Translations under genes and position numbers: made by a program
Shown here: piece by piece, positions 1 through 64,000 of the stretch
How the letters are laid out: each line of letters starts with the position of its first letter
How positions within the stretch are numbered: the first letter of the stretch is position 1
Source: Pseudomonas sp. NC02
Lineage (GTDB): Bacteria > Pseudomonadota > Gammaproteobacteria > Pseudomonadales > Pseudomonadaceae
Direction: 5' to 3'
Length of the DNA stretch: 64,000 nucleotides
NCBI RefSeq assembly: GCF_002874965.1
Contig: NZ_CP025624.1
Location: forward strand, 5,704,001 to 5,768,000
The notes under the pieces: model-generated
What the model saw: the letters and a program-made list of their open reading frames with translations, nothing else
Told to the model about the DNA's origin: nothing
The model's database searches: none

Positions 1-239
1 TAGCTGTCCGATTCGGTGTAGTCGATCAGGTGCTGAGCGATGCCGAAGCCGGCACTGCGCTCAAGAAAGTCGAAACCCGAGGTAATGCCCCGGTGTTGAA
101 GGTTGGTTTGCGTGTTGTTGAACAGGTACCAGCCCAACGAGACCACCGCCACAATCGTGATGATCTGGAATAGCCACGCACGCACTTTTGGATCACTGAA
201 GCTGAGCTTCTGTTTTGGTGCGCCGATTTGATTTTGCAT
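1..239 (-). CDS. aapQ: General L-amino-acid ABC transporter permease, N-terminus only
   Basis: Only the first 79 codons are in the window; the gene runs off the left edge. The product begins MQNQIGAPKQKLSFSDPKVR, then has a hydrophobic first membrane segment (WLFQIITIVAVVSLGWYLF) and a periplasmic stretch (NNTQTNLQHRGITSGFDFLE) typical of AapQ/BztB-type inner-membrane permeases of the HAAT family. It lies 72 bp downstream of aapJ on the same strand, so the two should form one operon encoding a broad-specificity polar amino-acid importer. A stem-loop occupies the gap between them. The assignment rests on the N-terminus plus context. Confidence 0.85.
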   Translation of the reverse strand, partial: MQNQIGAPKQKLSFSDPKVRAWLFQIITIVAVVSLGWYLFNNTQTNLQHRGITSGFDFLERSAGFGIAQHLIDYTESDS

Positions 240-268
240 TAAGTGCCCCAGAAATAATGGAACAGAAC

Positions 269-297
269 ATCACCCGGCGGTTGGCCCACCGGGTGAT
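269..297 (-). other. Stem-loop between aapJ and aapQ
   Basis: A perfect inverted repeat has arms ATCACCCGG (269-277) and CCGGGTGAT (289-297) around an 11-nt loop. There is no T-run, so it is probably not a full terminator. Hairpins between a binding-protein gene and its permease genes commonly stabilise the upstream mRNA, so that the binding protein is made in excess. That role is inferred. Confidence 0.6.
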
Positions 298-311
298 AGA
301 ACCATCAGCGA

Positions 312-1343
312 TCAGCGCACAGGTGGTGCGTATTGAATGCCACCGTTGGTCCACAGAGCGTTCAGGCCACGATCGATTTCCAGAGGCGTGCTCTTGCCGA
401 GGTTTTTCTCGAACACTTCGCCGTAGTTACCGACCTGCTTGACGATCTGTACGACCCAGTCCTTCTTCACTTTCAGGTCTTTGCCGTATTCGCCGTCAGC
501 ACCCAGCAGACGGGCAACGTCCGGGTTCTTGGTGGACTTGGCTTCAGCTTCGACGTTTTTGGAGGTGATACCGGCTTCTTCGGCGTTGAGCATGGCGTAG
601 CCAACCCAGCGCACGATGGCCAGCCACTCGTCGTCGCCGTTACGCACGACAGGGCCCAGTGGTTCTTTGGAAATGGTTTCCGGCAATACCACGTAGTCTT
701 TCGGCGAAGCCAGCTTGCTGCGCTGTGCGTAGAGCTGGGACTTGTCGGAGGTCAGTACGTCGCAACGACCGGATTCCAGCGACTTGGCGCTTTCATCGGA
801 GGTGTCGAACGTGATCGGGGTGTACTTCAGGTTGTTGGCGCGGAAGTAGTCGGAGACGTTCAGCTCAGTGGTGGTACCGGCCTGGATGCAAATGGTTGCA
901 CCGTCCAGTTCCTTGGCACTTTTCACGCCCAGCTTGTTGTTCACCAGGAAACCAACACCGTCGTAGTAGGTGATGAAGCCCGGGAATTTCAGGCCCATGC
1001 CGGCATCGCGGGAGCTGGTCATGGTGGTGTTGCGCGACAGGATGTCGACTTCGCCAGACTGAAGCGCGGTGAAACGCTCCTTGGCATTCAACTGGCTGAA
1101 TTTGACCTTGGTTGCGTCGCCGAATACGGCAGCGGCAACAGCACGGCACACGTCAGCGTCGATCCCAAGGATCTTGCCGCTGGCGTCCGGCACCGAGAAG
1201 CCCGGCAGACCGTCGCTCACGCCACACTGCACAAAGCCTTTCTTCTGCACGGCATCCAGAGTGGCGCCAGCCTGGGCGAAACCACTGACACCCAGTACGG
1301 TAGCCGCGGTCACGATGGCCAGGGTGGATTTCAATACCTTCAT
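312..1343 (-). CDS. aapJ: Periplasmic general L-amino-acid binding protein
   Basis: This 343-residue protein has a signal peptide (MKVLKSTLAIVTAATVLGVSGFAQA, cut before GATLDAVQ) and an SBP_bac_3 fold. Family segments include VQCGVSDGLPGFS, GIDADVCRAVAAAVFGD, and the ligand-binding-type stretches EVDILSRNTTMTSSRD and GRCDVLTSDKSQLYAQRS. It captures amino acids in the periplasm for the AapQMP permease/ATPase, whose first permease gene follows on the same strand. Length and motifs fit AapJ/BztA. The 5' region carries a good sigma-54-type element, which suggests control by nitrogen or by amino-acid-responsive enhancer-binding proteins. The substrate range is inferred from the family. Confidence 0.93.
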   Translation of the reverse strand: MKVLKSTLAIVTAATVLGVSGFAQAGATLDAVQKKGFVQCGVSDGLPGFSVPDASGKILGIDADVCRAVAAAVFGDATKVKFSQLNAKERFTALQSGEVDILSRNTTMTSSRDAGMGLKFPGFITYYDGVGFLVNNKLGVKSAKELDGATICIQAGTTTELNVSDYFRANNLKYTPITFDTSDESAKSLESGRCDVLTSDKSQLYAQRSKLASPKDYVVLPETISKEPLGPVVRNGDDEWLAIVRWVGYAMLNAEEAGITSKNVEAEAKSTKNPDVARLLGADGEYGKDLKVKKDWVVQIVKQVGNYGEVFEKNLGKSTPLEIDRGLNALWTNGGIQYAPPVR

Positions 1344-1540
1344 TCAAACCTCCAGTTTTGCTCTTGTTGTGCCTGCGCTCGAACCCCACCGCACCCTTAT
1401 GAGGCGACATCGACCCGTGTTGGCTTTTTTTGGGGTCAAACAGCATGAGGTTTTTGCTTTAAGTCCAGTTGCTATCCCACAGGCGCCAGTCACTGATAGT
1501 GTTACCGCCTGGGGTGAGCCTTGACATCGGGTTTCACATA

Positions 1541-1555
1541 GCAAGCCCCGTACCA
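1541..1555 (-). promoter_or_regulatory. Sigma-54-type promoter of aapJ
   Basis: The minus strand reads TGGTACGGGGCTTGC. It has the GG-N10-GC spacing of a -24/-12 element and differs at one defined position from the consensus TGGCACG-N4-TTGC. Transcription would start near 1529, leaving a leader of about 185 nt before aapJ. RpoN control of amino-acid uptake operons is established in pseudomonads; its use here is inferred. Confidence 0.6.
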
Positions 1556-1561
1556 GACTGA

Positions 1562-2347
<786 letters not shown>

Positions 2348-2443
2348 AAACCACCCATTGTGTAGCCGCATGACCAACGCACTACGCCGCGCCCGATTCT
2401 TGCATTACACTGGCCGGCGTACATTCCTTAACCAATTGATGAG

Positions 2444-3931
2444 ATGACCGTGCTCAAAGCACTCAAGAAGATGTTCGGTAAAAGCGAGGCTGAGCAGCTC
2501 GCGCCAGGTTCCAGTGCCCCCGCCCACGTTCAAGGCAGCCGCAATGACGGCCAGCAGCCTGGCCGGACCGCACCTGTAGCCTCGCCAAAAAAAGAGCCGG
2601 TGACCACACCCGCCACGGTTAACGTCGCTGAAGAGCCAGCCGCCGACCAACCACGCCAGGAGCCACGCCAGGAAAAGCCGCGCCGTGAACGCGCGCCCAA
2701 ACCTGTGGTTATTCCCTGGAAACTGGAAGACTTCGCCGTCGAACCCCAGGAAGGCAAAACCCGCTTTCATGATTTCAAACTCGCCCCGGAACTGATGCAC
2801 GCCATCCAGGACCTGGGTTTCCCGTACTGCACGCCGATCCAGGCGCAAGTATTGGGCTTCACCCTCGCCGGCAAAGACGCCATCGGTCGCGCCCAGACCG
2901 GTACCGGCAAGACCGCTGCGTTCCTGATCTCGATCATTACGCAGTTGTTGCAGACCCCACCGCCAAAAGAGCGCTACATGGGTGAACCCCGCGCACTGAT
3001 CATCGCCCCGACCCGGGAGCTGGTGGTACAGATCGCCAAGGACGCCGCCGACCTGACCAAGTACACCGGCCTCAACGTGATGACGTTTGTTGGCGGGATG
3101 GACTTCGACAAGCAGCTCAAGCACCTGGAAGCGCGCCACTGCGACATCCTGGTGGCCACGCCGGGGCGCTTGCTGGACTTCAATCAGCGCGGCGACGTGC
3201 ACCTGGACATGGTCGAAGTGATGGTGCTGGACGAAGCCGACCGCATGCTCGACATGGGTTTCATCCCGCAAGTGCGTCAGATCATTCGCCAGACCCCGCC
3301 GAAAAACGAACGCCAGACCCTGCTGTTCTCCGCGACCTTCACCGAAGACGTGATGAACCTGGCCAAGCAGTGGACCACCGATCCGTCCATCGTCGAGATC
3401 GAGGCACTCAACGTTGCCAGCGAGAACGTCGAACAGCACATCTATGCCGTGGCCGGTGCCGACAAATACAAGCTGCTCTACAACCTGGTCAACGACAACG
3501 GTTGGGAGCGGGTCATGGTGTTTGCCAACCGCAAGGACGAAGTGCGACGCATCGAAGAACGCCTGGTGCGTGATGGCGTGAATGCAGCGCAACTGTCCGG
3601 CGACGTGCCGCAGCACAAGCGCATCAAGACCCTGGAAGGTTTCCGCGAAGGTAAGATTCGCGTGCTGGTGGCCACCGACGTGGCCGGGCGCGGGATTCAC
3701 ATCGACGGCATCAGCCACGTAATCAACTTCACCCTTCCGGAAGTGCCGGACGACTACGTGCACCGGATTGGCCGTACCGGCCGTGCCGGTGCTGCGGGCG
3801 TGTCCATCAGCTTTGCCGGTGAAGACGATTCGTACCAGTTGCCGTCAATCGAAACCTTGCTGGGCCGCAAGATCAGCTGCGAAACGCCGCCGACGCATCT
3901 GTTGCGTCCGGTGGAACGCAAGCGCCCTTAA
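2444..3931 (+). CDS. rhlB: DEAD-box ATP-dependent RNA helicase RhlB
   Basis: This 495-residue DEAD-box helicase has a charged, low-complexity N-terminal extension of about 95 residues rich in Pro, Glu and Arg. The core follows: Q motif ([13 protein letters not shown]), Walker [31 protein letters not shown], then the C-terminal helicase motifs [11 protein letters not shown] and [10 protein letters not shown]. RhlB remodels RNA and in proteobacteria works with RNase E in the degradosome. The extension is longer than in the enteric protein and common in pseudomonads. The gene converges on the RHS gene with only 9 bp between stop codons. Confidence 0.92.
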
Positions 3932-3940
3932 GCCAAAGGC

Positions 3941-6900
3941 TCAGGCCGAATTCCATTCGGCCAGGATCGGTTGGCGAACACGCGAGGCCTCCTGCGAAAA
4001 GGCCTCATGGAAAGTGAAGCTGCTGCCCGACATATCGACAAGGCGATGGGCCTGAGGCTGGGGTTGCGGCTGCCCCAGTGGCTGCTGCAAGTTCTCGGCA
4101 TCGCCCCCGATAGGCGCTGCCGGCTGGCGCTTTCTGATCCGACCGTCGACCGAGCGGTACAGATTGACCACGCGCAAGCCAAAACGCGTCACCCCCCAGG
4201 CTTGGCTTGGCAGCGTAATGTCATTGAAGAACTTGTAAGAAGCACCGGTCAGCAACTTGCCAGCGGCCTGCAATCCAGCCCTTGCTTGGGAACTCAATAG
4301 ACTGAAGCTTCGGACCGCCGGGCTTGCGGCGACTTCAACCGCCCGGGAAGCGCCCGTCGCCGCTATGCCTGCGCCCCCTAAACTGGCCGCGACACCCACC
4401 GCTGCAAAGGTCAGCGATGCCCAGTTCAGGACGTTGATTTGACTGGAGCGATCCCAGCCCATCTGATTGTCGACCGCCTCAACGCTCAGTGCGGCAATCC
4501 CCAACGTCCCACCTACCGAGGCCGCGCCTGAGGCTACCAACAGCGCGCTCTTGCCGGCAATGGTCAGTGCAGCGGCTTGAGCGCCGATGGCAGCGAGCAA
4601 GCCCGCGGTTGCAAGCCCAGCGGTGACCACCGACATGCCCAGTGCAACACCGGTCAGTGCCCACCGGGCCCATGTTGGAAAACTGAAGAGGCCGCTGGGG
4701 TCCGACCAATTCACCGGGTCACCGCCACAATAGGCGTAGCTGTTGATCCCGCCCTCGTCAAAAGGACTGAGGGGATCAGGAGAGAGAAACACCATCAGTT
4801 CGGGGTCATAGGCACGGCGCCCATTACCCAGGTGATAGAGGTTGACCGGTACGTCCAGCCGCTCGCCGTTGTAGGCGGGCAATTGCATTTCCATCATCGT
4901 GGGCGACACGTCATCCCGCAACTCGATCCTGGCGTCACCGTAGGGTGCGTAATGCCGGCGCACCTGGTCCGTGATCGGTGCCACCACACCGCGGACGCTG
5001 CCAGCGCCGTCAAGAACCAGTAGTTTCTGGTAATTACCACTATCTCGGTAGGCCACCACCTGGTCACCGTCGCGCACGTAACGTGCCCGCATGCTGACCT
5101 GCGCCAGCGTGTCGAGCCGATCCCCGGCATAGGCCAGCATCACGGGAGCTTCGTTGCCTCGCGCAGCAAGCACCTGGCGTGCTTCACCGTCGTACTGGTA
5201 GCTGTACTTGTCTGTGGCGGTCTGTACAGCAGTGAGCTGGTCAAAACCGTTGTACGTGAAACCGCGACCGAAGGTGCCCTGTTGCAAATTACCGGCGGCG
5301 TCATAGCTCAGGGTCAGGTTTCGTACCGGGTTTGTATGGGTCAGGTGCGTCAGGCAGGCAGGGTCCTTACCCTGGAAAAACCGCTCGCTGCGGTCGCTAC
5401 TGCCATCGATAAACGTTGTCCGCACTTCAGTCATATTATCGAGACCGTCATAACTGAAACGCTGTTCCTTGATCGCCCGATCCAATTTATCCATCGGGTA
5501 TTGCGTGCCCTCGCACACATAGGATTTGAGTCGCGAATAACCATCGTAAGTGAACGTCTCGCCCGTGACCACGGCGTCATTCGCGTCTTTCAACGTGCGA
5601 GTGGCCAGCAGGCCATCGTCGTAATAGGTGCTGACAATGTTCTGCAGTAGCGCACCGTCCTGTTCCAGCTTGCGTTCCGACTCACGCCCCCATGCGTCAA
5701 AGGTCACCGAGTCGGTAAGACGCATTTGATAATTGAGGGTTCGCGCCGAAAGGCGGCCCAGACTATCGTAAGTCCGGATCATGCGGACGAAACCGGTGGT
5801 GGTCTGTTGGAGGCGTCCGAACTGGTCATATACGAGGTCACTGTGCTGCCCATCCGCCGCGGAGTGCCGCAACAGCCGCCCACCCGGCGAATAACTCGTC
5901 AGGCTAGTCAAGGGCTGGCTGCCCAGCGTCTGGACTTCCTTGGCGAGATAGCCGTTCTCGTCGTAACTCATCTCATGCTTGAGCCCGGCGGTGAGTGATT
6001 GTCGCATCGCTCCACTGATGGGGTCGTACTCAAGGTCTATCGGTGCATGCCCTGCCATCTTGACGCTCGTTAATGTCTCCAGCTCAGGATCATGACCGTA
6101 CTCTTGACGATCACCGCGCGGCGAAGTCACCGCCACTGGCGCAACCTGGTTGGGCTTGTACTCCCAGGTCGTGGCTGTTGCGCTGCCGCGCGCCTGGGAA
6201 ATGACGCGGTCCAGACTGTCGTATTCACGCGTGCCAACCAGCTTGCTGTCTACGGTGAGGGTGCGCACCATTGGCTCGCTGGTGCCAAGCGCATACGTCG
6301 TCAACGTCTCACGGGGTGGCGTTCCGTCGGAAGGGGTTTCCAGGCTGCGCACCACACGATCAAAAATGTCATAGGTGTATTCAGTCCGGGTCTTCCTGGC
6401 ATCGACGCGCTCCGTGCAGCGTCCCAGCCCGTCATAAGTCCGGGTTTCCACCACGATGCGTGCACCGCCAGCGCTCACCCGCTCAACCCGCGCCGGCTGA
6501 TTGTGTTCGTTGAACCAGGTTTCCAGTTGCGCCCCACCTTGTACCCCCGTCACCCTGCGATTGAGGAGCGGGTCATACTCGTCGATCAGTACCCGACCAT
6601 CGGGTTGAGTTACCGTCCACGGATTGCCCCAAATGTTATAGGCGTGACTGGTTTTCAACGTACGCGGCCCATCCCCCAGATAATCCAGACGGGTTTGCTT
6701 CACGAGCCGCCCAAGTGCGTCGTACCCCCAGTCCCCCAGGAGCCTGTCATTGCCTGCAATACCATCAAGCGATTGTGCAGCAGAGAGCTGGCGTCCCATG
6801 CCATCGAAATACGTAAAGAGCACGGTGCCTTGTGCGTCCGTGGTGACCAAATGGGCCATCTTGGCCCCGGCCGAAAAGTGATAGGCATAACGACGTCGGG

Positions 6901-8713
6901 CCATCTGGAGCGTGGCTGGCGCGGCGGTTTCCGATGTCAGCCGCCCACTGACATCGTACGTCATCGCCAGGCTGCCGACGGCATCACGTGTCATGTCGAG
7001 CAGACGCTGATTGGTCAGTGACCACGTGCGCGCGGACTCGAGCCATTGACCAGGCTCACGCCCCTTCAAGCTCCGGACTTCGGTGATCGAGTCGCCATTG
7101 AAGGTGCAGGTGAAATCGGAGACCAGAGAGAGTTTGTCGATCGTCGTCGTGGAGCTTTTCAAGCGACCATGCAGGGCGGGGTTGGCGGCCACAGAATGAT
7201 AGGTATAAGACGTATGGGTGCCCCCTTCAAGGTTGATGGCAAGCGGCATGACGAAGTAGCCGCCCCCCGTTATCGAGACGTCGGTGTGGGAATGTTCAGT
7301 GGTCCGAGCCGCAGTGGTCGATCTGGCCGGGAAAAGCTTTTCCAGCTTCAGGTAACGTTGAAAGAGTCCATGGGGGTCGGCAGGGCATCTTCGAGGCTCG
7401 CCGGTCACCGGGTAATAAGTGTATTCGGTGCGTACGCCGGAGGCCTCGGTGCGGCTTAGTTCGTTGCCGAAGTCATCGGTGGTAATACTGACCACTTCCG
7501 CCCTTGGGGGGTTGCCACCCTGGGGATACAGCTCAAAGGTCTTGGTGATGCGGCTCGGAAGTTGGAGATTGGCGGGCTGATTTGGAAACTGGATGCCCAG
7601 AACTTCATTGTAGACAGTCTCGGTTTTGACCTGGCTGCCATTGGCTAGCATTAATTCCTCAGTCATCAGGTGAAAACGATTATAAGTGGCGCGGGTCGAC
7701 CGCAGGGGCTTGACATTATTATCAACGTAAGTTTCTTCCGCCCAATAAGCGTACTCGCTATCCACCCGATACAAATTATCCTGGCCCTGGCGGAATCCGC
7801 CATTCAGAGGATATCCCGTGAAGTTACGGTTGGGACTGTATTTATAAGATCGGACGACAGAGGGCTGCCCGCGCCCAGGATTTTGCTCCCAGTGGGTGAC
7901 GACCGGAATATACAAACGGGCATCGTATTGAAGCCCATTGGGGTTATACCGAATTATCTCTTGCCCCCCCATGGGTGTCATAACCTGCGAAATAGCCACC
8001 ATTGCGTCAGGCAACCTGAGGTACTGAAACGAATAGGCCTCACTTGCGACTGGCCCGGCCAGGTCATAAGGAACCGTGACCTTGGTCAGTTGGTTGTCGA
8101 TATGAGTATATTCAAATCGCGTACGGGCATAACGATTACCATCAATTAGTGTATCGGCGGTTACCAGCGATCCGGCGGAATACTTCAGCATCAACAGGTC
8201 GGTTTCTTTATCGTCAACAATGCTCTGCAATAAGTTATTACCGCCATACCGGAAGCTCAGCCGCTCGCCATTTTCGAACTGGATAGCACTGATCTTATAG
8301 GGACCGGGAATGCTGAGGGGACGCAGGATTTCGACAGTGCCATCCTTGTAAATTACGTGCAGCGTATTTTGCGCAACCCGTTTTATGGTGAGGTCCTTCA
8401 ACTTATGGTCGGTAATAACAGCATTGTCCCCTACGGAGGGCAGCCCTTGGGTTAGATATTGTTCACCGTTGAGTAGCGTAAGCTTGAAGCTGTTCGGGTC
8501 AAATTCGGTATTCGACAAGCTCCAGCCTTTACCGTAGCCACTGTTGCGGGTATCCATCATCGAGAACGCCAAGGCAATCTCTCGACTGACCTCTAACGGC
8601 CCTTTTGGGCTCAAGACTGCCAAACGAACCAGACACCCATACTGCCCGGTACGCAGGTCAACCGAACCGCCGAGGTGGGCACTGAAATTAAACGCGTTCG
8701 AATAGATGTCCAT
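3941..8713 (-). CDS. RHS/YD-repeat protein with RHS-associated core domain
   Basis: This very large protein (1590 residues from the ATG at 8713) opens with the SNAFNFSAHLGGSVDLRTGQ-type N-terminus seen in Pseudomonas RHS proteins. Long arrays of YD repeats follow (for example YDALGRL, YDGLGRC, YDSLDRV, YDENGYL, YDQFGRL, YDSLGRL, YDGYSRL, YDGLDNM). The RHS-associated core comes next, with LGNGRRAYDPELMVFLSPDP and SYAYCGGDPVNWSDPSGL, ending near residue 1341. In known RHS and TcC proteins the repeats form a cocoon and the core releases a C-terminal effector. Here the final ~250 residues hold two Ala/Gly-rich hydrophobic stretches, a PQPQPQ tract and the tail MSGSSFTFHEAFSQEA; I recognise no toxin fold. 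There is no signal peptide and no immunity gene downstream, because rhlB ends 9 bp away. The ATG at 8713 follows GGTGGG and is preferred to the in-frame GTG at 8731. The gene probably shares an operon with the 341-residue protein upstream. Confidence 0.85.
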   Translation of the reverse strand: MDIYSNAFNFSAHLGGSVDLRTGQYGCLVRLAVLSPKGPLEVSREIALAFSMMDTRNSGYGKGWSLSNTEFDPNSFKLTLLNGEQYLTQGLPSVGDNAVITDHKLKDLTIKRVAQNTLHVIYKDGTVEILRPLSIPGPYKISAIQFENGERLSFRYGGNNLLQSIVDDKETDLLMLKYSAGSLVTADTLIDGNRYARTRFEYTHIDNQLTKVTVPYDLAGPVASEAYSFQYLRLPDAMVAISQVMTPMGGQEIIRYNPNGLQYDARLYIPVVTHWEQNPGRGQPSVVRSYKYSPNRNFTGYPLNGGFRQGQDNLYRVDSEYAYWAEETYVDNNVKPLRSTRATYNRFHLMTEELMLANGSQVKTETVYNEVLGIQFPNQPANLQLPSRITKTFELYPQGGNPPRAEVVSITTDDFGNELSRTEASGVRTEYTYYPVTGEPRRCPADPHGLFQRYLKLEKLFPARSTTAARTTEHSHTDVSITGGGYFVMPLAINLEGGTHTSYTYHSVAANPALHGRLKSSTTTIDKLSLVSDFTCTFNGDSITEVRSLKGREPGQWLESARTWSLTNQRLLDMTRDAVGSLAMTYDVSGRLTSETAAPATLQMARRRYAYHFSAGAKMAHLVTTDAQGTVLFTYFDGMGRQLSAAQSLDGIAGNDRLLGDWGYDALGRLVKQTRLDYLGDGPRTLKTSHAYNIWGNPWTVTQPDGRVLIDEYDPLLNRRVTGVQGGAQLETWFNEHNQPARVERVSAGGARIVVETRTYDGLGRCTERVDARKTRTEYTYDIFDRVVRSLETPSDGTPPRETLTTYALGTSEPMVRTLTVDSKLVGTREYDSLDRVISQARGSATATTWEYKPNQVAPVAVTSPRGDRQEYGHDPELETLTSVKMAGHAPIDLEYDPISGAMRQSLTAGLKHEMSYDENGYLAKEVQTLGSQPLTSLTSYSPGGRLLRHSAADGQHSDLVYDQFGRLQQTTTGFVRMIRTYDSLGRLSARTLNYQMRLTDSVTFDAWGRESERKLEQDGALLQNIVSTYYDDGLLATRTLKDANDAVVTGETFTYDGYSRLKSYVCEGTQYPMDKLDRAIKEQRFSYDGLDNMTEVRTTFIDGSSDRSERFFQGKDPACLTHLTHTNPVRNLTLSYDAAGNLQQGTFGRGFTYNGFDQLTAVQTATDKYSYQYDGEARQVLAARGNEAPVMLAYAGDRLDTLAQVSMRARYVRDGDQVVAYRDSGNYQKLLVLDGAGSVRGVVAPITDQVRRHYAPYGDARIELRDDVSPTMMEMQLPAYNGERLDVPVNLYHLGNGRRAYDPELMVFLSPDPLSPFDEGGINSYAYCGGDPVNWSDPSGLFSFPTWARWALTGVALGMSVVTAGLATAGLLAAIGAQAAALTIAGKSALLVASGAASVGGTLGIAALSVEAVDNQMGWDRSSQINVLNWASLTFAAVGVAASLGGAGIAATGASRAVEVAASPAVRSFSLLSSQARAGLQAAGKLLTGASYKFFNDITLPSQAWGVTRFGLRVVNLYRSVDGRIRKRQPAAPIGGDAENLQQPLGQPQPQPQAHRLVDMSGSSFTFHEAFSQEASRVRQPILAEWNSA
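3944..3962. other. Hairpin in the last codons of the RHS gene, just past rhlB
   Basis: GGCCGA-N7-TCGGCC is a perfect 6-bp stem starting 12 bp after the rhlB stop and lying inside the RHS 3' coding end. It lacks a T-run on either strand. It may protect the rhlB mRNA 3' end; this is speculative. Confidence 0.3.
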
Positions 8714-8759
8714 AGGCCCACCGCTTCGCACTTGGAGAGGGGATGAAATGCCTGGAACG

Positions 8760-9785
8760 TCAGGGTTTTGAAGTGGCGCGCAGCACCATCACATTGTAAT
8801 TGTCGGTCTCGGTCAGGTAATAGTGATGCGAGCAGCCATAACTATCGACCATTGTCCAAATACTGGCCCCTTGTTGATCGGTGTTGGGGTTATCCAACCA
8901 GGCCTTGACTCGCGCAGCACGCATGATGGTATTGCGCTTGTTCGCAGGAATTGGGTCATTTCCCCCTGAAGATTTTTTCAGCAGGCTATTCATTGTGATG
9001 TTTCCAACAGTATTACCCCGTATGACACCGCCGATCTGTCTAATACCGTGCCCAATGTCCCGAGTGTAGTAAATATCAAAGTGATCCCCCTGAACAGATG
9101 AATCTTTTAATTTTACGGGATCAGTCGGAGGTATATTCTCGACAAATCTCAACCCAAGGGGGGGCGTCCAATAATAAATATCCACATCCACACCCTGCAC
9201 TGAAAAGGCGTCGGTATCAGCCCAATGATCGAGCCGCTCAGCAGACAATGTATAGGGCTCTTGACACTTAACAGTGACAGATGATTGATAATTAACATTA
9301 TCTCTCTCCATATTAGTTGTATATGTTTTACGTCCCACCGTAATTTTTGCCATAAACTGCTGATTACCACTTGATCTCAGATCACACCTCAGGTATCGCT
9401 TCTCATTTTCGAGCGGACCAATACCGGGCATCGGCTGAATAATAGGGTTAGAAGGGGCTGTAGCCATGCTGGGTTCCTCAAGCACCCCCGACCACCGACC
9501 CATGTTAAATTCGTTCCTTTTTGTATCACAATACCATCCGGCCGGAATTGTCGCTTCTGGGTTTGTGGAATACTCAACCACCGTGGCACTTTCAAGCTCC
9601 GTCGCCTCAAAGGCTGCCAGCTCCCATATACCTTCAGCGTTTCTCCTCTCCTTTTGGACAATTATATTGACTTGACATTGCTGTTTGCCACCCAGATACA
9701 CCTCATTATTAACTACATTGCCACCATCGCGAGGGAATTCAATATCAAACGTTTTTAAACGAACATTGGGATCTTCCGCTTTCAT
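8760..9785 (-). CDS. Unrecognised protein encoded upstream of the RHS gene
   Basis: I do not recognise a family for this 341-residue protein. It has no signal peptide or membrane segment and looks beta-rich, with alternating polar/hydrophobic strands such as QCQVNIIVQKE, VDIYYWTPPLGLRF and HFDIYYTRDIGHG. It has a few cysteines (Cys in YCDTKR, YLRCDLRSS, VKCQEPY, YGCSHHYY). The ATG at 9785 is chosen because AAGGAGAAGG sits just in front of it; an in-frame ATG at 9806 lacks this. Base composition is clearly more AT-rich than the neighbours, suggesting transfer. It ends 46 bp before the RHS start on the same strand, so the two are probably co-expressed. It may be a chaperone, adaptor, carrier or immunity-like partner of the RHS protein; that is inference from position. 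Confidence 0.7.
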   Translation of the reverse strand: MKAEDPNVRLKTFDIEFPRDGGNVVNNEVYLGGKQQCQVNIIVQKERRNAEGIWELAAFEATELESATVVEYSTNPEATIPAGWYCDTKRNEFNMGRWSGVLEEPSMATAPSNPIIQPMPGIGPLENEKRYLRCDLRSSGNQQFMAKITVGRKTYTTNMERDNVNYQSSVTVKCQEPYTLSAERLDHWADTDAFSVQGVDVDIYYWTPPLGLRFVENIPPTDPVKLKDSSVQGDHFDIYYTRDIGHGIRQIGGVIRGNTVGNITMNSLLKKSSGGNDPIPANKRNTIMRAARVKAWLDNPNTDQQGASIWTMVDSYGCSHHYYLTETDNYNVMVLRATSKP

Positions 9786-9868
9786 TTCCTTCTCCTTATC
9801 CAACATAGAGAACAGTTATCATCAACGCCACATCTTGTACCGACCTGATGCAAGTAAGCGCTTTATAG

Positions 9869-11176
<1,308 letters not shown>

Positions 11177-11180
11177 CCTG

Positions 11181-11224
11181 TGTGGCGGGGGAGCTTGCTG
11201 TGGGGAGGGAGCTCCCTCGCCACA
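11181..11224. repeat. REP-like palindrome between convergent genes
   Basis: GTGGCGGGGGAGCT (11182-11195) pairs with AGCTCCCTCGCCAC (11210-11223) with one mismatch. It belongs to the same family as the larger repeat at 35282-35410. It fills the gap between the DauA-like stop and the moaE stop and may act as a bidirectional terminator. Confidence 0.55.
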
Positions 11225-11226
11225 CG

Positions 11227-11676
11227 TTATTTCCAGCGGTCAGCGGCTGCGTGATCGCTGTCGCGCCCTTCCACCCAGCGTGGCCCTTCGCTGGTGTTTT
11301 CCTTCTTCCAGAACGGAGCGCGCGTCTTCAGGTAGTCCATCACAAAGGCGCAGGCATCGAACGCGGCCTGACGATGGGCGCTGGCCGCCGCAACAAACAC
11401 GATCGGCTCACCCGGCTCCAGGGCGCCAATGCGATGCAACACTTCCAGCTTGAGCAGCGGCCAGCGTTGCTCGGCCTCCACGGCGATTTTGCCGAGGGCC
11501 TTTTCAGTCATGCCCGGGTAGTGTTCGAGGAACATCCCTGCCACATCCAGGCCATCATTGAAGTCGCGCACATAGCCGACAAAACTCACCACCGCGCCTA
11601 CGCCCACATTGGCCGCATGCATCGCATTGACCTCGGCGCCGGGATCAAACGCCTCGGCCTGCACCCGAATCGCCAT
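11227..11676 (-). CDS. moaE: Molybdopterin synthase catalytic subunit MoaE
   Basis: This 149-residue protein is the large subunit of molybdopterin synthase. It inserts dithiolene sulfur into cyclic pyranopterin monophosphate using the MoaD thiocarboxylate. Family segments are GAVVSFVGYVRD, LEHYPGMTEKAL, the HRIGALEPGE stretch and the catalytic Lys region YLKTRAPFWKKE. It is the last gene of a moaC-moaD-moaE operon; its ATG starts two bases after the moaD stop. No moaA or moaB is nearby, so the pathway is split elsewhere in the genome. Confidence 0.96.
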   Translation of the reverse strand: MAIRVQAEAFDPGAEVNAMHAANVGVGAVVSFVGYVRDFNDGLDVAGMFLEHYPGMTEKALGKIAVEAEQRWPLLKLEVLHRIGALEPGEPIVFVAAASAHRQAAFDACAFVMDYLKTRAPFWKKENTSEGPRWVEGRDSDHAAADRWK

Positions 11677-11678
11677 GG

Positions 11679-11921
11679 TCAGCCTCCGGTCACGGGCGGG
11701 AAGAATGCCACTTCGTCGCCAGCTTGCAGCGGCTCTTCAAGGTCGCACAGTTCCTGGTTACGAGCGCACATCAGGCTGGCCTCATTGAGCACTGCGAATT
11801 CCGGGTCACTGGCCAATGCCTGGCGTACAGCGTCGACCGTCGCGAAGTCACCTTCCATCTCCAGGGAGTCCAGGCCAATCGCTTCGCTGTAGCGCGCAAA
11901 AAACAGTACGTTGATGCTCAT
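11679..11921 (-). CDS. moaD: Molybdopterin synthase sulfur-carrier subunit MoaD
   Basis: This 80-residue beta-grasp ubiquitin-like protein ends in the diagnostic PPVTGG. The C-terminal glycine is adenylated by MoeB and thiocarboxylated to donate sulfur in MoaE. The correct start is the ATG at 11921 ([16 protein letters not shown]). A longer in-frame extension to 12173 is only a shadow of moaC. The ATG overlaps the moaC stop as ATGA, indicating translational coupling. Confidence 0.96.
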
Positions 11922-12391
11922 GCCTGGTCCGCCTTGAAATGCCCGCTCTTGCCGCCGAGTTTCTCCAGCAGCCGAATGGTTTCGATGGTCATGCCACGGT
12001 CCACGGCCTTGCACATGTCGTAGATCGTCAGGGCGGCAACACTGGCCGCGGTCAACGCTTCCATCTCCACGCCGGTCTGCCCGGAGAGTTTGCAGCGGGC
12101 GACGATGCGCACCGCGTCCAGGCCATCGGCACTGAGCTCGACCTTGACCCCGGTGAGCATCAACGGGTGGCACAGGGGAATCAGATCACTGGTTTTTTTT
12201 GCGGCCTGGATCCCGGCGATACGGGCCACGGCAAACACGTCGCCCTTGGGGTGGGCGCCGTCGACAATCATTTTCAGGGTCTCGGGCAACATGCGCACCC
12301 GCGCTTCGGCCACGGCTTCACGGAACGTCACGGCTTTTTCAGTGACGTCGACCATGTGGGCGCGACCTTGGGAATCGAGATGAGTCAGCAC
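11918..12391 (-). CDS. moaC: Cyclic pyranopterin monophosphate synthase MoaC
   Basis: This 157-residue protein is the second enzyme of molybdenum-cofactor synthesis, turning the MoaA product into cyclic pyranopterin monophosphate. Signature stretches are [49 protein letters not shown] and [12 protein letters not shown]. The start is the GTG at 12391, preceded by GGAG seven bases upstream; upstream in-frame codons to 12430 lack such a site and enter repeat sequence. It heads the moaCDE operon. Confidence 0.96.
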
Positions 12392-12440
12392 AGGGATACT
12401 CCTGATCAGGAGCTCCGATTGTAAACCCAACGCCGATCAA

Positions 12441-12546
12441 ATGTGGGAGCTGGCTTTTGTGGGAGTCGGGCTTGCCCGCGATGCAGGCACCTCGGTATGT
12501 CAGTTACACCGAGGTGATGCTATCGCAGGCAAGCCAGCTCCCACAT
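12441..12546. repeat. REPIN palindrome between moaC and the PhoH gene
   Basis: The arms ATGTGGGAGCTGGCTT and AAGCCAGCTCCCACAT face each other across about 75 bp. The centre includes an ACCTCGGTAT/ACACCGAGGT dyad and a partial extra copy of the arm (GTGGGAGTCGGGCTTGC). It is closely related to the element at 32239-32328. Confidence 0.8.
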
Positions 12547-12555
12547 TGACCGTGG

Positions 12556-13950
12556 TTACAGGTGAGATTCGGCGTATTCGGCCAGAATCGAACGAGGGAC
12601 ACCTTGCAAGGCGATGTGCACGCCGTTCGGGAAGTCCTTGAAGCGTTCCGTCAGGTAAGTCAGCCCGGAGCTGGTCGCGGACAGGTAAGGGGTGTCGATC
12701 TGTGCCAGGTTGCCCAGGCACACCACTTTGGAACCGGCGCCGGCACGGGTGATGATGGTTTTCATCTGGTGCGGCGTGAGGTTCTGGCATTCATCGATCA
12801 AAATCAGGCTCTGCTGGAAGCTGCGACCTCGAATGTAGTTGAGGGATTTGAACTGCAACGGCACTTTGCTGAGGATGTAGTCGACGCTGCCATGGGTGTT
12901 TTCGTCATCCATGTGCAAGGCTTCGAGGTTGTCGGTGATCGCCCCCAGCCACGGCTCCATTTTTTCCGCTTCGGTGCCGGGCAGGAAACCGATTTCCTGG
13001 TCCAGGCCCTGCACGCTGCGGGTGGCGATGATGCGGCGATAGCGTTTGGTAACCATGGTCTGTTCGATGGCGGCAGCCAGGGCGAGGATGGTTTTCCCCG
13101 AACCTGCGGCGCCGGTCAGGTTGACCAGGTGGATGTCCGGATCAAGCAAGGCATACAGCGCCAGGCTCTGGTAGATATCACGCGGTTTCAGGCCCCAGGC
13201 TTCCTGGTGCAACAGGGGTTCCTGATGCAGGTCGAGGATCAGCAGCTTGTCGACCTGGATCTCTTTGATCCAGCCCACAAAACCCTGTTCGTCGATGATG
13301 AATTCGTTGATGTGCACAGCCGGCAGGTTGTCGATCAGCTGTACCTGGTGCCAGGTGCGGCCATGGTCCTGACGGGTTTCGACCTTGCTGACGCGATCCC
13401 AGAACGAGCCGGTCATGGTGTGATAACCACGAGACAGCATTGACACGTCGTCAACCAGTTGGTCGGTACTGTAGTCCTCGGCAGCGATCCCACACGCTCG
13501 TGCCTTGAGGCGCATATTGATGTCTTTGGTCACCAGCACCAGGCGCAGGTCCTTGTCGCGTGCGTGCAGGTCGATCAATTGGTTGATGATTTTGTTGTCG
13601 TTCAGATTCTCCGGCAGCAAGCTGTTGGGCTCGCTGCGCTTGTTCATCAGAATCGACAGCAAGCCCTTGGGCCCGCCTTTGCCACGCTGGATCGGTACGC
13701 CCACCTCGACGTCGTCGGGGGAGGCTTCGCCGAGGGTCTTGTCGATCAGGCGGATGGCCTGGCGGCATTCGGCGGCAACGCTGTGGTGCCCGCTTTTGAG
13801 TTTGTCGAGCTCCTCAAGCACGATCATCGGGATGGCGACGTGGTGTTCTTCGAAGTTGAGCAGTGCGTTTGGATCGTGAATCAGTACATTGGTATCAAGC
13901 ACATAAAGGATTGGCTGGTCGGAAGAAGGGTTACGTCCATGATCATCCAT
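12556..13950 (-). CDS. PIN-domain PhoH-family ATPase
   Basis: This 464-residue two-domain protein has an N-terminal PIN nuclease fold (LYVLDTNVLIHDP, MIVLEELDKLKSG, VTKDINMRLKA) at about residues 15-150. A linker follows, then a PhoH ATPase (Walker A TGAAGSGKT, RRIIATRSVQG, Walker B LILIDECQNLTP, KVVCLGNLAQID) from about residue 265. This is the PhoH2/YlaK arrangement, linked to RNA unwinding and cleavage. The exact substrate in pseudomonads is unsettled. AAAGGTG precedes the ATG at 13950. Confidence 0.9.
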   Translation of the reverse strand: MDDHGRNPSSDQPILYVLDTNVLIHDPNALLNFEEHHVAIPMIVLEELDKLKSGHHSVAAECRQAIRLIDKTLGEASPDDVEVGVPIQRGKGGPKGLLSILMNKRSEPNSLLPENLNDNKIINQLIDLHARDKDLRLVLVTKDINMRLKARACGIAAEDYSTDQLVDDVSMLSRGYHTMTGSFWDRVSKVETRQDHGRTWHQVQLIDNLPAVHINEFIIDEQGFVGWIKEIQVDKLLILDLHQEPLLHQEAWGLKPRDIYQSLALYALLDPDIHLVNLTGAAGSGKTILALAAAIEQTMVTKRYRRIIATRSVQGLDQEIGFLPGTEAEKMEPWLGAITDNLEALHMDDENTHGSVDYILSKVPLQFKSLNYIRGRSFQQSLILIDECQNLTPHQMKTIITRAGAGSKVVCLGNLAQIDTPYLSATSSGLTYLTERFKDFPNGVHIALQGVPRSILAEYAESHL

Positions 13951-14021
13951 ACTCGGTCACCTTTGTGGGAGCCAGTCGACGCAATACCGCGACAGTGCTG
14001 CGCCTCGATTCGACCGTCGAA

Positions 14022-14045
14022 CGCACTTGAGGGGCGTCAAGTGCG
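14022..14045. promoter_or_regulatory. Perfect dyad upstream of the PhoH gene
   Basis: CGCACTTGA-N6-TCAAGTGCG has 9-bp arms and sits about 75-95 bp upstream of the PhoH start codon. It may be an operator or an mRNA hairpin. The remainder of the 349-bp gap 13951-14299 shows shorter dyads and the terminator at 14259-14287, with no gene evident. Confidence 0.35.
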
Positions 14046-14258
14046 GTGCACACAAGAGGTGTCTTGGAAGACGCCACCTGTGTTGCAGGTTTCGGCTGTC
14101 TGTCTTCGTAATACCGCAAAACACATGACAGGAAAAAGCACTTTGACGCTTTTTTGAAGTTTATTTTTCAGGATGACGAATAGCACTAGGCGCGCCGGCA
14201 TTGCACCGTTAAAGTCGGAAGTCCGCCTGTATCGAAATACCTCCCAAAATCCCCCCTG

Positions 14259-14287
14259 AAAAACCTCAGCCCCAACAGGGCCGGGCT
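14259..14287 (-). terminator. Terminator of the deacetylase-like gene
   Basis: On the minus strand AGCCC...GGGGCT forms a GC stem followed by GAGG and TTTTT, placed just after the stop at 14300. This is a reasonable intrinsic terminator. Confidence 0.6.
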
Positions 14288-14299
14288 TTTCGTGCTTTT

Positions 14300-15424
14300 T
14301 CAGCGAAACGCTTCGCGGCAATCCTGCCAGCCGAGTCCACTTTCTGCCGTGGCGTGTAAAAGCCAGGGTAAAGCGATGCGCGCCTTGTCCTGGGTGTCGT
14401 GGAAGACGATCACCCCGCGCCGCCACAACAGCATCAGTGTGAGCACGCGGTTCGCCGACTCATCAGCCTTGAGCTTGCCGGGTTCGTCTTCCGAGTCGAT
14501 GTCCCACAAGGCCACTTGCAGCCCTTGTGACTGGAAAAATCCCTGGCTGTCGGACCGGCGCTGACCGTACGGCGGGCGGAACAGCGGCAAGTAGTTTTCC
14601 GGCATCAGGTTTTGCGCCAGGGAGGCGCTGCGGGTGATGGACGACTGCCAGTCGACCCAGTGGCTATGGGAGCGGTACTGCCAGCCCTGGATGCCGACGC
14701 ACTGGCCCTGGTACAGCGCCTGCACATCGGTGGCCGAGCTTTTCTCGACGCGGGTTTGCAGGCTGTTGCCCAGCACGAAGAAGAGGCTGTGCATTTTCTG
14801 TTTGCGCAGGTAGTCGGCGAGCCAGTCGGTATTGCCGCTGACCGGGGACGGTCCGCTGTCGAAGGTCAGCAGGAACATCCGGTCGTTGAGTTCGTCGCCG
14901 TTGCGTTCGTGATCGCCGAAGCGCGCGATTTCGCTGCTGATCTGGGGGAACAGGGCGGCCTTGCGCAACTGTTCATCCAGGTAGCGCTCGTGGAATGCGC
15001 GGCTGGGGCCGGCCCAGCCTATATAGAAGGAGTTGTCGCTGACTTCGAATTTGGCGGCTTGTTCGCGCAGGTCGTCCATGTTTTCCACCAGGTAGCAGAA
15101 GGAGGCGTCCTGTTCGCAGCTTTGTTGGGCGAAGGTGTAGTTTTCCAGTAGCCGTTGCCAGAGTTGACGGCGCAGGTCGTCGATCGAGGCCTGGTTGATG
15201 ATCTTCAGGCCCAGGCGCTGCTTGAGGGCGGGTTCGTCGAGGGATTCGCTGGCGAGCAGGGTGTGGGCGAACATCAGGATTTCTGCGCGTGAGGCGACGT
15301 CGAACAGGGCGGGGCTGCTGAGGCGTTCGGGCCAGGTGCCGCGGTCCAGGGTTGCGACATCCACGGGGGCGGCTTGGGCGCCCAGGCAGATGAGCCAGGC
15401 TGACAGTAAAAGCGCAATTCGCAC
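14300..15424 (-). CDS. Exported polysaccharide-deacetylase-like protein
   Basis: This 374-residue protein has a signal peptide (MRIALLLSAWLICLGAQA). An N-terminal region of about 160 residues resembles nothing I know. A NodB-like domain follows: motif 1 LLTFDSGPSP near residue 190, RSHSHW as motif 2, FRPPYG as motif 3, LWDIDSEDEP as motif 4 and IVFHDT as motif 5. Carbohydrate esterase family 4 enzymes remove N- or O-acetyl groups from glycans. Here the second Asp of the usual TFDDG motif, a metal ligand, is Ser190, so catalysis may be altered. The protein should act in the periplasm. It stands alone on the minus strand with its own terminator. Confidence 0.8.
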   Translation of the reverse strand: MRIALLLSAWLICLGAQAAPVDVATLDRGTWPERLSSPALFDVASRAEILMFAHTLLASESLDEPALKQRLGLKIINQASIDDLRRQLWQRLLENYTFAQQSCEQDASFCYLVENMDDLREQAAKFEVSDNSFYIGWAGPSRAFHERYLDEQLRKAALFPQISSEIARFGDHERNGDELNDRMFLLTFDSGPSPVSGNTDWLADYLRKQKMHSLFFVLGNSLQTRVEKSSATDVQALYQGQCVGIQGWQYRSHSHWVDWQSSITRSASLAQNLMPENYLPLFRPPYGQRRSDSQGFFQSQGLQVALWDIDSEDEPGKLKADESANRVLTLMLLWRRGVIVFHDTQDKARIALPWLLHATAESGLGWQDCREAFR

Positions 15425-15525
15425 GAAGGGTCTCCCTTTCCAGAGTCGTCGGGCACTATAGCCGATCGTGTGGGGGCGCTATTGGGTTGGTGTGTATATG
15501 CGTTATTTGAGTGATGGCTTGTATT

Positions 15526-15592
15526 GGTTCCGCTCTTACAGCGGCTCACTTTTGAACGCTTTTGCAAAGTGACTCGCTGTAAGAGCGAAACC
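15526..15592. repeat. Long imperfect palindrome upstream of yaaA
   Basis: Two 27-nt arms (15526-15552 and 15566-15592) are complementary except at three positions, around a 13-nt loop. The motif CGCTCTTACAGCG next to a CACTTT/AAAGTG core differs from the TGTGGGAGC REPIN class, so this is a separate repeat family. The rest of the 296-bp gap holds only a probable yaaA promoter and AAAGGAG. Confidence 0.7.
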
Positions 15593-15720
15593 ATAAGCCG
15601 CCGTAACCGCAGAAACGGATATGCCCCCCCCAACGACCGCACAGCTATCTATCACCATCATAGGTGGAGTCAAACCGCCCTACCCCCTAGAATCCCCCCA
15701 CGATTAAAGGAGACGACTTC

Positions 15721-16500
15721 ATGCTGACGGTGATTTCCCCCGCCAAAACCCTCGATTTCGAGTCAAAGCCGGTCACCCCGCGCTTCACCCAGCCGCAATA
15801 CCTCGACCACTCCCAGGAGCTGATCGAACAACTGCGCGAACTCAGCCCGGCGCAAATCAGCGAACTGATGCACGTCTCCGACAAAATCGGCGGCCTCAAC
15901 GCCGCACGCTTCGGCAGCTGGACCCCCGCCTTCACCCCCGCCAACGCCAAACAAGCCCTGCTGGCATTCAAGGGCGACGTCTACACCGGCCTCAACGCCG
16001 AAACCCTCAAGGACGCCGACTTCACCTACGCCCAGGACCACCTGCGCATGCTCTCCGGCCTGTACGGCCTGCTGCGGCCGCTGGACCTGATGATGCCGTA
16101 CCGCCTCGAAATGGGCACCAAACTGCCCAACGCCCGTGGCAAGGACCTGTACGCTTTCTGGGGCACCCGCATCAGCGAGTGGCTCAACGAAGCCCTGGCC
16201 GAACAAGGCGATGACGTGCTGCTCAACCTCGCGTCCAACGAGTACTTCTCGGCAGTCAAACGCCCGGCATTGAATGCGCGAATCATCAACACCGAGTTCA
16301 AGGACCTGAAAAACGGCCAGTACAAGATCATCAGCTTCTACGCCAAGAAGGCCCGGGGCATGATGAGCCGCTTTGTGATTGAAGAACGCATCAACGACCC
16401 GGCCAGGCTCAAGGAGTTTGACGTGCAGGGTTATCGCTTCAATGCGGAGCAGTCGAAGCCGGATAACCTGGTGTTCCTGCGGGATCACGCACCGGAATAA
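15721..16500 (+). CDS. yaaA: Peroxide stress protein YaaA (DUF328/UPF0246)
   Basis: This 259-residue protein begins [15 protein letters not shown], the YaaA hallmark. It also contains [45 protein letters not shown], and the C-terminal [11 protein letters not shown] and [13 protein letters not shown]. In E. coli YaaA limits intracellular free iron under peroxide stress and has a DNA-binding fold. AAAGGAG precedes the ATG. The gene is monocistronic and is followed by a REPIN that may serve as its 3' end. Confidence 0.95.
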
Positions 16501-16517
16501 CCTGACAACGAAGATCC

Positions 16518-16613
16518 AAATGTGGGAGCGGGCTTGCTCGCGAAAGCGGTGGTTCAGTCGATGCCTTTATTGCCTGACACGCCGCTTTCGCGAGCAAGCC
16601 CGCTCCCACATTT
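16518..16613. repeat. REPIN with 32-bp perfect arms
   Basis: The arms at 16518-16549 and 16582-16613 are exact reverse complements (core TGTGGGAGCGGGCTTGC, then TCGCGAAAGCGG). This is the best-preserved REPIN of the window. It is placed 18 bp after the yaaA stop and marks the left border of the algD control region. Confidence 0.9.
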
Positions 16614-16639
16614 TGTTTGCATTCCAACTCCGAATTCGC

Positions 16640-17368
16640 CATTTATTTGGCGTCAAAAATAATTCTTCAGATTCCCTAACATTTATTTCACTCGACATTC
16701 GTCATTTTTTTTCGTAGTGGCACCACTTTTTTAAAACAGTAGTGGCACAAAACTATTTACCCCTCGCAACTCCCCGCAACTACTGGCCTAAATAGCAAGT
16801 GCTATCAGAATAGTACTAGTGCCATCTTTCCTAATATTTCAAGAAATTTCCGGAAACAGGATGAGTGGACAGGAACTATGTCCTAAAGCACCGCTCATAC
16901 CACCGGTAACGATTATCTCTGAAGATGTAAGAGATGACTTACGTGGCGACCAAGGGAAGTAGCAAAGTTGTCATATAACTTTGACTCAATGGTCAAATCA
17001 TCAACTGATTAGTTGAAGGCGGACGCAAAGGTTTCACTACTTTCTCCGACAAGGCCAAGGCTGAGCTCACCTGTATGGGTCAGTGAGACAACCCAAGCCG
17101 TTGATATATAAGGGCTCAAAGCCCCTGTCAACGCCTTGCGGCACTGGCGCCAGGCCCTTCCCCAGGAAGGCTGGCTGCATTTCAGGGCAAGCCCCAACAA
17201 TAAGGCCAAGTTGCGCACAACTTGAGTGCATTAGTTAGTCACTCGACTTTTAGTATGCCTGCACTGGATATACCGACGTTTATTCGTCGCACTTCCCAGT
17301 GCCTGGGTGACGCTTCAAAACATGAACTCCGGCCATCTAGTGGCACGATTAACAATGAGGTAAATGCG
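16640..17368 (+). promoter_or_regulatory. Long AT-rich algD control region and leader
   Basis: About 730 bp before algD contain no convincing gene and are notably AT-rich, as is known for algD upstream regions in other pseudomonads. Four copies of TGGCAC are present: 16719-16723 region, 16744-16748 region, an inverted copy at 16819-16824 and 17342-17346 region. ATTCGTC elements resembling AlgR-site cores lie near 16697-16703 and 17283-17289. These could be regulator sites; only sequence resemblance supports them. Confidence 0.6.
16873..16899 (+). promoter_or_regulatory. Candidate AlgU (sigma-22) promoter of algD
   Basis: GAACTA-N16-TCATA resembles the AlgU/RpoE consensus GAACTT-N16/17-TCTGA, with one mismatch in the -35 and two in the -10. 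Transcription from here would give a leader of about 460 nt, comparable to the long algD leader known in P. aeruginosa. No better match was seen upstream of algD. Confidence 0.45.
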
Positions 17369-18685
17369 ATGCGCATCAGCATATTTGGTTTGGGTTACGT
17401 CGGCGCGGTATGTGCCGGTTGCCTGTCTGCACGGGGCCATGAGGTCGTTGGCGTAGACATCTCCAAGGAAAAGATTGACCTGATCAACGCGGGTAAATCC
17501 CCCATCGTTGAACCGGGTCTGGGCGAGCTGTTAAGCCAGGGCGTTCAAACCGGCCGACTGCGCGGCACCACCAATTTCGCCGAGGCAATCCGTGATACCG
17601 ACCTGTCGATGATTTGCGTCGGCACGCCGAGCAAGAAGAACGGCGACCTGGAACTCAACTACATCGAATCGGTGTGCCGCGAGATCGGTTTCGTCCTGCG
17701 TGACAAGACCTCCCGTCACACCATCGTGGTCCGCAGCACCGTGCTGCCAGGTACCGTGGCCAATGTGGTGATTCCGATTCTCGAAGACTGCTCGGGCAAG
17801 AAAGCCGGCGTCGACTTCGGCGTCGCCGTAAACCCTGAGTTCCTGCGTGAAAGCACCGCCATCGCCGACTACGACCTGCCGCCGATGACCGTCATCGGTG
17901 AATTCGACACCGCTTCCGGCGATGTTCTGCAGTCGCTGTACGAAGAACTCGACGCGCCGATCATCCGCAAGGACATCGCCGTCGCCGAGATGATCAAGTA
18001 CACCTGCAACGTCTGGCATGCGACCAAAGTGACCTTCGCCAACGAGATCGGCAACATCGCCAAGGCGGTGGGTGTCGACGGTCGCGAAGTGATGGAAGTG
18101 GTCTGCCAGGACAAGACCCTCAACCTGTCCCAGTACTACATGCGCCCGGGCTTTGCCTTCGGCGGTTCCTGCCTGCCCAAGGACGTGCGCGCCCTGACAT
18201 ACCGCGCAGGCTCTCTGGACGTGGATGCGCCGCTGCTCAACTCGCTGATGCGCAGCAACGAGTCACAGGTGCAAAACGCTTTCGACATCGTTTCCAGCCA
18301 CGACAAACGCAAAGTCGCCCTGCTGGGCCTGAGCTTCAAGGCCGGCACCGATGACCTGCGCGAAAGCCCGCTGGTGGAACTGGCAGAAATGCTGATCGGC
18401 AAGGGTTTCGACCTGAGCATCTACGACAGCAACGTCGAATACGCTCGCGTGCACGGCGCCAACAAGGACTACATCGAAGGCAAGATCCCTCACGTGTCGT
18501 CCCTGCTCAACTCGGACTTCGACGAAGTGATCAACAACTCCGACGTGATCATCCTGGGCAACCGCGATGAGAAGTTCCGTGCCCTGGCGCACAACGCACC
18601 CCACGGCAAGCAAGTGGTCGACCTGGTGGGCTTCATGTCCAAGGCCACCAGCGTGAGCGGCCGTACCGAAGGCATTTGCTGGTAA
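17369..18685 (+). CDS. algD: GDP-mannose 6-dehydrogenase
   Basis: This 438-residue cytoplasmic enzyme oxidises GDP-mannose twice with NAD to GDP-mannuronate, the committed step of alginate synthesis. It shows the NAD-binding start MRISIFGLGYVGAVCAGCL, the middle UDPG/MGDP dehydrogenase domain and the catalytic thiol Cys268 in GGSCLPKDVRAL. The ATG at 17369 follows GAGG; an upstream in-frame ATG at 17222 would add 49 residues of non-conserved leader and is rejected. It is the first gene of the twelve-gene operon and is preceded by the long control region. A hairpin separates it from alg8. Confidence 0.97.
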   Translation: MRISIFGLGYVGAVCAGCLSARGHEVVGVDISKEKIDLINAGKSPIVEPGLGELLSQGVQTGRLRGTTNFAEAIRDTDLSMICVGTPSKKNGDLELNYIESVCREIGFVLRDKTSRHTIVVRSTVLPGTVANVVIPILEDCSGKKAGVDFGVAVNPEFLRESTAIADYDLPPMTVIGEFDTASGDVLQSLYEELDAPIIRKDIAVAEMIKYTCNVWHATKVTFANEIGNIAKAVGVDGREVMEVVCQDKTLNLSQYYMRPGFAFGGSCLPKDVRALTYRAGSLDVDAPLLNSLMRSNESQVQNAFDIVSSHDKRKVALLGLSFKAGTDDLRESPLVELAEMLIGKGFDLSIYDSNVEYARVHGANKDYIEGKIPHVSSLLNSDFDEVINNSDVIILGNRDEKFRALAHNAPHGKQVVDLVGFMSKATSVSGRTEGICW

Positions 18686-18699
18686 CAGCAACGGCAAGT

Positions 18700-18742
18700 T
18701 TCAAGCGGCAAGCGTCCTGATCCCCGGCGCTTGCTGCTTGAA
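18700..18742 (+). other. Strong hairpin between algD and alg8
   Basis: TTCAAGCGGCAAGCG (18700-18714) pairs with CGCTTGCTGCTTGAA (18728-18742) with a single mismatch, around a 13-nt loop. No T-run follows. It may shield the algD transcript from decay or attenuate entry into alg8. Confidence 0.65.
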
Positions 18743-18769
18743 GCCTCCTTCACCTGCGGAATGACGCCT

Positions 18770-20251
18770 ATGTCCAAGTTAAAACACGTACTCCTCCAAT
18801 CTGCCGGCTGGCTGTTTTTCCTGAGCCTGCTGATGGGACTCGCCCTGCTGTTGCCGGCGAGTACGTTCGACTCAGAGTCGAAGAATTTTATTTTCCTGAT
18901 TGGCGCCGTCGGTATCTGGCGCTACTCGATGGGTGCTACGCATTTCTTTCGCGGCATGCTGTTCCTGTACGTGGTCTACCCGCACCTGCGGCGCAAAGTG
19001 CGCAAGCTGGGCAAGGCGGCAGACCCGTCCCACGTATTCCTGATGGTCACCAGCTTTCGGATCGACGCGCTGACCACGGCCCAGGTCTACAGCTCGGTGA
19101 TCCGCGAGGCCATCGAATGTGGCTTCCCTACCACCGTGGTCTGCTCCCTGGTGGAAATGTCCGATGAGCTGCTGGTCAAGAGCCTGTGGGCCAGGATGAA
19201 CCCGCCCGACCACGTCAAACTGGACTTCGTGCGCATCGCCGGTACCGGCAAGCGTGACGGCCTGGCTTTCGGTTTTCGCGCCATCTCCCGCCACCTGCCG
19301 GACGACCGTGCCGTAGTGGCCGTGATCGATGGCGACACCGTGCTCGCCGAGGGCGTAGTGCGCAAGACCGTGCCGTGGTTCCAGCTGTTCGGCAATGTCG
19401 GCGGCCTGACCACCAACGAGTTCTGCGAAGTGCGCGGCGGCTACATCATGAGCGAGTGGCACAAGCTGCGCTTCGCCCAGCGCCACATCAACATGTGCTC
19501 CATGGCCCTGTCCAAACGCGTGCTGACCATGACCGGCCGCATGTCGGTGTTCCGCGCCAACGTGGTCACCGACCCGGGCTTCATTGCCGATGTGGAAAGC
19601 GACTCGCTGCAACACTGGCGCCTGGGCCGCTTCAAGTTTTTGACCGGTGACGACAAGTCCAGCTGGTTCAGCCTGATGCGCCTGGGCTACGACACTTTCT
19701 ACGTACCGGACGCCGCGATCCACACCGTGGAACACCCGCCGGAAAAGAGCTTTATCAAGGCCAGCCGCAAACTGATGTTCCGCTGGTACGGCAACAACCT
19801 GCGCCAGAACTCACGTGCCCTGGGCCTGGGTATGCGTCGCCTGGGCCTGTTCACCAGCATCGTGCTGTTTGATCAACGCGTGTCGATGTGGACCTCCCTG
19901 CTGGGGCTGACCGTGGCGATCATCGCCACCTTCAAATACGGCGGCGCGTTCATCCTCGCCTACCTGCTGTGGATCGGCATCACCCGCCTGATTCTGACCC
20001 TGCTGCTGTCGTGCTCCGGCCACAAGATCGGCCCGGCTTACCCGGTGATTCTCTATTACAACCAGATCATGGGCGCGCTGGTGAAGATCTACGTGTTCTT
20101 CCGCCTTGATCAACAGTCCTGGACCCGCCAGGACACCAAACTGACCCGCGATTTGGCCAGCTTTCAACGTTGGTTCAACACCTGGTCGTCTCGGACCATG
20201 ACCTTCTCCGCCGGCAGCATTTTCGTCGCCGTGTTGCTGATGATGGTTTGA
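18770..20251 (+). CDS. alg8: Alginate polymerase, glycosyltransferase family 2
   Basis: This 493-residue inner-membrane glycosyltransferase polymerises mannuronate from GDP-mannuronate and feeds the chain into the periplasm. There are two N-terminal membrane helices (about residues 10-60), a GT2 domain with the DxD motif [10 protein letters not shown], a conserved acceptor-site region ([16 protein letters not shown]), and C-terminal helices. It acts with Alg44, which confers c-di-GMP dependence. The start at 18770 ([10 protein letters not shown]) gives the expected length; the ATG at 18761 is an alternative with three more residues. Confidence 0.95.
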
Positions 20252-20287
20252 CCCTGCCAAGCCTGAATTAACTAGGAACTAAACACC

Positions 20288-21457
20288 ATGAATAGCCCAG
20301 TAAACGCCAACGTTGTCCACGAATCCGAAGCCCAGCGCCAACACGCCCGGGTCAAAATCCCGGCCAAGCTGCGCTTCTTCGGCGCCGATCAAACACCGAT
20401 GGAAGTGCGGGTGATCGACCTGTCCGCCGGCGGCCTGGCCTTCAACGCCCCGCAGCAGCCGCTGAAAGTCGGCGATGTGCACAAGGGTCGCTTGCAATTC
20501 GTGATCGACAACCTGGGCCTGGCGATGGACGTCGAGCTGCAGATTCGCTCCTACGATCGCCAGACCGGCCGCACCGGTTGCCAGTTCCAGAACCTCGATG
20601 CACAAGACATCTCCACCCTGCGCCACCTGATCACCTCGCACCTGGCCGGTGACATCGTGACCATGGGTGACGTGCTGGCAACCCTGCAACGCGACAACTT
20701 CACCAAGGCGCGCAAGGTCAAGGACGGCGGCAGCAACATGAGCGTCGGTGGCCGCCTGCGGGCGGTGACTTTCAGCCTCGGGATCTTCGTGGTGGGCCTG
20801 GCGGCATTCGGCTTCGTGGTCAAATCGGTGTACGGCATGTACTTCGTCAGCCACGCCACCTCCGGCCTGGTGAGCGTGCCCGGGATGAACGTGACCATGC
20901 CCCGCGATGGCACCGTGCAAAGCCTGATCAAAGGCGATGCGGTCGCCGCCAAAGGCGCGCCATTGGCAACCTTCAGCACCAGCATGCTCGACGTACTCAA
21001 GGGCCATCTGGACGAAGACCAGCTGCAACCGGCCAAGGTCGAAGAGCTGTTCGGCAAGCAAATGACCGGCACCCTCACCTCCCCTTGCGACTGCGTCGTG
21101 GCCCAGCAACTGGTCGCCGACGGTCAGTACGCCAGCAAGGGCGACGTGATCTTCCAACTGGTGCCACGCGGCAGCCAGGCCAACGTTGATGCGCGCTTCT
21201 CCTATCGCCAGTTTGCCGACGTACGCCCGGGCACCCGCGTGAACTTCCAGGTAGCGGATGAAGAGCAGGTACGCACCGGCACCATCGTCAGCAGCACCAG
21301 CCTGAACAGCAGCGAAATGTCCTCCGACATCCGCGTGCAGATCAAACCCGACGCCCCGCTGGACAGCACCTACGCCGGTCGCCCGGTTGAAGTGACCAGC
21401 GATCGCGGCCCGTCCCTGAACTGGCTGATCGACAAAGCCATGGCCAACGGTCTGTAA
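20288..21457 (+). CDS. alg44: c-di-GMP-binding alginate co-polymerase Alg44
   Basis: This 389-residue protein has an N-terminal cytoplasmic PilZ domain. The c-di-GMP ligands Arg17 and Arg21 (RQHAR) and Asp44/Ser46 (DLSAGG) fall at the same numbers as in P. aeruginosa. One membrane helix follows (about residues 158-180), then a periplasmic HlyD-like part. Binding of c-di-GMP switches on Alg8-dependent polymerisation. It lies 36 bp after alg8 and before algK. Any cyclase raising local c-di-GMP would act here. Confidence 0.96.
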   Translation: MNSPVNANVVHESEAQRQHARVKIPAKLRFFGADQTPMEVRVIDLSAGGLAFNAPQQPLKVGDVHKGRLQFVIDNLGLAMDVELQIRSYDRQTGRTGCQFQNLDAQDISTLRHLITSHLAGDIVTMGDVLATLQRDNFTKARKVKDGGSNMSVGGRLRAVTFSLGIFVVGLAAFGFVVKSVYGMYFVSHATSGLVSVPGMNVTMPRDGTVQSLIKGDAVAAKGAPLATFSTSMLDVLKGHLDEDQLQPAKVEELFGKQMTGTLTSPCDCVVAQQLVADGQYASKGDVIFQLVPRGSQANVDARFSYRQFADVRPGTRVNFQVADEEQVRTGTIVSSTSLNSSEMSSDIRVQIKPDAPLDSTYAGRPVEVTSDRGPSLNWLIDKAMANGL

Positions 21458-21475
21458 GCAGAGGACATGCCTGTG

Positions 21476-22972
21476 ATGACTCTCTCAAAAACACCGCAAT
21501 CCCTGTGGGAGCGGGCTTGCTCGCGAAAGCAGTGTGTCAGCCAACACATGCATCAACTGACAGTGCCCCTTCGCGAGCAAGCCCGCTCCCACATGGGAAC
21601 TGCGGCGTTGCTGGCTGTTGCGGTCAGCCTCGCCGGTTGCGCCGGCCTGCCCGACCAACGCCTGGCCAATGAAGCGCTGAAACGTGGCGACACCGTCACT
21701 GCCCAGCAGAACTACCAGCAGCTCGCGGATTTGGGCTACAGCGAGGCCCAAGTGGGCCTGGCGGATATCCAGGTCGGCACCCGCGACCCCGAGCAAATCA
21801 AGCAGGCCGAAGCGACGTACCGCGCGGCTGCCGATACCTCGCCCCGTGCCCAGGCACGCCTGGGCCGCCTGCTGGTGGCCAAGCCCGGCGCGACCGAAGC
21901 CGAACACCATGAAGCCGAAGGCCTGCTGAAAAAGGCCTTTGCCAATGGCGAAGGCAACACCCTGATCCCGCTGGCAATGCTCTACCTGCAATACCCGCAC
22001 AGTTTCCCGAACATCAACGCCCAGCAGCAGATCAGCAAATGGCGCGCCTCGGGTTACCCGGAAGCCGGTCTCGCCCAGGTGCTGCTGTATCGCACCCAGG
22101 ACACCTACGACCAGCACCTGGATGAAGTGGAAAGCATCTGCAAGGCCGCACTGAACACCACCGATATCTGCTACGTCGAGTTGGCCACGGTCTACCAGAA
22201 AAAAGCCGAGCCGGAAAAACAGGCCGACCTGCTCAAGCAGATGGAAGCCGGCTACAGCCGCGGCACCGTCACCGCCCAACGGGTCGACAGCGTGGCTCGT
22301 GTACTGGGTGATGCAAGCCTGGGCAAGACCGACGAAAAAACCGCCCAGGCCCTGCTGGAAAAAATCGCCCCCGGCTACCCGGCCTCCTGGGTCAGCCTGG
22401 CACAACTGCTCTACGACTTCCCGGAACTGGGTGACGTCGACCAGATGATGAAGTACCTCGACAACGGCCGCGCCGCCGACCAGCCCCGCGCCGAACTGTT
22501 GCTGGGCAAGCTCTACTACGAAGGCAAGTGGGTCCCGGCTGACGCCAAGGCCGCCGAAGAACACTTCCAGAAAGCCGTCGGCCGCGAAGTCGCCGCCGAC
22601 TACTACCTCGGCCAGATCTACCGCCGTGGCTACCTGGGCAAGGTCTATTCGCAAAAGGCCCTGGACCATCTGTTGACCGCTGCGCGCAACGGCCAGAACA
22701 GCGCCGACTTCGCGATCGCCCAGCTGTTTTCCCAAGGCAAGGGCACCAAGCCCGACCCGCTTAACGCCTATGTCTTCAGCCAGTTGGCCAAGGCCCAGGA
22801 CACGCCGGAAGCCAACGACCTGGCGACCCAGCTCGAAGCGCCGCTGACCCCGGAACAACGCGCCGAAGGCCAACGCCTGGTGCAACAGGAGCTGGCCGTG
22901 CGCGGCACCCTGGCCCAAAGCACGCTGCAATTGCACGCCCTGCAAGAAGAAGACGGCGAGGAATCCCTATGA
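21476..22972 (+). CDS. algK: Alginate secretion lipoprotein AlgK with REPIN-derived leader
   Basis: This outer-membrane lipoprotein scaffold (498 residues from 21476) consists of TPR/Sel1-like helical repeats, for example [20 protein letters not shown] and [15 protein letters not shown]. It helps place AlgE and bridges to Alg44 and AlgX. The lipobox VSLAGCAG gives the mature N-terminal Cys. The start is uncertain: ATG 21467 is too close to GAGGA, while GTG 21473 or ATG 21476 fit better. A complete 90-bp REPIN (21504-21593) interrupts the 5' coding end in frame, adding about 29 residues between the n-region [10 protein letters not shown] and the hydrophobic core [15 protein letters not shown]. 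Initiation at the ATG at 21593, at the repeat edge, would give a short signal lacking a positive charge and a Shine-Dalgarno. The stop overlaps the algE ATG. Confidence 0.93.
21504..21593. repeat. REPIN inside the algK signal-peptide coding region
   Basis: The perfect 24-bp arms TGTGGGAGCGGGCTTGCTCG.. (21504-21527) and their complement (21570-21593) bound a 90-bp element, exactly 30 codons. It has no in-frame stop in the algK frame. Its sequence class is the same as the REPINs at 16518 and 37996. Confidence 0.9.
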
Positions 22973-24456
22973 AGCTCAACCCATTCGTCAAGGCCGGTAT
23001 CGGCCTGACCTTCGCCCTGCTGTGGTCGTGCCCGACCCTGGCGGCGCTGACCGAAGCCAAGAACTTCGGCCTGGAAGTCAAAGTCACCGGCCAGTCCGAA
23101 GATGACCGCGACCTGGGCACCCAGAAAGGCGGCGACGTCAACGGCATCGGCCTTGACCTGCGCCCGTGGATCTACGGTGAAAGCGGCAACTGGAGCGCCT
23201 ACGCCATGGGCCAGGCCGTGACCTCCAGCGACATCATCGAGACCGACACCCTGCAACAGTCCTCGGATGACGCCACTCAACAGACCAGCAACGACGACCG
23301 CAAGAGCAAGAAGAACTACCTGGCGATGCGCGAGTTCTGGGTCGCCTATGGCGGCTTCACGCCCTACCCCGGCGAGATCCTCAAGCTCGGTCGCCAACGC
23401 CTGCGCAATGACGACGGCCAATGGCGCGACACCAATATCGAAGCGCTGAACTGGACCTTCGACACCACCTTGCTCAAGGCCAATGTCGGCGTCGCCGAGC
23501 GCTTCAGCGAATACCGCACCGACCTCAAGGAACTGTCGCCCAAGGACAAGGACCGTCAGCACCTGTACGCCGACGCCGCCTATCAGTGGACGCCAGGCCA
23601 GTGGATCGGCCTGCGCGCGCACCACACCCATGATGACGGCAAGCTCGACTACCCGGAACCGGGCGTGGCCACCGACTCGCTGGACAAGCGCGAGAACGGC
23701 GACCTGACCTGGCTCGGCATCGAAGCCAACAGCGACGCCTACAACTGGCGCAACACCAACACCGTCAACTACTGGGCGAGCGTCACCGGCATGCAGGGCG
23801 ACCGCGACACGGTCAACGCCTTGAACGCCGACGGCACCCGCCCGGCCAACGCCAAGCGCAGCGATGACGTGAATGGCTGGGCCACCGATTTGGGTGTACG
23901 CCTGCGCCTCGACCCGCAGTGGCAAGTGGGCGCCGCCTACTCCCGCGCCAGTGCCGAATACGAGCAGAACGGCCTGCAAAGCAACCGTTCGAACTGGACC
24001 GGTACCCAGTCCCGCGTCCACCGCTTCGGTGAAGCGTTTCGCGGCGAGATGAACAACATGCAGTCCATGAGCCTGTTCGGGTCCTGGCAGCTGCGCGAGG
24101 ACTATGACGCAAGCCTTGTGTACCACAAGTTCTGGCGCGTAGACGGCAACAAGCCGGTGGGCAGCAACGGCATCGATGCCGTGCAGAACAACACCGATGA
24201 CGTGACCGGCGCGATCCTGTCCAGCACGTCCCTGCCGCTTGAAGACGGCAAGAAAGACCTGGGCCAGGAGATGGACCTGGTGGTCACCAAGTACTTCAAG
24301 AAAGGCCTGCTGCCGGCCGGGCTCAGCCAGTCGATCGACGAGCCGTCGGCCCTGGTGCGCTTCCGTGCAGGCGTGTTCAAGCCGGGCGACGCCTATGGCA
24401 GCCAGGTCGACTCGTACATGCATCGCGCCTTTGTCGACGTGATCTGGAAGTTCTGA
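22969..24456 (+). CDS. algE: Alginate outer-membrane export porin
   Basis: This 495-residue beta-barrel protein has a signal peptide ending CPTLA before [11 protein letters not shown]. It has many amphipathic strands and a C-terminal phenylalanine (VDVIWKF), as expected for barrel insertion by BAM. AlgE forms the 18-strand electropositive pore through which alginate leaves the cell, gated by loops and supported by AlgK. The start ATG overlaps the algK stop (ATGA), so translation is coupled. Length matches the family. Confidence 0.96.
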
Positions 24457-24470
24457 TGGGAGCCTGCGCA

Positions 24471-26015
24471 ATGAAGTCTCAAAGCCTGCTCGTCGCGGCC
24501 ATGCTGCTGGCCAGCGCCTCGGCCTTCGCCGACAAAGCGCCGACCATCGCCAAAGAGCTGCAACAGGCCAAGACCTACACCATCTCCAGCCCGCCGACCG
24601 AGCCGCTGGAGATGGCCAAGCCTGCGCTGCCGGACGTGTCCGGCTACACCGCGGCGAATATCGCGAAAAAGATCGTGCGTACCAAGCCAGGCAAAATCAG
24701 CATCCGCCGGATGATGCAGGAAGACGCCCTGAAGGACTTCATCGGCGGCGACAACAAGATGGCCGAATGGGTAGTGCGCCAGCACGGCATTCCCCAGGCG
24801 ATCTTTGTCGACGACGGCTACATGAACCTCAAGGACCTGCTGAAGAAAGTGCCCAAGCAGTACTTCAGCGAAACCTCGCCGGGGGTGTTCCTGGCCAAGT
24901 TGCCGATCGTGGTGGGCCGTAAAGGCATCCTCGAAATCGACAAGCAGACTCAAGAGCTGCGCCTGTCCCAGGAAGCCGGTTCGTTCCTGATCAACGACGG
25001 CCAGTTGTTCGTACGTGACACCAGAATCACCGGCTGGCGCGAGAAGACCAACGGCCCGGCGACCTTCCAGTCGCCCAAGGAATTCCGCCCGTTCCTGCTG
25101 GCCTGGGGCGGCACCGAGACCTACATCGCCAATAGCAAGATGGCCAGTTTCGGCTACGCCAACAGTAAGTCGTATGGCGTGAGTATTTCCCAATACACGC
25201 CGAACATGGCCAAGGTGCTCAAGCGTCCTGAACCGACGGGCTGGATCGTCGACTCCGAGTTCTCGGACATGTGGTACGGCTTCTACTGCTACGAAACCAC
25301 CGGCTTTGTGCTCAAGGGCAATACCTACAAGGACAACATCGTCTACGGCATTGACCCCCACGACCGTTCACACGGCCTGATCATCACCGACAACACCGTC
25401 TACGGCACAAAGAAGAAGCACGGCATCATCATTTCCCGGGAAGTGAACGACAGCTTCATCTTCAACAACCGCAGCTTCGACAACAAGCTCTCGGGCCTGG
25501 TGATCGACCGTAACAGCGTCAACAACCTGATCGCCGACAACGAGATCTACCGCAACCACACCGACGGCATCACCCTCTATGAGAGCGGCGATAACCTGCT
25601 GTGGGGCAACAAGGTCATCAGCAACCGTCGCCACGGCATCCGCGTGCGTAACAGCGTGAACATTCGCCTGTACGAGAACATTGCCTTGGCCAACGGGCTG
25701 ACCGGCGTGTACGGCCACATCAAGGATTTGACCGACACCGACCGCGACATCGCCCTCGACCCGTTCGACACCAAGGTCTCGCTGATCGTGGTCGGCGGTG
25801 AACTGGCCGCCAACGGCAGCGGGCCGCTGTCCATCGACTCGCCGTTGAGCGTCGAGCTGTACCGCGTATCGATGCTTGCGCCGACCAAATCCAGTGGCAT
25901 CAGCTTCTCGGGCGTTCTTGGCGATCGCCAGGAAGAGATCCTCGACTTGCTGGTACGCCAGAAGAAAGCCGTGCTGATCGACCCTGTCGAACGCCAGACC
26001 GAAATGCAGGACTGA
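24471..26015 (+). CDS. algG: Mannuronan C5-epimerase
   Basis: This 514-residue periplasmic enzyme converts mannuronate to guluronate in the polymer. It has a signal peptide (MKSQSLLVAAMLLASASAFA), an N-terminal flanking region, and a right-handed parallel beta-helix with CASH/NosD-like repeats (NNRSFDNKLSGLVIDRNS, NLIADNEIYRNHTDGITLYE). The catalytic DPHDRSH motif is at 295-301. The ATG at 24471 follows GGAG at eight bases; an ATG at 24456 overlapping the algE stop is less likely. The protein also protects nascent polymer from AlgL as part of the periplasmic scaffold. Confidence 0.96.
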   Translation: MKSQSLLVAAMLLASASAFADKAPTIAKELQQAKTYTISSPPTEPLEMAKPALPDVSGYTAANIAKKIVRTKPGKISIRRMMQEDALKDFIGGDNKMAEWVVRQHGIPQAIFVDDGYMNLKDLLKKVPKQYFSETSPGVFLAKLPIVVGRKGILEIDKQTQELRLSQEAGSFLINDGQLFVRDTRITGWREKTNGPATFQSPKEFRPFLLAWGGTETYIANSKMASFGYANSKSYGVSISQYTPNMAKVLKRPEPTGWIVDSEFSDMWYGFYCYETTGFVLKGNTYKDNIVYGIDPHDRSHGLIITDNTVYGTKKKHGIIISREVNDSFIFNNRSFDNKLSGLVIDRNSVNNLIADNEIYRNHTDGITLYESGDNLLWGNKVISNRRHGIRVRNSVNIRLYENIALANGLTGVYGHIKDLTDTDRDIALDPFDTKVSLIVVGGELAANGSGPLSIDSPLSVELYRVSMLAPTKSSGISFSGVLGDRQEEILDLLVRQKKAVLIDPVERQTEMQD

Positions 26016-26017
26016 GG

Positions 26018-27475
26018 ATGACCTTTATGCACCCACACATGATCAAACTGCTCAGCCTTTCGGGTTTGACCCTCGGCCTGCTCGCGGCCAGCCAGGGCGT
26101 GCGCGCCGACGAAATCAAGGCGCCAACCTTCACCGCCGAACCGTGCTGCAGCCTGTGCCCGGCCGCCCACGACGCGAAGAACTACACCACGCGCTACCAG
26201 CAGAACTTCACCACCCTGGTGCAAGCTCAGGGCGATTGGCTGTTCCGGACCCAGGAAGACCTGCGCACCGAATTCGACACCAGCCCCGCCGGCTACAAAC
26301 GCATGCAGCAGCTGCACGATGCGTTCAAGAGCAAGGGCGTGGAACTGGTGGTGGTCTACCAGCCGACCCGTGGTTTGGTGAACCGCAACAAGCTCAACCC
26401 TGAAGAGAAAGCCAGGTTCGATTTCGACAAGGCCCTGGGCAATTACAAGACCATGCTCGGGCGTTTCGCCAAGATGGGCTACGTCGTGCCGGACCTGTCG
26501 CCGCTGACCAACGAGCAACTGCCGGACGAGTTACCGGCCCACGATTTCTACTTCCGCGGTGACCAACACTGGACGCCATACGGCGCCCAGCGCACCGCCA
26601 AAATCGTCGGCGCGAAAGTGCGGGCGATGCCTGAATTTGCCGGCATCCCGCAGCGCGAATTCGAGACCAAACGGTCCGGGCGCATGGGCAAGACCGGCAC
26701 CCTGCACAACATGGCCGGGCAACTGTGCGGCACCAGCTACGCGATCCAGTACATGGACCAGTTCACCACCGAGCCCAAGGGCGAAGCGGCAGACGGCGAC
26801 CTGTTCGGTGATTCCGGCAACCCGCAGATCACCCTCGTGGGTACCAGCCACAGTGGCAAGAACTACAATTTCGCCGGCTTCCTGGAACAGGAAATCGGTG
26901 CCGACATCCTCAACGTCGCCTTCCCCGGTGGTGGCCTGGAAGGCTCGATGATCCAGTACCTGGGCAGCGAAGAATTCCAGAAGACCCCGCCGAAGATCCT
27001 GATCTGGGAATTCTCGCCGCTGTATCGCCTGGACCAGGAGACCATCTACCGCCAGATGATGTCGCTGCTGGACAACGGCTGTGAAGGCAAGATCGCCCAG
27101 ATGAGCGCCAGCACCACGCTGAAACCCGGCAAGAACGAATTGCTGGTGAACAGTTCGAACAAAGACCTGCGCAACAGCAGTCACCAGGTCGACATCCGCT
27201 TCGCCGACCCATCGGTGAAAACCCTGCAAGCCACCCTCTGGTACATGAACGGGCGCCACGAGGACATCAAGATCGAGAAACCCGAAACATCCGATACAGA
27301 CGGGCGTTTCGCCTTTGAACTGCGCACCGATGAAGACTGGGCCACGCAAAACCTGCTGGCCGTGGAAGTGCAGGGCCCTGAAGCGGGCCAGGCCGCGCAG
27401 AAAGTCGAAGCGAAAATTTGCACACGCAACGTATTCCCCGCCGGTGGTCAACAGACTGCTTCAACGGGGCAATGA
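26018..27475 (+). CDS. algX: Alginate O-acetyltransferase/scaffold AlgX
   Basis: This 485-residue periplasmic protein has an SGNH-like domain and a C-terminal carbohydrate-binding module. The catalytic residues are Asp182 and His184 (GDQHWTPYG) and Ser277 (VGTSHSG). AlgX performs the terminal transfer of acetyl to alginate and takes part in the secretion complex. The signal peptide ends near SQGVRA before DEIKAP, and a CCSLC cluster follows. The start could be 26018, 26027 or 26039; the mature protein is unaffected. It lies two bases after algG. Confidence 0.95.
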
Positions 27476-27483
27476 GGTTACTT

Positions 27484-28593
27484 ATGCAGAAGTTATTGAT
27501 TCCAACGCTGCTGGGCCTGGCGATGTTTGCCGGCCAAGTCAACGCCGCCTCACCACTGCGTCCGCCCCAGGGTTATTTCGCCCCGGTGGAAGCATTCAAG
27601 ACCGGCGACTTCAAGAATGACTGCGACGCCATGCCCGCGCCGTACACCGGCTCGCTGCAATTTCGCAGCAAGTACGAAGGTTCGGACAAGGCTCGTTCCA
27701 CCCTGAATGTGCAGTCCGAAAAAGCCTTTCGCGACAGCACCGCCGACATCACCAAGCTGGAAAAAGACACCAGCAAGCGTGTGATGCAATTCATGCGCGA
27801 CGGCCGTCCGGAGCAGCTGGAATGCACGCTGAACTGGCTCACGAGCTGGGCCAAGGCCGATGCATTGATGTCCAAGGACTTCAACCACACCGGCAAGTCC
27901 ATGCGCAAATGGGCACTGGGCAGCATGGCGTCGGCCTATGTGCGCCTGAAGTTCTCCGACTCTCATCCGCTGGCCAACCACCAGCAGGAGTCGCAGTTGA
28001 TCGAAGCCTGGTTCAGCAAAATGGCCGACCAGGTGGTGAGCGACTGGGACAACCTGCCGCTGGATAAAACCAACAACCACTCCTACTGGGCTGCCTGGTC
28101 GGTGATGGCGACCTCCGTCGCCGTGAACCGCCGCGACCTGTTTGACTGGGCCGTGAAGGAATACAAGGTCGGCGCCAACCAGGTGGATGCCCAAGGCTTC
28201 CTGCCCAACGAATTGAAGCGTCAGCAACGGGCCCTGTCGTACCACAACTACGCCCTGCCGCCGCTGGCGATGATCGCCAGTTTTGCCCTGGTGAACGGTG
28301 TGGACCTGCGCCAGGAAAACAACGGCGCGTTGAAACGCCTGGGTGACAAGGTGCTGGCCGGGGTGAAAGACCCGGAGATCTTCGAGCAGAAGAACGGCAA
28401 GGAACAGGACATGAAGGACCTCAAGGAAGACATGAAATTTGCCTGGCTTGAGCCCTTCTGCACCCTCTACACCTGCGCCCCGGATGTGATCGAGCGCAAG
28501 CACGGGATGCAGCCGTTCAAGACGTTCCGCCTCGGGGGTGACCTGACCAAGGTCTACGACCCGGCGCATGAGAAAGGCAACAAAGGCAGCTAG
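27484..28593 (+). CDS. algL: Periplasmic alginate lyase
   Basis: This 369-residue polysaccharide-lyase family 5 enzyme cleaves alginate by beta-elimination and clears polymer that fails to be exported. It has a signal peptide ([21 protein letters not shown]) and the motifs [11 protein letters not shown] and NNHSYWAAW, with the catalytic His at residue 199. The ATG at 27484 follows GAGG at six bases; the ATG at 27472, overlapping the algX stop, is an alternative adding four residues. A large palindrome separates it from algI. Confidence 0.96.
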
Positions 28594-28597
28594 TCGC

Positions 28598-28706
28598 TGA
28601 TCGTTCCCACGCTCCGCGTGGGAATGCAGCCAGGGACGCTCCGCGTCCCAAAAGCGGACGCAGAGCGTCCAGTGAGGCATTCCCACGCAGAGCGTGGGAA
28701 CGATCA
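28598..28706. repeat. Nested palindromic repeat between algL and algI
   Basis: The 30-bp outer arms (28598-28627 and 28677-28706) carry TGATCGTTCCCACGCT and differ at one position. Each contains its own GTTCCCACGCTCCGCGTGGGAA hairpin, and the centre holds GGGACGCTCCGCGTCCC and GGACGCAGAGCGTCC. This is a different REP class from TGTGGGAGC. A decayed relative lies at 61646-61696. Confidence 0.85.
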
Positions 28707-28783
28707 CATAGCCCTCTCATTTCGGTGGGGGGTTTGGGGGGGCCGTTGGCCCTTGACTGTTGGTTAAACATGGAGAGATCGGG

Positions 28784-30349
28784 ATGGTTTTCTCGTCCAA
28801 TGTGTTCCTGTTCCTGTTCTTGCCGATCTTCCTCGGCTTGTACTACCTGAGCGGGCAACGCTATCGCAATCTGCTGCTGCTGGTTGCCAGTTATGTGTTC
28901 TACGCCTGGTGGCGAGTGGACTTCCTGGCGCTGTTCGCCGCCGTGACGCTGTGGAACTACTGGATCGGCCTCAAGGTCGGTGCGGCAGGCGTGCGCACCA
29001 AGCCGGCCCAGCGCTGGCTGCTGCTGGGCGTGGCGGTCGATCTGTGCATCCTCGGCTACTTCAAGTACGCCAACTTCGGTGTCGACAGCATCAACCTGAT
29101 GATGAAGTCGGCCGGCCTTGAGCCTTTCATCCTGACCCACGTGCTGTTGCCGATCGGGATCTCGTTCTACATCTTCGAGTCCATCAGCTACATCATCGAC
29201 GTGTACCGCGGCGACACCCCGGCCACCCGCAACCTGATCGACTTTGCGGCGTTCGTGGCGATCTTCCCGCACCTGATTGCCGGCCCGGTGTTGCGCTTTC
29301 GCGACCTGGCCGACCAGTTCAACAACCGCACCCACACCCTCGATAAATTCTCCGAGGGCTGCACGCGGTTCATGCAGGGTTTCATCAAGAAGGTGTTTAT
29401 CGCCGACACCCTGGCGGTGGTCGCCGATCATTGCTTCGCCCTGCAAAACCCTACGACGGGTGACGCCTGGCTCGGCGCACTGGCGTACACCGCGCAGCTG
29501 TACTTCGACTTCTCCGGCTACAGCGACATGGCCATCGGCCTGGGCTTGATGATGGGTTTTCGCTTCATGGAAAACTTCAAGCAGCCGTACATCAGCCAGT
29601 CGATCACCGAGTTCTGGCGGCGCTGGCATATCAGCCTGTCCACCTGGCTGCGTGACTACCTGTACATCACCCTGGGCGGCAACCGTAAAGGCACGCTGAC
29701 CACCTACCGCAACCTGTTCCTGACCATGCTCCTCGGTGGCCTGTGGCACGGTGCGAACATCACCTACATCGTGTGGGGCGCCTGGCACGGCATGTGGCTG
29801 GCGATTGAAAAAGCCATCGGCCTCAACACCGCACCGCGCAGTTTCAACGTTGTGCGCTGGGCCTTCACCTTCCTGCTGGTGGTGATGGGCTGGGTGATCT
29901 TCCGCTCGGAAAACCTGCACGTCGCCGGCCGTATGTACGGCGCGATGTTCAGCTTCGGCGAGTGGTCGCTGTCGGAACTCAACCGCGCCAGCCTCACCGG
30001 CCTGCAAGTGGCAACCCTGGTGGTGGCGTACGCGACCCTGGCGTTCTTCGGCCTGCGGGACTTCTACAGCAACCGCCCACCGGAAAAAACCAAGCCTGCG
30101 GTGAACACCCAGGCCGATGGCCCGGCGACTGCGCAACCGGGCTTGATCAAGGCCGTACCGGGCGACAACCCGGGCAGCATCCATGAGCCCGGCTACACCG
30201 TGGGCACCGAGGCCACCGTGCAACCGGCCTACTGGAGCGCCACCTGGCCACGCTACGCCATGCGCGCCGCAGTACTGCTGCTGTTCGTGGCGTCGATTCT
30301 CAAACTTTCGGCGCAGAGCTTCTCGCCGTTCCTTTACTTCCAGTTCTGA
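28784..30349 (+). CDS. algI: Alginate O-acetylation membrane protein (MBOAT)
   Basis: This 521-residue multi-pass inner-membrane acyltransferase passes acetyl groups from a cytoplasmic donor to AlgJ and AlgX in the periplasm. The MBOAT catalytic His322 lies in LLGGLWHGANITY, and FWRRWHISLSTWLRDYLYI is the second signature. The ATG at 28784 (MVFSSNVFLFLFLP) follows GGAGAGATCGGG. An upstream in-frame start at 28760 is not supported. The C-terminal part has a hydrophilic Pro/Ala-rich loop (about 438-490) before a last helix. Confidence 0.96.
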   Translation: MVFSSNVFLFLFLPIFLGLYYLSGQRYRNLLLLVASYVFYAWWRVDFLALFAAVTLWNYWIGLKVGAAGVRTKPAQRWLLLGVAVDLCILGYFKYANFGVDSINLMMKSAGLEPFILTHVLLPIGISFYIFESISYIIDVYRGDTPATRNLIDFAAFVAIFPHLIAGPVLRFRDLADQFNNRTHTLDKFSEGCTRFMQGFIKKVFIADTLAVVADHCFALQNPTTGDAWLGALAYTAQLYFDFSGYSDMAIGLGLMMGFRFMENFKQPYISQSITEFWRRWHISLSTWLRDYLYITLGGNRKGTLTTYRNLFLTMLLGGLWHGANITYIVWGAWHGMWLAIEKAIGLNTAPRSFNVVRWAFTFLLVVMGWVIFRSENLHVAGRMYGAMFSFGEWSLSELNRASLTGLQVATLVVAYATLAFFGLRDFYSNRPPEKTKPAVNTQADGPATAQPGLIKAVPGDNPGSIHEPGYTVGTEATVQPAYWSATWPRYAMRAAVLLLFVASILKLSAQSFSPFLYFQF

Positions 30350-30360
30350 GGGAGCCGACC

Positions 30361-31548
30361 ATGACCCGTTCATTACGCGTCCTCTACATCGCCTTGTTCC
30401 TCGCCGTGCTGCTGGCGTTGGGCGCCTGGTCGATGCGCAGTTTCCTGGGCTTCAGCACCAACGCCGACGCCACCGTGCTCAACGGCCGCTGGACCAAGGC
30501 CGTCGAGACCCACTACGACGACCAGTTCCCGATCAAGCGCCTGGGCACCAACCTCTGGGCAGCGCTGGACTACAAGCTGTTCAACGAAGGCCGCCCTGGC
30601 GTGGTGATTGGCCGCGACCACTGGTTGTACAGCGACGAGGAATTCAACCCCATCGTCAACGAAGACCAGAACCTGCAAGGCAACTACGCCTTGGTGGAAG
30701 GCGTGCGCCAGAAGCTCAAGGCCCAGGGTATCCAACTGGTGATGGCGATCGTGCCGGCCAAGGTGCGGCTGTACCCGGAACACCTGGGTGAAGTGCAGCC
30801 GGCGAGCATCCGCGCCGGTCTGTACCAGGACTTCCATGCCCGCATGGCCGCCGACAAGATCGTCGCCCCTGACCTGATGGGCCCGCTGCAACAGGCCAAG
30901 CTGCACGGCCAGCAAGTGTTCCTGCGCACCGACACCCACTGGACCCCGGACGGCGCTGAAGTGGCGGCCAAAGAATTGGCCAAGACAATTGCCAACAAAA
31001 CGCCCCTGAGCGGCGAGCCTCAACGCTTTGTCACCGAAGCCGAGAAGACCGAGCCACACAAGGGCGACCTGCGCCTGTTCCTGCCGCTGGACCCGCTGTT
31101 CGAAAACCTGATGCCGCCCAAGGAGCCACTGCAAAAACGCGTGACGCACCTGGCTGAAACCAAAGGCGACGATGCGCTGTTCACCGACAGTGAAACCCCG
31201 GTGGCCCTGGTGGGCACCAGCTACAGCGCCAACCCGAACTGGAACTTTGTCGGAGCGCTGAAGCAAGCCCTGGGCAGCGACGTCATCAACTACTCCGAAG
31301 ACGGCCACGGCCCGATCCTGCCGATGCTCAGCTACCTGAAAAGCGACGACTTCAAGAACAGCCCGCCACAGGTGCTGATCTGGGAGTTTCCCGAGCGTTA
31401 TCTGCCTGTGAACAACGAAATCGGTGATGCCGACCCGCAGTGGGTTGCGCAGCTCAAACAAGCCGGTATGCGCCAACAGAACATGGCTATCAACACCCCC
31501 ACCGTTAAAAACATGAACTCCGAGACGCCCGACCGGGCGCAAAACTGA
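30361..31548 (+). CDS. algJ: Alginate O-acetyltransferase AlgJ
   Basis: This 395-residue SGNH-like protein is anchored by an uncleaved or signal-anchor N-terminal helix (LYIALFLAVLLALGAWSM). The catalytic set is Asp191 and His193 (RTDTHWTPDG) and Ser287 (VGTSYS), parallel to AlgX. It is thought to accept acetyl from AlgI and relay it to AlgX and the polymer. It starts 11 bp after algI with GGGAG as ribosome-binding site and precedes algF. Confidence 0.96.
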   Translation: MTRSLRVLYIALFLAVLLALGAWSMRSFLGFSTNADATVLNGRWTKAVETHYDDQFPIKRLGTNLWAALDYKLFNEGRPGVVIGRDHWLYSDEEFNPIVNEDQNLQGNYALVEGVRQKLKAQGIQLVMAIVPAKVRLYPEHLGEVQPASIRAGLYQDFHARMAADKIVAPDLMGPLQQAKLHGQQVFLRTDTHWTPDGAEVAAKELAKTIANKTPLSGEPQRFVTEAEKTEPHKGDLRLFLPLDPLFENLMPPKEPLQKRVTHLAETKGDDALFTDSETPVALVGTSYSANPNWNFVGALKQALGSDVINYSEDGHGPILPMLSYLKSDDFKNSPPQVLIWEFPERYLPVNNEIGDADPQWVAQLKQAGMRQQNMAINTPTVKNMNSETPDRAQN

Positions 31549-31564
31549 AAGAGAGGTAACTCAC

Positions 31565-32212
31565 ATGACTTTCACTACTAACCTCGCAAAGACTTTTGCC
31601 CTCGTCGCCGGCATGAGCGTTGTTTCGATGTCCGCCTTCGCCGGTGGCGACGCCGCCCTCTACGGTCCCGTCGCGCCAAAAGGCTCGAGCTTTGTGCGGG
31701 TGTACAACGCCAGCAACCAGGAAGTCAGCGCCACCGTCGGCAGCACCAACCTCAACGAGGTTGCACCGCTGGCCAGCAGTGACTTCAGCTTCATGCCGGG
31801 CGGTGACTACAGCGCCAAGGTCGGCAGCCAGACCCTGCCGGTCAAGCTCGCCGCCGACCACTACTACACCCTGGTCAGCAGCGGCAGCGGCCAACCGCAA
31901 CTGATCGAAGAACCGCCGTTCAAGAACAAGCAGAAATCCCTGGTGCGCGTGCAGAACCTCAGTGACAAGTCGCTGACCCTGAAAACCGCCGATGGCAAGA
32001 CCGACGTGGTCCAGGCCGTGGCCGCCAAGGGCCGTGGCGAGCGCGAGATCAACCCGGTGAAGGTCAGCCTGGCGCTGTATGAAGGCGATAAAAAAGTCGG
32101 CGACGTGAAGCCGGTAGCTCTGGAACGCGGTGAGGCCGCAGTGCTGTACGTCACCGGCACCGGCGCCAACCTGTCGCCAGTGTGGGTGAAACGCCCTGTG
32201 TCGACCCGCTGA
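31565..32212 (+). CDS. algF: Periplasmic alginate O-acetylation protein AlgF
   Basis: This 215-residue secreted protein has a signal peptide ending MSAFA before GGDAALYGP. It is made of two beta-rich halves with similar patterns (SSFVRVYNASNQEVSATVG and KSLVRVQNLSDKSLTLKTA). It is needed for alginate acetylation with AlgI/AlgJ/AlgX, probably as an adaptor. GAGAGG precedes the ATG. A REPIN fills the gap to algA. Confidence 0.95.
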   Translation: MTFTTNLAKTFALVAGMSVVSMSAFAGGDAALYGPVAPKGSSFVRVYNASNQEVSATVGSTNLNEVAPLASSDFSFMPGGDYSAKVGSQTLPVKLAADHYYTLVSSGSGQPQLIEEPPFKNKQKSLVRVQNLSDKSLTLKTADGKTDVVQAVAAKGRGEREINPVKVSLALYEGDKKVGDVKPVALERGEAAVLYVTGTGANLSPVWVKRPVSTR

Positions 32213-32238
32213 TTAGATTTTCAGATTGACGCTGCCCC

Positions 32239-32328
32239 TTGTGGGAGCTGGCTTGCCTGCGATACGGACAACTCGGTGTATCAGGTACACCGAGGTGATG
32301 CCATCGCGGGCAAGCCCGGCTCCCACAG
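32239..32328. repeat. REPIN between algF and algA
   Basis: The arms TTGTGGGAGCTGGCTTGCC and GGCAAGCCCGGCTCCCACA enclose an inner dyad CTCGGTGTA/TACACCGAG. It is closely related to the element at 12441-12546. It lies within the alginate operon, 30 bp before the algA start. Confidence 0.85.
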
Positions 32329-32361
32329 GCTCTAACCAAATTTGATTCAAGGAGAAACACC

Positions 32362-33813
32362 ATGATCCCAGTAATCCTTTCCGGTGGTAGCGGCTCACGT
32401 CTTTGGCCGCTTTCGCGTAAACAGTTTCCCAAGCAGTTCCTGGCCCTGACCGGCGAGCACACCTTGTTCCAGCAAACCCTGGAGCGCCTGGTGTTCGACG
32501 GCATGGACGCGCCCATCGTGGTGTGCAACAAGGACCACCGCTTTATCGTCAACGAGCAACTGGCTGCCCGCAAACTGGAAACCCAGCGCATCCTGATGGA
32601 GCCGTTCGGCCGCAATACCGCGCCAGCCGTGGCCCTGACGGCGATGATGCTGGTCAACGAAGGCCGCGACGAACTGATGCTGGTGCTGCCCGCCGACCAC
32701 GTGCTGGATGACCAGAAAGCCCTGCAACGCGCCCTGGCCCTGGCCACTGTGGCGGCTGAGCGTGGCGAAATGGTGCTGTTCGGTGTGCCGGCCACCCGTC
32801 CGGAGACCGGCTACGGCTACATCAAGTCGACCAACGATTCGCTGCTGCCCGAAGGCGTCAGCCGCGTGCAACAGTTCGTGGAAAAACCCGATGAAAAACG
32901 CGCCGCCGAATTCGTCAAGAGCGGTGGTTATTTCTGGAACAGCGGCATGTTCCTGTTCCGTGCCAGCCGCTTCCTCGAAGAGCTGAAAAAACACGACCCG
33001 GACATCTACGACACCTGCCTGCTGACCCTGGAACGCAGCAACCAAACCGCCGACACCATCGACATCGACGAATCCACCTTCGCCTGCTGCCCGGACAACT
33101 CCATCGACTACGCCGTGATGGAAAAAACCCAACTGGCCTGCGTGGTGCCGTTGACTGCCGGCTGGAGCGACGTGGGTTGCTGGGCATCGCTGTGGGACGT
33201 GAATGAAAAAGACGCCAACGGTAACGTCAGCAAGGGCGACGTGGTGATCCAGGACAGCAAGAACTGCATGATCCACGGCAACGGCAAGCTGGTGTCGGTG
33301 ATTGGCCTGGAAAACATCGTGGTGGTGGAAACCAAGGACGCGATGATGATTGCCCACAAGGACAAGGTCCAGGGCGTCAAGCAGATGGTCAACACCCTCA
33401 ACGAGCAGGGCCGCAGCGAAACCCAGAACCACTGCGAGGTGTACCGTCCATGGGGCTCGTACGACTCGGTGGATATGGGCGGGCGCTTCCAGGTCAAGCA
33501 CATCTCGGTGAAACCGGGCGCGTGCCTGTCGTTGCAGATGCACCACCACCGCGCAGAACACTGGATCGTGGTCAGCGGCACCGCCGAAGTCACCTGTGAC
33601 GAGAACGTGTTCCTGCTCACCGAAAACCAGTCCACCTACATCCCGATTGCCTCGGTGCACCGTTTGCGTAACCCGGGCAAGATTCCATTGGAGATTATCG
33701 AGGTGCAGTCCGGCAGCTACCTGGGTGAAGACGATATCGAACGCTTTGAAGATATCTACGGTCGATCCACGCCAATCGAGCGTGGCGTGTCGGTGAAAAC
33801 CATCGCGCAGTAA
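32362..33813 (+). CDS. algA: Bifunctional mannose-6-phosphate isomerase/GDP-mannose pyrophosphorylase
   Basis: This 483-residue cytoplasmic enzyme supplies GDP-mannose: fructose-6-P to mannose-6-P (isomerase) and mannose-1-P plus GTP to GDP-mannose. The N-terminal nucleotidyltransferase motif is LSGGSGSRLWPLSRKQFPKQ with VEKPDEKRA. The C-terminal cupin type II isomerase domain carries the zinc-binding stretch LSLQMHHHRAEHWIVVSG. AAGGAG lies at a good distance before the ATG. It is the last gene of the operon and is followed by a strong terminator. Confidence 0.96.
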   Translation: MIPVILSGGSGSRLWPLSRKQFPKQFLALTGEHTLFQQTLERLVFDGMDAPIVVCNKDHRFIVNEQLAARKLETQRILMEPFGRNTAPAVALTAMMLVNEGRDELMLVLPADHVLDDQKALQRALALATVAAERGEMVLFGVPATRPETGYGYIKSTNDSLLPEGVSRVQQFVEKPDEKRAAEFVKSGGYFWNSGMFLFRASRFLEELKKHDPDIYDTCLLTLERSNQTADTIDIDESTFACCPDNSIDYAVMEKTQLACVVPLTAGWSDVGCWASLWDVNEKDANGNVSKGDVVIQDSKNCMIHGNGKLVSVIGLENIVVVETKDAMMIAHKDKVQGVKQMVNTLNEQGRSETQNHCEVYRPWGSYDSVDMGGRFQVKHISVKPGACLSLQMHHHRAEHWIVVSGTAEVTCDENVFLLTENQSTYIPIASVHRLRNPGKIPLEIIEVQSGSYLGEDDIERFEDIYGRSTPIERGVSVKTIAQ

Positions 33814-33828
33814 ACAGAGCAGCACAAC

Positions 33829-33890
33829 AAGCCCCCGCCCCACCGACTGCGTCCCCTATCCGCAGCCGGTGGGCCGGGGGCTTTTTCTTT
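33829..33890 (+). terminator. Rho-independent terminator of the alginate operon
   Basis: A long GC-rich stem pairs AAGCCCCCG.CCCACCG with CGGTGGGCCGGGGGCTT, followed by TTTTTCTTT, 15 bp after the algA stop. It is the strongest terminator in the window. Confidence 0.9.
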
Positions 33891-33967
33891 GGGGCCGGGG
33901 AACCCGAAGATGGTCAACTCCACCTACGCTTGGTTAGGATGCCCGTTCCGTTTTCGAGGTTGTTGCC

Positions 33968-34432
33968 ATGTTCTTTGGTGTCTTGCTGATTATCACCTGG
34001 CTGATCCTCTTGCTGCGCTACCCCGCCAGGGCGTTGCCGGTTTCCCTCGCGGCCGCCGTCGGCCTGGGCCTGGTGGCGGTATGGGTGGTGTGGCTGGACA
34101 ACCGCGAGGCCCAGCAATTGGCACGCCTGGAACTGCGTACCGTCTACGCGCCGAAAGAATGCCCCGCAGACCGCCCGCTCAAGCTCACCTTGAACAACGG
34201 CAACAACGTACCGCTGACCGAACTGCGTTGGCGCATCGCCGCGTATGCGCCGGGCGATACGGTCAACCTGGCAGACAACGTGTACGCTGCCCCGCGCTAT
34301 CGCGGCCCCGGCGAACTGCAGGCCGGCGCCACCTGGGAAGACTGCCTGCCAGTGCCGCCGCTGCGCCCCGGCTACCGCCCGCAAACCCTGGAATTTCGTG
34401 CCGAGCATTTGCAAGGCAGCTTCTCTGACTGA
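33968..34432 (+). CDS. Small membrane protein of unknown function
   Basis: This 154-residue protein has two N-terminal hydrophobic helices (FFGVLLIITWLILLL and VSLAAAVGLGLVAVWVVWL). A soluble region follows with NNGNNVPLTELRWRIAAYAPG and DCLPVPPLRPGY, and it contains two cysteines. It looks like a conserved Pseudomonas hypothetical protein, sometimes annotated as multidrug-transporter-like without clear basis. It lies 20 bp upstream of an SDR gene on the same strand, suggesting an operon. Confidence 0.75.
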   Translation: MFFGVLLIITWLILLLRYPARALPVSLAAAVGLGLVAVWVVWLDNREAQQLARLELRTVYAPKECPADRPLKLTLNNGNNVPLTELRWRIAAYAPGDTVNLADNVYAAPRYRGPGELQAGATWEDCLPVPPLRPGYRPQTLEFRAEHLQGSFSD

Positions 34433-34452
34433 TAACGACAAAGGACTGATCC

Positions 34453-35265
34453 ATGCCCAACGTACTGATCACCGGGTGCTCCAGTGGCATTGGCCGTGCC
34501 CTGGCGGACGCCTTCAAGCAAGCCGGCTTTGACGTGTGGGCCAGCGCCCGGCGCAGCGAGGATGTGGCGGCACTTGCCAGCGCCGGCTTTAACGCGGTGC
34601 AACTGGACGTCAACGACAGCGCTGCACTGGCGCAGTTGGCCGGGCAGGTCGGCGAGCTGGATGTGCTGATCAACAACGCCGGCTATGGCGCCATGGGTCC
34701 GTTGCTCGACGGCGGCACCCAGGCGATGCAGCAGCAATTCGAGACCAACGTATTCTCAGTGGTCGGCGTGACTCAGGCGCTGTTCCCGGCCCTGCGTCGC
34801 CGTAAAGGGTTGGTGGTGAATATCGGCAGCGTGTCCGGCGTGTTGGTCACACCGTTCGCCGGTGCGTATTGCGCCTCGAAAGCCGCAGTGCATGCCTTGA
34901 GTGATGCGTTGCGCATGGAGCTCGCACCGTTCGGCGTGCGGGTGATGGAAGTGCAGCCAGGCGCCATCGATACAAGTTTTGCAAAAAACGCCGGCACCCA
35001 GGCCGAACTGTTGATCAATGAAAAGTCGCCCTGGTGGCCACTGCGCGAAAGCATCCGCGCCCGGGCCAAGGCCTCCCAGGATCGGCCTACGCCCGCCAGC
35101 CAGTTTGCGGCAGACGTGCTCAAGGCCGTGCAACAGGGCACGCCGCCGCGCCTGTTGCGCTCGGGTAATGGTTGCCGGGCACTGCCGTGGATGGCGGCGC
35201 TGTTGCCCAAGGGCTTGCTGGAGACTGTCTTGAAAAAGCGCTTTGGCCTGAGCGGCCAGCTCTAA
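34453..35265 (+). CDS. Short-chain dehydrogenase/reductase
   Basis: This 270-residue classical SDR has the cofactor motif TGCSSGIGRALA, the NNAGYG motif, the catalytic Ser in NIGSVSG and the YCASK active-site Tyr/Lys. The segment WASARRSEDVAAL after strand 2, with basic residues, suggests NADPH use. The substrate cannot be told from sequence. It is probably co-transcribed with the small membrane protein upstream and is followed by a large palindrome. Confidence 0.9.
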   Translation: MPNVLITGCSSGIGRALADAFKQAGFDVWASARRSEDVAALASAGFNAVQLDVNDSAALAQLAGQVGELDVLINNAGYGAMGPLLDGGTQAMQQQFETNVFSVVGVTQALFPALRRRKGLVVNIGSVSGVLVTPFAGAYCASKAAVHALSDALRMELAPFGVRVMEVQPGAIDTSFAKNAGTQAELLINEKSPWWPLRESIRARAKASQDRPTPASQFAADVLKAVQQGTPPRLLRSGNGCRALPWMAALLPKGLLETVLKKRFGLSGQL

Positions 35266-35281
35266 GAGCCCCCGCCTCCCC

Positions 35282-35410
35282 GTGGCGAGGGAGCTTGCTC
35301 CCGCTGGGCTGCGCAGCAGCCCCAAAACCACCCATCCAAGTTTCCTGAAAGAATGCGCTGACCTTTTCAGGGGTGCTTCGCCCCCCAGCGGGAGCAAGCT
35401 CCCTCGCCAC
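35282..35410. repeat. Long palindrome with 27-bp perfect arms
   Basis: The arms at 35282-35308 and 35384-35410 are exact reverse complements (GTGGCGAGGGAGCTTGCTCC plus CGCTGGG), separated by 75 bp. The family is distinct from the TGTGGGAGC REPINs; a shorter relative is at 11181-11224. It fills the space between the convergent SDR and LysR genes. Confidence 0.85.
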
Positions 35411-35426
35411 ACGGTTTCTCGGCTGA

Positions 35427-36290
35427 TCAGCCTTTCATGAAATCAATGAAGGCCCGCACTTTCAGGGGCAAATGCCGGGTATCCGGGTACAACGCGTACA
35501 CCCCCTGCGGCGCAAATCGATACCCCGGCAGCAACCGCACCAAACGCCCCGCATCCAGGTCTTCCTGCACCAGCCACTGGGGCAGGATCGCCACGCCATG
35601 CCCGCGCACGGCAAACGCCTGGAGAATCGCGGCACTGTCGGCAACCAGTGAAGCCTTGCCGGGGCCTGGACGGTACAGGTGCTCATGGCCGGCCGGGTCG
35701 AGCACCGTCAACTCCGTCAGCCGCCCGTGCCCCAGCTTGGGCAGTTGCTCCAGCTCTTCCAGCGTGGCGACCCCGGCAAACCCCGGTGCAGCCACGGCGA
35801 GGATTTCGTAGCTCGACAGCTGCACCGCCCGATGATTGGAGTCGAGCATCCGCCCCAATCGAATAGCCACATCGAAGCGCTCGGAGATCAGGTCGGCGTG
35901 GCTGGAGGAGGTGGATAACTGGATGTTCAATTCCGGGTGCAGGCCGCGAAAGGTTTCCACTGCCGGCACCACCACCGCCAATCCGTATTCGACGGTGGTG
36001 GTGATCCGCAATGTGCCCTTGAGCTGGCTGTGCTCCGAACGGGCTTCTTCCACCGCCAGGCGCGCTTCTTCCAGCATGCGCGTGCAGCGCAGGTAAAAGC
36101 GTTCGCCCGCATCGGTCAGTGCCAGTTGCCGAGTACTGCGGGTCAGCAGGGTCACGCCCAGCTCGGCTTCCAGGCGCTTGAGGTTGAAGCTCACCACCGC
36201 TCGCGTCTGCCCGAGGACATCAGCGGCTGCCGTCAACGATCCGGCCTCGACCACGGCCTTGAAGGTGTCGAAACGGTCCAGGCTGACCAT
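35427..36290 (-). CDS. LysR-family transcriptional regulator
   Basis: This 287-residue regulator has an N-terminal winged helix-turn-helix (FKAVVEAGSLTAAADVLGQT and VVSFNLKRLEAELGVTLLTR) and a C-terminal effector-binding domain. It is divergent from an MFS exporter gene, with a perfect 9-bp-arm dyad in the shared promoter region, so it probably regulates that exporter and itself. The inducer is unknown. Confidence 0.92.
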   Translation of the reverse strand: MVSLDRFDTFKAVVEAGSLTAAADVLGQTRAVVSFNLKRLEAELGVTLLTRSTRQLALTDAGERFYLRCTRMLEEARLAVEEARSEHSQLKGTLRITTTVEYGLAVVVPAVETFRGLHPELNIQLSTSSSHADLISERFDVAIRLGRMLDSNHRAVQLSSYEILAVAAPGFAGVATLEELEQLPKLGHGRLTELTVLDPAGHEHLYRPGPGKASLVADSAAILQAFAVRGHGVAILPQWLVQEDLDAGRLVRLLPGYRFAPQGVYALYPDTRHLPLKVRAFIDFMKG

Positions 36291-36304
36291 ATGCCACGCG
36301 ATCC

Positions 36305-36327
36305 TTTGTCAAAATATTTTTGACAAA
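36305..36327. promoter_or_regulatory. Operator overlapping divergent promoters of LysR and MFS genes
   Basis: TTTGTCAAA-N5-TTTGACAAA has 9-bp perfect arms. On the minus strand it covers the -10 of a TTGACT-N16-TATTTT promoter (36338-36311) for the LysR gene. On the plus strand it supplies a TTGACA -35 (36320-36325) toward the MFS gene. It fits the T-N11-A style of LysR sites. Confidence 0.6.
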
Positions 36328-36401
36328 CTAACAGTCAAACCGCTGTTTCCCAAGTGCCCGCACCCGCCTACCCTGCCGCCATCCACAGCAGGAACCGCGC
36401 A

Positions 36402-37592
36402 ATGACCTACCGCTCGAAAGTCACCTGGATCTTTCTACTGGGCTTCGCCCTCGACCTGGTGAACATGTTTGTCGCCACCATCGCTTACCCGGACATCGCC
36501 CGCGAGTTGCACGCCTCGGTCACGCAACTGGCATGGATCGGCAACGCCTACATGCTCGGCCTGACCGTCGTCATTCCCCTGAGTGTTTGGCTGGCGGCGC
36601 TGTTGGGTGAGCGCCGGTTGATTGCCGTCAGCCTGTTGCTGTTCGGCGTAGCCTCGGTGCTGGTGGGCCAGGCCGCCTCGATTGAAGCGCTGATCGGCTG
36701 GCGCCTGTTGCAGGGCTTGGGTGGCGGCTTGTTGATTCCGGTGGGGCAAGCCTTGGCCTATCGGCATTTTCCGCCGGCAGAACGCAGCCAACTGACAGCC
36801 AGGGTCATGCTGGTGGCGCTGCTGATTCCGGCGTTGTCGCCAGCATTGGGCGGCCTGGTGGTGGACAGCGTGTCGTGGCGCTGGATCTTTTTCGCCAACC
36901 TGCCGCTGGCGCTGATCACCGTGATGCTGACCTTGCGCTGGCTGGTGGCAGACACGCCCGCGTCCACACGCCCGGCGCTGGAGCTCGGTCACGTATTGGG
37001 CCAGGCTCGCCGCCCGATGCTGCGGGTCGCGATGCTGGTTTACCTGTTCATCCCGGGGGTGTTTATCGGCACCAGCCTGGTGGCGATTCTTTATCTGCAC
37101 GGTCTTGGCTTTACCGCCAGCCTCATCGGCGCGCTGATGCTGCCGTGGGCGCTGGCCTCGGGGCTGGCGATTGCCTTGAGCAAAAAACTGTTCAATCGCT
37201 GCGGGCCGAGGCCGCTGCTGCTGGCGGGCATGCTGCTGCAAGCCCTCGGCATCCTGTTGCTGATCGAGCCGCACCCGGTTGTCGTGGTGCTCGCCTACCT
37301 CCTGATGGGCCTGGGCGGCAGCCTGTGCAGCAGCACCGCGCAAACCCTGGCCTTTCTCGACATTCCGGCCGAGCGCATGGGGCATGCCAGCGCCTTGTGG
37401 AACATCAATCGGCAATTGAGTTTTTGCCTCGGTGCCGCCGTGCTCAGTGGGGTGCTGGCTGCGCTGGACTCGTTCACCGTCACCTTCGCGATTGCCGCAG
37501 CGTTGACCCTGTTTCCGTTATTTGCCGTACTGTGCCTGGATGCGTCCAAGGTACGGACACTGCTTCACCCTGCCAGCGAGCCCACACGATGA
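36402..37592 (+). CDS. MFS drug/solute exporter
   Basis: This 396-residue protein has about 12 membrane helices. The DHA-type signature is GWRLLQGLGGGLLIPVGQAL, and LSPALGGLVVDSVSWRWIFFANLPLA is the motif-C region of exporters. The start at 36402 (MTYRSKVTWIF) is set by GGAA and by homology-type N-terminus; the in-frame stretch from 36354 is polar leader. The stop overlaps the ATG of the next gene (ATGA). Confidence 0.9.
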   Translation: MTYRSKVTWIFLLGFALDLVNMFVATIAYPDIARELHASVTQLAWIGNAYMLGLTVVIPLSVWLAALLGERRLIAVSLLLFGVASVLVGQAASIEALIGWRLLQGLGGGLLIPVGQALAYRHFPPAERSQLTARVMLVALLIPALSPALGGLVVDSVSWRWIFFANLPLALITVMLTLRWLVADTPASTRPALELGHVLGQARRPMLRVAMLVYLFIPGVFIGTSLVAILYLHGLGFTASLIGALMLPWALASGLAIALSKKLFNRCGPRPLLLAGMLLQALGILLLIEPHPVVVVLAYLLMGLGGSLCSSTAQTLAFLDIPAERMGHASALWNINRQLSFCLGAAVLSGVLAALDSFTVTFAIAAALTLFPLFAVLCLDASKVRTLLHPASEPTR

Positions 37593-37987
37593 TTGACTAC
37601 CGCGATTTTTTTGATGAAGTGATCCAGGCCCATGTCGAAATCGAACAATGGTTTGCCGGCACAGCCCCCGAGGGAACACTGGAGGTTTTGCTGAGGCGTT
37701 TTTCGCCGGACTTTTCCATGATCACCCCGGCGGGCAAACAACTGGATTTTGCACTGCTCAACCAGCTGTTCAGCCAGGCTGGCGGCAAGCGGCCCGGGTT
37801 CAGGATCAGCCTCAGCGAGTTTGCCGGGATTGACCGACACGCCCGTGGCGCAACGGTAAGTTATCGCGAACAGCAGGTGGATGGCAGCGGTGCCCAAACC
37901 GATCGGCGATCGACCGTGGTGTTTGAAAAGCAGGCCAGTGGCGCCCTGCTGTGGCGCCACTTGCACGAGACGTTTCTACAGGCCTGA
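37589..37987 (+). CDS. Small protein of the DUF4440/SnoaL-like type
   Basis: This 132-residue protein has the pattern of NTF2-like folds: EVIQAHVEIEQWFAG, FSPDFSMITPAGKQLDF, RDRR-type strands and ALLWRHLHETFLQA. It starts inside the MFS stop codon, so it is translationally coupled to the exporter. Its role, perhaps binding or modifying the exported compound, is inferred. A REPIN follows immediately. Confidence 0.75.
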   Translation: MIDYRDFFDEVIQAHVEIEQWFAGTAPEGTLEVLLRRFSPDFSMITPAGKQLDFALLNQLFSQAGGKRPGFRISLSEFAGIDRHARGATVSYREQQVDGSGAQTDRRSTVVFEKQASGALLWRHLHETFLQA

Positions 37988-37995
37988 CACGGTAA

Positions 37996-38090
37996 AAATG
38001 TGGGAGCGGGCTTGCTCGCGAATGCGGTGGATCAGTCGATATTTTCGTTGACTGACACACTGCCTTCGCGAGCAAGCACGCTCCCACATT
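37996..38090. repeat. REPIN between the DUF4440-like and efflux genes
   Basis: AATGTGGGAGCGGGCTTGCT... faces ...AGCAAGCACGCTCCCACATT, with inner TCGCGAA/TTCGCGA. It is in the same class as 16518-16613. Its right end reaches the stop codon of the minus-strand fusion protein at 38090. Confidence 0.85.
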
Positions 38091-38950
38091 CAGTTCTGTG
38101 TTTGATTGACGATCACGGTGCAGGTGATCCCCGCCGCCAACAGCACACCTTCCGGCACTTCATCGATATGAATCCGCACCGGCACCCGCTGGGCCAGGCG
38201 CACCCAGTTGAACGTCGGGTTCACATCGGCGATCAACTCGCGGCTCTCCGGGTTGTCCCGGTCGTAGATGCCGCGCGAAATGCTTTCCACGTGGCCCTTG
38301 AGGGTTTCGCCGCTCATCAACTGCATGTCGGCCTTGTCCCCGACTTTGACGTGGGGCAGCTTGGTTTCTTCAAAGAAGCCGTACACCCAGAACGAGTTCA
38401 TATCCACCACCGCCATCTTCGCCTCGCCAATACGCGCATAGTCGCCGCGGTGCACGTTGAGGTTGGTGACGTAGCCGTCGACCGCCGCCACCACCTGGGT
38501 GCGCTTGAGGTTCAGTTGCGCCGCTTCAAGCTGGGCCAGGGCATGTTGGTAGTCGGCCAGGGCCGAGTCGGCGATGTTACTGGCGTCGTCGCGGTTTTCC
38601 TTGGAGATCACCAGGGCGTCGAGGTCGGCGCGGCGGTGGGCGTTGACCTTGCGCATCTCCCAGGTGGCCTTGCGGGAAGCCACCAGGGATTGCGCCTGCT
38701 TGACCGCAATCTGGTAATGCTCAGGGTCGATCTGCATCAGCAGGTCACCCTTTTTCACCAACTGGTTGTCACGCACCGGAACGTTGACCACTTCGCCGGT
38801 GACGTCGGCGGCGACGTTGATGATGTCGGCGCGCACCCGGCCATCGCGGGTCCAGGGAGTTTCCATGTAGTGCACCCACAACGTGCGGCCAATCCAGATC
38901 GCCAGGGCCAGTACCAGCAAGGTCGCGAGCAGGCTGAAAAACTTTTTCAT
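38090..38950 (-). CDS. HlyD-type membrane fusion protein, AaeA-like
   Basis: This 286-residue periplasmic adaptor has one N-terminal anchor (FFSLLATLLVLALAIWIG), the paired lipoyl/barrel-sandwich halves (INVAADVTGEVVNVPVRDNQLVKKGDLL and VVAAVDGYVTNLNVHRGDYARIGE), and an alpha-hairpin of about 60 residues. It is the last gene of an operon with an outer-membrane factor, a FUSC transporter and a DUF1656 protein, the arrangement of aromatic carboxylic acid efflux systems. Confidence 0.9.
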   Translation of the reverse strand: MKKFFSLLATLLVLALAIWIGRTLWVHYMETPWTRDGRVRADIINVAADVTGEVVNVPVRDNQLVKKGDLLMQIDPEHYQIAVKQAQSLVASRKATWEMRKVNAHRRADLDALVISKENRDDASNIADSALADYQHALAQLEAAQLNLKRTQVVAAVDGYVTNLNVHRGDYARIGEAKMAVVDMNSFWVYGFFEETKLPHVKVGDKADMQLMSGETLKGHVESISRGIYDRDNPESRELIADVNPTFNWVRLAQRVPVRIHIDEVPEGVLLAAGITCTVIVNQTQN

Positions 38951-38960
38951 CGGGGCATTC

Positions 38961-39161
38961 TCAACGGTAGACGGTCAGCGCCAGGGCGCCGAACAAGCAA
39001 GCGAACAGGCTCAGGCGCAGCAGCGCCGGGTGCCAGAAAAAACGGTACAGGTCAAAGCCGGCCAGAAACCGGTCGAGGGCCCAGGCCAGGCCCGCCGCGA
39101 TCAGAAACATCAGGGTCATGGTGGGCATGTAGACGCCGTGGAAGGCGATTTCACGAGGCAT
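38961..39161 (-). CDS. DUF1656 small inner-membrane protein
   Basis: This 66-residue protein has two membrane helices (TMTLMFLIAAGLAWALDRFL and LLRLSLFACLFGALALTVY) and the PREIAFHGVYMPT start typical of AaeX/DUF1656. It overlaps the 3' end of the FUSC gene by 11 bp and precedes the fusion-protein gene by 10 bp, so translation is coupled. Its function in the pump is unknown. Confidence 0.9.
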   Translation of the reverse strand: MPREIAFHGVYMPTMTLMFLIAAGLAWALDRFLAGFDLYRFFWHPALLRLSLFACLFGALALTVYR

Positions 39162-41334
39162 GGGCGGGTCCTTCGGGCTTGAGGGCAGCCAGGGGTGATT
39201 GCGGGTCCAGCAATGAGGTGCGGATAAAGTGCAGGTAGCTTTTCACCCGGCGCAGGGCCGAGGTGTCGAAGTGCGGGGCGAAGGGTTCGTCGGTGGCCTG
39301 CACGCGGCTGATCGCGTGGTCCACGGCGACCAGGCTGCGCTCCAGGTTGCTGGCGCTGGGTTGCAGGAACAGCCGCACCAGCGAACGGCCCATCACCCGG
39401 ATCGCCTGGCGCCACGGCTGGGACTCGGCATACGCCGGGTGCACCGGCAGGATCGCCTGTTCCTTGCGCAACTCGATGATCGCGTGGCCGACTTCCAGCA
39501 CCACGAACATCCAGCGCAGCAGGTTGCGTTGCACCTGGGGTTGCCCGGCGGCAAAGCCGTAGGCCTGGTGCAGCAGGTCGCGGGTGCGGCTTTCGAAACC
39601 CGACGCCAGGCCCTTGAGTTTGCCGCTGATGGCGAACACCACTTGCTCGCGCAAGTCCTGCTCCAGCCGACGCCACAACCAGCGGCTGTTGGGCGGCAGG
39701 ATGATCGCGCCCGCCGCCGCACACACCAGCATGCCGATGACCATGGCGATGTAGTCGTTGATGAAGGTATAGGGGTTGTAGATCGTGAGGTTGTCCGGCA
39801 CCGAGCCAGTGCTGAAGAAGATCAGCAACCCGACGCCGACTCCCGCGTACTGCGGGCGCGAAGCCAGGAACGAACCGAAGATGATCACCGGCGCGAGCAT
39901 CACGCACAGCAACGGGAAACCGTCGATCCAGGGGAACACGAAGAACATTTCGACAAAGCCCACCAGCGCCCCGATCAAGGTGCCGCAAGCCATTTGAAAG
40001 GCCATGCGCTTGGGGTTGGGGGTGGCGGCCGACAAACCCACCGTCGCCGCGGCGATCAGGGTCATGGTGGCGCCACTGGGCCAGGCCGTGGCCACCCAGT
40101 AACTGCCGAGCACGATCAGGATAAACGAGGCGCGAATCCCCGAGGCGGCGCAGGCCAGCCAGTTGGTTTTGGGGGTGTAGGGTTCGTCCCAGTGTTCGCG
40201 CTCGTGGCTGTGATCCGCCAGGGAGGCGTGGGTCTGGGCGTAGTTGTGCAAGTCGTCGACGAAGCGGTACAGCAGCTCATAGGCGGTGTGAAAGTCCAAC
40301 AGTTCGGCGTCGCTGGGGGCGCTTTCCTGGAAGCGGGTGCGCAGGCTGCGCACCTTGGCGGGCAGGCCTTCCTTGTAGGCGTTCAACTGATTGGCCAGGC
40401 GCGCCGCATCGGGGCTGGTGAGCGCACGGCCGGAAAAACCGTCGAGCAGTTCCGCCAGGTCTTGCAGGCCCGGCTTGATGGCAGCCACCACGTGATCGGC
40501 CTCCTGGCTGCGCAGGCGCTCGAGCAATTGGTGCAAGGCGTTGAAGCGCGTGGTGATGCCCATGAACTCGCTGTTCAAGCGCGTCAGCCGGCCATTGCGC
40601 CGACGCATGTGCGGGTCTTCGAACACGGTGATGCTGCGCAGCCCTTCCAGGCCCACGGCTTCGGCGATAAAGCGCACGTTGCTGCGTTCAAAGCCTTCGC
40701 GCTCGCTGCGACCGCGCAGGCCGTCGGTGACGAACAGCGCGAACACACCGAAGCGCTGGTACAGGGCGTTGCGCATCGCAGCGCTGGAGGTTTGCGGCAG
40801 GATCGCGGCGCTGACCAGCGTGGAGCAGACAATCCCCAACGAGATTTCCAGGACTCGCCACACCGCCGCCATAAACGCGCCGTCGGGATGGGCCAGGGCC
40901 GGCAAGCCAACCATCGCCGCGGTGTAGCCGGCCAGCACAAAACCGTAGGCGCGAAAGTTGCGATTGCGGGTCGCGCCAGCAGTGCAGATGCCGACCCAGA
41001 TCGCCAGCGAACCGAGGAACAGTTCAGTGTTCTGCGCAAACAACGCGATCAGGAACACCATCACCGCCGAGCCCGCCAGGGTGCCCAGGAAGCGGTAGAA
41101 ACTCTTGGCGAACACCTGGCCGCTTTGCGGCTGCATCACGATAAACACCGTGATCATCGCGGTACGCGGTTGCGGCAATTCCAGGCGCATGGCCAGCCAC
41201 AACGTCAGGAAGGCCGCGATCAGCACCTTGAAGATATAGACCCAGGTCACGCCATCACTGCGTGCCCAATCGAAGAAACCGCGGCGCCACTCAAGCGAGT
41301 GCAACCAGCGCAGCGGTGCAGGCAAGGGAGTCAT
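39151..41334 (-). CDS. FUSC-family aromatic acid efflux transporter, AaeB-like
   Basis: This 727-residue protein has two blocks of membrane helices (about residues 25-190 and 395-530). They are separated by a cytoplasmic helical domain and followed by a C-terminal soluble region. This is the FUSC/AaeB architecture of p-hydroxybenzoate and fusaric acid exporters. Segments WLAMRLELPQPRTAMITVFIVMQ and VFLIALFAQNTE are in the first block. It lies 10 bp after the outer-membrane lipoprotein gene. The substrate is inferred only by family. Confidence 0.9.
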   Translation of the reverse strand: MTPLPAPLRWLHSLEWRRGFFDWARSDGVTWVYIFKVLIAAFLTLWLAMRLELPQPRTAMITVFIVMQPQSGQVFAKSFYRFLGTLAGSAVMVFLIALFAQNTELFLGSLAIWVGICTAGATRNRNFRAYGFVLAGYTAAMVGLPALAHPDGAFMAAVWRVLEISLGIVCSTLVSAAILPQTSSAAMRNALYQRFGVFALFVTDGLRGRSEREGFERSNVRFIAEAVGLEGLRSITVFEDPHMRRRNGRLTRLNSEFMGITTRFNALHQLLERLRSQEADHVVAAIKPGLQDLAELLDGFSGRALTSPDAARLANQLNAYKEGLPAKVRSLRTRFQESAPSDAELLDFHTAYELLYRFVDDLHNYAQTHASLADHSHEREHWDEPYTPKTNWLACAASGIRASFILIVLGSYWVATAWPSGATMTLIAAATVGLSAATPNPKRMAFQMACGTLIGALVGFVEMFFVFPWIDGFPLLCVMLAPVIIFGSFLASRPQYAGVGVGLLIFFSTGSVPDNLTIYNPYTFINDYIAMVIGMLVCAAAGAIILPPNSRWLWRRLEQDLREQVVFAISGKLKGLASGFESRTRDLLHQAYGFAAGQPQVQRNLLRWMFVVLEVGHAIIELRKEQAILPVHPAYAESQPWRQAIRVMGRSLVRLFLQPSASNLERSLVAVDHAISRVQATDEPFAPHFDTSALRRVKSYLHFIRTSLLDPQSPLAALKPEGPAHAS

Positions 41335-41344
41335 CGCATCCTAC

Positions 41345-42856
41345 TCAGTGATCAAACACGGCGAGGGCCGCCGGGGTCTTGCTCGGTAAGGTCTGGCTGT
41401 CCTGAGGCACATCGCTGCCGGCACCGAGGCCACCGCCCAACGCGGTCACCAGTTCGGCGTGGGCACTCAGGCGTGCAGCCTGGACCTGCTGCTGCACCTG
41501 CTGTTGGCGGAACAACAGGCTTTGGGCATTCAGCACGTTGAGGTAGTCGGTGAGGCCGCGCTGGTAGGCGATCATCGCGATGTCATAGGTCTTCTGCGCC
41601 GAAGCCACGGATTCGGCGGCGAAGGCTTGCTGCTTGTCCATCGACTCGCGGCGGATCAACTGGTCGCTGATGCCCTTGAGCGCGTTGACCAGGGTCTGGT
41701 TGTAGTGCGCGACGGCGATGTCGTAGCCGGCGCTGGCTTCACCCAGTTGCGAGCGCAGGCGGCCACCGTCGAAGATCGGCAGGCTGATGGCAGGGCCGGC
41801 GGTGTAGTTGAGTTTCTTGCCGGTCAGGAAACTCAGCATTCCGCCGCCGGTGGCGACGTAGCCGAGGCTGCCCACCAGGTCGACGTTGGGGTAGAAACCG
41901 GCGTGGGCCACATCAATGCCACGGGCCTGGGCCGCCACTTGCCAGCGGCTGGCGACCACGTCCGGGCGCTGGCCGAGCAGTTCGGCGGGCAAGCTCGACG
42001 GCAGTTTCAGCGGCGCGGCCAGGGACAAGGTGGGCCGCTGCAACTGCGCGCCCGCCCCCGGCCCTTTGCCCGCCAGCGCGGCCAACTGGTTGCGACTCAG
42101 GGCGATCTGTTCATCCAGGGCGTCCAGTTGGCGATGGGTTTCCGGCAGCGGCGTCTCGGCCTGGCTGACTTCAAAGTGGGTGCCGATCCCGCCATTCAAA
42201 CGCTTTTGCGCAAGGTCGAGAATCTGTTGTTGCTGGGCCAGGGTGGCGGCCACAATATCGCGCTGGGCGAAGTGCAACGACAGCTGGATATAGGCGCGCA
42301 CCACGTTGTTCTGCAATTCGAGCTGCGCCTGGCGCGCTTCGGCGGCGCTCATGTGGGCCATGTCCACGGCGCGCTCGGTGGCATTGCTTTCGCGGCCCCA
42401 GAGGTCGAGGGCATAGCTCAAGCCCAGGGACGCGTTGTTGTCCCAGGTGGTGGAATTGTCCAGCGCGCCTGGGCCGTAGAATTGGTCGCTCGGCCAGTTA
42501 TGGCGCTTGAGCGTGGCATCACCATTGATCTGCAACGACTCGGCCGACTCGGCGATCCCGGCCATGGCCCGGGCTTCACGCACACGTGCAGCGGCCATGG
42601 CCATGCTCGGGCTGCCTTGCACGGCGAGGTCGATCCAGTGGTTGAGTTGCGGGTCGCCGTAGGCTTGCCACCATTGCGCGGTGGGCCAGTGGGCGTCCTG
42701 GGCAGCGCTTTTGATCGCCTCGTCGGTGGCCAATGAATTGGCGACGAGTGACTGGCCTTGAGGGGCAATTCCTCCGGTTCCGATGCAGCCGCTGATTGCT
42801 AACGATAAGGCCCAAACACTGAGAGTCTTCAGCTCTCTGCTGATGCGACGCGGCAC
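41345..42856 (-). CDS. NodT-family outer-membrane efflux lipoprotein
   Basis: This 503-residue TolC/OprM-type factor has a lipoprotein signal (WALSLAISGC, Cys24). Two OEP domains follow with long helical hairpins and beta-barrel strands (for example AYIQLSLHFAQRDIVAATLAQ, LTDYLNVLNAQSLLFRQQQ). It is the first gene of the operon, so the system encodes its own exit duct. The divergent LysR gene is a likely regulator. Confidence 0.92.
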   Translation of the reverse strand: MPRRISRELKTLSVWALSLAISGCIGTGGIAPQGQSLVANSLATDEAIKSAAQDAHWPTAQWWQAYGDPQLNHWIDLAVQGSPSMAMAAARVREARAMAGIAESAESLQINGDATLKRHNWPSDQFYGPGALDNSTTWDNNASLGLSYALDLWGRESNATERAVDMAHMSAAEARQAQLELQNNVVRAYIQLSLHFAQRDIVAATLAQQQQILDLAQKRLNGGIGTHFEVSQAETPLPETHRQLDALDEQIALSRNQLAALAGKGPGAGAQLQRPTLSLAAPLKLPSSLPAELLGQRPDVVASRWQVAAQARGIDVAHAGFYPNVDLVGSLGYVATGGGMLSFLTGKKLNYTAGPAISLPIFDGGRLRSQLGEASAGYDIAVAHYNQTLVNALKGISDQLIRRESMDKQQAFAAESVASAQKTYDIAMIAYQRGLTDYLNVLNAQSLLFRQQQVQQQVQAARLSAHAELVTALGGGLGAGSDVPQDSQTLPSKTPAALAVFDH

Positions 42857-42932
42857 TGCTGCGAATTCCTGAGAGGGTGTTGCGGGGAAGGTGGCGCAAT
42901 TCTAAGGGGCGGGCCGGATGGCGATAAGGTGG

Positions 42933-42946
42933 GATTCTTGTGAATC
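42933..42946. promoter_or_regulatory. Dyad GATTC-N4-GAATC in the efflux/LysR promoter gap
   Basis: A perfect 5-bp-arm dyad lies between the divergent outer-membrane factor and LysR genes. It resembles a LysR half-site pair; the evidence is weak because the arms are short. Confidence 0.3.
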
Positions 42947-43038
42947 TTTGTTACCGTTCAGGCGATAATCCGTTCGTAGGGATCACTGGATCCTGCAACT
43001 TCGTGTCACAATTTGCCATCTCCCCTGAGAGCACCTTA

Positions 43039-44007
43039 ATGGACACCTTGCAAAACATGCGCGCCTTCAGTTGTGTGGCCGAAGCCGGCAGCTTCACCGC
43101 CGCCGCCGTGCAACTGGATACCACCACGGCCAACGTCTCGCGCGCGGTCTCCAACCTTGAGGCCCATCTGCAAACCCGTTTGCTCAACCGCACCACCCGC
43201 CGCATCGCCCTGACCGAGGCCGGCAAGCGCTATTTGCTGCGTTGCGAGCAGATCCTGGCGTATGTCGAGGAAGCGGAAGCCGAAGCCAGCGACGCCCACG
43301 CCCGCCCCGCCGGGCAGCTGAAAGTGCACACCATGACCGGCATCGGCCAGCACTTCGTGATCGATGCGATTGCCCGCTACCGCCGCACCCACCCGGACGT
43401 GACCTTTGACCTGACCATGGCCAACCGCGTGCCGGACCTGCTGGATGAGGGTTACGACGTGTCCATCGTGCTCGCCAGCGAGTTGCCGGATTCGGGGTTT
43501 GTCTCGCAGCGCCTGGGGATAACTTACAGCATCGCCTGTGCCTCGCCGGCCTACGTCAAGGCCAACGGCTGCGCGCAACGGCCCAGCGACCTGCTCAACC
43601 ACGCGTGCCTGCGCCTGGTCAGCCCGGTGATTCAGCTGGATAAATGGTCGTTCAATGGCCCGGAAGGCCAGGAAAGTGTGGCGATCAACAGCTCACCGTT
43701 CCTGGTGAACTCGGCCGATGCGATGAAGACCGCGATCACCAGCGGCATGGGCGTTGGCCTGTTGCCGGTGTATGCGGCGATAGAAGGGCTGCGCAACGGC
43801 ACCCTGGTGCGGGTGATGCCCAACTACCGCTCCCAGGAGCTCAACCTGTACGCCATCTACCCGTCGCGCCAATACCTGGATGCGAAGATCAAGACGTGGG
43901 TGGAATACCTGCGCAGTTCCCTGCCGGAAATCATGGCCGCGCATCAGGCGGAACTGGCGGCCTATGAGCTAAGTGGCAGTTTGGGCGGGGTACGACTGAG
44001 TAACTGA
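43039..44007 (+). CDS. LysR-family regulator divergent to the efflux operon
   Basis: This 322-residue protein has the LysR DNA-binding domain (MDTLQNMRAFSCVAEAGSFTA, TANVSRAVSNLEAHLQTRLL, NRTTRRIALTEAGKRYL) and an effector domain. It is of the CrgA/AaeR-like subgroup. The ATG at 43039 is preferred; a 33-codon in-frame upstream stretch from 42940 has no family resemblance. Control of the adjacent aromatic efflux operon is inferred from divergence. Confidence 0.9.
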   Translation: MDTLQNMRAFSCVAEAGSFTAAAVQLDTTTANVSRAVSNLEAHLQTRLLNRTTRRIALTEAGKRYLLRCEQILAYVEEAEAEASDAHARPAGQLKVHTMTGIGQHFVIDAIARYRRTHPDVTFDLTMANRVPDLLDEGYDVSIVLASELPDSGFVSQRLGITYSIACASPAYVKANGCAQRPSDLLNHACLRLVSPVIQLDKWSFNGPEGQESVAINSSPFLVNSADAMKTAITSGMGVGLLPVYAAIEGLRNGTLVRVMPNYRSQELNLYAIYPSRQYLDAKIKTWVEYLRSSLPEIMAAHQAELAAYELSGSLGGVRLSN

Positions 44008-44019
44008 GGGGGGCAGGCG

Positions 44020-45384
44020 CTACACCGGCAGCGTAATGCCAAAGGTGTTGCCGCCGCCCTCGCTGCGCACAAACACATCTCCGCCGTGCATCAACGCGAT
44101 CGCCTTGACGATCGCCAGTCCCAACCCGTGATTCGCCCCACTATTGCTGCGGGACGCGTCCACCCGATAGAACCGCTCGAACAACCGGGGCAGATGCTCG
44201 CTGGCAATCTCATCGCCCGGGTTGGTCACCCCGATCGCCACGTGATTCGCCAGCACTTCGATCTTCACCTCGATCACCTGGCCAGGCGCCGTATGCTGCA
44301 CCGCATTGCTCAACAGGTTGATCAACGCCCGGCGCAAGTGCGCCTTCTCGATCTGCACCTGGGCATCGCCGGTCACACGCACCTGCACCTGGGCGTCCTC
44401 GAGGATAAAGTCCAGGTAATCCAGGGTGGTCGCCACTTCATCCGCCAGCGAACTGGTGATCAGCTTGGTGGCCTTGCTGCCCTGGTCTGCACTGGCCAGG
44501 AACAGCATGTCATTGATGATCGAGCGCAGCCGTTCCAGCTCTTCGAGGTTCGATTGCAGCACCTCGAAATAATGCTCGGCCGAACGCCCACGGGTCAGTG
44601 CCACCTGGGTCTGGCCGATCAGGTTGGTCAGCGGCGAGCGCAGTTCATGGGCCACATCGGCGTTGAATGACTCCAGGCGCGAATAGGCCTGCTCCACCCG
44701 GTCGAGGGTCGAGTTGAAGGAGTTGACGAACTGCTTCAGCTCCGGCGGCAATGGCGACAATTGCAGGCGCCCGGAGAGTTTCGGCGGTGCAAGTTTCTGC
44801 GCCTCGTCCGACAGCTTGATCAGCGGCTTGAGACCGATGCGCGCCACCCAGAACCCCAGCAGCGAGGCCAGCAGCACGCCGACAAACGCCAGGCCGATCA
44901 GCGCCACCAGCAGTTGATGCTGGGTGGCGCGGAAGTTCTCGGTGTCGACCGCGATCAGGAAACGCAGCGGCGGGCGCTGCTCCTTGGCTGGAAACTGGCT
45001 GACCAATACTTTGAACGGGTAGGCATGGCCCGGCAGGCGCAAGTCGCGCTTGCCGGTCGGGCCGGCGGCGAACGCGCGAATCTGCGCGTCCGGGTTGCCG
45101 TATTCGTAGGTCGGGTCGCTGCTCACCACCCAGAAGCGAATGCGCTTGTCTTCCTCTCCCAACAACTTGAGCTTGGCGGTGATCTTCGCCCAATGGTCCG
45201 GCGTACCGAAGCGATTGACCGAAGACTCCAGCACGCTGTAGCGCGCATCCAGCTCGGCCCCGGGCAGCAGGCCCAGGCCTTTGTCCACCTGCTGGTACAG
45301 CGCGCCGCCGATCAACAGGAAGATCAGCAGCGCCACCAGGGTGAACATGCCGCTCAGGCGCAGGGCGATGGAGTTAGCCGACAC
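44020..45384 (-). CDS. Sensor histidine kinase, CopS/IrlS-like
   Basis: This 454-residue inner-membrane kinase has TM1 (LSGMFTLVALLIFLLIGGALY), a periplasmic domain of about 145 residues, and TM2 (LVALIGLAFVGVLLASLLGFWV). HAMP, the H-box FNADVAHELRSPLTNLIG, the N-box INLLSNAVQHT and the G-box GLGLAIVKAI follow. The GTG at 45384, preceded by GGAG, overlaps the response-regulator stop by 11 bp. The family senses metals or envelope stress; the signal here is unknown. It is co-transcribed with the RND pump genes upstream. Confidence 0.92.
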   Translation of the reverse strand: MSANSIALRLSGMFTLVALLIFLLIGGALYQQVDKGLGLLPGAELDARYSVLESSVNRFGTPDHWAKITAKLKLLGEEDKRIRFWVVSSDPTYEYGNPDAQIRAFAAGPTGKRDLRLPGHAYPFKVLVSQFPAKEQRPPLRFLIAVDTENFRATQHQLLVALIGLAFVGVLLASLLGFWVARIGLKPLIKLSDEAQKLAPPKLSGRLQLSPLPPELKQFVNSFNSTLDRVEQAYSRLESFNADVAHELRSPLTNLIGQTQVALTRGRSAEHYFEVLQSNLEELERLRSIINDMLFLASADQGSKATKLITSSLADEVATTLDYLDFILEDAQVQVRVTGDAQVQIEKAHLRRALINLLSNAVQHTAPGQVIEVKIEVLANHVAIGVTNPGDEIASEHLPRLFERFYRVDASRSNSGANHGLGLAIVKAIALMHGGDVFVRSEGGGNTFGITLPV

Positions 45385-46051
45385 TGCGGTTCTCCAGCAC
45401 GTACCCCATGCCACGGATGGTGTGCAGCAGTTTCTGTTCGAACGGCCCGTCGAGCTTGGCCCGCAGGCGCTTGATCGCTACTTCCACCACATTGGCGTCA
45501 CTGTCGAAATTGATGTCCCAGACCATTTCCGCAATCGAGGTCTTGGACAGGATTTCACCCTGGCGCCGGGCCAATACGCTGAGCAGCGAGAACTCCTTGG
45601 CGGTCAGGTCCAGGCGAACGCCGTTGCGACTGGCCTTGCGGCTGATCAGGTCGATCCACAGGTCGGCGATGGTCACCTGCACCGGCTCATGCCCGCCGCT
45701 GCGACGGGTCAGCGCTTGCAGGCGCGCCACCAGTTCGAGGAACGAGAACGGCTTGCCGAGGTAATCATCCGCGCCTTCGCGCAGGCCGCGAATACGGTCT
45801 TCCACGCGCTCGCGGGCGGTGAGCATGATCACCGGCGTCTGCTTGCGCGCCCGCAGCGCGCGCAATACACCAAAGCCATCCAGGCCGGGCAGCATCACGT
45901 CGAGCACGATGACCGCGTAATCGTTCTCCAGGGCCAGGTGCAACCCTTCGACGCCTTCACGGGCGACGTCGACGGTATAGCCTTGCTCCGTCAGGCCGCG
46001 GTGCAGGTAGTCGGCGGTTTTTTCTTCGTCTTCAATAATCAGTACACGCAT
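45374..46051 (-). CDS. OmpR-family response regulator, CopR/IrlR-like
   Basis: This 225-residue regulator has a receiver domain (IIEDEEKTADYL, phospho-acceptor in VIVLDVMLPGLDG, Lys in GKPFSF) and a winged-helix output domain (LDLTAKEFSLLSVLARRQGE, VVEVAIKRLRAKLDG). It lies 31 bp downstream of the RND permease gene and should regulate the pump operon that contains it. A dyad at 50422-50439 is a candidate binding site. Confidence 0.94.
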   Translation of the reverse strand: MRVLIIEDEEKTADYLHRGLTEQGYTVDVAREGVEGLHLALENDYAVIVLDVMLPGLDGFGVLRALRARKQTPVIMLTARERVEDRIRGLREGADDYLGKPFSFLELVARLQALTRRSGGHEPVQVTIADLWIDLISRKASRNGVRLDLTAKEFSLLSVLARRQGEILSKTSIAEMVWDINFDSDANVVEVAIKRLRAKLDGPFEQKLLHTIRGMGYVLENRSVG

Positions 46052-46082
46052 GAGCCTTTTGTTCCAGGACGGGGCCTCAGCC

Positions 46083-49000
46083 TCAGTGTGTGATTGCCAG
46101 CTGGGGAGCTGGTTTGGGTCTGTGGAAAAACTTCTCGAGGTACAAGTATATGACCGGTGTGGTGAACAGCGTCAGCGCCTGGCTCACCAGCAACCCGCCC
46201 ACCACAGCGATACCCAGCGGCTGGCGCATTTCCGCGCCGGGGCCGGAGCCCAGCATCAGCGGCACCGCACCCAGCAGGGCAGCCAGGGTGGTCATGATGA
46301 TCGGCCGGAACCGCGTGACACACGCCTCATAAATCGCTTCCTCGGGCGGCAGGCCGCGTACGCGCTGGGCGTCCAGGGCGAAGTCGATCATCAGGATACC
46401 GTTCTTCTTCACGATCCCGATCAGCAGCACCAGGCCGATCAACGCCATGATCGAAAAGTCCTGGCCCATCAGTGACAACATGATCAGCGCCCCCAACCCC
46501 GCCGATGGCAAGGTGGAGATGATCGTCAGCGGGTGCACGAAGCTCTCGTACAGCACACCCAGGATAATGTAGACCGCCACCAGTGCCGCGAGGATCAGCC
46601 AGGGCTGGCTGGCCAATGAACTCTGGAACGCCTGGGCCGCGCCCTGGAAGTTGCCGATGATAGTGGTCGGCATGCCGATTTCATTCTTCGCCTGGTTGAG
46701 CAGGATCACCGCATCGCCCAACGCGACGCCGGGTGCCAGGTTGAACGACAGGTTGGCCGCCGGGAACATGCCGTCATGGCTGATGGACAATGGCCCTACG
46801 GTAGGCGGATCGACCTTGGCCACCGCCGACAGCGGCACCATCTCGTTGGTCAGCGGCGAGCGCAGGTAGAAGTAGTTCAGGCTTTCGGCCTTGCCGCGTT
46901 GCTGGGTGTCCAGTTCCAGCACCACCTGGTACTGGTTGATCTCGGTCTGGAATTCGTTGATCTGGCGCTGGCCGAAGGCGTCGTACAGTGCCTGGTCCAC
47001 ATCGGTGGCGGTGAGGCCAAACCGCGCGGCGGCCTGACGGTCGATGCTGATGTGGGTGATGCTGCCGCCCAGCTGCAAGTCGTTGGACAGGTCGCGGAAC
47101 GCCGGGTTGGCCCGCAGTTTTTCGGTGAGGCGCTGGGTCCAGGTATTCAGGGTCGGGCCGTCATTGCTCTTGAGCACGTACTGGTACTGGGCGCGGCTGG
47201 GGCCGGAGCTCAAGTTGATGTCCTGGCCGGCCCGCAGGTACAGGACGATGCCCGGCACTTTCGCCAGTTTCGGGCGGATCCGGTCGATAAACTGGCTGGC
47301 CGACACGTCGCGATCCCCGCGATCTTTCAAGGCAATCCAGAACCGGCCGTTGGCGATGGTCTGGTTGCTGCCGGTCACACCCACCGAGTGGGAGAACGCT
47401 TCCACCGCCGGGTCATCCTTGACGATCTCGGCGATAGCCTTGTGCTTGGCGACCATGTCCGGGAACGACACGTCGGCCGCCGCTTCGCTGGTGCCGAGGA
47501 CGAAGCCGGTGTCTTGTACCGGAAAGAAACCCTTGGGGATAAACACGTAGCCGACCACGGCCAGGGCCAGGGTCACCATGAAGATCGCGGCCATGGTGCG
47601 TTGATGGGCCAGGGCGCGGCGCAGATTGCGCGCATAGCCGGCCAGCAGGCGTTCGCTGAAACCGGGTTTGTCGTGGGCATGATGGGTTGGTGCGCGCATG
47701 AACAATGCGGCCAGGGTCGGTGCCAGGGTCAGCGAGACCACCACCGAAATCAGGATGGTCGAGGTGGCTGTCAGTGCAAACTCCTTGAACAACCGTCCCA
47801 CGACACCGCCCATGAACAGCAGCGGGATAAACGCCGCCACCAGTGAGAAGCTGATGGAGACCACGGTAAAACCGATTTCACCCGCGCCCTTGATCGCGGC
47901 TTCGCGCTTGTCGAGGCCCGCTTCCAGGTGGCGGTGAATGTTCTCCACCACCACGATCGCATCGTCCACCACAAACCCCACGGCGATCACGATCGCCACC
48001 AGGGTCAGGTTGTTCAGGCTGAAGCCCATCAGGTACATCAGGGCAAAACTGGCTACCAGCGACACACCGAGCACGCTGGACACGATCAACGTGGCCGACA
48101 ACTGGCGCAGGAACAGCGCCATCACCGCCACCACCAGCAGGATGGCGATCAGCAGGGTCACTTCCACTTCATGCAGGGACGCGCGGATGGTCTTGGTGCG
48201 GTCGGTCAACACGCTGACCTGCACCGAGGCCGGCAGCATGGCTTGCAGGCGCGGCAGTTCGGCTTGAATGCGGTCCACGGTCTCGACGATATTCGCGCCG
48301 GGCTGGCGGGAGATCACCAGGTTGACCCCTGGCGTGTCGCCGGACCAGGCCTGCACGTAGGCGTTTTCCGAGCCGTTGATGACTTTGGCGATATCCCGCA
48401 GCTGTACAGGTGCCCCGTCCTTGTAGGACACGATCAGTTGGGCGTAATCCTCGGGGTGGAACAACTGGTCGTTGGTCGAGAGGGTCGACACGCTGTTTTC
48501 GCCGTAGATCGCGCCCTTGGCCAGGTTCAGGCTCGATTGCTGGATCGCCAGGCGCACGTCCGCCAGGGTCAGGCCGATGGCCGCGAGTTTATCGGCCGAC
48601 GCCTGCACCCGGATGGCCGGGCGTTGCTGGCCGGTAATGTTGATCTGGCCGACCCCGTCGATCTGGCTGATCTGCCGGGCCAGCAGGGTTTCCACGTAGT
48701 CGCTCAGCTCGGTGCTGGGCATGCTGTCGGAGCTGACGCTGAGGATCAGCACCGGGCTGTCCGCCGGGTTGACCTTCTTCCAGGTCGGCAGGCTCGGCAT
48801 GTCGCTGGGCAGTTTGCCGGACGCGGTGTTGATCGCCGCCTGCACTTCCTGGGCGGCGGTGTCGATGCTCTTGGTGAGGGTGAATTGCAGGGTCAGCAGG
48901 CTGGAGCCCAAGGCGCTGCTGGAAGTCATCTGGGTCATGCCGGGGATGGCGCTGAATTGCACCTCCAGCGGCGTTGCCACGGATGAGGCCATGGTGTCCG

Positions 49001-49178
49001 GGCTGGCGCCGGGCAGCGTGGCGCTGACCTGGATCGTCGGAAATTCCGCTTCCGGCAGTGGGGCGATGGCCAGGCGTGGAAAGGCAATCATCCCGAGCAA
49101 TACCAAAGCGAAGGTCAGCAGCAAGGTGGCGACCGGGTGGTCGACGCACCAGGCCGACGGCGAACGACTGCCGCTCAT
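46083..49178 (-). CDS. RND multidrug efflux permease, MdtC/MuxC-like
   Basis: This 1031-residue inner-membrane pump has 12 helices with two large periplasmic loops. Helix 4 carries the proton-relay aspartates (AVGFVVDDAIVVVENIHRHLE). It most resembles the MdtB/MdtC branch (DHPVATLLLTFALVLLG at the start). Systems of that branch normally have two different permeases; only one is encoded here, with a single fusion protein and no outer-membrane factor. Its ATG overlaps the fusion-protein stop (ATGA). Confidence 0.93.
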   Translation of the reverse strand: MSGSRSPSAWCVDHPVATLLLTFALVLLGMIAFPRLAIAPLPEAEFPTIQVSATLPGASPDTMASSVATPLEVQFSAIPGMTQMTSSSALGSSLLTLQFTLTKSIDTAAQEVQAAINTASGKLPSDMPSLPTWKKVNPADSPVLILSVSSDSMPSTELSDYVETLLARQISQIDGVGQINITGQQRPAIRVQASADKLAAIGLTLADVRLAIQQSSLNLAKGAIYGENSVSTLSTNDQLFHPEDYAQLIVSYKDGAPVQLRDIAKVINGSENAYVQAWSGDTPGVNLVISRQPGANIVETVDRIQAELPRLQAMLPASVQVSVLTDRTKTIRASLHEVEVTLLIAILLVVAVMALFLRQLSATLIVSSVLGVSLVASFALMYLMGFSLNNLTLVAIVIAVGFVVDDAIVVVENIHRHLEAGLDKREAAIKGAGEIGFTVVSISFSLVAAFIPLLFMGGVVGRLFKEFALTATSTILISVVVSLTLAPTLAALFMRAPTHHAHDKPGFSERLLAGYARNLRRALAHQRTMAAIFMVTLALAVVGYVFIPKGFFPVQDTGFVLGTSEAAADVSFPDMVAKHKAIAEIVKDDPAVEAFSHSVGVTGSNQTIANGRFWIALKDRGDRDVSASQFIDRIRPKLAKVPGIVLYLRAGQDINLSSGPSRAQYQYVLKSNDGPTLNTWTQRLTEKLRANPAFRDLSNDLQLGGSITHISIDRQAAARFGLTATDVDQALYDAFGQRQINEFQTEINQYQVVLELDTQQRGKAESLNYFYLRSPLTNEMVPLSAVAKVDPPTVGPLSISHDGMFPAANLSFNLAPGVALGDAVILLNQAKNEIGMPTTIIGNFQGAAQAFQSSLASQPWLILAALVAVYIILGVLYESFVHPLTIISTLPSAGLGALIMLSLMGQDFSIMALIGLVLLIGIVKKNGILMIDFALDAQRVRGLPPEEAIYEACVTRFRPIIMTTLAALLGAVPLMLGSGPGAEMRQPLGIAVVGGLLVSQALTLFTTPVIYLYLEKFFHRPKPAPQLAITH

Positions 49179-50341
49179 GGCTGCACCTTGGCATCAACGG
49201 TCTGGATCACCTGCGGCGGCTCCTTGAGCACATCGACCTGGGCGCCCGCCTTGAGCCGGGACTGGCCGTCGCTGACCAGCACATCGCCGGCCTGCACACC
49301 CTGGAGGATGTTCATGTCGCTGTTCTGGTACAGCACCTGCACCGGCACCACCTCAACCTTGTCACCCTTGAGCCGGTACACGAAGTGCGAATCCAGGCCG
49401 CGTTGCACCACGGTAGGCGGCACCACCAGGGCATTTTTGTGCAGGGCGGTCTGGATGCGGATCGTCACCAACTGCCCCGGCCAGAGTTTCTGTGCGCCGT
49501 TGCTGAACTCGGCCTTGGCGCGGATGGTGCCGGTGGTGCCGCTGATCTGGTTGTCGATCAGGCTCAGGCGGCCCTCCCCCAGCAGGTCGCCGGTCTGGCC
49601 GTCGGTGTCGGCGCCCATGTAGGCGTTGACGTCGGCGGGCAGTTGCGCGGCGATCAGGCCTTGCAGGGTCGGCAGCATCTGTTGCGGCAGGGAGAACTCG
49701 ACGGCAATCGGGTCGATCTGGGTCACGGAGAACAAGCCCTGGGTGTCGCTCATGCGCAGGAAGTTGCCTTCATCCACCGTGCGAATCCCGACGCGACCGG
49801 TAACCGGCGAGCGAATCTGGGTGTAGGAAAGCTGCACCTGGGCCGAATCAATCGCGGCCTGGTTGCCTTGGGCCGTGGCCTTGAGCTGGTTGACCAGGGC
49901 TTGTTGCTGGTCATAGGTCTGCTTGGACACGCCGTCGTCGATGCTCAGTTCCTTGTAGCGCTTGAGGTTGACCAGCGCGACTTGCAGTTGCGCCTGGCTT
50001 TCCCCGAGTTGCGCCTTGGCCTGGTCCAGGCTGGCGCGGATCGAGCGGTCATCAATGGTGGCCAGCAGGTCACCGGCCTTCACCAGTTGACCTTCCTTGA
50101 CCAGCAATTTGGTAAGGATGCCGTCGATCTGCGGGCGAATCACCACACTGTGCAACGACAGCACCGAGCCGATGCCGCTGACAAACCGCGGGATGTCCTG
50201 CTGTTTGACGCTGATCACCCGCACCGGGATCGCCGACGATGCGGTCAGTTTGGTCTTGGCCGGGCGGGTCATCACCCAGGCAACCACGGCCAGTACCACA
50301 AGGACGCCCACGATCAAGGCCGGTTTTCGTTGAATGTGCAT
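49175..50341 (-). CDS. RND efflux membrane fusion protein, MdtA-like
   Basis: This 388-residue periplasmic adaptor has an N-terminal membrane anchor (ALIVGVLVVLAVVAWVM), barrel-sandwich (VVIRPQIDGILTKLLVKEGQ), alpha-hairpin, beta-barrel and membrane-proximal domains. The ATG at 50341 (MHIQRKPAL) gives a normal signal anchor; upstream codons to 50410 are not conserved in type. It heads the operon fusion protein-permease-regulator-kinase. Confidence 0.92.
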   Translation of the reverse strand: MHIQRKPALIVGVLVVLAVVAWVMTRPAKTKLTASSAIPVRVISVKQQDIPRFVSGIGSVLSLHSVVIRPQIDGILTKLLVKEGQLVKAGDLLATIDDRSIRASLDQAKAQLGESQAQLQVALVNLKRYKELSIDDGVSKQTYDQQQALVNQLKATAQGNQAAIDSAQVQLSYTQIRSPVTGRVGIRTVDEGNFLRMSDTQGLFSVTQIDPIAVEFSLPQQMLPTLQGLIAAQLPADVNAYMGADTDGQTGDLLGEGRLSLIDNQISGTTGTIRAKAEFSNGAQKLWPGQLVTIRIQTALHKNALVVPPTVVQRGLDSHFVYRLKGDKVEVVPVQVLYQNSDMNILQGVQAGDVLVSDGQSRLKAGAQVDVLKEPPQVIQTVDAKVQP

Positions 50342-50421
50342 GGGGTGAGGCGCCAGGGCAAAGGATCGGAAGAATGTAGGTTCTTTATAGCCCGCCAACC
50401 CGGTCAGCAAAGTGACTGCTA

Positions 50422-50439
50422 ACTGACAGCGCCGTCAGT
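50422..50439. promoter_or_regulatory. Dyad ACTGAC-N6-GTCAGT upstream of the RND operon
   Basis: A perfect dyad with 6-bp arms lies 81-98 bp upstream of the fusion-protein start. It is a plausible site for the OmpR-type regulator encoded in the same operon. Confidence 0.4.
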
Positions 50440-50489
50440 AAAGTCCGACCATTCGTACGAGCAGTGGTTAAAGATCCAAGGCGCGCAGG

Positions 50490-50495
50490 TATACT
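50490..50495 (+). promoter_or_regulatory. Candidate -10 of the small conserved gene
   Basis: TATACT lies 61 bp before the start codon at 50556, inside the dyad GCGCA-N7-TGCGC (50483-50499). A -35 match is poor (TTAAAG at 50468-50473). The call is weak. Confidence 0.3.
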
Positions 50496-50555
50496 GCGCG
50501 GCGGTGTGGCCTGCAAGTCGGGCCCGCGTCATTTTCAGTACTCCCCGGAGCCACC

Positions 50556-50798
50556 ATGAATTCCCCGACACAACCCGCTGTTGAAGCGGTCGACATCGAC
50601 CAACAGGCCAACCCTGACAGCGTCGAAGGCGAAACCAAGGCCGAGATCCCGGCGTTCAAGTTTCCGTTCAAGCCGGGCGAACTGGCCGGGGCGAAAAACG
50701 CCAGCCAGCCGTGGTACAAAAACGGCGCCAAGAACGGCCACACCAAGAGCCCGGGCATGGCGCCTCCCGGCACCCGTCGCTCGATGGGCAAGCGCTGA
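50556..50798 (+). CDS. Small conserved Pseudomonas protein of unknown function
   Basis: This 80-residue protein is acidic at the N-terminus and basic at the C-terminus. The C-terminal half has a striking pattern: FKFPFKPGELAGAKNASQPW, then YKNG..NGHTKSPGMAPPGTRRSMGKR. It has no membrane segment and looks largely unstructured. A good GGAG precedes the ATG. I recall similar proteins in other pseudomonads, which supports it as a real gene; its role is unknown. Confidence 0.75.
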   Translation: MNSPTQPAVEAVDIDQQANPDSVEGETKAEIPAFKFPFKPGELAGAKNASQPWYKNGAKNGHTKSPGMAPPGTRRSMGKR

Positions 50799-50967
50799 CC
50801 GGTAATAAATCCTCCGTAATGGAGATTTATGCCTACAACAGTTACTGACGTTTCGCCTTGTAGGCCTGCGGCCAATTCTTGAAAGCTTGCATGACACCCG
50901 CTTGCCCCGACTCTTTCGCTCGGGGCTGGACGTGGTAAAGCTGGTTTTCTGGAAAAGGACGTCCCCT

Positions 50968-51759
50968 GTGGTTCTGATACGCACCTGTGTCGTGCTGTTG
51001 TTGTCGCTGATGGCCAGCGTTTTCTCCACCACTGCGGCCAGCGGTCAACCACGGCATGAAATTCGTTTCGCCGTTGCTGCGCAATTTCCACCCTTCCAAA
51101 GCCGCAATCAACATGGCCAGCTTGCAGGGCTGAACATCGAGCTGGGCAATGCCTTATGCATACAGCTCAATGTGCGGTGTACCTGGGTCGACCAGGTCCT
51201 TGTGGAAAACTTCCCCGCCCTTGAAGCCAGGCAATTCGACGCGATCATGGGCATGGCCCCTACACTGAAACGGCGCCAGCGGGTGAATTTCACCGATAAC
51301 CTTTATCCGATCACCACGCGCCTGGTGGCCCGCAAGACATCGGGGTTGAAGCCGACCCCACGGTCACTGAAGGGCAAGCGCGTGGGCGTTCTGGTGGGCA
51401 GCAACCGCGAAGCCTTCGCCCTGTCGAAGTGGGCGCCCAAGGGGGTCATCGTCAAGGCATTCTGGCGCAATGACGAGCTGATCCGCAGCCTGCTGGCAGG
51501 CGACATCGATGCAACATTGCAAGGCACCGTGGAAATCCGTGAGGCGCTGCTCGACACCGCTGATGGTCAGGTTTTCGACTTCCTCGGCCCTCACGTCTCC
51601 ACCGAACTGCTGGGTAACGGCGTGGCGATCGCACTGCGCAAGCCCGACACCGCTTTGCGCAGCGCCCTCAATCACGCCCTCGAGCAACTGAAGCAGAGCG
51701 GCGAATACCAACGCATCATCGAGCCCTACCGGCTGGACGCGCCGCTCTCCAGACCGTAA
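50968..51759 (+). CDS. Solitary periplasmic solute-binding protein (SBP_bac_3)
   Basis: This 263-residue protein from GTG 50968 (preceded by AGGA) has a signal peptide ending near TTAASG. An extracellular-solute-binding family 3 domain follows: IRFAVAAQFPPFQSRN, GQLAGLNIELGNALC, FDAIMGMAPTLKRR, and SGEYQRIIEPYRL at the end. No permease or ATPase gene is adjacent. It is 107 bp upstream of a PAS-containing chemoreceptor, so it may supply ligand to a transporter elsewhere or serve signalling. A TTG start at 50887 would add a non-signal-like leader. Confidence 0.8.
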   Translation: MVLIRTCVVLLLSLMASVFSTTAASGQPRHEIRFAVAAQFPPFQSRNQHGQLAGLNIELGNALCIQLNVRCTWVDQVLVENFPALEARQFDAIMGMAPTLKRRQRVNFTDNLYPITTRLVARKTSGLKPTPRSLKGKRVGVLVGSNREAFALSKWAPKGVIVKAFWRNDELIRSLLAGDIDATLQGTVEIREALLDTADGQVFDFLGPHVSTELLGNGVAIALRKPDTALRSALNHALEQLKQSGEYQRIIEPYRLDAPLSRP

Positions 51760-51866
51760 TGGCCAATTAATTGCGCGGAACATGAGCTGGATCAGTATTT
51801 GCCCAACCGGTGCGCTTAGAGTCGACGCCCTGCCGACTCCTCCAACAATCACGAGCGCGCTTTTCC

Positions 51867-53441
51867 ATGAAGATCAATCTGCCGGTCACCGGTCGAAATG
51901 TGGATTTTGCCCCCGACGCCAATATCCTCTCGACCACCGACCTGACCAGCGCAATTACCTACGCCAACCAGGACTTCATCGATATCAGCGGCTACACCCG
52001 CGAGGAGTTGCTGGGCACGCCGCACAACCTGCTGCGTCACCCGGACATGCCGCCCGCGGCGTTTGCACACATGTGGCAGGTATTGAAAAGCGGTCGCTCG
52101 TGGATGGGTATGGTGAAAAATCGCTGCAAGAACGGCGATCACTATTGGGTCAGTGCCTATGCCACGCCGGTCACCCGGAACGGCGTGACGGTGGAGTATC
52201 AATCGGTGCGCACCAAGCCCGATGCACGGCGGGTGCTTCGGGCCGAACGGGCCTATGCCCGCCTGCGTGCCGGCACTCGGCGAGCACGGCCCGTGGTGGG
52301 CATGACCTTCAAGCTGTCGGCATGGGTCCTGGGGGCTTGCGCCACAACCTGGGCATTGGGCCTTGGGCTGGCGACTTATCCGCTGACCTGGCAACTGCTG
52401 GCGGGAACGGCGGCCTGCGCCGCGGGGGTAGCGGGTGTGCATGGCTTGTTACGGCCCCTGGCACAGTTGAACCAGCGGGCACGGCTGATTGCCGATAACC
52501 CGCTGAGCCAGGCGATCTACACCGGGCGCAAGGACGAGTTCGGGCGTATCGAGTTTGCCATGCAGATGCTGGAGGCCCAGGTGGGCGCGGTGGTCGGCCG
52601 GATTGGCGATGCATCGCAACGTCTGTCCGGCCATGCCGCGGCGCTGGTGCAACAACTGGACAGCAGCCACACCAGCAGCCTCGGCCAACAGACCCAGACG
52701 GATCAGGTCGCCGCCGCGATCAATCAAATGGCCGCCAGCGTGGCGCAAGTCGCCGAGCACGCGTTGCAGGCGTCCAGGGCCGCAGACCAGGCCGGCAGCG
52801 AAACCCGCGAGGGCCATCAACGTGTGGATGAAAGCCGCGACGCGGTGCTGCGTTTGTCCGAGGAACTGGCGCGGGCCACCGACGTGATCCATCAACTGGA
52901 AAGCCACAGCGGCGATATTTCCGGGGTCCTGGAAGTGATCCGGGCGATTGCCGAACAGACCAACCTGCTGGCGCTGAATGCCGCCATCGAAGCGGCGCGG
53001 GCCGGGGAGCAAGGACGCGGGTTTGCCGTGGTGGCCGATGAGGTACGAGGCCTGGCCCAGCGTACGCAGGATTCGACCAATGAGATCCAGCGCATGATCA
53101 GCACCCTGCAAGGCGGCGCCCGGGATGCGGTGCAGGCGATGGCGCAAAGCAGCCAGCATGTCGAGGCCAGCGTCGATCAGGCCCAGCGCGCCGCTGCCGC
53201 ACTGGATGGGATCAGCCAGCGAGTGACCCGAATTACCGCCATGAGCCAGCAGATCGCGGCGGCGGTGGAAGAACAGAGTGCGGTGAGCGAAGACATCAAT
53301 CGCAACATCATCGGCATTCGCAATGCCGGGGAAGTGACGGTCAGCGCTGGCCAGCAGAGCCAGCTCAGCTCAGGGGACGTGGCGGGGCTGGCGGATGACT
53401 TGCGGCGGTTGGCGGAGGAATTCTGGGGCAAGCGGCGCTAG
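51867..53441 (+). CDS. PAS-domain methyl-accepting chemotaxis protein, Aer-like
   Basis: This 524-residue receptor has an N-terminal PAS domain at about residues 20-115 ([47 protein letters not shown]). Two closely spaced membrane helices follow (about 160-205), then a HAMP-like segment and the MCP signalling domain with the conserved hairpin tip [22 protein letters not shown]. The layout is that of Aer-type energy or redox taxis receptors without a periplasmic domain. Cofactor binding (FAD) is inferred. The ATG at 51867 (MKINLPVTG) is preferred to a longer frame. Confidence 0.92.
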
Positions 53442-53444
53442 CGC

Positions 53445-54188
53445 TTAAGCCGCCCGCAATGAAATGAAGGCGTAGTTCGCCGGCACCTCGGTGGCAATCC
53501 GGGCGCCGGCATCCAGCAGTTGCTCGGCAATGTCCATCCCGGACACATGAAACACCCACTCATTGGCCTGCACGACTTCTTGCGTCGCCAACTCGATCGC
53601 CTGGGCAAACAGGCCCATGTCGGGCAAGTACGCGGTAAACCCATCGCCCTTGAGCGCCGTGGTATGGATGCCCAGCAACCCGCACACGGCTTCCTTGGCC
53701 TGGATATCATCGCGGTCAGCCTGGCGTGAGCGGCGGATCAACTCGGCCAGCTCCTTGTCCATCAACTCGCCCCCCACGATCAGCGCCGGCCCCTGCTCCC
53801 AGGATTCCGGCGGGCAGTCCTTGGCTGCCGGGTTCAACGGGATGTGCGGATTGATCTCCATCGGGTAGATGCGGCACACCAACGGCCGCCGCTCGTAAAT
53901 GCGGCAACGGTCGTCTTCGTCAAGATTCCGGCAGCGCCCGGCGTTATAGGCGGCAAAGGTGATTGCCACATACGCCTCGGTATTGCCGCTGGGCACGATG
54001 GCGGAACGGCGTTGTGCGTGGTCACGTTGCAACTCGGGCAGCCCCAGGCCACTGCCCAGGAAACCTTCCACCAGCAGGATGACATTACCGCCGTCAGCCG
54101 CCCAGCTTCGGGCTTCTTCGAGGGTCAAGGGCACATGGTGGTCGGTGCAGCATTTGCCGCAACCGACGCAGGAAAAATGGGTATTCAT
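53445..54188 (-). CDS. YkgJ-family cysteine-cluster protein
   Basis: This 247-residue protein starts FSCVGCGKCC, the CxxCxxCC metal-binding signature of the YkgJ/UPF0153 family. Further cysteines follow in AGRCRNLDEDDRCRIYERRPLVCRIYP. These proteins probably bind zinc or an iron-sulfur cluster; their function is unknown. Its end lies 3 bp from the MCP stop, convergently. The ATG at 54188 is preferred over a TTG at 54209. Confidence 0.88.
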   Translation of the reverse strand: MNTHFSCVGCGKCCTDHHVPLTLEEARSWAADGGNVILLVEGFLGSGLGLPELQRDHAQRRSAIVPSGNTEAYVAITFAAYNAGRCRNLDEDDRCRIYERRPLVCRIYPMEINPHIPLNPAAKDCPPESWEQGPALIVGGELMDKELAELIRRSRQADRDDIQAKEAVCGLLGIHTTALKGDGFTAYLPDMGLFAQAIELATQEVVQANEWVFHVSGMDIAEQLLDAGARIATEVPANYAFISLRAA

Positions 54189-54296
54189 GGAGGATCTGTC
54201 ACCAGGCAAGGTCAGAAGGCACTCATGAACGGTGGCGGGTTTTTGCCTCTGTTCACCGTTCTGCCTCTGTGCAAAGCAAGTTATGCGCCAGCGCCG

Positions 54297-54779
54297 TCAG
54301 TCCTCGGGGACAAGGTCGCGAAGCACAAACACCATGCCCACACGTTCATACAGCCGCCGTGCCCGCAAGTTGGACTCCAGCACCTTGAGGTCGACAAACG
54401 CTTCGCCGCGTTGCTTGAACACCTGGAAGGTGTGCAGCAATAACGCACGGCCCAACCCCATGCCCTGGGCACAGGGGTGAATGGCCAGGTTCTTGATGTA
54501 GGCGCTGGTCCAGCATTGGGACACACCCAGAATGCCGCTGGCGTTACTCGCCACCAGGCACAGTTTTGGGTCGAACTCGGCATCGGTAACGAACTGCTGG
54601 CGCCAGTGCTCAAGGGAGCCGACGCGTCCGCCGCCTTGTTCCTGGGCCAGGCTCAATACCGCGTGGATCGCCGGGGCCATGGCTTCGCGGTAATGATCCA
54701 GCTGGATATCCGCCGGCCACTGCGGGGCGGGCAGGCTGCCGGTGAGGTCGCGGCGCAGCAGCTGGAAATATTCACCCAC
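54297..54779 (-). CDS. GNAT-family N-acetyltransferase
   Basis: This 160-residue protein has the acetyl-CoA-binding core IKNLAIHPCAQGMGLGRALLLH and the C-terminal RARRLYERVGMVFVLRD stretch. The substrate is unknown. It starts with GTG 3 bp after the cheV stop, so it is likely co-transcribed with cheV. Confidence 0.88.
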   Translation of the reverse strand: MGEYFQLLRRDLTGSLPAPQWPADIQLDHYREAMAPAIHAVLSLAQEQGGGRVGSLEHWRQQFVTDAEFDPKLCLVASNASGILGVSQCWTSAYIKNLAIHPCAQGMGLGRALLLHTFQVFKQRGEAFVDLKVLESNLRARRLYERVGMVFVLRDLVPED

Positions 54780-54782
54780 CGG

Positions 54783-55685
54783 TCACAGGCCCTGTTGCGC
54801 CACGGTCTGGGCGGCTACCACCAGGCACTTGGTCAGTTCCGGCGAAGAAAACTTGGTGAGTACCGCATTGGCGCCGGCCAGGCGGGCTTTTTCGCTGTTC
54901 ATCGCACTGTCCAGGGAGGTGTGCAGCAGCACGTAGAGGTCCTGGAAGTCCGGGGTTTCCCGCAGGGTACGGGTGAAGGCGTAGCCGTCCATTTCGGACA
55001 TTTCGATGTCCGAGACCACCACGTTGATTTGCTCGACGGTGCCTTGCAGCTCCAGCAAACGGTCAATGGCCTCCTTGGCGCTGCGGGCGGTGTGGCAGGT
55101 GAGGCCGAGGTTGCGCAGGGTGTGCACCGACTGCTGCAGGGCCACCTGGCTGTCGTCCACCACCAGGATTCGGGCGTTGCCCAGCACTTCGGCTTCTTCC
55201 ATGGTCAGGTCGGTGGGCGCCGCTTCGATCTGCGCCGGGGCGATGCCGTGGATGACTTTCTCGATGTCCAGCACTTGCACCAGGGCGCCTTCGACCTGGG
55301 TCACGCCGGTGATAAACGAACGCGTACCGCCGGAACCAAACGGCGGCGGGCGAATGTCGGTGGTCAGGCAGTGCACGATCTTGCTTACCGCCTGCACATG
55401 CAGGCCCTGCTTGGAACGGCTTACATCGGTGACGATCAGGCAGCCGCCGTCCGGGTCTTGCAGGGGCATTTCCCCCAGGGCGCGGCTCAGGTCGATCACC
55501 GACAACGCGGTGCCGCGCAAGGTGGCGATGCCTTTGACGTGGGGGTGCGACTCCGGCAGCTTGGTCAGCGGCGGGCAGGGAATGATTTCACTGACTTTCA
55601 GCAGGTTGATCGCCATCAGCTTGCCGCTGCGCAAGGTAAAGAGCAGAAGCGAGAGTGAATCTGCGCGGGCTTTGGTGGTGGACAT
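54783..55685 (-). CDS. cheV: Chemotaxis coupling protein CheV
   Basis: This 300-residue protein has an N-terminal CheW-like domain (about residues 10-150; INLLKVSEIIPC, GIATLRGTALSVIDLSRALG). A C-terminal receiver domain follows (ARILVVDDSQVALQQSV, phospho-acceptor in VVVSDIEMSEMDGY). CheV couples receptors to CheA and damps signalling when phosphorylated. It lies near an MCP gene but on the other strand. A REPIN lies upstream. Confidence 0.93.
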   Translation of the reverse strand: MSTTKARADSLSLLLFTLRSGKLMAINLLKVSEIIPCPPLTKLPESHPHVKGIATLRGTALSVIDLSRALGEMPLQDPDGGCLIVTDVSRSKQGLHVQAVSKIVHCLTTDIRPPPFGSGGTRSFITGVTQVEGALVQVLDIEKVIHGIAPAQIEAAPTDLTMEEAEVLGNARILVVDDSQVALQQSVHTLRNLGLTCHTARSAKEAIDRLLELQGTVEQINVVVSDIEMSEMDGYAFTRTLRETPDFQDLYVLLHTSLDSAMNSEKARLAGANAVLTKFSSPELTKCLVVAAQTVAQQGL

Positions 55686-55748
55686 AAAAACCTTCTGTGG
55701 ATCAGGGATGACGATCTATAGACCGTTATCGACTTGCACGCTGAAAAC

Positions 55749-55848
55749 TGTAGGAGCGGGCTTGCTCGCGAAGAACCTGAGGGCGCTGTGTTTATCCAGG
55801 CTGCCCGCGTTATCGTTGACGCTTTTCGCGAGCAAGCTCGCTCCTACC
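55749..55848. repeat. REPIN variant between cheV and the dehydrogenase gene
   Basis: TGTAGGAGCGGGCTTGCTCG faces CGAGCAAGCTCGCTCCTACC, with TCGCGAA/TTCGCGA inside. The outer TGTAGGAGC replaces TGTGGGAGC and the arms have one internal mismatch. Confidence 0.8.
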
Positions 55849-55863
55849 TACAACAAGCAGTCG

Positions 55864-56838
55864 TCAGCCCTTCCACACCTGCGGGTTTACCAGATCCTGC
55901 GGACGCTCGCCCAGCAAGGCGCTGCGCAGGTTTTCCAGGGCGCGGTTGGCCATGGCTTCGCGGGTCTCGTTGGTGGCCGAGCCGATGTGCGGCAGGGTCA
56001 CGGCATTGCTCAGTTGGAACAGCGGCGACTCGGACAGCGGCTCCTGCTCGTACACATCCAGGCCGGCACCACGGATGGTCTGGTTTTGCAGGGCCTGGAT
56101 CAGCGCCGGCTCATCCACCACCGGGCCACGGGAGATGTTCACCAGGATCGCACTGGATTTCATCAGGCCCAGCTCGCGATGGCTGATCAGGTGGCGGGTT
56201 TTCTCGCTCAGTGGCACCACCAGGCAGACGAAGTCGGCTTCGGCCAGCAACTGGTCGAGGCTGCGAAACTGCGCGCCGAGTTCCTGTTCCAGTTCGGTCT
56301 TGCGGCTGTTGCCGCTGTACAGAATCGGCATATTGAAACCCAGGCGACCCCGACGGGCGATGGCCGCGCCGATGTTGCCCATGCCGACGATACCCAGGGT
56401 CTTGCCGTGTACATCACAGCCAAACAACGGCGCGCCGACGCTGGCTTTCCACTGGCCGGCCTTGGTCCAGGCGTCCAGTTCGGCGACACGGCGGGCGCTG
56501 CTCATCAGCAGGGCGAAGGCCAGGTCGGCGGTGCTTTCGGTGAGCACATCCGGGGTGTTGGTGAGCATGATCCCGCGCTCATTGAAGTACGCCAGGTCGT
56601 AGTTGTCGTAGCCCACCGACACGCTGGAAACCACTTCCAGTTTGCTCGCACCTTCCAGTTGCGCGCGGCCCAGTTTGCGGCCTACGCCGATCAGGCCGTG
56701 GGCATGGGGCAAGGCTTCGTTGAACTGGGCGTTGATGTCGCCCTGCTTGGGGTTGGGGGCGATGACATCGAAATCCTGTTGCAGGCGTTCGATCATTTCC
56801 GGGGTGACGCGGCTGAAGGCGAGGACGGTCTTTTTCAT
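55864..56838 (-). CDS. ghrB: D-2-hydroxyacid dehydrogenase (glyoxylate/2-ketogluconate reductase type)
   Basis: This 324-residue NAD(P)-dependent reductase has the same length as E. coli GhrB. It shows VSVGYDNYDL, the nucleotide-binding LGIVGMGNIGAAIA, NISRGPVVDEPALIQAL (catalytic Arg), the Glu in DVYEQEP and the catalytic His in LPHIGSATNETR. It would reduce glyoxylate, hydroxypyruvate or 2-ketogluconate. The ATG at 56838 (MKKTVLAF) is the likely start; the ATG at 56853 adds five residues. Confidence 0.9.
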   Translation of the reverse strand: MKKTVLAFSRVTPEMIERLQQDFDVIAPNPKQGDINAQFNEALPHAHGLIGVGRKLGRAQLEGASKLEVVSSVSVGYDNYDLAYFNERGIMLTNTPDVLTESTADLAFALLMSSARRVAELDAWTKAGQWKASVGAPLFGCDVHGKTLGIVGMGNIGAAIARRGRLGFNMPILYSGNSRKTELEQELGAQFRSLDQLLAEADFVCLVVPLSEKTRHLISHRELGLMKSSAILVNISRGPVVDEPALIQALQNQTIRGAGLDVYEQEPLSESPLFQLSNAVTLPHIGSATNETREAMANRALENLRSALLGERPQDLVNPQVWKG

Positions 56839-56931
56839 GGAAGGCGGGCTCATCGACTACGTGGGAATGGCAAGCACGCTAACATTCTTGGGTAGGGCTT
56901 GTCAGGCCGCCCCTCACACCCCACTGCCAGA

Positions 56932-56952
56932 CTGTTGCGATTTGGGCAACAG
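56932..56952. promoter_or_regulatory. Dyad CTGTTGC-N7-GCAACAG
   Basis: A perfect dyad with 7-bp arms lies in the gap between the divergent dehydrogenase and porin genes. It overlaps the -35 (TTGGGC, 56942-56947) of the candidate plus-strand promoter and is a likely operator. Confidence 0.45.
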
Positions 56953-57121
56953 TCATTATCTTGTTACACTCTGTATCGCACCGCTCACCTGCGCTAATTT
57001 GTCGCATCGATGAGCGCAGCGGTTAAGACCGACCCGCTCTCCCCCGATTTCCCTCGACTTATTTCCAGGGCTCTACACTGGGAATCTGTCTTAAAGCCGC
57101 TGAGTTCAGCGGCTTTTTTTT
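56942..57121 (+). ncRNA. Candidate terminated leader or small RNA upstream of the OprD porin
   Basis: A possible promoter TTGGGC-N17-TACACT with an extended -10 (56942-56970) is followed about 145 nt later by a textbook terminator. No open reading frame of note lies between. This suggests a short transcript: either a small RNA gene or an attenuated leader of the porin. The boundaries are estimates. The whole gap 56839-57189 otherwise holds only the dyad at 56932-56952 and the porin ribosome-binding site. Confidence 0.4.
57094..57121 (+). terminator. Intrinsic terminator upstream of the OprD porin
   Basis: AAGCCGCT-N6-AGCGGCTT forms an 8-bp stem with a T-run of eight, 69 bp before the GTG start of the porin. 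It has no upstream plus-strand protein gene to terminate. Confidence 0.8.
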
Positions 57122-57189
57122 GCGCTGAAAAAAGGCCAGGAACCCCAACAACACTGGCCGGTTTCGATTGACCCAAAGGAGCTCCACCG

Positions 57190-58512
57190 GTGAAAACCTC
57201 GCTGACGTTCACCCCGTTATTCCTCGCGATTGCTGCAACGATCGTTCCCCTTGCCCACGCGGCAGACACCCCGGCCACCGACGGCTTCGTCGAAGGTTCC
57301 AGCTTCAAGATCAACACCCGCAACTACTACATGAACCGCGACCGTCGCGACATTCACACCGATGACAGCAAGGAATGGGGCCAGGGCTTCATCGGCATCT
57401 TCGAATCCGGCTACACCCCCGGCATCGTCGGCTTCGGCCTGGACGCCAACGCCATGCTCGGCCTCAAGCTCGACGGCGGTGGCGGCACCGACGGCTCGAG
57501 CATCCTGCCGGTAAGCTCCGGCAACGGCAAAGCGCCCGGCTCGTTCTCCACCGCCGGCGCCACCCTGAAAATGCGCGCCTTCGACACCGAACTGAAAGCC
57601 GGCGACCTGTTCCTCAACAACCCGGTGATTGCCGGCGGCATGACCCGCATGCTGCCCCAGACCTTCCGCGGCGTGAGCCTGACCAACCACAGCCTGGACG
57701 GCTGGATGTTCGAGGGCGGCCAGGCCAGCTTCACCAAGCTCTACAACCAGAGCGGCCGTCGCCGCATCGGCACCAGCTACGGCGCATTGCCCAATGGCGA
57801 AGACAGCCGCCACCTCGACTGGGCCGGCGTGTCCTTCAGCGGCGTGCCGGGGCTGACCAGCAACCTGTACGCGTCCGAACTCAAGGACATCTGGAACCAG
57901 TACTACTACGACCTGGACTACACCTGGCAGTTGAACGAGCTGGTCAGCCTGAACCCGGGCCTGCACTACTACCACACCCAGGAGACCGGCAAAGCCTTGC
58001 TGGGCAACATCGACAACAACACCTACAGCCTGCATTTCACCGTGGGCGTGGGCAATCACAGCGTTACCGCCGCCTACCAGCGGGTCAACGGCAACACGCC
58101 GTTCGACTACATCAGCCAGGGCGACAGCATCTACCTAGACAACTCCCAGCAATACTCCGACTTCAACGGCCCCAACGAGCGCTCGTGGAAGCTCAAGTAC
58201 GCCTATGACTTCGTCGGGCTGGGCCTGCCGGGCCTGACCTCGGCAGTGTCTTACATCAGCGGCAAGACCGACCTGACCACGGTCGATCCGGACAGCCGTG
58301 GTCACTCATCCTGGTACAGTGCCGACGGCAAGAACGCCAAGCACTGGGAACGGGACATCGACCTCAAGTACGTGGTGCAAGGCGGCAAGGCCAAGGATCT
58401 GGCCGTGCGCCTGCAATGGGCGACCAATCGCGGCGGCAATGGCTACGCGGCAGTGGACCGGGACGTGGATGAGTACCGCGTGATCGTCGACTATCCGATT
58501 GACGTTTTTTAA
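57190..58512 (+). CDS. OprD-family outer-membrane porin
   Basis: This 440-residue barrel protein has a signal peptide ending PLAHA before [13 protein letters not shown]. It shows the OprD signatures [15 protein letters not shown] and [15 protein letters not shown], the loop/strand series [14 protein letters not shown] and [16 protein letters not shown], and a C-terminal aromatic ([10 protein letters not shown]). Members take up amino acids, dipeptides or small carboxylates. It appears closest to the OprQ/OpdX type, but substrate cannot be assigned. The start is GTG with AAAGGAG in front. Expression may depend on the terminator just upstream. Confidence 0.9.
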
Positions 58513-58598
58513 CCTTCAGGCTTTCTTTTAGCGGCGACGACTTATTTTTCACAGCATGGAACTAAACTGCCAGCATCTTGAGTGCCGAAGCCAGTCCC

Positions 58599-60092
58599 AT
58601 GAGTCAACGCCGCGCCTTCACCCTGCCTGCACGCCCGGAGCTTTTGCTGATTCTGGGCAGTGGCCTTACTGTCGTGCTGATCGTGGTCATCGTTGCCGTA
58701 CTGCTGATCCGCGAACACGCCAGCGCCTTGCAGGCAGCCAAGCGTTCCACCAGCAATATCACCCAACTGATCAATGCCGATGTGCTGCGCAACGTCGAGC
58801 TCTACGACCTGGCGCTGAACGGCCTGATCACCGCAACCACTCGCGATGACCTGCCCCAGGTTTCCGCCGAAGTCCTGCATATGGTGCAGTTCGACCAGTC
58901 CACGGCCGCCCCTTTCAAAGGCGAAGTCCTGCTGCTGGACAAAACCGGCGCGGTCACCGCCGACTCTTCCACGCTGACCCCCACGCCACGTAATTTCGCC
59001 AATCGCGACTATTTCCAGATCCACCAGCAGAACCCCGATGCCGGGCTGTTCATCAGTCGGCCCTTCAAGATTCGTTGCGACTGCGATCAAGTCTGGCGCA
59101 TCGCCTTCAGCCGCCGGGTGCCCGGACCCAATGGCGAGTTTGCCGGTGTGGCGGTGGCAACCATGCGCCTGGCGTATTTCGACCAGTTGTTCAATAGCCT
59201 GACCATCGGCAGCGGCAGCAGCATCAACCTGCTGAATAACGACGGCATCCTGTTGGCCCAGCAGCCGCTGCTCGAAAGAGACATGATCAACAAGGACCTG
59301 AGCGCGCGGCCCAACTTCAAGCGAATGCTGCGCGAAGGCAGCGGCAGTTTCAGCGCCATCTCCGCCATCAGTGGCGCGCAACGGCTGTACACCTTCACCA
59401 GCGTCGGCGCGCTGCCGCTGATTGTGGTGGTGGCGTTGTCGAGCGATGACGTGTTTGCCGCCTGGAAGCGCGCCGCCCTGCTGATCAGTGGCGCCACCGG
59501 CGTACTGTGTGTGGGGCTGTTGTGGCTGACCTGGATGCTGCGCCTGGAACTGCGCCGCCGCTATCGCGCCGAGAAGGTGTTGTCGGAACTGGCGGCCACC
59601 GACGGCCTCACCGGCCTGGCCAACCGCCGCACCCTCGACCAGCGCCTGCGCCTGGAATGGGAGCGCGCGCAACGCTCAGGCGAGCCACTGGCCTTGCTGA
59701 TGATTGATGTCGACCACTTCAAGGCCTTCAACGACCGCCATGGTCACCAGGGTGGCGACGAGGCCTTGCGCAACGTGGCCCGGGTCATCGGCAGCAATAT
59801 TCGTCGCCCCGCCGACCTGGCCGCGCGCTACGGCGGTGAAGAGTTCGCGGTGATCCTGCCGGATACCGACGGCGAGGGCGCTAGCACCATCGCCGAACAT
59901 ATCCGCAGTGCGGTGGAGCACTTGCCACCGGCAGACGGCGACGCCCTGTCGGTCACCGTCAGCGTCGGGCTCAGTGCCTGGGACAAACGCAGCCGTGGCT
60001 CGCTGGAAGAGCTGCTGCTGAGTGCCGATCGGGCGCTGTATGACGCCAAGCATTCCGGGCGCAACCGCATCGTTCACAGCCAGGCCACATAA
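58599..60092 (+). CDS. Membrane diguanylate cyclase with periplasmic sensor (first of a tandem pair)
   Basis: This 497-residue protein has TM1 (LLLILGSGLTVVLIVVIVAVLLI), a periplasmic Cache-like domain of about 240 residues, and TM2 (ALLISGATGVLCVGLLWLTW). A GGDEF domain follows with the active site GGEEF (412-416) and the inhibitory RxxD (RPAD) five residues before it. It should make c-di-GMP in response to an external signal. The sensor carries a CxC pair (Cys160, Cys162). It is about two-thirds identical by eye to the next gene. Confidence 0.93.
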   Translation: MSQRRAFTLPARPELLLILGSGLTVVLIVVIVAVLLIREHASALQAAKRSTSNITQLINADVLRNVELYDLALNGLITATTRDDLPQVSAEVLHMVQFDQSTAAPFKGEVLLLDKTGAVTADSSTLTPTPRNFANRDYFQIHQQNPDAGLFISRPFKIRCDCDQVWRIAFSRRVPGPNGEFAGVAVATMRLAYFDQLFNSLTIGSGSSINLLNNDGILLAQQPLLERDMINKDLSARPNFKRMLREGSGSFSAISAISGAQRLYTFTSVGALPLIVVVALSSDDVFAAWKRAALLISGATGVLCVGLLWLTWMLRLELRRRYRAEKVLSELAATDGLTGLANRRTLDQRLRLEWERAQRSGEPLALLMIDVDHFKAFNDRHGHQGGDEALRNVARVIGSNIRRPADLAARYGGEEFAVILPDTDGEGASTIAEHIRSAVEHLPPADGDALSVTVSVGLSAWDKRSRGSLEELLLSADRALYDAKHSGRNRIVHSQAT

Positions 60093-60143
60093 GCCGTTAT
60101 CAGCAACTACGCTAAGGGCATCCTCGAAGCAGAAGTACGCCCG

Positions 60144-61649
60144 ATGAGCCCAGGCACTACCCGCCCGCCCCGCCCCACCCACCGTCCGGAGCTGCTGCTG
60201 ATCATCGGCAGTTGCGTCACGGTGCTGCTGATCATGCTGGTGGTCGCGGTGCTGCTGATTCGCGAACACGCCAACACGTTGCAGGCGGCCCAGCGCACGG
60301 CCAATAACATCACCCAACTGATCGACGCCGACGTGCTGCGCAACGTCGAGCTGTACGACTTGTCGATCAAAGGCCTGATCGCCGCCACCGAACGCACTGA
60401 TTTGGCTGGGGTATCGGCCGGCATCCGTCACCTGGTGCTGTTCGACCGTTCGGAAGCGGCGCCCTACAAAGGCGACATCCTGTTGCTGGACAAGGATGGC
60501 AACGTGATCGCCGACTCAGCCCTGCAGACGCCCAAATCCGCCAACTTCGCCGACCGCGACTACTTCCAGGCCCATCGGCAGAATCCCGACCTGGGGCTGT
60601 TCATCAGCCGGCCCTTCATGGCGCGCTGCGTGTGTGATGACCAATGGCGTATCGCTTTCAGCCGCCGGGTTTCCGGGCCGGATGGGCGATTCCTCGGCGT
60701 GGCCGTGGCCACCATGCGCCTGTCGTACTTTCAGCAACTGTTCCGCAGCCTGAATATCGGCAGCGACAGCACCATCAACCTGATCAACCAACAAGGCATC
60801 CTGCTGGCCCAGCAGCCGTTGCTGGAACGGGACATGATCGACAAGGACCTCAGCCAGCGGCCCAACGTCGCGCGCATATTGCACGAGCGCGACGGCAACT
60901 TTCGCGGCACCTCCAGTGTGGATGAGGAGCACCGCCTGTATACCTTCTCAACGGTGGGCGATTTACCGCTGATCGTCGTCGTAGGGCTGTCCACGAATGA
61001 CATATTCGCCCCCTGGAAGCGCGCAGCACTGGTGATCAGCGGCGCCACCGGGATTTTGTGCATCGGCCTTTTGTGGCTGACCTGGATGCTCTGCATGGAA
61101 TTGCGCAGGCGCCACCGTGCCGAACAGGTGCTGTCAGAACTGGCAGCCACCGACGCGCTCACCGGCCTGGCCAACCGCCGCACCCTGGACCAGCGCCTGC
61201 GCCTGGAATGGGACCGCGCCCAGCGTTCGGCCGAGCCGTTGACGGTGCTGATGATTGACGTGGACCACTTCAAGGCGTTCAACGACCGACATGGCCATCA
61301 AGGTGGCGACGAGGCACTGCGCACGGTGGCGCAGGTGATCGAGGGCAATATCCGCCGCCCGGCCGACCTCGCGGCTCGCTATGGCGGGGAAGAATTTGCA
61401 GTGGTGCTGCCGCATACCGACAGCCAGGGTGCACGCGTGATTGCTGAACATATCCGCAGCAGTGTCGAACACCTGCCGCGAGTGGGCGGGGATACGGTGC
61501 CAATTACCGTCAGCATCGGCCTCAGTACCTGGACCAAAAACAGCCGCACCACGCTGGAGGAATTACTGCTCAACGCCGATCAGGCGCTGTATGAGGCCAA
61601 GCATACCGGGCGTAATCGCGTTGTTGATGCCGGCGCTTTAAAGCCGTGA
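60144..61649 (+). CDS. Membrane diguanylate cyclase with periplasmic sensor (second of a tandem pair)
   Basis: This 501-residue protein has the same architecture as the gene 51 bp upstream: TM, Cache-like sensor with CxC (Cys162, Cys164), TM, GGDEF domain with RPAD I-site and GGEEF (414-418). The cytoplasmic domain is nearly identical in places (LSELAATDALTGLANRRTLD, MIDVDHFKAFNDRHGHQGGD), while the sensor domain differs more. It is a clear tandem duplicate that may have changed ligand. The stop codon lies in a small hairpin at the start of a decayed repeat. Confidence 0.93.
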   Translation: MSPGTTRPPRPTHRPELLLIIGSCVTVLLIMLVVAVLLIREHANTLQAAQRTANNITQLIDADVLRNVELYDLSIKGLIAATERTDLAGVSAGIRHLVLFDRSEAAPYKGDILLLDKDGNVIADSALQTPKSANFADRDYFQAHRQNPDLGLFISRPFMARCVCDDQWRIAFSRRVSGPDGRFLGVAVATMRLSYFQQLFRSLNIGSDSTINLINQQGILLAQQPLLERDMIDKDLSQRPNVARILHERDGNFRGTSSVDEEHRLYTFSTVGDLPLIVVVGLSTNDIFAPWKRAALVISGATGILCIGLLWLTWMLCMELRRRHRAEQVLSELAATDALTGLANRRTLDQRLRLEWDRAQRSAEPLTVLMIDVDHFKAFNDRHGHQGGDEALRTVAQVIEGNIRRPADLAARYGGEEFAVVLPHTDSQGARVIAEHIRSSVEHLPRVGGDTVPITVSIGLSTWTKNSRTTLEELLLNADQALYEAKHTGRNRVVDAGALKP

Positions 61650-61696
61650 CGCGAAGCGTCACAGGAGGCGTTACCACGCAGAGCGTAGGAACGATC
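61646..61696. repeat. Decayed copy of the GATCGTTCCCACGC repeat
   Basis: GTGACGC-GAA-GCGTCAC (61646-61662) is a perfect 7-bp hairpin spanning the cyclase stop codon. It is followed by GTTACCACGCAGAGCGTAGG and ACGATCA, a degraded half of the repeat class at 28598-28706. Confidence 0.6.
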
Positions 61697-61725
61697 AAAA
61701 AAAAGGCCACCCGAAGGCAGCCTTT
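61697..61725 (-). terminator. Terminator of lpxC
   Basis: On the minus strand AAAGGCTGCC-TTCG-GGTGGCCTTT forms a 10-bp stem (two G-U pairs) with a UUCG tetraloop and an eight-T tract, 27 bp after the lpxC stop. Confidence 0.88.
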
Positions 61726-61752
61726 AAAAACAAAAGGAAAGAGAGTTGTTAC

Positions 61753-62700
<948 letters not shown>

Positions 62701-62716
62701 TCAACAAAGGCTGGCG

Positions 62717-62722
62717 ATAATA
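62717..62722 (-). promoter_or_regulatory. Candidate -10 of the lpxC promoter
   Basis: TATTAT with TGC just upstream, on the minus strand, lies 53 bp before the lpxC ATG. A clear -35 is not evident, so it may be an extended -10 promoter. Confidence 0.4.
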
Positions 62723-62776
62723 GCAGACCAGACCTTTGCTGAACACCAATCACCTTCATAGCCCTGATACATTCCA

Positions 62777-63973
62777 TTAATCGGCCTGACGACGCAGGAA
62801 AGCCGGGATGTCCAGGTAGTCCAGGTCATCTTGCGGATTCGGGCTGCGGGATGCAGCAGCACCGGCCTGAGCCTGGTTGCGCATCACGGTCGGACGATCC
62901 AGGTCACGATAGTTCACAGACGGCAGTTCCTGGCGCGAAGGCGCTGGAGCGGCAGCTTGCTGGCTGGCGTGGCTGGTATGGACGGTGTTGTCGATGACCT
63001 TTACAGGCTTCTCGATTTTCGCACCCAGGCCGGTCGCAACAACGGTCACGTGCAGTTCGTCGCGCATGTCCGGATCGATAACGGTACCGACCTTGACCAT
63101 GGCGTGCTCGGAAGCGAAGGCTTCGATGATGCTACCCACGTCGGAGTACTCACCCAGGGACAGGTCAGGACCGGCGGTGATGTTCACCAGGATGCCGCGT
63201 GCGCCTTGCAGGTTCACGTCTTCCAGCAACGGGTTGCGGATGGCCGCTTCGGTAGCTTCACGTGCACGGTTCGGACCGCTGGCGCAGCCAGTGCCCATCA
63301 TCGCCATGCCCATTTCGCTCATCACGGTACGTACGTCGGCAAAGTCGACGTTGATCATGCCCGGACGCTTGATGATGTCGGAGATACCGCGAACGGCACC
63401 GGCCAGTACATCGTCAGCCTTGGCAAACGCAGACAGCAGGCTTGCGTCCTTGCCGAGGATGGTCAGCAGCTTCTCGTTGGGAATGGTGATCAACGAGTCG
63501 ACGCTTTCGGACAGCAGACGGATGCCTTCATCGGCGATCTGCATGCGCTTGCGACCTTCGAACGGGAATGGACGGGTCACGACGGCAACCGTCAGGATCC
63601 CCATTTCCTTGGCCACTTCGGCAATGATCGGCGCAGCACCGGTACCGGTACCACCGCCCATGCCCGTGGTGATGAACACCATGTTGGTGCCTTGCAGCAC
63701 TTCAGCGATGCGCTCGCGGTCTTCCAGGGCGGCTTGACGGCCGACTTCCGGATTCGCGCCGGCACCCAGGCCCTTGGTCACGGCTGTGCCCAATTGCAGG
63801 ATGGTGCGTGCACCGATGCTTTTGAGGGCCTGGGCGTCAGTGTTGGCGCAGATGAATTCAACGCCTTCAATGTTGCTCTTGACCATGTGGTTGACAGCGT
63901 TGCCGCCGCCACCGCCGACGCCGATCACTTTGATGACCGGGCTTGCGGGGATGTTGTCTACGAGTTCGAACAT
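62777..63973 (-). CDS. ftsZ: Cell division GTPase FtsZ
   Basis: This 398-residue tubulin-like GTPase forms the Z-ring. It has the signature GGGTGTGAAP, the start FELVDNIPASPVIKVIGVGGGGGNAV, the T7 synergy-loop region NVDFADVRTVMS, a variable linker and the C-terminal conserved peptide DYLDIPAFLRRQAD that binds FtsA and ZipA. AGGAGAGG precedes the ATG. ftsA is expected just beyond the right edge. Confidence 0.98.
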   Translation of the reverse strand: MFELVDNIPASPVIKVIGVGGGGGNAVNHMVKSNIEGVEFICANTDAQALKSIGARTILQLGTAVTKGLGAGANPEVGRQAALEDRERIAEVLQGTNMVFITTGMGGGTGTGAAPIIAEVAKEMGILTVAVVTRPFPFEGRKRMQIADEGIRLLSESVDSLITIPNEKLLTILGKDASLLSAFAKADDVLAGAVRGISDIIKRPGMINVDFADVRTVMSEMGMAMMGTGCASGPNRAREATEAAIRNPLLEDVNLQGARGILVNITAGPDLSLGEYSDVGSIIEAFASEHAMVKVGTVIDPDMRDELHVTVVATGLGAKIEKPVKVIDNTVHTSHASQQAAAPAPSRQELPSVNYRDLDRPTVMRNQAQAGAAASRSPNPQDDLDYLDIPAFLRRQAD

Positions 63974-64000
63974 TTTCCCTCTCCTTTCATTTCTCTAGTT

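Follow-up and report, generated by a model that had tools for sequence, protein, structure and literature searches.

A REPIN within the algK lipoprotein signal sequence of Pseudomonas sp. NC02, at a recurrently occupied site predicted to be translated

Pseudomonas sp. NC02 carries a complete REPIN within the lipoprotein signal sequence of algK, and comparison with its relatives predicts that the element is translated. It lies in a 64,000-nucleotide window (the whole stretch of DNA analysed) and was noted in a preliminary description made from that sequence; the algK REPIN is real and, as judged from the comparative evidence, both wider in distribution and older than was then supposed. The stretch of algK from the start codon to the hydrophobic core appears to be a slot that has been filled again and again by REP/REPIN-type palindromes in the sampled fluorescens- and putida-like Pseudomonas. 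Comparison of leaders establishes the position of the slot, a frame that is open across insert types and species, the absence of downstream starts from roughly one leader in two, and a peptide that is not conserved; for one form of the insert it also establishes that the loop at this site is shared by species whose arms differ, the change being mostly to the REP type of the host genome. We consider it probable that this is a tolerated, translated REPIN slot at a junction lacking intergenic room, with its frame kept by selection on AlgK and its sequence rewritten in place, probably through gene conversion.

The algK REPIN and its genomic setting

The features of the window are as follows.

12442-12545, strand not given: REPIN with another REP nested in its left arm
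16521..16610, forward strand: REPIN of the same arm type as the algK copy, intergenic, between yaaA and algD
20288..21457, forward strand: alg44 (PilZ and HlyD domains), with its stop 15 nt 5′ of GTG 21473
21460..21464, forward strand: Shine-Dalgarno-like AGAGG, 8 nt 5′ of GTG 21473
21467..22972, forward strand: algK open reading frame; likely start GTG 21473, alternatives ATG 21467 and ATG 21476
21504..21593, forward strand: the algK REPIN, 90 nt, 30 codons in frame
21504..21527, forward strand: left REP arm, 24 nt, TGTGGGAGCGGGCTTGCTCGCGAA; its 23-mer occurs 806 times in the genome
21570..21593, reverse strand: right REP arm, the exact reverse complement of the left arm TGTGGGAGCGGGCTTGCTCGCGAA
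21594..21640, forward strand: hydrophobic core and lipobox LAGC, with the Cys codon at 21638-21640
37999-38088, strand not given: a further REPIN

In the element a spacer separates two REPs of inverse orientation, and both the sequence and the RNA fold allow a single hairpin (the window's algK leader mRNA folds at -113.3 kcal/mol, z = -7.4). GTGGGAG followed by CGGGCTTGCTCGCG makes a GTGG/GTAG-type tag with an inner palindrome, comparable to the entries in Table 1 of PMC3116915. No stop interrupts the open reading frame across the 90 nt, and the element first described, of 90 bp with perfect 24-bp arms and 30 open codons, is confirmed at 21504-21593. Its placement in the n-region of the AlgK lipoprotein signal is likewise borne out: algK matches NCBIfam NF038194 with 806.6 bits against a cut-off of 700, and the alignment to the AlgK structure 3E4B begins at residue 59, directly after Cys58. 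GTG 21473 is the likelier start because AGAGG is 8 nt upstream of it (the spacing is 2 nt to ATG 21467 and 11 nt to ATG 21476) and because the algK start of relatives aligns with it; the signal would then be 55 residues, in agreement with the earlier estimate of about 55. Since the alg44 stop is only 15 nt before this GTG, there is almost no intergenic room at the alg44-algK junction. The neighbours are alg44 and algE, both from their domains, and algG, and algD, algL and algA are consistent with family matches; names of the remaining alg genes are assigned from the known alg gene order. To our knowledge AlgK has not been reported as essential for growth. Alginate secretion requires AlgK in P. 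aeruginosa (PMC9734138).

The repeat is more than a chance match: the 23-mer of the algK arm is abundant in the genome, and the same pattern read backwards has no copy. There are 564 candidate element-like places, and among the 40 that were scored, which include the algK copy, the others are up to 92% identical to the window's element. None of these 39 other copies is convincingly inside a gene by a rough test of open frame and codon score, with four cases judged by eye, which fits the earlier statement that REPINs are normally extragenic; by this sample the algK copy is an exception in a mainly extragenic population. The REPINs of L242, L244 and L267, with long open frames, were considered as coding and rejected, as their translations look like shadow frames by eye and codon score. 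A length divisible by three was dropped as a main argument because 27/38 measured copies elsewhere in the genome are also 90 nt, and because one algK element is 104 nt by the edge rule used and yet has an open frame. The genome contains three Y1_Tnp (RAYT-type) genes, two of which adjoin REPs of arm types other than that of algK; a simple motif scan found the 806-copy arm beside none of the three (L239, L240, L241). A plasmid search returned a single record with an 8% match. Across species, REPINs occur at recurring offsets in the alg locus, which on the gene map of the window correspond to the region 5′ of algD, the algL-algI gap and the algF-algA gap (L185, L186, L188, L190, L191, L199, L202, L204, L206, L211, L215, L216, L218 and others).

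Occupation and turnover of the slot in relatives

A search for relatives gave a match in 32 of 57 genomes; of the best 30 places, which were taken as loci, 27 allowed classification, and an insert was present in 18 and absent in 9. The full comparison used 230 loci (L009-L238) from sequence searches and retrieved stretches, 221 of them with both an AlgK motif and an alg44 end (one lacked the motif and eight a recognised alg44 end), and these yield 194 distinct Pseudomonas algK leaders. An insert is present between the start codon and the lipobox in 148, absent in 42 (class 'none'), and four leaders are short, although these counts are not genus prevalence, as the sample is biased to genomes near the window or near one putida-like query. 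Leader lengths range from 62 to 236 nt; the 148 insert-bearing leaders are all at least 130 nt, and the four leaders below this length that fall outside class 'none' were kept out of the frame test; three of the short leaders (L096, L104, L196) look empty of a REP doublet and L066 retains a remnant.

The 148 inserts were divided into classes named from motifs chosen in the analysis: W_B (58), V (24), W_A (20, including the window), putP (11), put2 (11), a reverse type (6), CGEG (6), nested V (6) and other (6), of which put2 and other are heterogeneous, with some members not established as REPs. Of the inserts, 140 contain a REP tag heptamer, with at least two tags in 124, and 8 contain none; an inverted-repeat score of at least 12 is reached by 131 inserts (17 score lower) versus 0/42 'none' leaders, two of which (L154, L170) contain a lone REP tag. 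In L045, L050, L054, L055, L077 and L078 a different palindromic insert sits in the same slot and codes for C/RGEGACSRSTAQ, with PSGSKLPRHK in 5/6. Five loci named P. viridiflava or P. syringae (L043, L051, L057, L080, L085) group by algK with the fluorescens subgroup, and these records are possibly mislabelled.

On a tree built from the mature part of algK (193/194 rows, with 45/190 inner branches strongly supported), the insert class requires at least 72 changes compared with 119 for shuffled labels (0/200 as low), such that classes are clustered, and insert presence or absence alone requires at least 29. The 14 closest pairs of different class have flank identities of 0.88-1.0, and close sisters with and without an insert include L052/L146, L040/L041 and L010/L067. 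The nearest approach to a filled and an empty site is the pair L090 and L104, in which a 63-nt REP doublet is present or absent between matching flanks; L110/L096 is a second such pair with a less clean alignment. Alignment of the algK 5′ ends of relatives, proposed in the preliminary description, gave leaders both with and without an insert, but among those listed none was seen to combine the window's flanks with an empty site. Nor did these relatives show the same 30 codons in a diverged, non-repeat form.

One repeat-free leader, MSALR, is nearly identical in 16 leaders (e.g. L052, L184) dispersed over the algK tree. The terminal 60 nt of alg44 track this allele (0.961 within the class versus 0.891 otherwise), and the stretch 300-600 nt upstream shows no difference (0.911 versus 0.912). 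As the near-identical allele travels with the end of alg44, this speaks for recombination between species at the alg44-algK junction. It is possible, if not what we would expect, that the whole distribution arose in this manner, homologous recombination of the junction having carried leader alleles with and without the repeat from species to species, and new insertions being rare. The number of class changes on the algK tree agrees with such exchange, which is compatible with a tolerated and rewritten slot, and both may act together. However, the same flank signal is weak for the repeat forms (0.936-0.954 versus 0.923-0.933), such that their wide horizontal spread was set aside; the 87-nt form described below is more diverged than its flanks, and strong support is limited to few inner branches of the tree. 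Recombination would moreover explain how inserts spread, but not what was found for the frame and the arms.

At exactly 87 nt, the W_B form aligns without gaps in 51/51 leaders. The long loci supply 17 algK copies, and for 15 of them another genome contains an algK relative with an identity of at least 0.86, the exceptions being L201 (0.72) and L202 (0.78), and the 12 with a second copy in their own locus are 0.56-0.89 identical to that copy. In L202 alone the copy from the same genome (0.89) is closer than other algK copies are (0.78), which suggests replacement of the whole element. Among the 40 of 915 candidates scored in genome G121, the closest other copy of the W_B element has 80% identity, or 82% over a part. 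In L013, L064 and L204 the right arm carries an in-frame insertion of net 15 nt, at one position common to all three, and L064 and L204 do not have identical inserted bases.

W_B arm types change at least 20 times (left) and at least 32 times (right) on the algK tree, and paired changes on supported branches amount to only four pairs, too few for a test. By exact 23-mer counts, which include algK itself, the arm type found in algK outnumbers each of the four other types counted in 9 of 10 genomes picked by algK arm type (G000, 806 copies; G029, 170; G033, 1217; G235, 144; G204, 262; G409, 1255; G129, 175; G121, 1342; G326, 419), with G011 as the exception (160 copies, second to another type at 498). 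The W_B loop is present in nine of the ten, and for five of the ten genomes other arms of the same locus were already known before the count. In the 17 loci the own-genome arm match is 0.444 versus 0.183 with shuffled genomes (0/5000). In the 87-nt form, then, the aligned loop is orthologous at the site while the arms change type, and the plain reading of arms that tend to follow the genome and a loop that follows the site would be copying between REPs in place; the arm matching may in part reflect shared ancestry.

The retention of palindromes could also mean that the hairpin itself is selected, as a coding mRNA structure that tunes AlgK dosage, which we think unlikely. All 152 leaders outside the 'none' class, including the four short ones, fold below -40 kcal/mol, and class medians are -76.6 to -117.3 versus -23.2 for 'none', although longer leaders fold lower anyway. 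REPINs recur at other alg junctions too, and arm mismatches in algK copies (mean 0.69, n=16) are no more than in other same-locus copies (0.88, n=26). Nonetheless, 42/194 leaders lack an insert altogether, including close sisters of insert-bearing species, and within the 87-nt form only 23/51 arm pairs match over 24 nt whereas 28/51 have 1-7 mismatches. Arms that track the REP type of the genome are, in addition, expected from REP copying alone.

The reading frame across the insert

The algK frame is open in all 148 inserts, compared with 55 and 50 for the +1 and +2 frames (the reverse frames are open in 91, 52 and 50), although the leaders are related and do not represent 148 independent trials; when each 75% cluster is represented by a single leader, the open counts are 24/24 for the algK frame and 11 and 7 for the other forward frames. 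An in-frame ATG, GTG or TTG positioned 14-28 codons before the lipobox Cys is absent in 72/148 leaders, and translation should therefore run through the insert. A Shine-Dalgarno-like motif is found at an internal start in 3/148 and at the upstream start in 145/148. An in-frame stop in L155 is upstream of its own ATG. Among the leaders, neither the frame in which the repeats are read nor their order is constant, and two arm insertions, net 15 nt, leave the frame intact.

The encoded peptide appears to be free to vary. Divergence of the 87-nt form at codon positions 1, 2 and 3 is 0.205, 0.174 and 0.165, and as there is no third-position excess nothing shows that the peptide matters; the proposal of a conserved functional domain was rejected. 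A protein search with residues 8-52 gave one match among nine candidates, which is AlgK by sequence, and a Pfam scan of that match returned nothing. With the frame open throughout and no third-position excess, it appears that the frame of the insert is kept and its content is free. The insert is within a real gene and in frame, as a translated intragenic REP would be.

The repeat could alternatively be an untranslated leader or mRNA element with algK starting downstream, the long open reading frame being an annotation artefact, an explanation that has been offered generally for P. putida ORFs with REPs at their 5′ ends (PMC3733652). The window has an ATG at the repeat edge and a strong hairpin, and the preliminary description raised re-initiation at this ATG, but the scarcity of internal starts and of Shine-Dalgarno-like motifs at them disfavours it, and a signal beginning there would be without its charged n-region. 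Together with the open frame, these observations make an untranslated leader quite improbable. An insertion into a working lipoprotein signal, as first supposed, that was recent and private to this strain is scarcely credible in spite of the perfect arms and the near copies in the genome, as 148/194 leaders bear some insert and the window's own KQxVSQH form is found in 14 distinct leaders (the window's included), with L044 and L121 each one base apart from the window over the 183-nt leader and likewise over the 90-nt element; the complete in-frame REPIN in the n-region stands, and its privacy to this strain does not.

In the tolerated, translated slot that we favour, the ribosome would initiate at the GTG or ATG following the Shine-Dalgarno sequence that adjoins the alg44 stop, open the hairpin, and translate the repeat as approximately 20-50 additional n-region residues. 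The hydrophobic core and lipobox would route AlgK into the lipoprotein pathway, and signal peptidase II would cut off the repeat-coded peptide, such that export presumably continues to work. Gene conversion or other copying between REPs would rewrite the slot, and frame-breaking variants would be purged by selection on AlgK.

Known intragenic repeats and the meaning of the algK slot

REPINs, as REP doublets, and their association with RAYTs were described by Bertels and Rainey in 2011 (PMC3116915), and the algK element has in common with these two inverted REPs per unit, a hairpin, hundreds of copies, and Pseudomonas fluorescens as host. That paper treats REPs of extragenic space, whereas the algK copy is, by comparison, read as protein, and inserts at the same site recur across species. 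Closer parallels are the intragenic GTAG/CGTC REPs of 'REP-decorated' proteins, with REP dimers that code for 20-30 residues within genes, and recB of two Xanthomonas, where different REPs are found at about the same site (PMC3733652); the algK case resembles these both in its in-gene REP dimers and in the same-site difference seen in recB. The same paper judges most REPs at P. putida 5′ ends as probably non-coding, whereas for algK the cross-species frame test favours coding, and the site is a signal peptide with arm turnover. An enterobacterial RU-2 repeat is reported inside the predicted signal peptide of YPO1552 (PMC2759123), which represents another repeat family and, as described there, a single gene case without a frame test across insert types. 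Rickettsia palindromic elements also lie inside genes, and N-terminal RPE-1 cases are reported as expressed in vivo (cited in PMC3733652). What they have in common with algK is the presence of palindromes within genes. Their sequences differ from the algK inserts, and they are spread over numerous genes and positions, whereas the algK inserts turn over within a single slot. Gene conversion, the mechanism we infer for algK, was reportedly proposed for REP evolution by Higgins et al. in 1988; here it is the arms of an orthologous copy that differ between genomes. No title or abstract opening in the literature searched reports the algK site, with supplements (algK may be in Additional file 3 of PMC3733652) and most subscription journals being outside that scope. 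The algK slot would extend the known intragenic REPs to recurrent inserts at one signal-peptide site with turnover of the arms.

REPINs have mostly been regarded as elements of extragenic space, and where REPs overlap gene 5′ ends, misannotated starts have been taken as the cause; at this one multi-species site the comparison favours translation, and it suggests that annotation of the AlgK start needs care in species with insert-bearing leaders. An orthologous REPIN with genome-like arms makes homogenisation of REPs in place, whether by conversion or transposition, directly testable, and the slot suggests how far the n-region of a lipoprotein signal can be tolerant of added sequence. A further, doubtful proposition is that the repeat population and the host gene are jointly selected, with host selection keeping the frame, REP copying printing the current REP type on the signal peptide, and the retained hairpin setting AlgK dosage at a junction that is too narrow to accommodate an intergenic element. 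If true, the signal peptide of an export protein would evolve in concert with a population of non-coding repeats.
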